DNA of 34,414 nucleotides from a virus: positions 1-34,414 of the IMG/VR virus record IMGVR_UViG_3300030385_001679. One strand, 5' to 3'. Each line of letters opens with the position of its first letter. The first letter of the stretch is position 1. The translations under genes were made by a program, and so were the position numbers. This document shows, piece by piece, positions 1 through 34,414 of this stretch. The notes beneath the pieces are model-generated. The model had not been told where the DNA came from and did no database searches. It saw nothing but the letters and a program-made list of their open reading frames with translations.

Positions 1-2
1 TG

Positions 3-2801
3 GGTTTAGATTCTGTGACGGTGACTAGCATTGACTATGTAGAGAACATCATCACAGTTTCTTCTGTGTCGTTAACCTACGCTGCTGGTACGATAGTTAA
101 GACATCCGCGGCAGAGTTTATCCCAGAACGAACAGCTGCAAAGCCAGATTGGATTACCGGCGCAGCAACTAGTCACGACGATCAGGTTTTTCGATTTTGG
201 CAAGGAGACGAAGAGCGTGGTAGTGCCGTCATGGCGTCTAAGCACGTCCTAGCTGGACGAGATGATTTGAACGTCCGATCTTTAAAAGATCAAGTGGACA
301 TGCTCGCAGCGCAGCTTAGAGAGTTAAAGTTTGGTTCTCCGTTATCGTCTGTCACTTCTATTGCTCCTCCTACGTCTTTTACGTCTACTCGATATTATGA
401 TCGTGTGGGAAGTGTTGCCGGTGCGCGTAACGCGTCTGTGTCCATTGGCAACGGCACTACATCGTTTGGTGATTTCAATGGAACTGATCATGCGCCCTTT
501 GCCGCTGCTATTGCTGCTCTTACTAGTGGGGGCACAATATATGTAAATGCGGGTACATATACGTTTACGTCTTCTGTTACGATTGACAATAAGCGTTTTA
601 GGTTTGTGGGCGAGGAGCGTGACAGAGTCGTTTTGACACATGCCTCTGCACAAGTGTTTTCTATCACTAACGGCTCGGATGTACAGTTCGACAATCTGTC
701 TATTACAGGATCGTCTGCAAATGATGCTATTTCTGTTGCCACGGGTGCTCGTAGCACACTGAGATTTACGGATGCAAAAGTTACTAATGCTATTTCAGCA
801 CAGAGTGTGGAAGTGTCTGTACAAGCATTGCGAACTCGTTTTGTTACCACAAGCTCAAGTGCTCTATTTTCTCACACAGGTACGGGTCTTTTCGCTGATT
901 CTGCCTGTTACAGCTGTTACTTCTCAGCGACTAGTTCCTCTTGTTTAAACGCGCCTGTCTCTGGATTTTTAATCTCTGGGTCTGAGGTTGTTTTTTCGTC
1001 CACGAGTAAGTCTGTTTTTGAGGTTCCCGCCAGTAGCAACTCCTACAGACTCCATGTTCAAGGTACCAATGTAGTCGCAAGCGCTGTTTCTAATGCTCAA
1101 CCGTCTTTGCTGTACGTGCCTGCTGGGTCTTCTCTCCAAACATCCACGTTTGACTCTGTGCGTAGCTCAGGAACATTCACAGGCACTTCTGGACAACATG
1201 TACGGATTACTGGAGCATCGAATAACGTGTGTTTGAGAGAGTGTACGTTTAATACGACTACTGGAGCGACCAGCGATGAGATTTCTGTGATTCTCTTGGA
1301 CAGTGCTACTGGTGTTCTTCATAAGAATGTGAAAGTTGAAGGCTGTAGTTTTTATGAGTTTTACGCGGCGGTCCACCAGTCTGGAGGTACTTCTTCTGGG
1401 CTGTGCGTGTCCAACTGTTGGATGTACAGTACCGCAGCTCGTGCACACGATCAGTACGGTGTTTATCAAACTGGTACAGGAACGACTATATCAAACGCCA
1501 AGATTTCTGGTAACTTTTTTGAGATGACTGGTTCTACGTCGGACAACATAGGTGTTTACGTCACAGGTGATGTTTTTGAAGGCGTTATCAGTGATAATAC
1601 TTTTCACGCTATTGGGTCTTCGTCTTCGATCAGTAGCATAAACGCAGCTATGTTTTTTGATACAGATCCTTCGGATCTTGTAATTTCTGGTAATGAGGTA
1701 AAGAGTGTTGCCACAGGCAATAATGGTCGTGCTTACGGAATATATGTGGAAGGTACGGGATCAACTTCAAAGCGTCTCGTGGTTACTAGTAATCGTGTAG
1801 AGGGTGTCGTTCACACTGGAACAACAACAAGTGGTAGTTACTCTGCTGGCATGTATTTCAAGCGTCTTTATAACTTGACGTGTTCTGCAAATGTTATTGT
1901 TAACATAAGCGGTGCAGCTACAACTCCTACACGCGGCATAGAAGTTCAATACGCAGATGGTACGTGCACCGCCAACGCAATAGAAGGCATTAGTCATGTA
2001 GCAGCTATTTACGCTGTGTGCTTTAAAGTTCAAGAAGTTAATAGCTTTGTGGTGTCTAGCAATAGAATTAATGCTACGGGCACTAACTGTGGTTATGCAT
2101 TGCAGCATGTGTTTTTAGTAGATGGCCAAGTCTCTTTGCTTGGAAACGAAATAAAAATGGGTGCTAGTACCTTGTATGGTATTGAGTCAGTAGCTACTGG
2201 AAGTGGTGGAATTGACTCTTTGTCAATCTGCAATAACATTGTTCACGGACAGCAGAATACTACTCTTGGTTCTAAAGGAATTAGTTTTGATAGTGGTACA
2301 AATGCCAACAATGGCATCACTATCAATGAGAATATAGTTACAGAGATGGGATACTTTAGTGTCAGCGAGGGTATCTTTGTTGACGGCAACTCGACTTCTA
2401 CGACTAAGAGAGTCTCCATTTCTGACAATATAGTTCAGAGTACGGATGCTTCTGCGTCTGGAGTGCGGGCAGGAGCTGGTATTAGCCTTGCCAATTTGTC
2501 GCAATTTGTTGCTAATAATAACGTAGTGGAATGGGCTATCGCTTCTCTCACTACTGGTATTCAAATACAATTGGCAGATTGTGATTCTGGCACTGTTAAT
2601 TCTAACTTTATTATGGGCACTTCGGGCACTGCTCCAGGGGAAAGCATTGAGTTAACAATAGACGGTGACTGTTCCGATGTTCTAGTCAGCGGTAATGCTG
2701 ACCAATTCGCTGGTTCTGCTAGCATAGCCCCAGAGGCTGCGGCTGCTACTAATTTATATACAGGCAATAAGTTGACTTGCGATAACACTTATCCAGCCTA
2801 A
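3..2801 (+). CDS. Tail spike/fibre with parallel beta-helix (5' partial)
   Basis: The frame is open to the left edge of the window, so the true start is probably upstream; the first internal start is a GTG at 15. At least 932 residues are visible. An N-terminal part of about 110 residues ends in a short heptad-like helix, then comes a YYDRVG-type linker, a segment typical of the pectate-lyase-like fold (GGTIYVNAGTYTF around residue 175 of the GTG reading), and more than 20 loosely repeated rungs of the type ISGNxF / VSSNRI rich in Ser, Thr, Asn and Gly. That pattern is characteristic of right-handed beta-helix tail spikes, many of which bind or cleave surface polysaccharide. I see no catalytic motif I can name. 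The gene ends just before a lysis-type cassette. Enzymatic activity is inference; the fold call is firm. Confidence 0.8.
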   Translation, partial: GLDSVTVTSIDYVENIITVSSVSLTYAAGTIVKTSAAEFIPERTAAKPDWITGAATSHDDQVFRFWQGDEERGSAVMASKHVLAGRDDLNVRSLKDQVDMLAAQLRELKFGSPLSSVTSIAPPTSFTSTRYYDRVGSVAGARNASVSIGNGTTSFGDFNGTDHAPFAAAIAALTSGGTIYVNAGTYTFTSSVTIDNKRFRFVGEERDRVVLTHASAQVFSITNGSDVQFDNLSITGSSANDAISVATGARSTLRFTDAKVTNAISAQSVEVSVQALRTRFVTTSSSALFSHTGTGLFADSACYSCYFSATSSSCLNAPVSGFLISGSEVVFSSTSKSVFEVPASSNSYRLHVQGTNVVASAVSNAQPSLLYVPAGSSLQTSTFDSVRSSGTFTGTSGQHVRITGASNNVCLRECTFNTTTGATSDEISVILLDSATGVLHKNVKVEGCSFYEFYAAVHQSGGTSSGLCVSNCWMYSTAARAHDQYGVYQTGTGTTISNAKISGNFFEMTGSTSDNIGVYVTGDVFEGVISDNTFHAIGSSSSISSINAAMFFDTDPSDLVISGNEVKSVATGNNGRAYGIYVEGTGSTSKRLVVTSNRVEGVVHTGTTTSGSYSAGMYFKRLYNLTCSANVIVNISGAATTPTRGIEVQYADGTCTANAIEGISHVAAIYAVCFKVQEVNSFVVSSNRINATGTNCGYALQHVFLVDGQVSLLGNEIKMGASTLYGIESVATGSGGIDSLSICNNIVHGQQNTTLGSKGISFDSGTNANNGITINENIVTEMGYFSVSEGIFVDGNSTSTTKRVSISDNIVQSTDASASGVRAGAGISLANLSQFVANNNVVEWAIASLTTGIQIQLADCDSGTVNSNFIMGTSGTAPGESIELTIDGDCSDVLVSGNADQFAGSASIAPEAAAATNLYTGNKLTCDNTYPA

Positions 2802-2837
2802 TCTTTTCATTTTTTATTATTTCTATTGGATGTAATT

Positions 2838-3269
2838 ATGTATAAAACTGTTATTTTTCTTTTCGCTTCGGTCTTTGTTCCTCTCACTGTGTTTGCGCAG
2901 GAAGCTCCAGCGCCCGCTGTGGAGGACGGTCTTGACCTGGTGACAGTACTTATTTCTGCCGCGCAAGGAGGTCAGTGGAGTTTGTTCGCATCCGTGCTGA
3001 TTATGTTTCTGGTGTGGCTGGCGACACGAGCGCCTGTCCTGAAGGATCTTATTAAAGGCGAAGCCAAGATTTGGGTCGCTGCGGTGGCTGGTGTGTTGGC
3101 TGCTGTTGCAGCCTCAGCCGTTATCAATAATGGCGATTGGCTCAAGGCCATCATTGAAGGTCTGTCTGTTGGTTTGGCTGCTGGTGGTCTTTGGTCCATT
3201 GTGGGTCGTAAGATTCTAGGAAAGGCAGTAGACGCAGACGGTGATGGCGTCCTTGATGCCGCAGAATAA
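2838..3269 (+). CDS. Holin-like membrane protein with EF-hand-like C-terminal tail
   Basis: The 143-residue product starts with a convincing signal peptide (MYKTVIFLFASVFVPLTVFA, cleavage after VFA), followed by three hydrophobic segments at about residues 46-65, 80-98 and 107-126. A TTG at 2826 would add four residues; the ATG at 2838 gives a more normal signal peptide. Size, three membrane passes and a position next to endolysin and spanin-like genes suggest a holin, but there is no family-specific motif, so a structural membrane protein remains possible. The last residues read DADGDGVLDAAE, which fits the DxDxDG calcium-loop consensus of EF-hand/dockerin motifs, unusual for a holin. Calcium binding is not shown. 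Confidence 0.55.
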   Translation: MYKTVIFLFASVFVPLTVFAQEAPAPAVEDGLDLVTVLISAAQGGQWSLFASVLIMFLVWLATRAPVLKDLIKGEAKIWVAAVAGVLAAVAASAVINNGDWLKAIIEGLSVGLAAGGLWSIVGRKILGKAVDADGDGVLDAAE

Positions 3270-3309
3270 GATTCTGAATAAGCTTATAACTTAAAGATAG
3301 GAAGTAACC

Positions 3310-4557
3310 ATGGGTACTGTTTTAGACTGGTCGTCAAACTACCCGACGACAATAGATACGGTAGCGTCGAATTTTCCGACGTTGGCAGATGGAGTTCACG
3401 ATATTCGTGCGTCTCATCTGAACTCTGTGGCTAGTGCTGTGGTGGCATTGGAAAGTAAGGTAACTGGGGTAGTTAAGGGTATCTCTGGGTTTGACACGGC
3501 TAGTCATGAACTCTTATCAAATGATTCTTCATTTTTTCCTAATGCCACGTTCACACTATTGCTTAAGCTGCGTTCTTTAGGAGGCAACTCGCATCTGTCA
3601 GGATGGGATCCTGTAAGTGGCTTGTTTTCTGGAATACAAACAGGGTTTTTTGTGGTAAATGTTGACGGCACTCCTAACGGCTTTGCCTGTTCACACGAGG
3701 GTACGGCATCCTCGTCATACCCTAAAGGCTCTATATACGCAGGCGGTGCCCCGACTACTCAAGCTCTTGACTCATTAGCCCTTGTACCTAGACACAATGC
3801 TGACGATATTTTTTGTGTCTGTATCAATGAGGCTGATGTAGCAACTATTGGTACTGTGTCTCCAAATGGTGAGGTTGTAGTAGGTGTCTCAGACGCTGCT
3901 GGAGGCGCTGTGTACACAGTAACAGTGGTGGTTCCGTCAGGGTCTGCTGTGCCCTTGTCTGCTGCTGTGGTAGGAGTTGCGTTGACGGTAACTTTGGCTT
4001 GGGACGGATCTGCTCTTGTTGCTGCGGACAACACGGCAACTAAGGTGGCAGCGGCTATTACCGCTTTAGACTCGGTGTTTATAGCGGGTTTTCCCAACAC
4101 TGGAACTGGTGCCTCTGCGTTGGTTGCAAGTTCTGGACCAACGAGTTTGACTAAGTCTGCGTATTTAGGTGTTGGATTTCTTGGTAACATGCGTTGGATG
4201 GTGGCGAAGGCAAGTGCCTCTTTTACGATGGCTAGTGGCGTGGTAACAAGATTCCTCGCAGGTTCACAAGGTTACGTGCTGCACGAAGTTGCCCTCATGA
4301 AGGCTCTGGAACGAAGAGATTTGATGTTGTTGGGCGATGCCTGTTCAAGAGCAGGAACTTTAGCGAAAGGGAATGGTATGTCGTTGCCTGTCTTAGGTGG
4401 CGTGCTCACGTATGACCGTTTGTTTACGCAAGCAGGATTACCCGCTGTCAGTACTATGACGAGTTCCAACACATGGACATGTGACGCGGCGTCTGGGAAG
4501 ACACTCGCACCTGTGGCTGGGTATAATCTAGATATTGACGAGTGGTCGGTGCGGTAA
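3310..4557 (+). CDS. Virion appendage/tail structural protein
   Basis: The 415-residue protein follows a good ribosome site (AGGAAG, 3300-3305). Its N-terminus carries the pattern LADGVHDIRASHLNSVASAV followed by VxxLESKV, seen at the start of many phage fibre and virion proteins. The central part, about residues 190-285, is an Ala/Val/Thr-rich beta module (VYTVTVVVPSG...VALTVTLAWDG...TATKVAAAITAL) resembling the add-on domains embedded in many phage capsid and tail proteins. The remainder has no recognisable motif. It sits between the holin-like and spanin-like genes, so late expression with the virion genes is likely. Exact location in the particle is unknown. Confidence 0.5.
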   Translation: MGTVLDWSSNYPTTIDTVASNFPTLADGVHDIRASHLNSVASAVVALESKVTGVVKGISGFDTASHELLSNDSSFFPNATFTLLLKLRSLGGNSHLSGWDPVSGLFSGIQTGFFVVNVDGTPNGFACSHEGTASSSYPKGSIYAGGAPTTQALDSLALVPRHNADDIFCVCINEADVATIGTVSPNGEVVVGVSDAAGGAVYTVTVVVPSGSAVPLSAAVVGVALTVTLAWDGSALVAADNTATKVAAAITALDSVFIAGFPNTGTGASALVASSGPTSLTKSAYLGVGFLGNMRWMVAKASASFTMASGVVTRFLAGSQGYVLHEVALMKALERRDLMLLGDACSRAGTLAKGNGMSLPVLGGVLTYDRLFTQAGLPAVSTMTSSNTWTCDAASGKTLAPVAGYNLDIDEWSVR

Positions 4558-4560
4558 CCC

Positions 4561-4965
4561 GTGGACCAATTACTTGTTCAGCTAACAGGTTTGTTGGCTA
4601 AGTCTGAGGTAAAAAAGAGGGAAGAGGGGTCTTCATGGACAACTGGCTTGCTTATAGGTTTGTTGTCCCTTATTATACTATCAATACTTGCTGTTAAGTC
4701 TTGGTTTGACGGTCGAGAACGTGCTAAGTTACTTCATGAGAAAGCAGTGTTAGAGGAAGAGAAGCGTCAACAAGTTGTGGATGCTATGTTTTCTAGGTAT
4801 CAAGTCATAAAAGATAACGCAGTGAAGACGATAGATAAGCTAACGGATGATATTAGTGCTATTGACAAACGCGTAGAGGATATAAAGAGGCAGAGAGAAC
4901 TTCGTACTGTACGTTTTTTGTCTATCCAGAGTTGGGACGATGTGGATGAGAATTTGGATCATTAG
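4561..4965 (+). CDS. Inner-membrane coiled-coil protein, possible i-spanin
   Basis: GTG start three bases after the previous stop; 134 residues. One transmembrane helix lies at about residues 28-46 (GLLIGLLSLIILSILAV), followed by a long charged helix rich in Glu, Lys, Arg and Gln to about residue 115. This topology, a short cytoplasmic N-terminus, one anchor and a coiled-coil remainder, is that of inner-membrane spanin subunits (lambda Rz type). The 26-base overlap with the next gene, which encodes an exported protein, resembles overlapped spanin gene pairs. No sequence family is recognised, so the call rests on topology and context. Confidence 0.4.
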   Translation: MDQLLVQLTGLLAKSEVKKREEGSSWTTGLLIGLLSLIILSILAVKSWFDGRERAKLLHEKAVLEEEKRQQVVDAMFSRYQVIKDNAVKTIDKLTDDISAIDKRVEDIKRQRELRTVRFLSIQSWDDVDENLDH

Positions 4966-5410
4966 TTTTCTTGTTTGTAGTTTATCGCTGCCGTGCTTAG
5001 CACAAGAGCTTGACGCGCATACAACGTACAGATTGCCTGAAGGCACCCGGATCACTGTCTTAGGTGAGACATACCAGGCATACACATTGTCCGAGTACAC
5101 GGCTCTGTTGCTGATGGATTCGGATCTTCTGTTCTACACAGAAGCGTATGCACAGCATCTGCAAGAACTCCAGACATACGCAGAGTTGACGACAGACCTG
5201 GCGACTGCACTGTCAGCGGCCAATGCGCAGATAGATTTGTTGCGGCAGGAGAGAGAGCGTCTTACAGAGCAGTGGACAGAAGAGAACCGTCTTAGACTAG
5301 AGGCAGAAAATGGCCTTGGTTTTGGCAATTGGGTTGCTTGGAGTCTTGTGGGTCTAGAGGCTGTTGTGGTCATTATGCTCATCAATATGCTCGTTTTAGG
5401 TGGCGCATGA
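4940..5410 (+). CDS. Exported coiled-coil protein with C-terminal membrane anchor, possible spanin partner
   Basis: The 156-residue product starts with a signal peptide (MWMRIWIISFLVCSLSLPCLAQ, likely cleaved after CLA), has a long helical Gln/Glu/Leu-rich region at about residues 65-125 and ends with a strong transmembrane helix at about 133-153. Cysteines sit in the signal region, but neither fits a lipobox (L-[AS]-[GA]-C), so I do not call it a lipoprotein. Export plus a C-terminal anchor with a coiled coil between would be like a unimolecular spanin without the lipid anchor. It starts inside the upstream gene and overlaps the next by four bases (ATGA), so the three are translated together. 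Function is inferred. Confidence 0.4.
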   Translation: MWMRIWIISFLVCSLSLPCLAQELDAHTTYRLPEGTRITVLGETYQAYTLSEYTALLLMDSDLLFYTEAYAQHLQELQTYAELTTDLATALSAANAQIDLLRQERERLTEQWTEENRLRLEAENGLGFGNWVAWSLVGLEAVVVIMLINMLVLGGA

Positions 5411-5559
5411 CTGACCTCAAGGACCGTGTGAAAGCACTTGAAAAAGTTGTAGAAGAGTTGAACTCTAAGCTTTTTGAGCTACATGAGCACGTTAAGTCTG
5501 TTGAGAATAAATATATCATACTCAAGAAAAAGGTAGGTGCTTGGCCTGTCTCATTTTAG
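5407..5559 (+). CDS. 50-aa coiled-coil protein
   Basis: The start ATG overlaps the previous stop as ATGA, the usual sign of coupled translation. The 50-residue product (MTDLKDRVKALEKVVEELNS onward) has a clean heptad pattern over residues 3-42 and a short hydrophobic end (GAWPVSF). There is no membrane segment or signal peptide. I do not recognise the family. Its position between spanin-like and endolysin genes suggests a lysis accessory or an oligomerising partner of the neighbouring coiled-coil proteins, but nothing in the sequence shows this directly. Confidence 0.55.
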   Translation: MTDLKDRVKALEKVVEELNSKLFELHEHVKSVENKYIILKKKVGAWPVSF

Positions 5560-5571
5560 TAAGGGGAACAC

Positions 5572-6522
5572 ATGTCGAAGAAATGCGCACTGAAGTACAA
5601 TAGGCAACAACGACGCGCAGGGCATATTCCAGACAGTTATGTTGAGGAATTGGTGTATCTGGGTGTGTGTGAATTCCAGGAACAGCACATGGATGTGCTT
5701 ATTCAGGACGGTAAGCTTGGGCCTAAGACGTTATTACAGCTACAGCGTTCTTTAGATCCTGCGCTTACAATAACGTTGGATTATGCTCCAACTGGAAAAG
5801 GTATTTATATACGTCACCTCAAGAGCTTAGGACATCCTACGGCTTTGGTGGCTCAGGCGCTGAAACACGACATATCCTTCGTCGTTATACAGAGCATTTG
5901 GCAGGATCGAAAAGTTGGTCGTCCACACTATGTGCGTCGTCCAAACTCTAAGGATACGCTCATGGAGTATTGTAGCGCGTTCAGAGAGGCTGGAATTGAA
6001 GTGTGGCTGTGGGGATATCCATACCCTGGTCGCGAACATGCGTTTTGTCTTGCTGCAATAGCGGATGCAGAAGCCTCAAATTGTGTCGGTTTTGTGTTGG
6101 ATCCTGAGAAGCCCTACAAAAGGAAGGAAGCAGCGGCAAAGGCTCTAGTGACTGCGGTTACGAAGATGTCTAAACAGCACTATCTGGCGTTGGGGGTGAC
6201 TAGTTATGCGGCGACTCATTTGCACAGGACATTTCCGTACAAAGAGTTTTCTGGTGTTGGTTGGGGAAGCCCACAAGTGTATGATAAGAACAACAATCTG
6301 GGGTCTTCTTATGTGCCTAACTCTGTAAATGCCTGGGAGGCCCTAGGATGGTCTACAATCGTTCCTAGCGTGCCTGCCTATAACAAGACCCCATTACAGC
6401 TTAAAACGCACCTACACAGGCTCCCAGAGGCCACTAAAGGGGTGATCTTTTGGGACTGGAAAAACCTCACATACAGGAAGAACCGTAGATTGTGGGATGT
6501 GATCGCTGACCTGGACTTGTAA
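5572..6522 (+). CDS. Endolysin candidate: peptidoglycan-binding domain plus TIM-barrel-like hydrolase
   Basis: The 316-residue protein follows an AAGGGGA ribosome site. Residues 25-58 fit a PG_binding_1 repeat (LGVCEFQ, then DGKLGPKTLLQLQ). From about residue 78 the chain shows alternating strands and helices like a glycosidase barrel: FVVIQSIWQD (103-112), GIEVWLWGYPYPG (141-153), GFVLDPEKPY (173-182) and a C-terminal GVIFWDWKN. The D177/E179 pair at the end of a strand resembles the acidic pair of lysozyme-type barrels (GH25-like). There is no signal peptide, so release would need the holin. Family membership is inferred from pattern; murein hydrolysis is the likely role given the position after membrane lysis genes. 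Confidence 0.6.
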   Translation: MSKKCALKYNRQQRRAGHIPDSYVEELVYLGVCEFQEQHMDVLIQDGKLGPKTLLQLQRSLDPALTITLDYAPTGKGIYIRHLKSLGHPTALVAQALKHDISFVVIQSIWQDRKVGRPHYVRRPNSKDTLMEYCSAFREAGIEVWLWGYPYPGREHAFCLAAIADAEASNCVGFVLDPEKPYKRKEAAAKALVTAVTKMSKQHYLALGVTSYAATHLHRTFPYKEFSGVGWGSPQVYDKNNNLGSSYVPNSVNAWEALGWSTIVPSVPAYNKTPLQLKTHLHRLPEATKGVIFWDWKNLTYRKNRRLWDVIADLDL

Positions 6523-6968
6523 TGTCTCCAGATTTGGTAACGTTCTTCGTCTTCCAGAAGAAGCACGTATTCATACCGTTACGTGCGATCTACCCTGAAT
6601 GCTTTTTTCTAAGAAAAGAGCATCCTGACGTTCCTCCGTTGGAATGCCTCAGAACAGAATGTCCTGCGAACAAGAATTGCGGGGAAATACTAGCGCGTAG
6701 GATTAATTATTTCTTCACAATGGTGGTGCCTGCCTCTGAACTGGTAGTGTTGTACTTTAAGTCATCCCATAAACCGGGATCTTTATTTGGTGGATTGTTC
6801 CTGAAAGATCTTGACACTCCTAGAGTATCTACGCTAAATCCATATGCGTTCAAAAAGTTCAAACGTGAAGGAATTGTTTATCAATGGAATCCTCCAACTG
6901 ATTTCCTTCTCATGGGATCTAACCCGACGCAGATAATTACCCCAGAGCAGCTTATACGTGACCGCTGA
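6522..6968 (+). CDS. Conserved-looking phage protein, function unknown
   Basis: The start ATG shares a base with the previous stop (TAATG) and the gene overlaps the following helicase gene by 11 bases. The 148-residue product has a cysteine-rich N-terminal part (PECFF near residue 25, then LECLRTECPANKNCGE at about 40-54) that could bind a metal, followed by a mixed hydrophobic/basic body. No signal peptide, no convincing membrane helix and no motif that I recognise. Tight packing against the helicase gene suggests expression with replication rather than lysis genes. Confidence 0.5.
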   Translation: MSPDLVTFFVFQKKHVFIPLRAIYPECFFLRKEHPDVPPLECLRTECPANKNCGEILARRINYFFTMVVPASELVVLYFKSSHKPGSLFGGLFLKDLDTPRVSTLNPYAFKKFKREGIVYQWNPPTDFLLMGSNPTQIITPEQLIRDR

Positions 6969-8400
6969 AATACACATATATGGGTCTACTTCGATGATCA
7001 AGGGTACGTTTCCCGTGGACATCTTGCGTAGAGCTACGTCGTATCATGTCGAAGGTGCACGTTTTTCTAAGGCATATAAGCAAAAGCGTTGGGATGGACG
7101 TAAGCATTTGATGAATAAGCGCACGGGTGCGTTTCCCACTGGGTTGGTGGAGACTGTGCGGTCAGCGTGTGAGAAGTACCATATTCCTGTTACCGTCACC
7201 GACCACCGCACTGAACCAGACTCACAGAAGAATGGATTCGACTTAGAAGGTGTGTCGTTTGATCCTCCATACGAGTATCAGCTGGAAACATGCAAGCGCA
7301 TGATAAAGCAAAAGCATGGGATTATTAAGATTGCCACGGGAGGGGGCAAGACGGAGGTGTCTTGTGCCGTTACCAAACATTTGGGTCTGTATACGCTGTT
7401 TGTGGTGACCACGAGAGAGCTTTTATATCAGTCACGTGAGCGCTTCAAAACACGTTTGGGTCTGAGCGACGAAGAAGTAGGCATTGTTGGAGACAGCCAT
7501 TGGGAGCCTGGTTCATTCGTTACGATTGCAACGGTGAACACGTTGGAGTCGAGGTTGGATGATCCAGAATGCCAAGAGTTGCTAAAGAAGACGCACGTCC
7601 TCTTTTTCGACGAATGTCACCATGTGGCAAGCGAGACTTGGTATACCGTTGCGACGTTGTGTGCTGCGTATTATCGTTTTGGCCTCTCAGGCACTCCATT
7701 GTCTCGCACAGATGGGTCTAACCTGCGTCTTATTGCGGCGACTGGGGAGATCATCTCTAACATCTCCAACAAGCAACTTGTGGAGAAAGGCATTTCTGCC
7801 AGAGCTAAGATCATCTTCGACAAGGTGACGGAGCCCATACTTAAAAAACGGATTGCGTATCCTGTTGCTTATCAACAGGGCGTTGTGGAGAATACGCAAT
7901 TGTTGGAAAAGACAATTGCCTGGACTCGATTGTTTTTTGAGAAGGGTTTGTCCACTCTGATCCTAGTAGAAAAGATTGATCATGGCACATTGATCGATGA
8001 TGCGTTGTGGCTAGCAACGGATGACGTGTTCATTCCTCACCAGTTTATTTCTGGCAGGGAGCCTACGGATGAAAGACGGGCAGCGCTGGATGATTTTTCT
8101 GCGCGGAACTTACCTGTATTGATTTCGAGCACTATATTGGATGAGGGCGTTGATGTCCCCACAATTGATGCGTTACTTTGTGTAGGTTCTAAGAAAAGCA
8201 GGATCAAAACTATGCAGAGGCTAGGTAGAGGACTGCGTGGTAAAAAATTGATCGTAGTGGAATTTGCTAATTTCACACATGACTATTTACTCAAGCACAG
8301 CCTAATGCGCCTAAAAGACTACAAAAATGAAGATTGCTTTATTATTAGGCAAAGTCCGCCGAACGCGGATTTGGTAGACGAACTGTGGAACATGGATTGA
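6958..8400 (+). CDS. UvsW-like superfamily 2 DNA helicase
   Basis: 480 residues from a GTG start that overlaps the previous gene. SF2 motifs appear in order: Q-motif YEYQ (105-108), motif I ATGGGKTE (126-133), motif II DECHH (218-222), motif III SGTP (244-247) and motif VI QRLGRGLRG (420-428). The N-terminal 100 residues (YHVEGARFSKAYKQKRWDGR) resemble the DNA-binding head of T4 UvsW. UvsW-type helicases unwind branched DNA and R-loops and move T4 from origin-initiated to recombination-dependent replication; that role is assumed by family. The presence of gp32-, gp46- and gp47-like genes downstream agrees. Helicase identity is certain, the UvsW subgroup likely. Confidence 0.88.
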   Translation: MTAEIHIYGSTSMIKGTFPVDILRRATSYHVEGARFSKAYKQKRWDGRKHLMNKRTGAFPTGLVETVRSACEKYHIPVTVTDHRTEPDSQKNGFDLEGVSFDPPYEYQLETCKRMIKQKHGIIKIATGGGKTEVSCAVTKHLGLYTLFVVTTRELLYQSRERFKTRLGLSDEEVGIVGDSHWEPGSFVTIATVNTLESRLDDPECQELLKKTHVLFFDECHHVASETWYTVATLCAAYYRFGLSGTPLSRTDGSNLRLIAATGEIISNISNKQLVEKGISARAKIIFDKVTEPILKKRIAYPVAYQQGVVENTQLLEKTIAWTRLFFEKGLSTLILVEKIDHGTLIDDALWLATDDVFIPHQFISGREPTDERRAALDDFSARNLPVLISSTILDEGVDVPTIDALLCVGSKKSRIKTMQRLGRGLRGKKLIVVEFANFTHDYLLKHSLMRLKDYKNEDCFIIRQSPPNADLVDELWNMD

Positions 8401-8403
8401 GCA

Positions 8404-8412
8404 TGCTATAAT
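8404..8412 (+). promoter_or_regulatory. Extended -10 promoter (TGCTATAAT)
   Basis: A perfect extended -10, TGCTATAAT, lies in the 17-base gap between the helicase stop and the next ATG at 8418. The -35 region 17 bases upstream (TGTGGA) is poor, as often tolerated with an extended -10. Predicted transcription start is about 8418-8420, i.e. on the start codon, so the transcript would be leaderless or nearly so; there is indeed no convincing Shine-Dalgarno sequence before 8418. Confidence 0.5.
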
Positions 8413-8417
8413 ACGGT

Positions 8418-8840
8418 ATGAGTAACGTGACAATTGCACAACTTTTGCCTGGTGATAACCTTTTGTGTTGGATGCGATTAGGTCTGGCATTGTTTTTAGT
8501 ACGATATCCTCGGGGGACCATATATTATGAGGTTCCATCACGTCCACAAAGAGCGACCGCAGACTCGCTTCCTAGCTTTGGGGGCTACGTTGTCCAAAAT
8601 AACGTGTCTGATACAGTTTTGACTGTGCATGTGGTGCAACTGGACTCTTGGAGAAGTCCCACAAAGCGGCCATCTGCTGTCGCTTCGATCTCTTACTCTG
8701 CGTTTCAACGTATTCGTAGGTTTAGCAAAACGGCGGTAGAACCTCTGCGTGAGGAAGATGTCTTCAGGCCAACGAGCAAGGCTGGCTTTGGTGGTACGGC
8801 CTTCCGTCCGTTCAGAACGGTAGAAGAAGTGGCTTTATGA
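8418..8840 (+). CDS. Hypothetical protein at the head of the replication operon
   Basis: 140 residues beginning MSNVTIAQLL, the first gene after a likely extended -10 promoter. Composition is mixed, with an Arg/Ser-rich second half and several prolines; there is no signal peptide, membrane helix or metal-binding motif. Its end overlaps the J-domain gene by four bases (ATGA), so both are probably translated from one message. I do not recognise the family. Position suggests a replication or early accessory function, nothing more specific. Confidence 0.55.
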   Translation: MSNVTIAQLLPGDNLLCWMRLGLALFLVRYPRGTIYYEVPSRPQRATADSLPSFGGYVVQNNVSDTVLTVHVVQLDSWRSPTKRPSAVASISYSAFQRIRRFSKTAVEPLREEDVFRPTSKAGFGGTAFRPFRTVEEVAL

Positions 8841-9310
8841 TCATTGACAAAGTTAAGGGTGATTTTGTCTGTATACGTGGTCCAATCGCCGCTCCATGTT
8901 TAACCTATCTACGTCGTAGTATCCCTCCCATGAAGAGGTTTTACGATGAAACTAGTGCTTGTTGGTTTGTGTACCGAGACTATATTCTTCCCTTTGTACA
9001 GGTGGCAGTGCACTCTGGACATGCTGTGGATTACGCCTCCCTGCCTGACGATATTAAACAGGGTATTGACTCGGAGAAGGGAAATTGGCAACATGTGTCT
9101 CCGTCAGGACCAGAGATCGCTAAGGTGAAACCCATGAGTGTCAATAGAGCTTTTAAGATCTTACATCTTCGGCAGTCAGCTCCTGATTTTGTCGTAAAGG
9201 CTGCGTATCGCGCCCTGTCGTTGAAGCATCATCCTGACCAGGGTGGTGAGGCAGAAGTTTTCAAGAAGATTAACACTGCTTACCAACTTCTGCGTGAACG
9301 TGAAGAATAA
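8837..9310 (+). CDS. J-domain protein of the replication module
   Basis: The C-terminal third of this 157-residue protein is a J domain: FKILHL (106-111), the diagnostic HPD triad at 132-134 within SLKHHPDQGG, and a final helix FKKINTAYQLL. J domains stimulate the ATPase of DnaK-type chaperones. The N-terminal 95 residues are not a known DnaJ part (no G/F region or zinc centre), and may be the phage-specific targeting domain. Lying just upstream of a loader-like gene and the replicative helicase, it could bring host DnaK to the replisome, as lambda replication does with host DnaJ/DnaK. J domain is certain; role is inferred. Confidence 0.85.
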   Translation: MIIDKVKGDFVCIRGPIAAPCLTYLRRSIPPMKRFYDETSACWFVYRDYILPFVQVAVHSGHAVDYASLPDDIKQGIDSEKGNWQHVSPSGPEIAKVKPMSVNRAFKILHLRQSAPDFVVKAAYRALSLKHHPDQGGEAEVFKKINTAYQLLREREE

Positions 9311-9959
9311 AGATCTGCTAGAGTATCTTCGTAATCGTCGTTTAGCTTCCTTGAAGGGTAGTAGAGCGGCGTCTGATCGGTATAATTCTGAGATTCAAGA
9401 CCACGCAGATCGTGTGAAGCATCAGATTACAGGTGAGGCACTGCCAGACTCTTTTGATGCGGCTCCTGCGCAGTACGTGGCGACTTTGTTTTACCGGATG
9501 AAGGATGAGTACTCCAAAACTAAGAGTTTTGCTAGGCTTTCTCCCAAGCAGTTTTCTCGGAGCAAGTCATATTGGTCTCGGGTTGTGACGAGAGTTATGG
9601 AAGCAGACGTGCTGCCTGAAACCTATATTAGGGCACAGTTCAGCTGGTTTCATGACGCTTTTGGCACCACACCGGAGTTGAAGCATCTGGCGACAGACGC
9701 TGCTGTGGAGCGTGCTAGTCTGTTTTCAGGCAACACAGCACGTGCTGTTGTGGGGAATAATATCAAACATAGTCTAAGTATGGCGACTATGTTTAGGCAC
9801 TGTGAACAGCAGGTACGAAAAATGTGTCGTGCTCAAAAAGTTACCCGTGAAGAATTTTATATACGATTTGTGTTGACAGGGAATATGACTTTCCCTAAAG
9901 CTTTCTTGCAGGCAGATCCGGTGTATAAGAGGGTGACAAAAGAGTATGAGCGATCGTGA
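9300..9959 (+). CDS. Unknown helical protein, possible helicase loader
   Basis: About 219 residues if translation begins at the GTG at 9300, which overlaps the J-domain gene by 11 bases; a longer reading from 9243 would run through the conserved J-domain coding sequence and is less likely. The product is basic and largely helical (Arg/Lys with Phe/Tyr/Trp: SKTKSFARLSPKQFSRSKSY around residue 70). No motif that I recognise. It lies directly before the DnaB-type helicase and overlaps it by 14 bases; its size is near the 217 residues of T4 gp59, the loader of the gp41 helicase. Loader function is only a positional hypothesis. Confidence 0.55.
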   Translation: MKNKDLLEYLRNRRLASLKGSRAASDRYNSEIQDHADRVKHQITGEALPDSFDAAPAQYVATLFYRMKDEYSKTKSFARLSPKQFSRSKSYWSRVVTRVMEADVLPETYIRAQFSWFHDAFGTTPELKHLATDAAVERASLFSGNTARAVVGNNIKHSLSMATMFRHCEQQVRKMCRAQKVTREEFYIRFVLTGNMTFPKAFLQADPVYKRVTKEYERS

Positions 9960-11325
9960 TACGTTTAGTGAGACCGTAGAATACCAGATTAAGATTTTGG
10001 CAATGATGGTGAGTTGTCACCAATTTTGCTCGGTCGCTAGCACGGTATTGCAAGCTGAAGACTTTAGCAACAAAACGTTGCAATGGTATTTTACGACGCT
10101 GTCTGACTCCTCTCCTAAGCTGACTTTAGTGACGCTCCAAGAGGAGTTGTTTAGCGCTGTGCGCCAGAAGCAGGTAAAGGAAGATCAGATCAGTTCGTAT
10201 GTCGATCTGTTCGAGCATCTAAAAACTGCGCCTGTCTCAGTAGAGGAGGAGCACATCCGTGATCGGATGAGCACGTTCATGCGGACTCAGGCGGTAAAAC
10301 GCGCCATTCTCAACTCTTTTGACCTAATTAAGCAAAACGAGTGGTCAAAGATCTCAGAGATCGTGACTGAAGCGACTACTAAAGGCGTGGAATTACTGTC
10401 TATTGGTCAGAATTACTTCACGGATTATCAGGACAGGTTGTCTCGTAGGTTGAACCAAGAAGCAGTGCGAAAGATACCTACAGGGGTTCCTGGACTAGAT
10501 GACATGTTGTACGGTGGGATTAAGAACAAACAGTTGGGGCTGATCGTTGGAGGGACGGGTCGAGGCAAGAGCATCTTTTTGGAGTGGTTAGGTCGTGTGG
10601 CGATCTTGTTGAACCGCAATGTTGTCTACATAACGTTGGAGCTGTCAGAGGATGACGTGGCTGAGCGGTATGATTCTCTCTTCGCCAGAGTCCGTCCGCA
10701 GGAGCTGATTACGTACAATAGGCAAGTGTTCAAAGCGCTAAGTCCTTTGTCTGAGCGATTTGGCTCACGTTTGATGATTAAAGAATATCCGGCTGACGAA
10801 GCTAGTGTCCCTGTCATAAAAGCGTATTTGCAGCAGTTGTCTTCTGTTGGTGTTATGCCAGACATGGTCATCATAGATTATTTGGACCTGATCAGGCCCC
10901 ATAGAAAGTATTCTGACCATCATCAGGAGCTAGATTCCATCACGAAGTCGTTACATGGACTGGCTAAACAGCTCAATACTCGTATTTGGACGGCTACACA
11001 ATTGAACCGTGCTGGTTTAGTTATGGAGACTCCTGACGAGTCCACTATTGCAGGGGCCGTGGCCAAGCTATTTACTGTGGACATATCTATATTTATGGCG
11101 CAAACTAAAGAAGAGCGTGAGGACGAGATCATGCGTCTGTTTCTATGCAAAAATCGTAATGGCCCAGCTGGCAGGACGATTACAATAGATACAGATTATT
11201 CTTTTATGACGTTTTATAGACCTCCCACAGGTGACCATGAACCAGGACGACTTGAAGAAACGGATTCTGCTACTGGACAAGTTAGTGGAAGTGCAGAAGG
11301 GTCAGGAGACGTGCTCGTTTTGTGA
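9946..11325 (+). CDS. Replicative DNA helicase, DnaB/gp41 family
   Basis: 459 residues. The RecA-like motor shows TGVPGLDDMLYGGIKNKQL (179-197), Walker A GGTGRGKS (202-209), a catalytic Glu region YITLELSEDD (228-237), Walker B MVIIDYLDL (307-315), sensor glutamine in TATQLNRAG (349-357) and the terminal CKNRNGPAG (401-409) with arginines typical of the hexamer interface. This is the 5'-3' replicative helicase class. The N-terminal 160 residues are helical as in the DnaB collar. The last 35 residues (acidic, Gly/Ser-rich) extend past the fold and overlap the next gene in another frame. No intein here, in contrast to recA. Confidence 0.88.
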   Translation: MSDRDTFSETVEYQIKILAMMVSCHQFCSVASTVLQAEDFSNKTLQWYFTTLSDSSPKLTLVTLQEELFSAVRQKQVKEDQISSYVDLFEHLKTAPVSVEEEHIRDRMSTFMRTQAVKRAILNSFDLIKQNEWSKISEIVTEATTKGVELLSIGQNYFTDYQDRLSRRLNQEAVRKIPTGVPGLDDMLYGGIKNKQLGLIVGGTGRGKSIFLEWLGRVAILLNRNVVYITLELSEDDVAERYDSLFARVRPQELITYNRQVFKALSPLSERFGSRLMIKEYPADEASVPVIKAYLQQLSSVGVMPDMVIIDYLDLIRPHRKYSDHHQELDSITKSLHGLAKQLNTRIWTATQLNRAGLVMETPDESTIAGAVAKLFTVDISIFMAQTKEEREDEIMRLFLCKNRNGPAGRTITIDTDYSFMTFYRPPTGDHEPGRLEETDSATGQVSGSAEGSGDVLVL

Positions 11326-11674
11326 CACCGTGTCTGACGTAGTGGTGAAGTCCGCATTGTCGGGTGAAATGATCTGCGTTCCGTGTTTGCATACTGGATC
11401 TGAGATCTCAGAATTTATCCCAATTGGCGCAATAGCGTGTACACGCTGTCGCTATTGGGAAGAACTCACTATCGTTTATGCAGATAATTCTTGTATTTTT
11501 ACATTCTCTGGTGTAGACAATCATGATTCTTCGATTTATTTGCTCACAAGAACTAGTGCGTCTTGGAGAATTGGGTTGAAGATTAAGTACGCTTCCTGTG
11601 GTAACTGTGAAAATGACCTTCCCCTCTGGCTACTCCTCCAGAACAAGTACATTCGACAAGCGCATCTTGTCTGA
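11237..11674 (+). CDS. Multi-CxxC zinc-binding protein, unknown function
   Basis: 145 residues starting at an ATG preceded by AGGTG; a GTG six bases upstream is an alternative. It overlaps the helicase gene end by 89 bases and the primase gene start by about 60. The product has four CxxC pairs: CSFC (26-29), CVPC (47-50), CTRC (68-71) and CGNC (121-124), enough for two zinc ribbons. The N-terminus is a short amphipathic helix. No known family is recognised. Placed between helicase and primase, it may contact one of them or DNA; this is inference from context. Confidence 0.6.
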   Translation: MNQDDLKKRILLLDKLVEVQKGQETCSFCDTVSDVVVKSALSGEMICVPCLHTGSEISEFIPIGAIACTRCRYWEELTIVYADNSCIFTFSGVDNHDSSIYLLTRTSASWRIGLKIKYASCGNCENDLPLWLLLQNKYIRQAHLV

Positions 11675-12722
11675 ACTGAGGAAGCAATTTGACTATAATA
11701 GCTACGTCGATTTTCATTATTCAGTAAAGCGCACTGACGGACCAGAGATCCGTGTCTGCTGTATAAAATGTGGTGAGCATAAGTACAAATGCTACATCAA
11801 TACCGACACAAATAGGTTTCACTGCAAGAAGTGTAGCTTTAACTCTGGTAAATACGATCTCTTCGACTTTGTGGCGATCACGGAGGGAATGACACGCGCC
11901 CAGGCAATGACTAAGCTGGTGGCTGAGTTCACACCAGTGACCCCTGACGATTTGCCTGCGCATTTTTCCGAAGCGTTTGATCAGGACAGCCCACTGCCGT
12001 CGTCAGCAATTCGGCGTATTGCAGCGTTACCTACCTATGCGTTTCCGCTGGTGTCTGAGGTGACAGACGTATCCAAGCCCTTCTGGTCCTATTTATTGCA
12101 GAGAGGACTGACAGTGTCAGATGTCTTGGATGCCCAGATGCATTACGTGCCTGAGTATACAGCACCCTTATATGTCAAAAATAAGTATCGTGGCAACATT
12201 GGGCGTCGGGTAATGTGGCCCGTGTATGGTGGTAGAAACCACTTGGTGTCTTGGTTGGCCAGGACGATCTCTCATGCGGAGCCCAAATACCTGAACTGTC
12301 CTGACGCAGAGCAGAGGAAGACGTTGTGGCCTTTTGTACGTCCGCACCATACGCATGTGATCTTAGTTGAGGGCATCCTAGACGCTGTGGCTGTTCGTCG
12401 CATGGGGAGCGGTACGTCATGTTACGCGACGTTTGGCAAGAAGATCTCAGGTGAACAAATAAAATTGCTCAAGTCTTGGGGGGTAGACGCTGTGACCTTG
12501 TTCTGGGATAAAAAGGATGCTTTGCCCGATATGATCTATGCGGTGGAAGAGTTAAAACAACACTTCCAAGTAGTGTCGGTTGCCTCGTTTAAACATTGGC
12601 CGATAAATGTTGACCCAGGGGATTGTCTTTCTCGTGAAGATGGAGTAGACATAATAACTCAGGCAGTATCTGACGCTATTGATGTTTATTCGTTGGATTA
12701 TGTAGCGTGGCAGATACAGTAA
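11613..12722 (+). CDS. DNA primase, DnaG/TOPRIM type with zinc ribbon
   Basis: About 369 residues from the ATG at 11613 (GTG 11598 also possible). An N-terminal zinc ribbon carries CIKC and CKKC pairs separated by about 20 residues, as in bacterial and T7-type primases. The middle has the typical R-x-MWPV and LARTI...PKYLNCP segments. A TOPRIM domain follows: VILVEGILDAVAV with the catalytic Glu, then ATFGKKISGEQIKLL, VTLFWDKKDA in place of the usual DxD, and DPGD. Primases of this class make the RNA primers for lagging-strand synthesis. The helicase is a separate gene, unlike the T7 fusion. The DKKD spacing at the metal-binding site is a variation worth noting. Confidence 0.85.
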   Translation: MTFPSGYSSRTSTFDKRILSELRKQFDYNSYVDFHYSVKRTDGPEIRVCCIKCGEHKYKCYINTDTNRFHCKKCSFNSGKYDLFDFVAITEGMTRAQAMTKLVAEFTPVTPDDLPAHFSEAFDQDSPLPSSAIRRIAALPTYAFPLVSEVTDVSKPFWSYLLQRGLTVSDVLDAQMHYVPEYTAPLYVKNKYRGNIGRRVMWPVYGGRNHLVSWLARTISHAEPKYLNCPDAEQRKTLWPFVRPHHTHVILVEGILDAVAVRRMGSGTSCYATFGKKISGEQIKLLKSWGVDAVTLFWDKKDALPDMIYAVEELKQHFQVVSVASFKHWPINVDPGDCLSREDGVDIITQAVSDAIDVYSLDYVAWQIQ

Positions 12723-12736
12723 CCACAGGGTACTGG

Positions 12737-13174
12737 ATGACTATCATACGTTTTATAAAAACTAATCCCGAAGCTGTTATCCCTTCTAGGGCTACAGAGG
12801 GTTCTAGTGGTTTGGATATCCACACGTTGAAGGACATGGTGCTTGGACCCATGGAACGTATTGTTGTGCCCACAGGGTTGAAGATTGCTTTGGCCCCTGG
12901 ATACGAAGCGCAAGTTCGACCACGTTCGGGTCTTGCAGCGCGTAAGGGAATCACAGTGCTCAACGCTCCCGGTACTATTGATTCGGATTACCGAGGGAAT
13001 CTTGGGGTGATCCTCATTAATCTCAGCACAGAGCATCAAGTGATCCAACGGTTTGATCGGATCGCTCAACTTGTGGTTGCGCCTGTGTCGTTGGCTGTGG
13101 AGACTGAAGAAGTTAGAACATTTGACGAGCAAACTCATCGAGGAGAAGGCGGCTTTGGCAGCACAGGGTATTAG
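12737..13174 (+). CDS. dut: dUTP diphosphatase (dUTPase)
   Basis: Trimeric dUTPase with all five motifs: SSGLDIHT (23-30), RPRSGLAARKG (61-71), GTIDSDYRG (79-87), RFDRIAQLVV (105-114) and the C-terminal P-loop-like RGEGGFGSTG (135-144). The enzyme hydrolyses dUTP to dUMP and pyrophosphate, keeping uracil out of DNA and feeding dTMP synthesis. The 145-residue reading from ATG 12737 matches the normal family start (M-x-I-x-x-I); a GTG at 12707 would add ten residues and overlap the primase. Complete and apparently functional. Confidence 0.93.
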   Translation: MTIIRFIKTNPEAVIPSRATEGSSGLDIHTLKDMVLGPMERIVVPTGLKIALAPGYEAQVRPRSGLAARKGITVLNAPGTIDSDYRGNLGVILINLSTEHQVIQRFDRIAQLVVAPVSLAVETEEVRTFDEQTHRGEGGFGSTGY

Positions 13175-13175
13175 C

Positions 13176-13640
13176 GTGGAGGACGATGAATTTTCGGTAG
13201 ATGATCTGCGGTATTTGCGTGTGGGTCATATTCCGCGTGGTCGCGTGTGTGACAGCATCGCGCAGAGAGCGTTTGATTTGGTTGGTGGAAACACCCTGCC
13301 TTCAAATTGGCGATTGCGGAAGCGCTGGAAGTTCAACCTAAAGTATCAGCATCTGGGTCGCGTGCTTTGGGCAAAGACAGCTAGTTACCAGCTACTGATT
13401 TACCTGGGCTATCGTATGTTTAGAATCTGGACGGATCTAGCCACAAAAAGTCTAGTGGATGTGAACGCAGATGTTGTGCCACGGTTGTCAAAGCATCTTG
13501 AAATAGAGGATGTTCCCAAGTCCGCGTATCGTAAAAGTGCTCCTTTGATTCATCGCGTGCGTTTGTACTCATCTGATGAGATAGACATCGTGGTGAAGGC
13601 TGTTGAAGAAACTTATGGTATTTGTTTTGCTAGAATGTAG
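13176..13640 (+). CDS. Hypothetical protein after dUTPase
   Basis: Frame is open from 13053, but the upstream part lies over the conserved C-terminus of dUTPase, so the GTG at 13176, two bases after the dUTPase stop and behind CAGGG, is the preferred start (154 residues); a TTG at 13122 is an alternative. The product is rich in Arg, Tyr and Leu in its middle (NWRLRKRWKFNLKYQHLGRV) with no membrane helix long enough to call. It ends ETYGICFARM. No family recognised. Tight packing suggests it is expressed with the nucleotide/replication genes. Confidence 0.55.
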   Translation: MEDDEFSVDDLRYLRVGHIPRGRVCDSIAQRAFDLVGGNTLPSNWRLRKRWKFNLKYQHLGRVLWAKTASYQLLIYLGYRMFRIWTDLATKSLVDVNADVVPRLSKHLEIEDVPKSAYRKSAPLIHRVRLYSSDEIDIVVKAVEETYGICFARM

Positions 13641-13648
13641 GTATTGTT

Positions 13649-13885
13649 TTGGGATATATACTTCGTGAATATGAGTGCACAAAATGTGCACATGTCTTTG
13701 AAGACTTGGTAGAACGGAAAGTTAGCCACGAGTCCGTGTGTCCTGAGTGTAGCGCCACTGCGGTGTCAGTGCTCTCTGTGCCTAAGTTGGGAAAGTATTC
13801 TATGGCTGATGCTCAAGGTCGTAAAGATATACTAAGAGTACGCTCAGAGCGTCATACCGCTAAACTACGCAAAAATGATGGCTGA
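13649..13885 (+). CDS. FmdB-like zinc-ribbon protein
   Basis: 78 residues from a TTG start. The N-terminus fits the FmdB-type putative regulatory zinc ribbon: a short strand REYEC, then CTKC (10-13), HVFEDL, and CPEC (31-34), followed by a basic tail. Such proteins are small, common in bacteria and found in phages; biochemical function is not established. It overlaps the next gene by 11 bases. Zinc binding is well supported by spacing, role unknown. Confidence 0.7.
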   Translation: MGYILREYECTKCAHVFEDLVERKVSHESVCPECSATAVSVLSVPKLGKYSMADAQGRKDILRVRSERHTAKLRKNDG

Positions 13886-14519
13886 TAATCCCTGCAAACA
13901 GCCTGTGCACGAAGCGTTATATAGACCAACGCTGTTGGATACGCTCACGAAAGAAGGGCGTTTAGACCAAGACGCACCCTTTAGCATCAAGACGCCTGCG
14001 AAGGTGCAGTTGCCTAAGAAGGAACGTAGTCCTGTTGCTAAGTTCAATCCACTTTCCGCATTGAGCAAAGTGTCCGTGCCTAAAAACACACGGTCGATGG
14101 CGTTGAGGACTAGATTGCGGGTGCTTTATGACACTATCCCGCCGTTAGAGCCTGAGAAGGTGCCAGACTGTTCGTCTTGCTCTGGTGCGTGTTGCCGTAT
14201 TTTTCTTGTTTTTCTCACACAAGAAGAGTATGAGTCTGGGTTCTACGGTGATGCCGCAGTTCGTGTGACAGAAGAGTCAGCTAGACAGCTCACACAATCT
14301 TACCCGGCTTTGGCTGCTGCCATTAAGCACTCCTCTACAGGAGCAGTTTACTTACTGGAAGGACCGGAAGGGGTTGTGTGCCCGTTCTTATCTGAGACTA
14401 ACAGCTGCGGGATCTACGAAGACCGTCCTCTGGTTTGTCGCACTTACACATGTGTAGATGACCTTAGAGTGACTGAGGAAATGAAGAAGGTGAATTATGT
14501 TACCCGATCTTTCGTATGA
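13875..14519 (+). CDS. YkgJ-type cysteine-cluster protein
   Basis: 214 residues. The C-terminal half matches the YkgJ/UPF0153 'zinc- or iron-chelating' family: CSSCSGACCR (99-108), then CPFL (169-172), SCGIYEDRPLVCR (177-189) and C193, eight conserved cysteines with the family's CxIYxxRPxxCRxY signature. The N-terminal 85 residues are basic, Pro/Lys-rich and likely extended; I do not recognise them. Family members are thought to bind a metal or Fe-S centre, with unknown role. The gene overlaps its zinc-ribbon neighbour and the DNA polymerase gene, placing it in the replication operon. Confidence 0.75.
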   Translation: MMADNPCKQPVHEALYRPTLLDTLTKEGRLDQDAPFSIKTPAKVQLPKKERSPVAKFNPLSALSKVSVPKNTRSMALRTRLRVLYDTIPPLEPEKVPDCSSCSGACCRIFLVFLTQEEYESGFYGDAAVRVTEESARQLTQSYPALAAAIKHSSTGAVYLLEGPEGVVCPFLSETNSCGIYEDRPLVCRTYTCVDDLRVTEEMKKVNYVTRSFV

Positions 14520-16653
14520 GGTTATAAATAAAGTACCATTTACTGTATTTGAGGGGGTGTGTGATTCTAAGCTGTACTTGGTACACACAGAGCAAGAGTT
14601 CGAGGTGTTCTATGCGCTGCTAATGGAACGGGATTTGGTAGCGTGTGATACTGAGACCACAGGGTTTGATTATTACAAGGAAGATCGTTTGGTTGGTTTG
14701 AGTTTTGGGTGGTTTGATACGCATTTCTATTTGCCGATTAACCATATTCCATCCGAAACTGGTGGTTTTCCATGCACACAACTTAACTGGGAGAAGATTC
14801 GTTCCTTAATACAACAGTTTTTTGACCAGACGCATATTACAACAATTTGGCACAACTACAAGTTTGACGCGCACTTCCTCAAGACAGGGGGAGTGCAGGT
14901 CCATACCCAACTGCACGACACACGGCTGCTGTGGCAGTTCTTTGATGAGAACGCGCCTGGGAGACTCAAAATGATCGCGTCTGGTTGGAAAGACGATCTG
15001 GGTCTTCCACATCCAGGCATCGTTTCTCCAGACGCTGCTATTAAAGAAAAAGAGATCGATAAGTGGAGGGCTGATGAAGCTTCGCGTAGACGCGCTATTT
15101 ACCGTGAAACAGTTAGCCAGAAAGTGTTGGACCTACAAAAAGAGATAAAGTACCAGGCATACACAAAGCGCCAACTTAACAAGTATGTGAAAGAGGCTGT
15201 CTTACATGACCATCCCTATGTAGCTGCGTCTAAAGCTGATGTAAATTATGGGCATGTGCCTATCCCGTTGATGTGTGAGTACGCAGGTTTAGATACATAC
15301 CTGACGTGGCGAGTGTACGAGCACACTATCCACAATGTCCAAGAGAACCCTCTTAAAGAGCTTTACGGTAATGAGCTGAAGCTGTCCAAGGCGTTGTTTG
15401 ACGCAGAAGAGACTGGTGTGCTTGTGGATGCAGATTACCTTCGTTCCCAGCAGGAGACGTTGGAGAAGGAGTCATCTGAGCTTCTAGAGTACATTCGTAC
15501 CGAACTTAAAGCTCCTGAATTACAGGTTAATTCGGGTAAACAGCTTGCTAAGGCTTTGCAAGCGTATGGTGTCGAGTTCACGAAAAAGACTAAGACGGGG
15601 CAGATAGCCTTGGATCGAAAAGTTCTGGACAAGCTGAAGGGAGATTACGAGATTCTTCAGAAAGTGGTGGATCTGCGTGCTGCGTTTAAGCTCAAGAGTA
15701 CCTATGTGGATGGGATCATCGAAAAGTTAGTAGATGATCGTATTCTCCATTGCAACTTCAATCAGAATGTTGCTACAGGGCGAATGTCGAGTTCTAATCC
15801 TAATCTACAAAATATACCTGGGCGCAATATGATGATCCGTAAAGCGTTCATATGCCCAGAGGATTATGTGTTTGTGTTTGCTGACTACTCTCAGATTGAG
15901 GTTAGGCTGACTGCTCATTATAGCCAAGATCCCCTACTTTTGGATGCATACGCTAAAGGGCAAGATGTGCACACTAGAACGCTCGCTGAGATGTTTGGTC
16001 ATCAATACGACGACGTGGTGAAGGTCTTGGCAGATGACAAGCATAAGGACTACAAGGATCTAAAAGATCTTAGGAATATTGCTAAGAGAATCAACTTCGG
16101 AATTATATATGGTGTTGGACCAGAAACGCTTGCTGAACAGATCTCGCGTCCAGCTCAGTACAAGGATTACTCTTTTGATGCGTGGGTTAGGGTTTGTGAG
16201 GATTTCATAGACGCGTACATGCAACGCTACCTGGGAGTGAAGCGGTTCATCAACAAGGGCAAGCGAGCGGTTCGTAAGCATGGGTATCTCGTGAATCATT
16301 TTGGTAGAGTTCGGCATTTGCCGCATATCCATGCACGTAAACTGCTCAATGACAACACCCAGCGTTGGCGTGAGATGAGGGCTGAGAGACAAGGGGTGAA
16401 CTTCATCATCCAAGGTTCGGCGGCTGACTTATTCAAACAGGCGGTTGTTCGTGTGCATGCACTTTTGCAGGGAAATAAGTCAAAACTGGTGAATTTTGTG
16501 CACGATGAAGTGCAGATATATCTACATAAGGATGAGTTTAATCTGTTGAAAGACATAAAATATCAAATGGAGAATTTTAACTTTACTATTCCAATAGTAG
16601 CTGATATAGCATGGAGTACGTCCTCTTGGGCAGATAAGAAAGAGCTGGGGTAA
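14497..16653 (+). CDS. Family A DNA polymerase with 3'-5' exonuclease
   Basis: 718 residues. Proofreading domain: Exo I DTETTG (51-56), Exo II NYKFDAHF (120-127), Exo III YAGLD (262-266). Polymerase domain: TGRMSSSNPNLQNIPGR (427-443), motif A DYSQIEVR (463-470), motif B KRINFGIIYG (530-539) and motif C VHDEV (668-672). All catalytic acids (D463, D670) are present. The residue equivalent to E. coli Pol I F762 is Phe (F534), the bacterial-type state. No 5'-3' exonuclease domain, as usual for phage enzymes. A basic/acidic helical insert (about 180-230) separates Exo II and Exo III. This is the phage replicative polymerase. Confidence 0.95.
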   Translation: MLPDLSYEVINKVPFTVFEGVCDSKLYLVHTEQEFEVFYALLMERDLVACDTETTGFDYYKEDRLVGLSFGWFDTHFYLPINHIPSETGGFPCTQLNWEKIRSLIQQFFDQTHITTIWHNYKFDAHFLKTGGVQVHTQLHDTRLLWQFFDENAPGRLKMIASGWKDDLGLPHPGIVSPDAAIKEKEIDKWRADEASRRRAIYRETVSQKVLDLQKEIKYQAYTKRQLNKYVKEAVLHDHPYVAASKADVNYGHVPIPLMCEYAGLDTYLTWRVYEHTIHNVQENPLKELYGNELKLSKALFDAEETGVLVDADYLRSQQETLEKESSELLEYIRTELKAPELQVNSGKQLAKALQAYGVEFTKKTKTGQIALDRKVLDKLKGDYEILQKVVDLRAAFKLKSTYVDGIIEKLVDDRILHCNFNQNVATGRMSSSNPNLQNIPGRNMMIRKAFICPEDYVFVFADYSQIEVRLTAHYSQDPLLLDAYAKGQDVHTRTLAEMFGHQYDDVVKVLADDKHKDYKDLKDLRNIAKRINFGIIYGVGPETLAEQISRPAQYKDYSFDAWVRVCEDFIDAYMQRYLGVKRFINKGKRAVRKHGYLVNHFGRVRHLPHIHARKLLNDNTQRWREMRAERQGVNFIIQGSAADLFKQAVVRVHALLQGNKSKLVNFVHDEVQIYLHKDEFNLLKDIKYQMENFNFTIPIVADIAWSTSSWADKKELG

Positions 16654-16655
16654 TA

Positions 16656-16835
16656 ATGACAAATGGAACGACAGGACTCGCGCCTATACGCTGGTATGAG
16701 ATCTCATATAAAAATCTTCTTGTTTTTACGTTGAAGTTGGTATTTTCGATTTTACCTGCTGCGCTAATTATATTTTCTTGTTACATATTGTTTAGCTTCT
16801 TCGTGACGTTGGCAGCACAGCATGTGTGGATGTGA
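16656..16835 (+). CDS. 59-aa single- or double-pass membrane protein
   Basis: A short ORF fills the gap after the polymerase gene: ATG two bases after the polymerase stop, 59 residues, stop overlapping the next ATG as TGATG. The N-terminus is soluble (MTNGTTGLAPIRWYEISYKN), then an almost unbroken hydrophobic stretch at about residues 21-54 with one proline at 34 could cross the membrane once or as a hairpin. The tight fit at both ends supports it as a real gene. No family recognised. A membrane protein between polymerase and recombination genes might tether replication to the membrane; that is speculation. Confidence 0.6.
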   Translation: MTNGTTGLAPIRWYEISYKNLLVFTLKLVFSILPAALIIFSCYILFSFFVTLAAQHVWM

Positions 16836-17341
16836 TGCTGATTTCTGACTCCCTCGTCACGCACTATACGATCGGGGATACCGAGTACGAGCGGAATCTT
16901 AATTCCGATTTGCGCGTCAATACGGGCAATTTAAGTGAAGAATTTGCCGTCCACGCAGAAAAGTTTGCTTGGTACTCCACAGCATATGAATTAGCTCTTG
17001 ACAACGAGCTGAAACTGAAGTCTAAGTTAGAAAGACATTATGCACAGGTGGATTACATCGTGCGGGAAGAAGCAAGGCAAGCCGCAGTGAAGATGACAGA
17101 GAAGAAGGTAGAGAACTCGGTTATTACGCATCCAGAGTATGCGGCTGTCCAGGGAGATTACCTCGATGCAAAGCGGAATTCAGGCTTGTTGAAGGCAGCA
17201 CGTGATGCTATGGTGCACCGCCGAGACATGTTAATTCAGTTAGGGGCTAACTACCGAGCTGAGGGTGTGTCCGATATAACATTAAAAACACAACAATACT
17301 TAGACAACAAAAACAACAACAACAACAACAACAACCAATAA
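16835..17341 (+). CDS. UvsY-like recombination mediator candidate
   Basis: 168 residues from the ATG in a TGATG overlap (a GTG at 16826 is also in frame). The product is almost entirely helical: a helix with HAEKFAWYSTAYELALDNEL, a charged helix, a middle segment MTEKKVENSVITHPEYAAVQ and a last helix LLKAARDAMVHRRDMLIQLG. The layout resembles T4 UvsY (137 aa: helix, charged linker, then a C-terminal helix), and the gene sits right before a gp32-type ssDNA-binding protein and recA. UvsY loads recombinase onto ssDNA covered by gp32. The C-terminus is a run of eight Asn encoded by (AAC)8. Homology is by pattern and context, not by a diagnostic motif. Confidence 0.5.
   Translation: MLISDSLVTHYTIGDTEYERNLNSDLRVNTGNLSEEFAVHAEKFAWYSTAYELALDNELKLKSKLERHYAQVDYIVREEARQAAVKMTEKKVENSVITHPEYAAVQGDYLDAKRNSGLLKAARDAMVHRRDMLIQLGANYRAEGVSDITLKTQQYLDNKNNNNNNNNQ
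17312..17335 (+). repeat. (AAC)8 trinucleotide repeat
   Basis: Eight perfect AAC units, in frame, encode eight consecutive Asn at the very C-terminus of the mediator candidate, followed by CAA and the stop TAA. The tract lies 8 bases before the Shine-Dalgarno sequence (AGGAG, 17343-17347) of the ssDNA-binding protein gene, making this leader nearly free of G and T. Confidence 0.95.
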
Positions 17342-17356
17342 CAGGAGAAAATACAA

Positions 17357-18205
17357 ATGACATTAGATATGACCAAGGTTCTCAATCAGAAGAAGGAACT
17401 CGAAGAGCGCATGTCTCGGGGCGGTGGCCTCGGTGCGCGGTTTTGGAGACCTCAAAATGGGTCAAACAAGATCCGTCTTATGCCAGGTTGGACTTCGGAC
17501 GGTATGTTCCAAGGACAGTTTTGGCGAGAGGTGGCCCAGCACTGGGGCGTCTCGGAAGACATGAAGGGTCCACTCTTGTGTCCAAAGAATACTCCTGGTG
17601 TTGAAGGTGACTGCCCTGTGTGTGCGTTTGTCACGACTTTGAGGGAAGACCGCACGGATGTGAGCAAGCAGGAGCTGGCGCGTGATATCCGAGCGAAGAC
17701 AACGTACCTTCTAGGCGTTGTTGATCTAGGAGACGCTGCTTACACAGCCAGTGATGTGGCTGAGTATAAGCAGTCGCGTCCAGACTCAGAGCCACCTTTT
17801 GCCGCAGGAGATCCCAAGGTCCAGATCTATGCGTGCCCTCCTAGCATTTTTGACCAGGTTTTGGGGATCATCTCTCAGAACAAGAATGACATCACTTGTC
17901 TGGAGACTGGTCGTAATGTGTTTTTGAAGAAGTTTCCGCACAAGGACAAGTTTAAGACGCGGTATGAGGTTACGCCTGACCTCAGTGCCTCGGTTTTTGC
18001 ATTGCCTGAAGCGTTTGTCCTCCCAGCTCTAGACAAAGTGGGAGCGGTTCTAGACTACGCCAAGATCACCACTATTTTGAGCAATGGAGTCGGTGGTGCT
18101 TTGCCTGCGTCTTTGGCTCCTGAGCCTGCTGCACTAACTACTACAGCAGCGGTTACGGATGCCGATGCATTGGAAAAGCAACTTCGAGAAGCTGCATCTC
18201 TCTAA
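17357..18205 (+). CDS. gp32-type single-stranded DNA-binding protein
   Basis: 282 residues behind a strong ribosome site (ACAGGAGA). A zinc site with H62-x12-C75-x10-C86-x2-C89 reproduces almost exactly the ligand spacing of T4 gp32 (H-x12-C-x9-C-x2-C). Around it are GARFWRPQNGSNKIRLMPGW (26-45) and later FLKKFPHKDKFKTRYEVTP, both typical of gp32-like phage proteins. It would coat ssDNA at the fork and during recombination, and be recruited by the mediator. The C-terminus is Ala/Thr-rich then DADALEKQLREAASL, only mildly acidic compared with T4. It is closed by a strong terminator. Confidence 0.85.
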   Translation: MTLDMTKVLNQKKELEERMSRGGGLGARFWRPQNGSNKIRLMPGWTSDGMFQGQFWREVAQHWGVSEDMKGPLLCPKNTPGVEGDCPVCAFVTTLREDRTDVSKQELARDIRAKTTYLLGVVDLGDAAYTASDVAEYKQSRPDSEPPFAAGDPKVQIYACPPSIFDQVLGIISQNKNDITCLETGRNVFLKKFPHKDKFKTRYEVTPDLSASVFALPEAFVLPALDKVGAVLDYAKITTILSNGVGGALPASLAPEPAALTTTAAVTDADALEKQLREAASL

Positions 18206-18226
18206 TTTCCTGGTAATCGGAGGACA

Positions 18227-18271
18227 GGGCCTGCTTGCTCATCAAATACGGGAGTGAGCAGGCCCTTTTTT
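18227..18271 (+). terminator. Rho-independent terminator after ssb
   Basis: Arms GGGCCTGCTTGCTC (18227-18240) and GAGTGAGCAGGCCC (18252-18265) pair over 14 positions (12 Watson-Crick plus two adjacent G-U pairs in RNA), with an 11-base loop and six T residues at 18266-18271. It is the strongest terminator I can see in the window and separates the ssDNA-binding protein gene from recA. Confidence 0.93.
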
Positions 18272-18290
18272 ATTTCTGGGATATGGTGTA

Positions 18291-20147
18291 ATGACTGACG
18301 ATGCTAAGCTGAAGGCGCGTGAAGACATCCTCGCGCAGTTGAATAAGACACACGGAAAAGGGACGGTGTCTGTCTATGGTTCAGGCGCTAGGTTGGACGT
18401 GGACGCAGTGTCCACAGGTTCGTTGGCTATTGACATTGCATTAGGCATTGGTGGCTTGGCGAGAGGGCGCATTGTGGAGGTGTTTGGCCCTGAGTCGTGT
18501 TTGTCTGCGGAAACGTTTGTGCAGTACGAAACACGTACTAAGGATTGTAAACGGCAAAATAATAAGGGTGGTACTATCGGTACCGTAGAGCGTCTTTACC
18601 GCCTATTCCATAATTTACAGAAACCTGAACGTGGCAACTATCATCGGGAGGTTGCCTCTGAGTCTGAGTTTTTTGTGTCCTCGATCAATGAGGATGGACG
18701 GATTTTTAAAAACCGTATTGTGGATGTGATGTATGTGGGTCCACGTTCTTGTTTGGAGATCTGTGTTGATGGCCACCAGATCGTCGCTACGCCTGAGCAT
18801 AAATTTTGGGTTGGTGATCATTTTGTAGCGGCTGAGGAGTTAGCGGTTGGGGACACTGTGCATGTGCACAACAATACACATTTACAAAAAGCTGAGTCAG
18901 ACAAAGTCCCTGAGTCTGACCGACAGTATCTGTATGTTAAAGAGCACCCAGCGGCTGGGGTCAAAGTTGTGTGTGACACGTTACGGGGTTACTCTTACAA
19001 ATACTACCGATTGCCCCGTGCGCGTGCGGTTGTAGAAGCTGTCATGAACTCTCTGCCGCTTCATGAATACGTTAGTCGTCTGAACGATGGAATTCTGGAT
19101 GATCTGTTATTTCTTTCCAGAGATGATCATGTGCATCATGTGGACGAAGATTGCAGAAATGATGAGTTAGATAACTTGGCAGTCATCTCATCCACAGAGC
19201 ATGGTCGGTTGCACGAAATGAATAGGCATAGTGATCTGCGTTTTGCCTCAGTACCTAAGAAAGTGACTGCCATTAGTGTGGTGGAAGAGGAATGTCAGAC
19301 ATATGATATTCGTGTCGAATCTCCTTTTAACAACTATGTTGCAAACGGCTTTGTGGTTCACAACTCTGGGAAGACCACGTTGACGTTGCACTGCGTTGCC
19401 GAGGCGCAGAGGTTGGGAGGCTTGGCTGCGTTCATAGACGCGGAGCATGCGCTCGACCCTGAGTATGCTGCTAACATTGGCGTGAACATGGATGACTTGG
19501 TTGTGTCGCAGCCTAGTAGTGGTGAGCAAGCTCTACAGATCACAGAGGATCTAATTTCTAGTAATGCTTTTGACATTGTTGTTATCGACTCTGTGGCTGC
19601 GTTGGTGCCACAAGCAGAGATCGACGGTGACATGGGAAAACTGCTGCCTGGGCTACAGGCGCGTATGATGAGCCAGGCATGTCGTAAGCTCGCTAGCAAG
19701 GTCGCTAAGAGCAAGGTTATTCTGGTCTTTATTAATCAGATCAGGAATAAGATCGGCGTCATGTTTGGCTCTAACGAAACGACGAGTGGGGGACGTGCTC
19801 TTGCATTCTATTCGTCACAGCGGTTGGACATACGTAGGCTTGCTGCGATCAAGGATGGTACTGATCTTGTTGGTAACAAGACCCGTGTGAAGATTGTAAA
19901 GAACAAAGTCGCACCTCCATTCAAATCCTGTGAAATTGACATTGTGTACGGTAAGGGGATAGATACATACTCTGACATTGTCGATTATGCGGTGCATCTG
20001 AACCTTATGGAGAAGAATGGATCACATTACCAATACGAGGGTGATCGTATTGGACACGGTAGAGCCGCCACTAGAGATTGGTTGGAGCAGCACCCAGAGC
20101 ATTGTGAAGTGATCTTATCCACGATCAGAAAGCACTTTGGGATATGA
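18291..20147 (+). CDS. recA: RecA recombinase interrupted by an in-frame intein
   Basis: 618 codons: RecA residues 1-69, a 289-residue intein, then RecA residues to the end; the spliced protein would be 329 residues. Bacterial-type RecA is clear: [12 protein letters not shown]-like segment (41-52), Walker A reconstituted on splicing as [33 protein letters not shown] (Walker B), [13 protein letters not shown] and the [21 protein letters not shown] loop 2 region. RecA forms the filament for strand exchange. A shortened C-terminus lacks the acidic tail of the E. coli protein. The gene lies just after a strong terminator with no good promoter visible, and its stop overlaps sbcD (ATGA). Confidence 0.93.
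18498..19364 (+). other. Intein with HNH homing endonuclease domain in the RecA P-loop
   Basis: Begins with Cys ([12 protein letters not shown], block A) and ends [12 protein letters not shown] before a Ser at +1, so all splice-junction residues are present: Cys1, penultimate His288, Asn289, Ser+1. Block B is HQIVATPEH (intein residues 93-101). Between the splicing halves, about residues 145-244, lies an HNH_3-like endonuclease: YVKEHPAAG, then [20 protein letters not shown] and EHGRLH. HNH rather than LAGLIDADG as the homing module. Insertion is between Ser69 of GPES and the SGKTT half of Walker A, so unspliced RecA cannot bind ATP normally. It looks intact and active. Confidence 0.93.
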
Positions 20148-21232
20148 CAGAGTTTTTGTTGTTCTCGGACTTTCATGCGCACAACTTTCGTTATGGCGCA
20201 TCAAGACAGCAGCACGGTGGGGCGTACTACAACTCACGCATGTTGGACGCTTACGCTGTCTTGGATGAAATCGCAAGCTATGCAACCGTGAACTGTGTGA
20301 AGGCTATTGTCTTCGGAGGTGATCTGTTTCATCAAAAACAGCTCCAACATACAGAAGTGTATAATTTGGTACACGACAAATTAACTCAGATGGTGACTGC
20401 TGGTGCGACCTTATATATGCTGCCTGGCAATCATGACTATGCAGATCGTAGTGGGTTGGTCCACAGCTTGAGTACGTTCAAAGCATTAGGCATCCATGTC
20501 CTTGATGATTTTAATGGGAATCCGGTGGCACTAGGGGACACTCCTCTTTTCTACACACCGTACTCAGATGATGCAGATGTGTTGAGACGTGCGTTTGATC
20601 GTATTGAGATTAGTGCTGCCAAGGAGAAGTCCCCTGTTCTGTTGTCGCATCTGGGTATTCAGGGTGCCAAGGTAGGCAGCGACTATGTGTTGATCTCAGA
20701 CCGTGATGTGTGCGTTGACGACATTCCTCATGAGAAGTTTGCGGGTTGTTTCTTTGGGCATTTCCATGAGCACCAAAAAGTCTGTAAAAATGGATGGTAC
20801 ATTGGCGCGACTCACCAACACAACTGGGGTGATGTGGGGAGTAAGCGTGGCTTTTTGCACGTGACAATCAAAGGTAATAAATGCGAGATCTCCCGCATTG
20901 AAACAAATGCTCCAAAGTTCTTAGTTTTGGATGCTGGGAGTGAAAGTTGGACAGGTTGGCAGGGTGAGTGGGATGTGGCGTCTTGGACTGCGCAACATTT
21001 TCTTCGTGTGGTTAATGGGCAGGGCATTATGCTCCCTAGTGATGTTACAGAAGCTTGTGGGAATGTGGAAATTATAGAGACTTCTCCAGAGGCTAGTGCT
21101 GAGGTATCGTTTTCTGCGGAGAAGCTCAATCCAGCGGGGGCAATTGCTGCTTGGACTAAAACCCATGCCGACGAGTTAGATGTAAACCGCCTGACAGCGT
21201 TGGGTTTGTCCTTGTTGCAAGAAGGAGTATGA
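20144..21232 (+). CDS. sbcD: SbcD/Mre11/gp47-like nuclease subunit
   Basis: 362 residues; start overlaps the recA stop (ATGA). Calcineurin-like phosphoesterase motifs appear in order: DFHAH (9-13), GGDLFH (58-63), GNHD (95-98), SHLG (168-171) and GHFHEH (205-210), providing the two-metal site. The enzyme, with the SbcC/gp46 ATPase two genes downstream, resects double-strand ends to make 3' ssDNA for RecA. In T4 the same pair (gp47/gp46) is essential for recombination-dependent replication. Length is near the T4 protein (339 aa). Confidence 0.9.
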
Positions 21233-21233
21233 C

Positions 21234-21461
21234 GTGAACAACATACAGATGCTTATTACTGAAAATCAGAGAATTATCGACATCTCAGCGGACGTGGATT
21301 TTAACATTCAAGAGAAAGAGGGAGTTCCCTCTATTCACGTCGCAGATGCACTGAGTGCTGTAGTCTTGGCTCGCTGCAAGGACAAGCCAGAGGCAAGTCT
21401 GTTACCTGGCAAGTATAATGTGCGCTTGATGGCGGTGATCACAGAAAACTCTGACGACTGA
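21234..21461 (+). CDS. Small protein between sbcD and sbcC
   Basis: 75 residues from a GTG one base after the sbcD stop, with a clear ribosome site (AGAAGGAG, 21220-21227). Its stop overlaps the sbcC ATG (TGATG). The product is soluble, acidic and mixed strand/helix (MNNIQMLITENQRI... KYNVRLMAVITENSDD). No motif recognised. T4 also has small unassigned genes between 47 and 46. It may regulate or accompany the nuclease complex, but the sequence does not show how. Confidence 0.65.
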   Translation: MNNIQMLITENQRIIDISADVDFNIQEKEGVPSIHVADALSAVVLARCKDKPEASLLPGKYNVRLMAVITENSDD

Positions 21462-23380
21462 TGCAGTTTATATCTCTAAAGATCCAAAACTTTGGGTCCA
21501 TTAAATCCGCTGAGCTGTCTTTGGAGTCTAGAGGGTTAACCTTGGTGTCTGGAAGCAATGAGGATGCTAACAATGCAGACTCAAATGGTTCTGGGAAGAG
21601 TTTTCTTTTAGATGCGATCTGTTGGGCTGTGTGGGGTGAGACAGTCCGTGGTCTCAAAGGCGATGATGTTATCCACAACCAAGTGGGTAAGAACTGTAAG
21701 GTAGAAGTCCATCTACAAGACCAAGGGACTAAATACCGGATCTGCCGATATCGCAAGCACAACAAATCTCGGAAGCCTAATGACCTAGAGCTTTGGATTA
21801 ACGACGTTGAGGATAGTGGCTCTACGATGTCCATAACGCAGCAGAAGATTGCTACTGTTGTAGGGTTAGACTTCTTTACGTTCCGAGCGATGATGCCAGG
21901 GGCTGGTGTGGCGTTGAGCCAATTAGCCGACGCAGATGTGAAAGCACTCTTTGAGAAGTTGCTACAGACAGACATTCTCACAGAAGCATATGCTCGTTCG
22001 CGTACTTTGTACCGGGAGACTCAAAGAACCTTTGACGCACAGGTGGCTGCTCTTGTGGCTCAGCGTACAAAAATTGGTGATTTAGAGACGCGCTTGGCGA
22101 TGTACTCTGTGAAGCAAGCGGAGTTTGAACAGGACAAGATCAAACAGTGTGCCGCCGTGAGCGCACGTATCAATGGAGTAGAGGGAAAGGTACATGCTCA
22201 GGAAAGCGAGAATGTGCGTATCTCTAACCTTGTTGTAGATGAAAAAGAGTTGAACACGCAGCTTAAGGCCCTTTCCAAAGCTGTTTTGGAAGCGCAGGCA
22301 ACGCTCACAAAGACGCAGGACAGAATGCATGCAACTAACACTGTTTTGTGCAGTAAAGTGGCAGTTGCAGACAGTGCTTGTACGGCTGCGAGAGACAGCG
22401 TTTTTGAATTTTCGGATTTTGCTAAGTTGTCTACTTGTTCTGTGTGTAAGCAGGAGGTGTCTGAGGAGCATAAGATTGGTGTTGAGAAGACATTGGCGTT
22501 GGCCTTTTCGATGGCTGAAGAAGCTAAATATGCAGCCAAACAGGAGTTGAGCACATCCATAGCGGCTCTTGAGGAGGAGCTGTCTGCTTGCCAACAGGCA
22601 CTGTCTTTGGTTACCTCTGAGTTTTTAGCTAAACAGGAAGAAAAGAAGTCTGTGGAGTTAATGCATGCGAAGGTGGCGGCATCGAAAGAACTTCTTGAGA
22701 CTCTGAATAAGCAGCTTGAAGTGGAGCGAGAAGCTTTGGTAACTTGGGAGGCATCTACTTCTCCGTTTACGGATTTGGTTTCTTTGTGCATAGCTACACT
22801 AGACGATGAGTACATAGCTCTCGGGTCTTTGGAGGAACTGGAGACTTCTTTGAAGCAGCAGCTCAAGGATCAAGAGTTTTGGGTTAGAGGCTTTTCTCCT
22901 AAAGGTGTACGCAGTTTTATGCTGGAACACATTGTGCCTTATCTCAATTCTCGTGCATTTCACTATTGCGGTCTTTTGACTGCCCATGATTTATCTATTG
23001 CTTTTGACACTAAGACCACGCTAAAAAGTAGTAAGATCAAAGATGCTTTTAGGATTGTGGTGGACATGAAACAGGGTACTAGTACGTATGAGGGTGCGTC
23101 TGAGGGTGAAAAAGCACGTATAAACTTAATCTTAGCTCTTGTTCTCGGGGATTTGGCGTCTGTGCGGTCTAAGAAGAAGCTTACGTTTCGATTTTTGGAT
23201 GAGCCCTTTGAGAAGATGGATGAGCTGGGTACAGAATCTGTGGTGTCTTTACTCAATGCCCACAAAGACGAATACGATACGACTTTCGTGGTTACCCATA
23301 AGAGCCATTTTAAATCTTTATTCAATGATGTGATTACTGTGGTTAAGCGTAATGGCGTGAGTCAAATATTGGAACAATAA
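21461..23380 (+). CDS. sbcC: SbcC/Rad50/gp46-like ATPase
   Basis: 639 residues with SMC-type architecture: Walker A SNGSGKS (41-47) preceded by an Asp/Asn-rich loop common in phage members, Q-loop region, two coiled-coil arms (about 165-320 and 335-470) joined by a zinc hook CSVC (326-329), signature ASEGEKAR (546-553, replacing the classic LSGGE), Walker B TFRFLDEP (575-582) and H-loop THK (612-614). It is the ATPase partner of the SbcD nuclease for end processing. Short coiled coils place it with gp46 rather than cellular SbcC. Confidence 0.92.
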   Translation: MQFISLKIQNFGSIKSAELSLESRGLTLVSGSNEDANNADSNGSGKSFLLDAICWAVWGETVRGLKGDDVIHNQVGKNCKVEVHLQDQGTKYRICRYRKHNKSRKPNDLELWINDVEDSGSTMSITQQKIATVVGLDFFTFRAMMPGAGVALSQLADADVKALFEKLLQTDILTEAYARSRTLYRETQRTFDAQVAALVAQRTKIGDLETRLAMYSVKQAEFEQDKIKQCAAVSARINGVEGKVHAQESENVRISNLVVDEKELNTQLKALSKAVLEAQATLTKTQDRMHATNTVLCSKVAVADSACTAARDSVFEFSDFAKLSTCSVCKQEVSEEHKIGVEKTLALAFSMAEEAKYAAKQELSTSIAALEEELSACQQALSLVTSEFLAKQEEKKSVELMHAKVAASKELLETLNKQLEVEREALVTWEASTSPFTDLVSLCIATLDDEYIALGSLEELETSLKQQLKDQEFWVRGFSPKGVRSFMLEHIVPYLNSRAFHYCGLLTAHDLSIAFDTKTTLKSSKIKDAFRIVVDMKQGTSTYEGASEGEKARINLILALVLGDLASVRSKKKLTFRFLDEPFEKMDELGTESVVSLLNAHKDEYDTTFVVTHKSHFKSLFNDVITVVKRNGVSQILEQ

Positions 23381-23381
23381 T

Positions 23382-23735
23382 ATGCAAAAAGTACATGTTG
23401 AAGACATCTCTGTAGATGTTTCATTCTTACGAACTGGTGCAGACATACAAAAGGCTATTTACGCCCATGTGAAGAACTCGTTAGACCCTGCGTTGCAGGA
23501 GTTGACTGATGGGTTATCAGCGACGTTACAGAACGCAGATCATGCTGTAGCGTTTTTGATTGCTGTTACCGATGGATACGGGTTGAGCAGTAAGGCTTTG
23601 GCTGTAAAAAGTGTATGTGATAAGGCATCGCAGTTGACAAAACAGATAAGAGATTTGTCGTGTGTTGCTAAGAACATCATGCCAGAAGTTGTATATCGGG
23701 TTAGCTTAGAGGATGCGCAAAGATTTGGTTTGTAG
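23382..23735 (+). CDS. Hypothetical protein after sbcC
   Basis: 117 residues, ATG two bases after the sbcC stop. Predicted mostly helical, with regularly spaced Ala/Leu/Val and two cysteines (SVCDKASQL, DLSCVAKNI). No signal peptide, membrane helix or known motif. It is the last gene before a 62-base gap holding a promoter and inverted repeat, so it probably ends the recombination operon. No terminator is visible after it. Confidence 0.6.
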   Translation: MQKVHVEDISVDVSFLRTGADIQKAIYAHVKNSLDPALQELTDGLSATLQNADHAVAFLIAVTDGYGLSSKALAVKSVCDKASQLTKQIRDLSCVAKNIMPEVVYRVSLEDAQRFGL

Positions 23736-23743
23736 TGCTTGAA

Positions 23744-23772
23744 CTGACACAGAAATCATGCTTACATATACT
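23744..23772 (+). promoter_or_regulatory. Sigma70-type promoter of the accessory operon
   Basis: CTGACA (23744-23749, 5/6 to TTGACA), 17-base spacer, TATACT (23767-23772, 5/6 to TATAAT). Predicted start near 23779 gives a leader of about 19 bases before the GTG at 23798. The -35 lies across the left arm of an inverted repeat, so a DNA-binding regulator could compete with RNA polymerase. Confidence 0.55.
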
Positions 23773-23802
23773 TTGGCTTTAACCAAAGGATATTTCTGTG
23801 TC
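23746..23802. repeat. Nested inverted repeats over promoter, ribosome site and start codon
   Basis: Outer perfect arms GACACAGAAAT (23746-23756) and ATTTCTGTGTC (23792-23802); inner perfect arms CTTTGG (23771-23776) and CCAAAG (23783-23788) with a 6-base loop. The ribosome site AAAGGA (23785-23790) overlaps the inner right arm and the GTG start (23798-23800) lies in the outer right arm. There is no U-tract, so it is not a terminator. Confidence 0.85.
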
Positions 23803-24094
23803 TGAGACTTCTACTTCTGAAGATTTTGAGAATCAAGCTGCACAATTAATGTATGCGAACATCATGTCGCAACTTTTAGAGTCTGCGCGGTTCCAGAACT
23901 TTTTTCATGCTAACTTTGACTTACACAAGCGTATAGACGCGGACACGAAAACCATAAGTTATTTATTGGTTGAAGTTCCCCCAGCTGTGGCGCAACACAG
24001 GATAACTGACATGGTAGCTCTCCAGGAGTCAGCCGAGTCTCCTGACATTGTGGTGCCTAGTGCGTCGGAAATCAAAAAGATCTCCAAGACGTGA
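23798..24094 (+). CDS. Hypothetical protein, first gene of the accessory operon
   Basis: 98 residues from a GTG with a good ribosome site (AAAGGA, seven bases upstream). The start lies inside an inverted repeat, so translation may be controlled. The product is acidic at the N-terminus (MSETSTSEDFENQAAQLMYA), then helical with a Phe-rich stretch (FQNFFHANF) and a basic end. No recognised motif. Its stop overlaps the GTG of the next gene. Confidence 0.6.
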   Translation: MSETSTSEDFENQAAQLMYANIMSQLLESARFQNFFHANFDLHKRIDADTKTISYLLVEVPPAVAQHRITDMVALQESAESPDIVVPSASEIKKISKT

Positions 24095-24735
24095 TTGAGG
24101 TTTCTCCTGGCCGTCGATTTGGGCGATGGCTTGTAGTAGAAGAAGTGGGCTACAAGCAGAAGTACAAGTGCGTCTGCGCGTGTGGTCGTGAGCGTAATAT
24201 ACGAGTTTATGACCTTCTTAAAGGCAAAACTCGTATGTGTCGCTTTTGTTCAAGTGCAGCGAAGAAATCGCAGCATGGCCACACTGCCAACAATCAGATG
24301 TCTTCGGAATACACCAGTTGGGTTCATATGAACCAGCGGTGTAATAATCCTAAAAACAAATCGTATCCTCGCTATGGTGGGAAAGGCATTGAAGTGTTCT
24401 CTGTGTGGAGAAACAGTTTTGAGGCTTTCTTCTTGTATTTAGGACCAAAGCCTACACCAGCCTACACCATTGAGCGCATTGATTACAAAAAAGGATATGT
24501 GCCTGGCAATGTTCGGTGGGCTACTAGGCATGAGCAGGCGCTAAACAAGAGTGACAATGTTGTACTGGAAATTGATGGTCTTTCTAAAACAGTGAGCCAG
24601 TGGGCTAAGCACCCTGCTTGTCCTGTGCCTGCTGGCACGATCTACAAGCGGTTGTATCGCTCTTGGGATCCTCGTGACGCTGTATTTACACCAAGCCAGA
24701 GAGCTGTTAAGAATGTCGCGAAAAATAAACGCTAA
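24091..24735 (+). CDS. HNH/AP2-like free-standing homing endonuclease candidate
   Basis: 214 residues from a GTG overlapping the previous stop. The first 60 residues (PGRRFGRWLVVEE, then CVCACG and CRFC) form a zinc-ribbon-like head. The middle is a pattern widespread in phages: YTSWVHMNQRCNNPKNKSY, YGGKGIEV, W, then IERIDYKKGYVPGNVRWAT and EQALNKSDN, equivalent to the HNH active-site segment with the D-x-N-W order. The C-terminal part looks like a helix-turn-helix specificity domain (LSKTVSQWAKH... TIYKRL). Such genes are mobile and often nick phage DNA. Distinct from the HNH in the recA intein. Overlaps the resolvase-like gene by 23 bases. Confidence 0.75.
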   Translation: MIEVSPGRRFGRWLVVEEVGYKQKYKCVCACGRERNIRVYDLLKGKTRMCRFCSSAAKKSQHGHTANNQMSSEYTSWVHMNQRCNNPKNKSYPRYGGKGIEVFSVWRNSFEAFFLYLGPKPTPAYTIERIDYKKGYVPGNVRWATRHEQALNKSDNVVLEIDGLSKTVSQWAKHPACPVPAGTIYKRLYRSWDPRDAVFTPSQRAVKNVAKNKR

Positions 24736-25219
24736 GAGTAAAGGTAATCGTGCTGAGCGAGAATTAGCAAAGCTTTTTAAGCAGTGGTGGGGTAGTGACT
24801 TTGCAAGAACTCCGTCTTCTGGTGGATTCCACACCAAGAGATTCCGCTCGGATTGGAATGCTGAGGCAGACATTGTCACTACAGACACTAAGTTTCCATT
24901 CGCAGTGGAATGCAAGTGGCAGGAAAACTGGTTTTTAGAACAGTTGCTGAAGTCTTCTAAGGCGCTCCCATGGAAATGGTGGAAACAGGCTTGTTATCAA
25001 GCAGGAGAAGATAAAACTCCCCTGTTGGTGTTCAAACGTAGTCGTCACCCATGGTATTACATGTTGCCCGTGTCTTGTGCTGATCGTCTCCTAGAATCAT
25101 ATTTATATATGCAGCATGTAGTGGAAGATAAGCATGTTTGCATTGGGCTTCTTGAAGATTTATTCAAAACAGACCCAGAAATGTGGTGGGTCTTAGACGA
25201 CCATGTCCCGAACGACTAA
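24713..25219 (+). CDS. Holliday-junction-resolvase-like PD-(D/E)xK nuclease
   Basis: 168 residues from the ATG at 24713 (an upstream in-frame ATG at 24674 lies deep in the previous gene). The N-terminus has SKGNRAERELAKLFKQWWG, with the conserved Glu of Hjc-type resolvases, then RTPSSGG, AEADIV (catalytic Asp53) and VECKW (Glu66, Lys68), the full PD-(D/E)xK set. The pattern K-G-x-x-x-E-R-E-L followed by RxPxSGG is characteristic of archaeal/phage resolvases or nickases. It would resolve branched recombination or packaging intermediates. The long Trp-rich second half is not recognised. Confidence 0.7.
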   Translation: MSRKINAKSKGNRAERELAKLFKQWWGSDFARTPSSGGFHTKRFRSDWNAEADIVTTDTKFPFAVECKWQENWFLEQLLKSSKALPWKWWKQACYQAGEDKTPLLVFKRSRHPWYYMLPVSCADRLLESYLYMQHVVEDKHVCIGLLEDLFKTDPEMWWVLDDHVPND

Positions 25220-26009
25220 GTTTACAGTCGTAGGTGTGCACCCTCTGCTTTTCCCTACAAGAGACTTTTTGATACGAGAGGGTTATCATTTAGTGCCCCA
25301 TACAGAAGCCTGTGACTTTTGTCTGTATGGGGCTTCACTGAGTGCCAATACAAAGTTCTCGAAAAGAACTCAGCTTCTGTTGACGGAAACTGCGGAACTC
25401 TTCAAAAAATCTATACCGACACTAGTGTTATCCTCAGATTCTGTGTATGATTATGGTGGGGGTGATCTCAAAGACACTAACGAAGCTTTGGTGTCGTTCA
25501 TAAAGAAAAATCCTGTTTATTCAGCTTCAGCAGAATATTTATTTTATACGTCAACTTTGACTTCTGTGCTTATCCTTCGCCCATTCAATGTGTACGGAGA
25601 TGGGGTAAATTCAGGGGTTATTCACAAGTTTCTGACCGCTGCAAAAAAGAGAAAAGCTCTGGTAGTTTATGCCCCGCTAGGTCGTGTTCGCTCATTTTTA
25701 TTTATAGAAGATTTCTTTGAGTGTGTTAAACTGTGTATACCGAAACTACTATCAGGGATTAAGAGTACCTGTAATGTGGGATCTGACGAAAGTATCTCAA
25801 TCTATAAGTTAGCGAAACTTGTGAACGAGGCTTGCAACAGTCCCTCTGACATAGTGGTAAGTTCAAAAGACACAGACAAGCGTATTTGCAAGTTACCTAG
25901 CTTAGATCATATTTATGGTGTATTAGAATGGAGAGCCAAAACGAGTCTTCGTAGAGGGCTTTGGGTAATTACAACAGATATGAGGAATACAAATGATGTC
26001 GAACAATGA
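25203..26009 (+). CDS. Epimerase/dehydratase-like SDR protein, catalytic Lys apparently lost
   Basis: 268 residues resembling extended short-chain dehydrogenase/epimerases of nucleotide sugars: SSDSVYDYGGG (77-87), Y106 in NPVYSASAEY, and RPFNVYGDGVNSGVIHKF (126-143), then SFLFIEDF and STCNVGSDESISI. Two hallmark features are altered: the nucleotide-binding GxxGxxG after the first strand reads VVGVHPLLFPT, and the YxxxK motif reads YSASA (A110 in place of Lys). The overall fold is supported; normal NAD-dependent catalysis is doubtful. It starts inside the resolvase-like gene and overlaps the next gene by 17 bases. Confidence 0.65.
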   Translation: MSRTTKFTVVGVHPLLFPTRDFLIREGYHLVPHTEACDFCLYGASLSANTKFSKRTQLLLTETAELFKKSIPTLVLSSDSVYDYGGGDLKDTNEALVSFIKKNPVYSASAEYLFYTSTLTSVLILRPFNVYGDGVNSGVIHKFLTAAKKRKALVVYAPLGRVRSFLFIEDFFECVKLCIPKLLSGIKSTCNVGSDESISIYKLAKLVNEACNSPSDIVVSSKDTDKRICKLPSLDHIYGVLEWRAKTSLRRGLWVITTDMRNTNDVEQ

Positions 26010-26199
26010 ACAACAGATACAAGTTACTCTTTATTATAATAATGTGGATGTGTTAGCGTTGGCTACACACCCAGCTACAGGGCTAGAGAGCTATTGTTCT
26101 GGTGCGGCGCAAGAAGAGATACGAGTGCGTAAGTCAGCGGAACAGTTACTAGCAGCTAAGTTAGACCTTCTAGAAGTATCTTATGTGTTTGCTAACTGA
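25993..26199 (+). CDS. 68-aa hypothetical protein
   Basis: Tandem ATG codons at 25993 and 25996, behind GAGGA; the start overlaps the epimerase-like gene end by 17 bases. The soluble 68-residue product has a strand-rich N-terminal half (QIQVTLYYNNVDVLALATHP) and a helical C-terminal half. No motif recognised. Overlap and ribosome site support it as real. Confidence 0.55.
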   Translation: MMSNNEQQIQVTLYYNNVDVLALATHPATGLESYCSGAAQEEIRVRKSAEQLLAAKLDLLEVSYVFAN

Positions 26200-26203
26200 G
26201 GTT

Positions 26204-26296
26204 ATGGCGTCAACAGTCTTTCTGTTGTTCCCAATTGTGGCGTTGATTTTATCTGCGTTGATTTTTCTTAGAGTGATATTTTTATCTAATGACTAA
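26204..26296 (+). CDS. 30-aa single-pass membrane peptide
   Basis: A tiny ORF bridging two genes: ATG at 26204, four bases after the preceding stop, and a stop that overlaps the next ATG by eight bases. The product MASTVFLLFPIVALILSALI followed by FLRVIFLSND is one transmembrane helix with a short polar C-terminus. GAGG lies unusually close (two bases) to the ATG. Its tight fit argues for a real gene; chance cannot be excluded at this length. Function unknown. Confidence 0.4.
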   Translation: MASTVFLLFPIVALILSALIFLRVIFLSND

Positions 26297-26594
26297 TGTC
26301 GGTGCCAGCTCTGGGGATCCTCGTCGTGAGTTTTGGGTTCGTGAGAATAAGGACGACACGCTGGTTGGTCCGTTCACGTTGTTTGAGGCAGACACGCATG
26401 CACGTTACCTTAGCCAACTAGACGATAAATCTGGTTTAGCTGAAGTGGCCACTTATGTGGGTGATCGCCCTGGTGATCCGGCGCGTGCACATTTGGCTCT
26501 GTTTGTTGTATATATGTTTATACGAGGGAAGAAAACGTTAGGCGGTCGTACTGCTGCATATCACAGCAAAGAAGGATTGCCTCCAACAGGCTGA
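26289..26594 (+). CDS. 101-aa hypothetical protein
   Basis: Starts with ATG and gives a 101-residue soluble product with an early strand-rich part (REFWVRENKDDTLVGPFTLF) that resembles small phage proteins built on an 'expected value/field' beta scaffold, then ARAHLALFVVYMFIRGKKT, which is hydrophobic but too short and charged to call a membrane helix. No motif recognised. A weak stem-loop lies after its stop. Confidence 0.5.
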   Translation: MTNVGASSGDPRREFWVRENKDDTLVGPFTLFEADTHARYLSQLDDKSGLAEVATYVGDRPGDPARAHLALFVVYMFIRGKKTLGGRTAAYHSKEGLPPTG

Positions 26595-26657
26595 CGTAGC
26601 TTCGCCACCTGTTTATTTCGTTTGATTTTTAACAACAGGGGATTGGCAAAGGAATAT

Positions 26658-26945
26658 ATGTCTAAACCACCAAATAAAAAGGACGACCCTCATAGCGTTA
26701 ACTGTCGATTTTGTGGAAATTGTGTTGATGATTTTTTTGAACTAGAAGTTCAAGTAATGACTACTGGAAAGCTGGAGACGTGGAATGTTTGTGACACTTG
26801 TTATGATTACATGTCTCATGCACTGGTAGACGACGATGATGACGGCATCACAGACGTAGAGGATCTGTTAGACGAACCAGTGTCTGGCAGTCTTTTTGGG
26901 CGAGGTATAAGTGCCCACGACATTCCTAAGTGGCGTGTGAATTAG
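26658..26945 (+). CDS. Zinc-ribbon protein with acidic calcium-loop-like tail
   Basis: 95 residues from the ATG at 26658, preceded by AAAGGA; a TTG at 26622 would add twelve residues. CRFC (16-19, plus C22) and CDTC (45-48) form a four-cysteine zinc site around a small strand segment. The following DDDDDGITDVEDL (58-70) is strongly acidic and matches the DxDxDGxxD calcium-loop consensus, though it could simply be an acidic linker. The family is not recognised. It precedes the DegT-like gene with a short gap. Confidence 0.55.
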   Translation: MSKPPNKKDDPHSVNCRFCGNCVDDFFELEVQVMTTGKLETWNVCDTCYDYMSHALVDDDDDGITDVEDLLDEPVSGSLFGRGISAHDIPKWRVN

Positions 26946-26974
26946 ACAATAGATAACAAAGAGAGGGGAACAAC

Positions 26975-27928
26975 ATGCTGCATTTCACAGCATGGAATCA
27001 GGACAATTTACGAGACACAACGGCTATTAAAAAACTAGAAGGTCTTTTTTCGGACCAGGTAGTAGTTGTAGCCAGCTACCAGATGGCCTTACAGATGTGT
27101 TTTGAACTGTTGGGCACTCGTAGTCATGTCACTCCTGTGCTCATGCCTATAACTGCCTCTCCTGCTACGTTGAGTGCCGCTCTTCGGTCTGGGACGCATC
27201 CTGCTCTCCTAGACATTTCTGTGGAGACACTCCAGATGTCCACAGAGGCAGTAAACGCAGTGTCAGAAGACCTTGTTGAAGGTACGTTAGCTGTTCTCAC
27301 ACAGCCCGCAGGCAGCGTCGTTGACGCACGGTTGGTTGATGCTCTTAAGGATGTTCCTTATCTTCTTGATACCGGATTGCCTCCTGTAGCACTTCAAGAG
27401 ACTGACGCTGTGTTTTCTGTGTATGATCTCACCCCTGTTGTTGGTGCTGGAGCTGTGATCCACACTAAGTATACAAAACAGTTGGGAGATTTGAGAGAGT
27501 TGCGAAGCGGTGTGCTGGGCTATGAGGGGCATTTGCCTGCTGTGCTTTGTGAACAAGCATGCCAACGAATCCCTGAGCTGAGAGAACGGCAACGGGTGAC
27601 GGAGCGCATCATTGCGCAGTATGCGGAGCTTTTTGCGCCTGTTTTGTCCCCTCTGTTTGATCACAGTGCGCAGGCTCCGTATTTATTTCTTGCTGTTTCT
27701 GACGCTGAACATGTCATATCACAACTACGTAAGTACGAGATTGAAGCTAAAAAAGCTGTATTTTCTTTATCAAACAGTGACCTTGTGCGTATGCGTTGGG
27801 AAGAAGTCCCTGAGTATCCGAATACAGAGGCGTTAGAGAACCGAGTTGTAGCATTACCTGCACACCCAGAGGTGTTGCCGCACGTCGTCAATATTGTTGC
27901 CTGCGTCAAGGATGCTTGCGATGTTTGA
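26975..27928 (+). CDS. DegT/DnrJ-type aminotransferase-like protein, PLP lysine apparently missing
   Basis: 317 residues behind GAGAGGGGA. The layout follows DegT/DnrJ/EryC1/StrS sugar aminotransferases: a VVASYQMALQMCFELLG segment (31-47), VLMPITASPATLSAALRSG (55-73), HPALLDISVETLQMS (75-89), PYLLDTG with the pyridine-contacting Asp132, then FSVYDLTPVVGAGAVIHT (147-164). At the last site the family has a Lys that forms the Schiff base with PLP (FSxxxxK); here it is Thr153. It is also shorter than typical members (about 370-400). I infer a non-transaminating or ligand-binding derivative. It sits three small genes downstream of the altered epimerase-like gene. Confidence 0.6.
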   Translation: MLHFTAWNQDNLRDTTAIKKLEGLFSDQVVVVASYQMALQMCFELLGTRSHVTPVLMPITASPATLSAALRSGTHPALLDISVETLQMSTEAVNAVSEDLVEGTLAVLTQPAGSVVDARLVDALKDVPYLLDTGLPPVALQETDAVFSVYDLTPVVGAGAVIHTKYTKQLGDLRELRSGVLGYEGHLPAVLCEQACQRIPELRERQRVTERIIAQYAELFAPVLSPLFDHSAQAPYLFLAVSDAEHVISQLRKYEIEAKKAVFSLSNSDLVRMRWEEVPEYPNTEALENRVVALPAHPEVLPHVVNIVACVKDACDV

Positions 27929-28499
27929 CATTGTTTACGCGGACCCTCCGTGGGCTTACTATGGGTCTGCAACTAAGAATGCGGCTGCTGGAAAGCACTA
28001 TAATCTCATGTCTTTAGACAAGATTAAGGAACTTCCTGTCAAAGATATTATGTCTAAAGATGCTGCTTTGTTTCTTTGGGCCACTACGCCACGTCTGCCA
28101 GACGCTGTGCATACCATAGAATCGTGGGGACTTCATTATCGTGGTATTGCACATGTTTGGGTCAAGACTAGAAAAGATGGGGCTATTATTCATGGACAAG
28201 GAGTTCCTCCTACGTACAGTAAACCAACAACAGAGTTATTGTTGTTGGCGACTACTAAACCGCGTGGGAGACCCTTGAAGTTGCATCACAACGCCATTCC
28301 TCAAGTTGTGTTGGCTCCAAGAGCAGCACATAGCCAAAAACCTGATAAGTTTCGGGCATGGATGGAGCAGGGATACCATGGAGATAATAAACTAGAACTA
28401 TTTGCTAGACATAATACTCCTGGTTGGATTTGTGTGGGTGAGGAATTGACAAACGAGGATATTTTTACTAGTTTATATAGGCTTAAAAATGGCACGTAA
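27921..28499 (+). CDS. MT-A70 family N6-adenine methyltransferase
   Basis: About 192 residues from the ATG at 27921, overlapping the preceding stop (TTG 27894 and ATG 27912 are alternatives). Starts MFDIVYADPPWAY with the catalytic DPPW at 8-11, followed by the family's HYNLMSLDKIKELPV, LFLWATTPRLPDAV, VWVKTRKDG and PPTYSKPTTELLLLATT, APRAAHSQKPD, LELFARHNTPGW. This is the compact phage/bacterial DNA-acting branch. It would methylate adenine in phage DNA, for example to evade host restriction. No restriction partner is present. Confidence 0.88.
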   Translation: MFDIVYADPPWAYYGSATKNAAAGKHYNLMSLDKIKELPVKDIMSKDAALFLWATTPRLPDAVHTIESWGLHYRGIAHVWVKTRKDGAIIHGQGVPPTYSKPTTELLLLATTKPRGRPLKLHHNAIPQVVLAPRAAHSQKPDKFRAWMEQGYHGDNKLELFARHNTPGWICVGEELTNEDIFTSLYRLKNGT

Positions 28500-29352
28500 A
28501 ACAAAAATACAAGTTCATACAGCTGTGATGCTTCCTGCTGAGTTTCTTGTGGAGACTCCATCAAACTCTAATAAGCAGAATAGACATACATATAAAGAGC
28601 TGAAGGACAATATCCGTGAACAGGGTTTCGATGAAACTCTAAACGTTGTCCCTCACGAGACTTTGCCAGACCACTACACTGTTGTTTGTGGAAACCATCG
28701 TCTTCGAGCGGGCAAAGAGCTGGGAATGGCTGAATTTCCTTGTGTGATCCGTAAGGATTGGAATGAGGTTGAAGCCACTATTCAGGGAATTCGTCGTAAC
28801 TACGTGCGTGGTAAGATTGATAAGGTTTCGTTTACTGCACAAGTGGACTTTATCAAAGAAAAGTATGGGCTCTCGCAGCATGTCATCTCTGAGCGAATGG
28901 GCTTTGAAGATGCTGACATGTTTTCTGTTTTGTACCAGGAGCAAAAGCTTGATGCTGATCGGCAAGCTCAAATTGCAGCAGCAGTTTCACTAGACCACGC
29001 CCCTAACACTTCTGCTGCGAACGTGAAGTTGATAGACGACTTAGGGACAATCTTGAGCCATATCTTTGACCAGCATGGGCACACTGTTCCGTGCAGCTTT
29101 ATTGTCTTTCCAGCAGGAGGCAGGAACCATATGTACGTTCAAGCTAACTCTGCCTTGGTTAAGCATATGTCTGCTATTGCGGAACAATGTTTGCGTGACG
29201 ACTTAGACATCAACGTGGCTTTGGGTGGTTTGTTGGCTGTTGGCATGGCTCAAACGGGGTTTGGGTCTAAGTCTATGAAACGCGATAAAATCAAATCAGA
29301 GGGCACGAAAAAAGATGGTGCTGACACACTTCCACTGATCCCAGCTAGCTAA
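28489..29352 (+). CDS. ParB/Srx-domain protein upstream of terminase
   Basis: 287 residues, overlapping the MT-A70 gene by 11 bases and the terminase gene by one. The N-terminal half is a ParB/Srx domain: QNRHTYKELKDNIREQGFDE, YTVVCGNHRLRAGKELG (63-79) and RRNYVRGKID (102-111), then a helix-turn-helix-like segment (YGLSQHVISERMGF). ParB-type folds bind CTP and clamp DNA; some act as nucleases. The C-terminal third is not recognised. Since no small terminase gene is visible and the gene is directly coupled to the large terminase, it may serve as the DNA-recognition partner; this is inference. Confidence 0.75.
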   Translation: MARKTKIQVHTAVMLPAEFLVETPSNSNKQNRHTYKELKDNIREQGFDETLNVVPHETLPDHYTVVCGNHRLRAGKELGMAEFPCVIRKDWNEVEATIQGIRRNYVRGKIDKVSFTAQVDFIKEKYGLSQHVISERMGFEDADMFSVLYQEQKLDADRQAQIAAAVSLDHAPNTSAANVKLIDDLGTILSHIFDQHGHTVPCSFIVFPAGGRNHMYVQANSALVKHMSAIAEQCLRDDLDINVALGGLLAVGMAQTGFGSKSMKRDKIKSEGTKKDGADTLPLIPAS

Positions 29353-31076
29353 TGAGTAAGCGTGTACTCAACAAAGTGAAGTCTTCTATCCTAAAGCCTG
29401 AAGACATTAACATTGATTCACTTCGTCATCTTAGTAAGGACAGTTTTCCTCTTTGGGCACTTACGTCTGGCGTCAAGATCGATAGTAACTTTGTCGATTT
29501 TGATAAGCATAGGTATTTATTGCCTATTTATATGGACCCTTCCAGGGAAGTTGTCTGGCAGAAGGCTGCACAACTCGGTGCAACGAGTTACATGTTGCTC
29601 CGTATTGTGTGGTGGTTGCAGCAGAATCCAGGCACTAAGGCTTGCCTTTATTTCCCTACGCGAGAAGGGGTGGACAATCTTTCCGCAGACCGCCTTACTC
29701 CGCTTTTGGAATCTTGTGCACTCACACAGAATCTAATGCAGCGTAGTAACAAGTTGTCTCTGCGGCGTATTGGAAACTCTACTTTTTATTTGCTTCACCT
29801 TGGTGGACAGGCGTCCAAAGACTCCATGCCTCTTGACTTTGTGGCTTTTGATGAGGTGCGTCTGTGCAATGCACAAGACATCGACCAGGCGCTTGAGCGT
29901 ATTTCTCACTCTGTACATAAGTATAAGCTGTTTATGAGCACTGCTGGGATACCCTCTCAAGACATTTCTGCGAGATTTGACCTTGGAACACAGCACATTT
30001 ATATGAGTAAGTGTGGTTGTAGCTCGGGTGTGGACCTGGCTAGGACGTTTCCTCACTGCGTTGTGGATGATCCGAAGCGAGGGTTGTATCTCAGATGTCC
30101 TAAGTGCAGATATATAATAAAAAACCCCCAGAATGGACGGTATATCGCTCATAATCCTGGTGCTAACTATCCTAGTTATCATGTAAGTCAGCTTGTGTCG
30201 CGTTTTATTTCTCTTGAAGAAGTGTGGGATTCGTATAAGCGCACTACCAACATGGAGGAATTCTTTAATGCAAAGTTGGGACTTCCCTTTATTGATGAGG
30301 CTAACAGGGGGATTGGCAAAGCTCAGCTGGATGCTTGTATAGATCCTGGTCTTTCTTGGGGCAAAAGTGTCGGTGATGGAAAGACTGCTATGGGGATTGA
30401 CCAGGGGGGTGGGTACAATGTGGTTGTCATCGCTGATCTACATGAAGGTAAGAAACGTATTCGCCATGTAGAGATCATTGAGCGCAACAACCCAGATTAC
30501 ATGGTCAATGGTAAGTTGGTGTCTCCGTTCCATAGAGTTCACGAACTGATGGATGAGTATGATGTTCGTTTGTGCGTTTGTGACGCGATGCCTAACTACA
30601 ATGAAGCACTTGCGTTTGCACAGGAGTTTCCAGGCAGAGTGTTTTTGGCTTGGTATCAGCGCGAGGCAAAGCAAGTCGTGGCGTGGGGGGATAAGAAAAA
30701 AGTGCCTCTTACGATGGCAAAGGCTGGTCCTTTGTTGAAGTTTAAGTATGTGGCTGTGTTGTCCCGTTTCCTTAGTTTGAGTGTTGCTTTGGGAGAATGG
30801 GCGGATAGCAATGTCGTTTGTCCTGACCCAGAAGGCTTAGTGCAGATGTGCAGGGATGAGAAAACAAATCAACTGCGTCCCCAAGAGGTGAGCAGACGGT
30901 TGTTTGACCACCTAATGCGTCTAATCAAGAGGTTTAAGGTTACAAACCATGAGACTGGAGAAGGGCGCACTATTTGGTCTTATGTTGGAGGGGATCCTCA
31001 TTTGGCTCATGCATGGAACTACACAAACGTAGCGCTAGAGCGGCTTAGACGACACACGAGTTTCACCTTTTTCTAA
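29352..31076 (+). CDS. terL: Large terminase subunit, GpA-like
   Basis: 574 residues. The ATPase has a lambda-type deviant Walker A KAAQLGATS (71-79), where the lysine is at the front (K71) and the usual GKT reads GAT, and Walker B MPLDFVAFDE (159-168). A cysteine cluster C221, C223, C249, C252 fits the zinc-binding segment of GpA-like terminases. The nuclease part begins AMGIDQGGG (Asp350) with further acidic residues VCDAMPN and the C-terminal GGDPHLAHAWNY typical of GpA. It packages DNA into proheads and cuts concatemers. It is followed not by portal but by a coiled-coil protein and a methyltransferase. Confidence 0.88.
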   Translation: MSKRVLNKVKSSILKPEDINIDSLRHLSKDSFPLWALTSGVKIDSNFVDFDKHRYLLPIYMDPSREVVWQKAAQLGATSYMLLRIVWWLQQNPGTKACLYFPTREGVDNLSADRLTPLLESCALTQNLMQRSNKLSLRRIGNSTFYLLHLGGQASKDSMPLDFVAFDEVRLCNAQDIDQALERISHSVHKYKLFMSTAGIPSQDISARFDLGTQHIYMSKCGCSSGVDLARTFPHCVVDDPKRGLYLRCPKCRYIIKNPQNGRYIAHNPGANYPSYHVSQLVSRFISLEEVWDSYKRTTNMEEFFNAKLGLPFIDEANRGIGKAQLDACIDPGLSWGKSVGDGKTAMGIDQGGGYNVVVIADLHEGKKRIRHVEIIERNNPDYMVNGKLVSPFHRVHELMDEYDVRLCVCDAMPNYNEALAFAQEFPGRVFLAWYQREAKQVVAWGDKKKVPLTMAKAGPLLKFKYVAVLSRFLSLSVALGEWADSNVVCPDPEGLVQMCRDEKTNQLRPQEVSRRLFDHLMRLIKRFKVTNHETGEGRTIWSYVGGDPHLAHAWNYTNVALERLRRHTSFTFF

Positions 31077-31309
31077 TGGGATCTCATCCAGAATCTGAGC
31101 CTCAAGAGGTTATTCAACGTTTGATCAAAGAGCAGATTCAGACAGCTAACCTTATTGAGGAGATCCGTAGGCTAATCACAGTGTTGCCTGAGCTAGACGG
31201 GCATAGTTTGGTTGGCGGTCTGAAAGCTCTGATAAAGTTGTATCTAACGCAGAAAAAGAGAGCAGATGAATTACAATACAAACTTAATAAAGCCCTCTAC
31301 GCAGACTGA
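31076..31309 (+). CDS. 77-aa coiled-coil protein
   Basis: ATG shares a base with the terminase stop (TAATG). The product is helical with two charged/heptad segments (IQRLIKEQIQTANLIEEIRR and LTQKKRADELQYKLNKALY). No motif recognised. Position immediately after the large terminase could suit a packaging accessory or small-terminase-like oligomer, but this is not shown. A good candidate to test as the missing small subunit together with the ParB-domain protein. Confidence 0.6.
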   Translation: MGSHPESEPQEVIQRLIKEQIQTANLIEEIRRLITVLPELDGHSLVGGLKALIKLYLTQKKRADELQYKLNKALYAD

Positions 31310-31316
31310 CAATACC

Positions 31317-31808
31317 ATGGCGACTAAAGACACACTAAAAGTACTCACAAGCAGTGAACGTGTTGATTGGTGTACACCAGTAGAGATTTTAGACCTGGTG
31401 TATAAGATGGGTCCAATTGGTTTAGACCCTTGTGGTAATACACAGTCACTTGTGGACGCTGAGCGTACTATTGAGCTACCAGAGGATGGACTACAGACTC
31501 CTTGGATTGGTCATGGTCTTGTTTATGTTAACCCGCCATATGGGCGTGCTATCTCAGGATGGCTACAGAAATGTGCTACTGAAGCTGCGCTCGGTGCAGA
31601 GATTGTTTTGTTGATGCCATCACGCACGGATACTCGGTGGTTTCATAAGTGGGCTGTGAAAGCTGACGTTTTGTGTTTCTGGAAAGGTCGGATTACCTTT
31701 GACGGTGCTCCGAGTCCTGCTCCATTCCCTAGTGTGCTTGCATATTGGGGTCCGAACATCGATCTTTTTGATGAAGTATTTGATTCTTTTGGACAAATAG
31801 TTTACTAG
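31317..31808 (+). CDS. Phage Dam-type N6-adenine methyltransferase
   Basis: 163 residues from the ATG at 31317 (an upstream ATG at 31266 would overlap the previous gene). It matches the phage DNA N-6-adenine-methyltransferase family: DWCTPVEILDL (17-27), GLDPCG (35-40), the catalytic VNPPYG (71-76), LLMPSRTDTRWFH and FWKGRITFDG. Unlike MT-A70, this is the small phage-specific Dam group. It provides a second, unrelated adenine methyltransferase 2.8 kb from the first. Ends just before a new promoter. Confidence 0.88.
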   Translation: MATKDTLKVLTSSERVDWCTPVEILDLVYKMGPIGLDPCGNTQSLVDAERTIELPEDGLQTPWIGHGLVYVNPPYGRAISGWLQKCATEAALGAEIVLLMPSRTDTRWFHKWAVKADVLCFWKGRITFDGAPSPAPFPSVLAYWGPNIDLFDEVFDSFGQIVY

Positions 31809-31835
31809 AAATGTCTTTTCTGGTTTTATAAACTG

Positions 31836-31844
31836 TGCTATATT
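31836..31844 (+). promoter_or_regulatory. Extended -10 promoter of the fibre operon (TGCTATATT)
   Basis: TGCTATATT closely matches the extended -10 consensus and repeats the TGCTATA core of the promoter before 8418. The -35 region 17 bases upstream (TTTTCT) is poor. A predicted start at about 31851 coincides with an excellent Shine-Dalgarno AAGGAGG (31851-31857), giving an unusually short leader before the TTG at 31863. Confidence 0.5.
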
Positions 31845-31862
31845 ATATAAAAGGAGGCATTT

Positions 31863-32021
31863 TTGCTAATTGTCATTGATCTCTGCGGGGACGACGAAGA
31901 AGACGACAGCAAGAAAGTTATGCCTTCTCAAGACGAGGATAAAGTTTCGCAAGAAGATATACGTAAAGATGATTTAGCGTTGCAGATCATCTCTATTGAC
32001 GGAACGATAGTCACAATCTAA
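31863..32021 (+). CDS. 52-aa acidic protein at the head of the fibre operon
   Basis: TTG start five bases after a perfect AAGGAGG; the stop lies seven bases before the next ATG. The product begins MLIVIDLCGDDEEDDSKKVM and is rich in Asp/Glu/Lys, then ends DLALQIISIDGTIVTI, a short beta-like tail reminiscent of the VIVDDGNVIID end of the fibre gene at 32943. The strong ribosome site, with no other gene in reach, makes this a convincing small gene. Function unknown; perhaps a fibre-associated or virion decoration peptide. Confidence 0.65.
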   Translation: MLIVIDLCGDDEEDDSKKVMPSQDEDKVSQEDIRKDDLALQIISIDGTIVTI

Positions 32022-32027
32022 CTCTCC

Positions 32028-32603
32028 ATGTCTGCCCCTGTCTACGGATCAATCGTGTATGGCTCTGGCTATACACTCGGTGATACTTTTGAGATCACTG
32101 ACGTAATCGTATTGAACGAAAAATACCTGCGTGTTATGCTGTCAGCAGCTGTCGTCGTAGACACTACTTTTCTTTCTACTGCGTCATATGTTCTTACGAC
32201 TAATGCGGGTGACTCTGTCGCCACTTATGTGTCTAAAGTCGTTTCTCAGTCTGACGGCTCCAAGTTGGTCACCGAAATATTGTTGGAGATAACATTACTT
32301 CCACCAGGTGATCTTTTTAAGTTGACAATTTCAGGACTAAAGACTAGCTCTGGAATTGCCGTGACTGCTTCATCTGTATTCTATGGGCGTGCAACTAAAA
32401 CAGACGCTATTATGCATTCCTTACCAGACCACTTTGCGAGTGATATGAACTCGTCTGTAGGTATTTTGTCGGCTGCTATTTCGACTGAGGATGATTATAT
32501 AGGTGGACAGAGAAGCTTTGCTGCTCCATTCAACTCTATAGATTATCTCATCACAGACCTTGGCGCTCGAATAGCAGACGACACAGGGGAGTACACCACA
32601 TAG
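32028..32603 (+). CDS. Tail/virion structural protein
   Basis: 191 residues beginning MSAPVYGSIVYGSGYTLGDT, followed by a beta-rich domain (LRVMLSAAVVVDTTFLS, LLEITLLPPGDLFKLTISGL) like fibronectin/Ig-type modules in phage tail proteins, and a helical C-terminal part (IMHSLPDHFASDMNSSVGIL). No family I can name. Position at the start of a fibre gene run supports a virion role. No ribosome site of note: the short gap after the acidic ORF suggests coupled translation. Confidence 0.5.
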   Translation: MSAPVYGSIVYGSGYTLGDTFEITDVIVLNEKYLRVMLSAAVVVDTTFLSTASYVLTTNAGDSVATYVSKVVSQSDGSKLVTEILLEITLLPPGDLFKLTISGLKTSSGIAVTASSVFYGRATKTDAIMHSLPDHFASDMNSSVGILSAAISTEDDYIGGQRSFAAPFNSIDYLITDLGARIADDTGEYTT

Positions 32604-32612
32604 GTATATTAA

Positions 32613-32846
32613 ATGGCTTTACATGAAGAAATAGTACCCTCATTCGGCGGCGGTCCTCATGCCCTTCACAGATTTGTATTTGCTAATGCAACTGCTAAAG
32701 GTAACCTCGCGGATACTAACAAAGGGACTCTTACATTAACAAGTGCCGATGTTGGAAGTGTTGCGCACGTTGTAGCTGACAGTAAATTTTATATCATCGA
32801 CTCAGTATCTGGTGGCACACCTACGTGGTTACTCTTGGCAGGGTAA
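32613..32846 (+). CDS. Stand-alone fibre N-terminal domain, 77 aa
   Basis: The product (MALHEEIVPSFGGGPHALHR onward) is paralogous to the first 70 residues of the two following fibre genes: PHALHRFVFA, DTNKGTLTLTSADVG, VAHVV and a final T-W-LLLAG. Here it ends after the domain rather than continuing into a fibre shaft, so it is either a free adaptor or a remnant from module shuffling. DNA identity to the copy at 34031 is about 90% over 84 bases, so duplication is recent or maintained by recombination. Confidence 0.65.
   Translation: MALHEEIVPSFGGGPHALHRFVFANATAKGNLADTNKGTLTLTSADVGSVAHVVADSKFYIIDSVSGGTPTWLLLAG
32652..32735 (+). repeat. Direct repeat, copy 1 (fibre N-terminal module)
   Basis: This 84-base stretch matches 34031-34114 collinearly, with identical runs of 33 bases at the left (32652-32684) and 25 bases at the right (32711-32735); I count about 8-9 mismatches in total. 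Confidence 0.9.
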
Positions 32847-32942
32847 CATAAGAAAATTCCGCTGAGTTGGTGGAACTCTTGGAGGGATGAGATGTGTGTT
32901 CTAACAAGGTTAACTCCAGCCTATGAATTAAGAGAATAAACA

Positions 32943-33986
32943 ATGGCTTTACATTCAAAACTCGGTCCTGTTGATGGTATTCACCCAGTTCACACATATG
33001 TGTTTGCGACGAGTGTTACACGCGGCACCCTGACTGACGTAGATAAAGGTGTGTTGACCCTCACGGCAGTTGACATAGGTAAAGTTGCGTTTCAGCAGTC
33101 CGACGAAACGTTTTGGATTCTGTCTTCCATATCACCAGTGGACTGGGCAGAGGTGGGTGCAGCAACGGCTACTCCTGGAGCACACTCACCCACTCATGAA
33201 CACGGTGAAGTAGATGCTCTTGCGCACGATGATCTCTTTGCGAGTGCTCCTACGAACAGCCACACGGCCATAGACACCCACATTGCTGCTTCCACTACCC
33301 ACTTCACCGAAGGGTCTATTGACCACACAGCCATTACGAATATTGGCACGAACAGCCACACGGCCATAGACACCCACATTGCTGCTTCCACTACCCACTT
33401 CACCGAAGGGTCTATTAATCATACAGCCATTGCGAATATTGGCACGAACAGCCACGCGGCCATAGACACCCACGTTACTGCTGCCGCTGCCCACATTGCC
33501 AACACGTCTAACCCGCACAGCGTGACTCACACGCAAGCAGGGGCTGCTGCTGCGGCCCACGTACACGCAGTTGCGTCTGACTCAGCAGCTGGATTCCGTC
33601 CAGTGTCAAAAATGGATGCGACTACTGCTCCTGGCGCTGGTGATGACACTGGGGATGGTTTTGAAGTTGGTAGTCTCTGGATTGATGTAACTGCCAACAA
33701 AACGTATTCGTGTGTGGACTCGACTTCGACAGCTGCCGTGTGGAATGATCTAACGGCAGGCGGGGGTGGTGGAGGTGGACACAGCGCAGCAGTAGATCCT
33801 ACAGCTAGCGACGATAGCTATTCGCTAGGAACAGTTTGGGTAAACACAGTCACCGATAGACATTTTATCTGTGTGGACGCTAGTTCTAGTGCGGCGATTT
33901 GGGCCAGCTTATCTACAGATTTGAACGCCATAGTTTGCGACAATGGGCTAGTAATTGTGGATGATGGTAATGTCATTATCGACTGA
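32943..33986 (+). CDS. Tail fibre with tandem His/Thr repeats
   Basis: 347 residues. The N-terminal 75 residues are the same domain as in the neighbouring genes (MALHSKLGPVDG, HTYVFA, KGVLTLTAVDIGKVA). Residues about 100-190 consist of a 32-residue unit NSHTAIDTHIAAST...EGSIDHTAITNIGT, twice nearly identical and once degenerate, then NPHSVTHTQAGA, a sequence typical of phage fibres. Two copies of a GSLWIDV...YSCVDSTSTAAVW-type module (about 238-265 and 288-315) follow, joined by a seven-Gly linker. It ends GLVIVDDGNVIID. Histidine-rich repeats could bind metal as in other fibres; this is inference. Confidence 0.7.
   Translation: MALHSKLGPVDGIHPVHTYVFATSVTRGTLTDVDKGVLTLTAVDIGKVAFQQSDETFWILSSISPVDWAEVGAATATPGAHSPTHEHGEVDALAHDDLFASAPTNSHTAIDTHIAASTTHFTEGSIDHTAITNIGTNSHTAIDTHIAASTTHFTEGSINHTAIANIGTNSHAAIDTHVTAAAAHIANTSNPHSVTHTQAGAAAAAHVHAVASDSAAGFRPVSKMDATTAPGAGDDTGDGFEVGSLWIDVTANKTYSCVDSTSTAAVWNDLTAGGGGGGGHSAAVDPTASDDSYSLGTVWVNTVTDRHFICVDASSSAAIWASLSTDLNAIVCDNGLVIVDDGNVIID
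33252..33443 (+). repeat. 96-bp tandem repeat in the fibre gene
   Basis: Two adjacent 96-base units start at 33252 and 33348 (both ACGAACAGCCACACGGCC) with few differences, and a third, degenerate unit begins at 33444 and fades by about 33506. The unit is 32 codons, so copy changes keep the frame. Confidence 0.92.
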
Positions 33987-33994
33987 GGTATAGA

Positions 33995-34414
33995 ATGAAA
34001 CACGAAGACATAGTTGCAACGACTAAGGGTGGTCCTCATGCCCTTCACAGATTTGTATTTGCTGATGCATCTGCTAAAACTGCGCTCACGGATACTAACA
34101 AAGGGACTCTTACACTAGCCGCAGCAGATGTTGGGTGTGTGGCACATGTCGTAGCGGTCGATGAGTTCTACGTCTTGACAGACCACAGTCCTGTTACTTG
34201 GGCACAGTTAGCCGCTGGAGGCAGCCCAGGCGGATCCAACACGCAGATCCAGTACAACAATTCGGGAGCATTCGGCGGCAGCGCGGCGAGCATCACCAGC
34301 GCCGGTACGATCACGATGCCAGAGCAGGGAAGCGCGCCGAGCACGCCAACCGCAGCTACGAGCATCTACACCGGATCGGACGGCGTGATCAGCGCGCTTG
34401 ATGCGGACGGGGCC
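33995..34414 (+). CDS. Tail fibre, 3' partial, with composition break
   Basis: ATG at 33995 (MKHEDIVATTKGGPHALHRF) and open to the right edge, 140 codons. The first 70 residues are the fibre N-terminal domain of the two preceding genes. After LAAGGSPGGSNTQIQYNNSG comes a second, unrelated-looking part with the motif QIQYNNSGAFGGSA, common in phage fibres and appendages. Base composition changes sharply at the junction: about 46% GC over 33961-34200 and about 67% over 34211-34414 by hand count. Reads as a fibre with a transferred shaft segment, or possibly an assembly chimera at a contig end. Confidence 0.75.
   Translation, partial: MKHEDIVATTKGGPHALHRFVFADASAKTALTDTNKGTLTLAAADVGCVAHVVAVDEFYVLTDHSPVTWAQLAAGGSPGGSNTQIQYNNSGAFGGSAASITSAGTITMPEQGSAPSTPTAATSIYTGSDGVISALDADGA
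34031..34114 (+). repeat. Direct repeat, copy 2 (fibre N-terminal module)
   Basis: Collinear with 32652-32735; see that entry. The two copies share runs of 33 and 25 identical bases at fixed spacing, which would favour homologous recombination that deletes the 1.4 kb between them. Confidence 0.9.

Follow-up and report, generated by a model that had tools for sequence, protein, structure and literature searches.

A Hairpin Enclosing a Promoter and a Ribosome Site, Predicted to Mask a Phage Gene Start on Read-Through RNA

Introduction

In the IMG/VR phage record analysed here, the whole of which (34.4 kb) is referred to as the window, a gap of 62 nt between two genes carries a pair of nested inverted repeats, which is best read as a combined promoter and translation lock, with read-through RNA masked and locally initiated RNA translated. 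A probability of about two in three is assigned to this reading. The left strand of the predicted hairpin would double as a sigma70-type promoter, and the right strand contains the ribosome site and the GTG of the small gene ORF98. RNA reading through from the upstream uvsX-sbcD-sbcC unit would hold both strands and fold, hiding the start, while RNA from the local promoter would begin in the loop without the left strand, leaving the start free for translation. Translation of ORF98 would then depend on the local promoter, whatever its timing, and coupling through gene overlaps would probably carry the same dependence to an HNH endonuclease gene and the genes that follow it.

This reading is drawn from the sequence, the pairing, the predicted thermodynamics, the lack of a convincing terminator and the overlapping downstream genes, from which we infer promoter activity, the start site, read-through, repression, coupling and any timing; every function ascribed to the element below is a prediction. 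The element is accordingly presented as a well-supported prediction of another switch of the T4 gene e type, one that is not conserved in the distant relatives available. A broader proposition is more tentative, its chance of being right falling well short of even: that a promoter-nested masking hairpin with both a -35 and a -10 has evolved in a phage that does not belong to the T4 group, the start codon lying opposite the -35 arm and the Shine-Dalgarno sequence opposite the -10 arm, with a bulge to absorb the difference in spacing, that this hairpin silences a chain of overlapping nuclease genes, and that it arose where neighbouring genes were lost.

Genomic Context of the Element

The window encodes helicases, a primase, a PolA-type polymerase, an SSB-like protein, an intein-bearing UvsX/RecA, SbcD, SbcC, nucleases, methyltransferases and a large terminase subunit, as well as a small protein with a C-terminal DnaJ domain (8837-9310). 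The uvsX/RecA gene (18291-20147) contains its intein at residues 120-358 (Pfam Intein_splicing), with an HNH motif near residues 264-313. The 62-nt gap is flanked by an ORF of 117 aa, located 3' of sbcC, and by ORF98, which starts at 23798. The genes around it are as follows.

23382..23735, plus strand: ORF117, 117 aa, the gene with which the upstream uvsX-sbcD-sbcC transcription unit ends, with distant homologues 3' of SbcC in relatives
23798..24094, plus strand: ORF98, 98 aa, the gene with the putatively masked start, kept upstream of the HNH gene in relatives
24091..24735, plus strand: HNH endonuclease gene, joined to the ORF98 stop by a GTGA overlap
24674..25219, plus strand: gene for a RusA-like / PDDEXK_15 nuclease, overlapping the HNH gene
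25203..26009, plus strand: epimerase-like ORF, overlapping the RusA-like gene

The series of end-to-start overlaps thus runs from ORF98 through the HNH gene, the RusA-like nuclease gene and the epimerase-like gene to the next ORF, and since the genes from ORF98 to the epimerase-like gene overlap, translational coupling may extend a masking effect downstream. The epimerase-like gene also contains a 12-bp perfect inverted repeat at 25295-25332. The AlphaFold model of ORF98 has a pLDDT of 84, and fold searches with it returned no significant match.

An intrinsic terminator of textbook form, with a long G+C-rich stem-loop followed by a T run, is located at 18226-18275 in the interval between the SSB-like gene and uvsX. 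Sequence scans found no convincing terminator between uvsX and the element, nor in the 62-nt gap itself. An earlier note on this DNA had considered read-through transcripts from sbcC; the lack of a convincing terminator upstream agrees with read-through, with the small correction that the 117-aa ORF (23382-23735) intervenes between sbcC and the element.

Nested Inverted Repeats, Predicted Promoter and Predicted Fold

The components of the element, all on the plus strand, are listed below.

23744..23772, plus strand: candidate sigma70-like promoter CTGACA-17-TATACT, matching the consensus at 10/12 positions
23746..23756, plus strand: outer left arm GACACAGAAAT, overlapping the -35 and pairing with the start codon region
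23755..23765, plus strand: one-sided RNA bulge of the MFE structure, coinciding with the promoter spacer
23766..23776, plus strand: inner left arm, holding the -10 and pairing with the Shine-Dalgarno region (10/11 pairing)
23777..23782, plus strand: loop of the hairpin, CTTTAA, in which local transcription is predicted to begin
23783..23793, plus strand: inner right arm, with the Shine-Dalgarno sequence AAAGGAT (23785-23791)
23792..23802, plus strand: outer right arm ATTTCTGTGTC, with the GTG start codon (23798-23800)

The earlier note had described an 11-bp perfect repeat enclosing a 6-bp hairpin, with the ribosome site in the inner right arm, the GTG in the outer right arm and the left arm over the -35, and this description is borne out. 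The outer arms (23746-23756 and 23792-23802), 35 nt apart, are complementary at 11/11 positions; the 6-bp hairpin proves to be the core, CTTTGG/CCAAAG, of longer inner arms (23766-23776 and 23783-23793), complementary at 10/11 positions around a 6-nt loop. The outer left arm covers four of the six bases of the -35 CTGACA, and the -10 falls within the inner left arm. AAAGGAT and GTG are located in the right arms as that note placed them.

The right arms abut without a gap, leaving the right strand pairable over its full 20 nt, and the left arms are separated by about 9-11 nt that remain unpaired as a one-sided bulge in the MFE structure. The start codon is thereby set against the -35 arm, and the Shine-Dalgarno sequence against the -10 arm. 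The dyad axes of the two repeats differ (23774.0 vs 23779.5), and this, together with the abutting right arms, is what a single RNA helix with a one-sided bulge needs. As read from the sequence, the bulge approximates the 17-nt promoter spacer minus the 6-8-nt spacing between the Shine-Dalgarno sequence and the start, so that promoter and ribosome site each keep the spacing they require; this arithmetic may reflect selection. No Rfam covariance model matched anywhere in the window at its gathering score.

Within 20-34.4 kb of the window, both strands counted, only two promoter matches of 10/12 occur, CTGACA-17-TATACT among them, and shuffling the 62-nt gap produces a match of 10/12 or better in 2% of cases. 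If the promoter is active, as its sequence suggests, the usual distance from -10 to +1 would place the transcription start at about 23778-23781, within the loop. Separately, a promoter-like site with TTGACA and a spacer of 16 nt recurs in several relatives, in front of genes close to the SSB-like gene (L095 ~517, L096 ~62, L104 ~709, L101 ~301 and L093 ~571), and may be the promoter of the phage family.

Accessibility of the ORF98 Start

Among the 41 window starts tested in silico, that of ORF98 (23798) is the least accessible on read-through RNA, with a mean unpaired probability of 0.11 and the next at 0.31. Opening its Shine-Dalgarno sequence and GTG is predicted to cost 11.7 kcal/mol on the read-through RNA and 3.3 kcal/mol on an RNA begun at the predicted local start; no other of the 41 starts falls by as much as this 8.4 kcal/mol, the mean drop for the rest being 0.75 +/- 1.7. 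T4 gene e, put through the same program as a control over an 18-nt stretch (17-nt for ORF98), goes from 15.5 to 4.2-4.4 kcal/mol when its upstream sequence is removed. The earlier suggestion that read-through RNA folds so as to conceal the start, and that local transcripts lacking the left arms do not, thus gains support in silico as well as from the T4 precedent.

Across 385 starts, taken from the window and from 32 related loci, that of ORF98 alone combines a promoter match with masking and release. A few starts in the related loci are about equally inaccessible and have no promoter, so low accessibility alone is no proof of regulation. The start of the HNH gene, with an opening cost of 9.7 kcal/mol, shows the second largest drop among the 41 starts, and a start so costly to open is consistent with translational coupling to ORF98.

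The same note saw in this reading a way to silence the operon early. This part is not supported, because the local promoter resembles a common sigma70 promoter rather than a late one and would be readable early by host RNA polymerase.

Operator or RNA Fold

The other reading offered by the earlier note is a DNA operator, at which a repressor dimer or tetramer would bind the inner 28-bp palindrome, perhaps aided by the outer arms, and repress the local promoter. The inner palindrome is compact (10/11, with a 6-bp spacer), centred on the predicted transcription start and overlapping the -10, which is the classical position of an operator; moreover, in T4 the autorepressor site of I-TevI overlaps the promoter of the hairpin-controlled gene (PMC2988022). 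However, the outer and inner dyads share no common axis and the outer arms are 35 bp apart. Operators commonly recur at other promoters under the same control, yet in the window no second copy of the outer arm, of the inner palindrome (best other site with 2 mismatches) or of the -10 block stands out. Nor did the ORF98 model significantly resemble any DNA-binding fold, and those window proteins that were scanned included no identifiable HTH repressor. An operator is therefore considered unlikely as the explanation of the whole element, and masking of read-through RNA is favoured over it; the inner palindrome alone could nevertheless serve as an operator, and the two functions could coexist.

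Rarity of the Element and Its Distribution in Relatives

The element might have no function at all, having arisen by chance or as a neutral inverted duplication that remained when a rearrangement deleted neighbouring genes. The outer inverted repeat by itself is only mildly unusual, with 0.235 perfect inverted repeats of 11 bp or longer, spanning no more than 57 nt, expected per dinucleotide-shuffled window vs 2 seen. For the whole element, the predicted folding energy is -17.9 kcal/mol (z -4.6), a stability reached by a fraction of 0.0005 of 2000 shuffles, although its absolute energy is less special, 411 of 6871 same-length windows folding at least as stably. The composite geometry, counted as matched columns in an arrangement with a contiguous right strand and a single left bulge, is more distinctive: 20 matched columns are present here vs a best of 14 in 40 shuffled windows, and the geometry is absent from 218 kb of related loci.

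No annotated phage resembles the window at the DNA level, and scans of IMG/VR with ORF98, ORF117 or SbcC singly, and with the exact hairpin, gave no match. Profile scans with the SbcC, HNH and RusA-like proteins recovered only distant relatives with the same gene order, and a scan of genome contigs found none closer. The SbcC identity of these relatives is about 32-37% over the full length, reaching 51% over one partial segment. Distant homologues of ORF117 are located downstream of SbcC in L010, L090-L093, L095, L097, L133 and L143, and homologues of ORF98 were found at 15 distinct loci. The masking hairpin is absent before ORF98 in all 15 of the distant relatives examined, in which ORF98 closely follows the gene upstream (gap of -8 to +38 nt) and has a more accessible start (0.28-0.65). 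As only distant relatives were found, and these have no hairpin, covariation lends masking no support, and as far as the data reach the element appears specific to the lineage of the window.

In most relatives, a kinase-like gene lies between the homologues of ORF117 and ORF98, and several add a small membrane gene (for example, the region spans 7094-8160 in L010 and 8393-9302 in L012). The window lacks both genes exactly at the site of the hairpin (23735-23798). That the element stands precisely where these genes are missing, and that no relative has it, fits a scar of rearrangement. Against such an origin, no shuffle attained the composite geometry, and the element coincides with a promoter match, a Shine-Dalgarno sequence and a start codon, each correctly spaced. 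Chance or neutral duplication is thus judged quite improbable. The remnant of a mobile element was also considered and dropped, with no target duplication beside the outer arms, as was a palindrome substrate of SbcCD, for which the arms here are far too short.

Terminator and Short Reading Frame

A weak terminator or attenuator of the upstream operon would likewise place a hairpin at this position, and the inner hairpin was in fact flagged as terminator-like by a pattern scan. The inner stem, however, contains just three G-C pairs and is followed by an interrupted tail, GATATTTCTG; the scan yields such sites readily in shuffles (11 +/- 3), and the terminator at 18226-18275 offers a comparison from the same phage. 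This function is very improbable. Scarcely credible is translation of the read-through RNA through a 15-codon frame (ATG 23758 to TGA 23805), whose ribosomes would open the hairpin: the frame exists, with its ATG in the unpaired bulge and its stop overlapping the ORF98 start, but no Shine-Dalgarno sequence precedes it and frames so short are common.

Comparison with Known Phage Switches

Masking of a ribosome site on read-through RNA has been described in T4, where hairpins on early read-through transcripts cover the ribosome sites of genes e, soc and 49, and where the long transcript of gene e is translated about 100-fold less (PMC3014915). The same arrangement controls the endonuclease genes I-TevI, I-TevII, I-TevIII and segB, as well as the HNH gene mobE of Aeh1, which are located in early or middle units and stay silent until their own promoter fires (PMC2988022).

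The likeness to gene e is close. In both cases the ribosome site is located in the 3' strand of a hairpin and the local promoter, here predicted from sequence, in the 5' strand, so that local RNA lacks the 5' strand, and the predicted opening costs are comparable (15.5 to about 4.3 vs 11.7 to 3.3 kcal/mol). Two features of the class are found at ORF98: a stable hairpin keeps the Shine-Dalgarno sequence and the start paired within its 3' strand, and its 5' strand contains the candidate promoter. A patchy distribution is also shared, as some relatives of T4 have gene e without the structure (PMC3014915). The differences concern the promoter and the bulge. Gene e is served by a late promoter, TATAAATA, with no -35, whereas the promoter here is a two-element sigma70-like one; its hairpin has no long bulge, whereas the bulge here falls in the promoter spacer. 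More generally, the T4 examples use late or middle promoters, while that of the window resembles the host sigma70 type, and the phage is not T4-like by DNA.

If the predicted function is true, the switch of T4 lysozyme and I-TevI extends beyond T4-like phages and their late promoters. A search rule would be suggested as well, with a -35 opposite a start codon, a -10 opposite a Shine-Dalgarno sequence and a bulge near the difference in spacing; phage genomes could be scanned with it to find genes shielded from transcription that reads through. With the controls of the homing endonucleases, the element shares the same logic, the putatively masked ORF98 overlapping an HNH endonuclease gene. The masked start, however, is that of the small ORF98 before the HNH gene, and because this HNH gene is syntenic in most of the relatives found, it does not look mobile.
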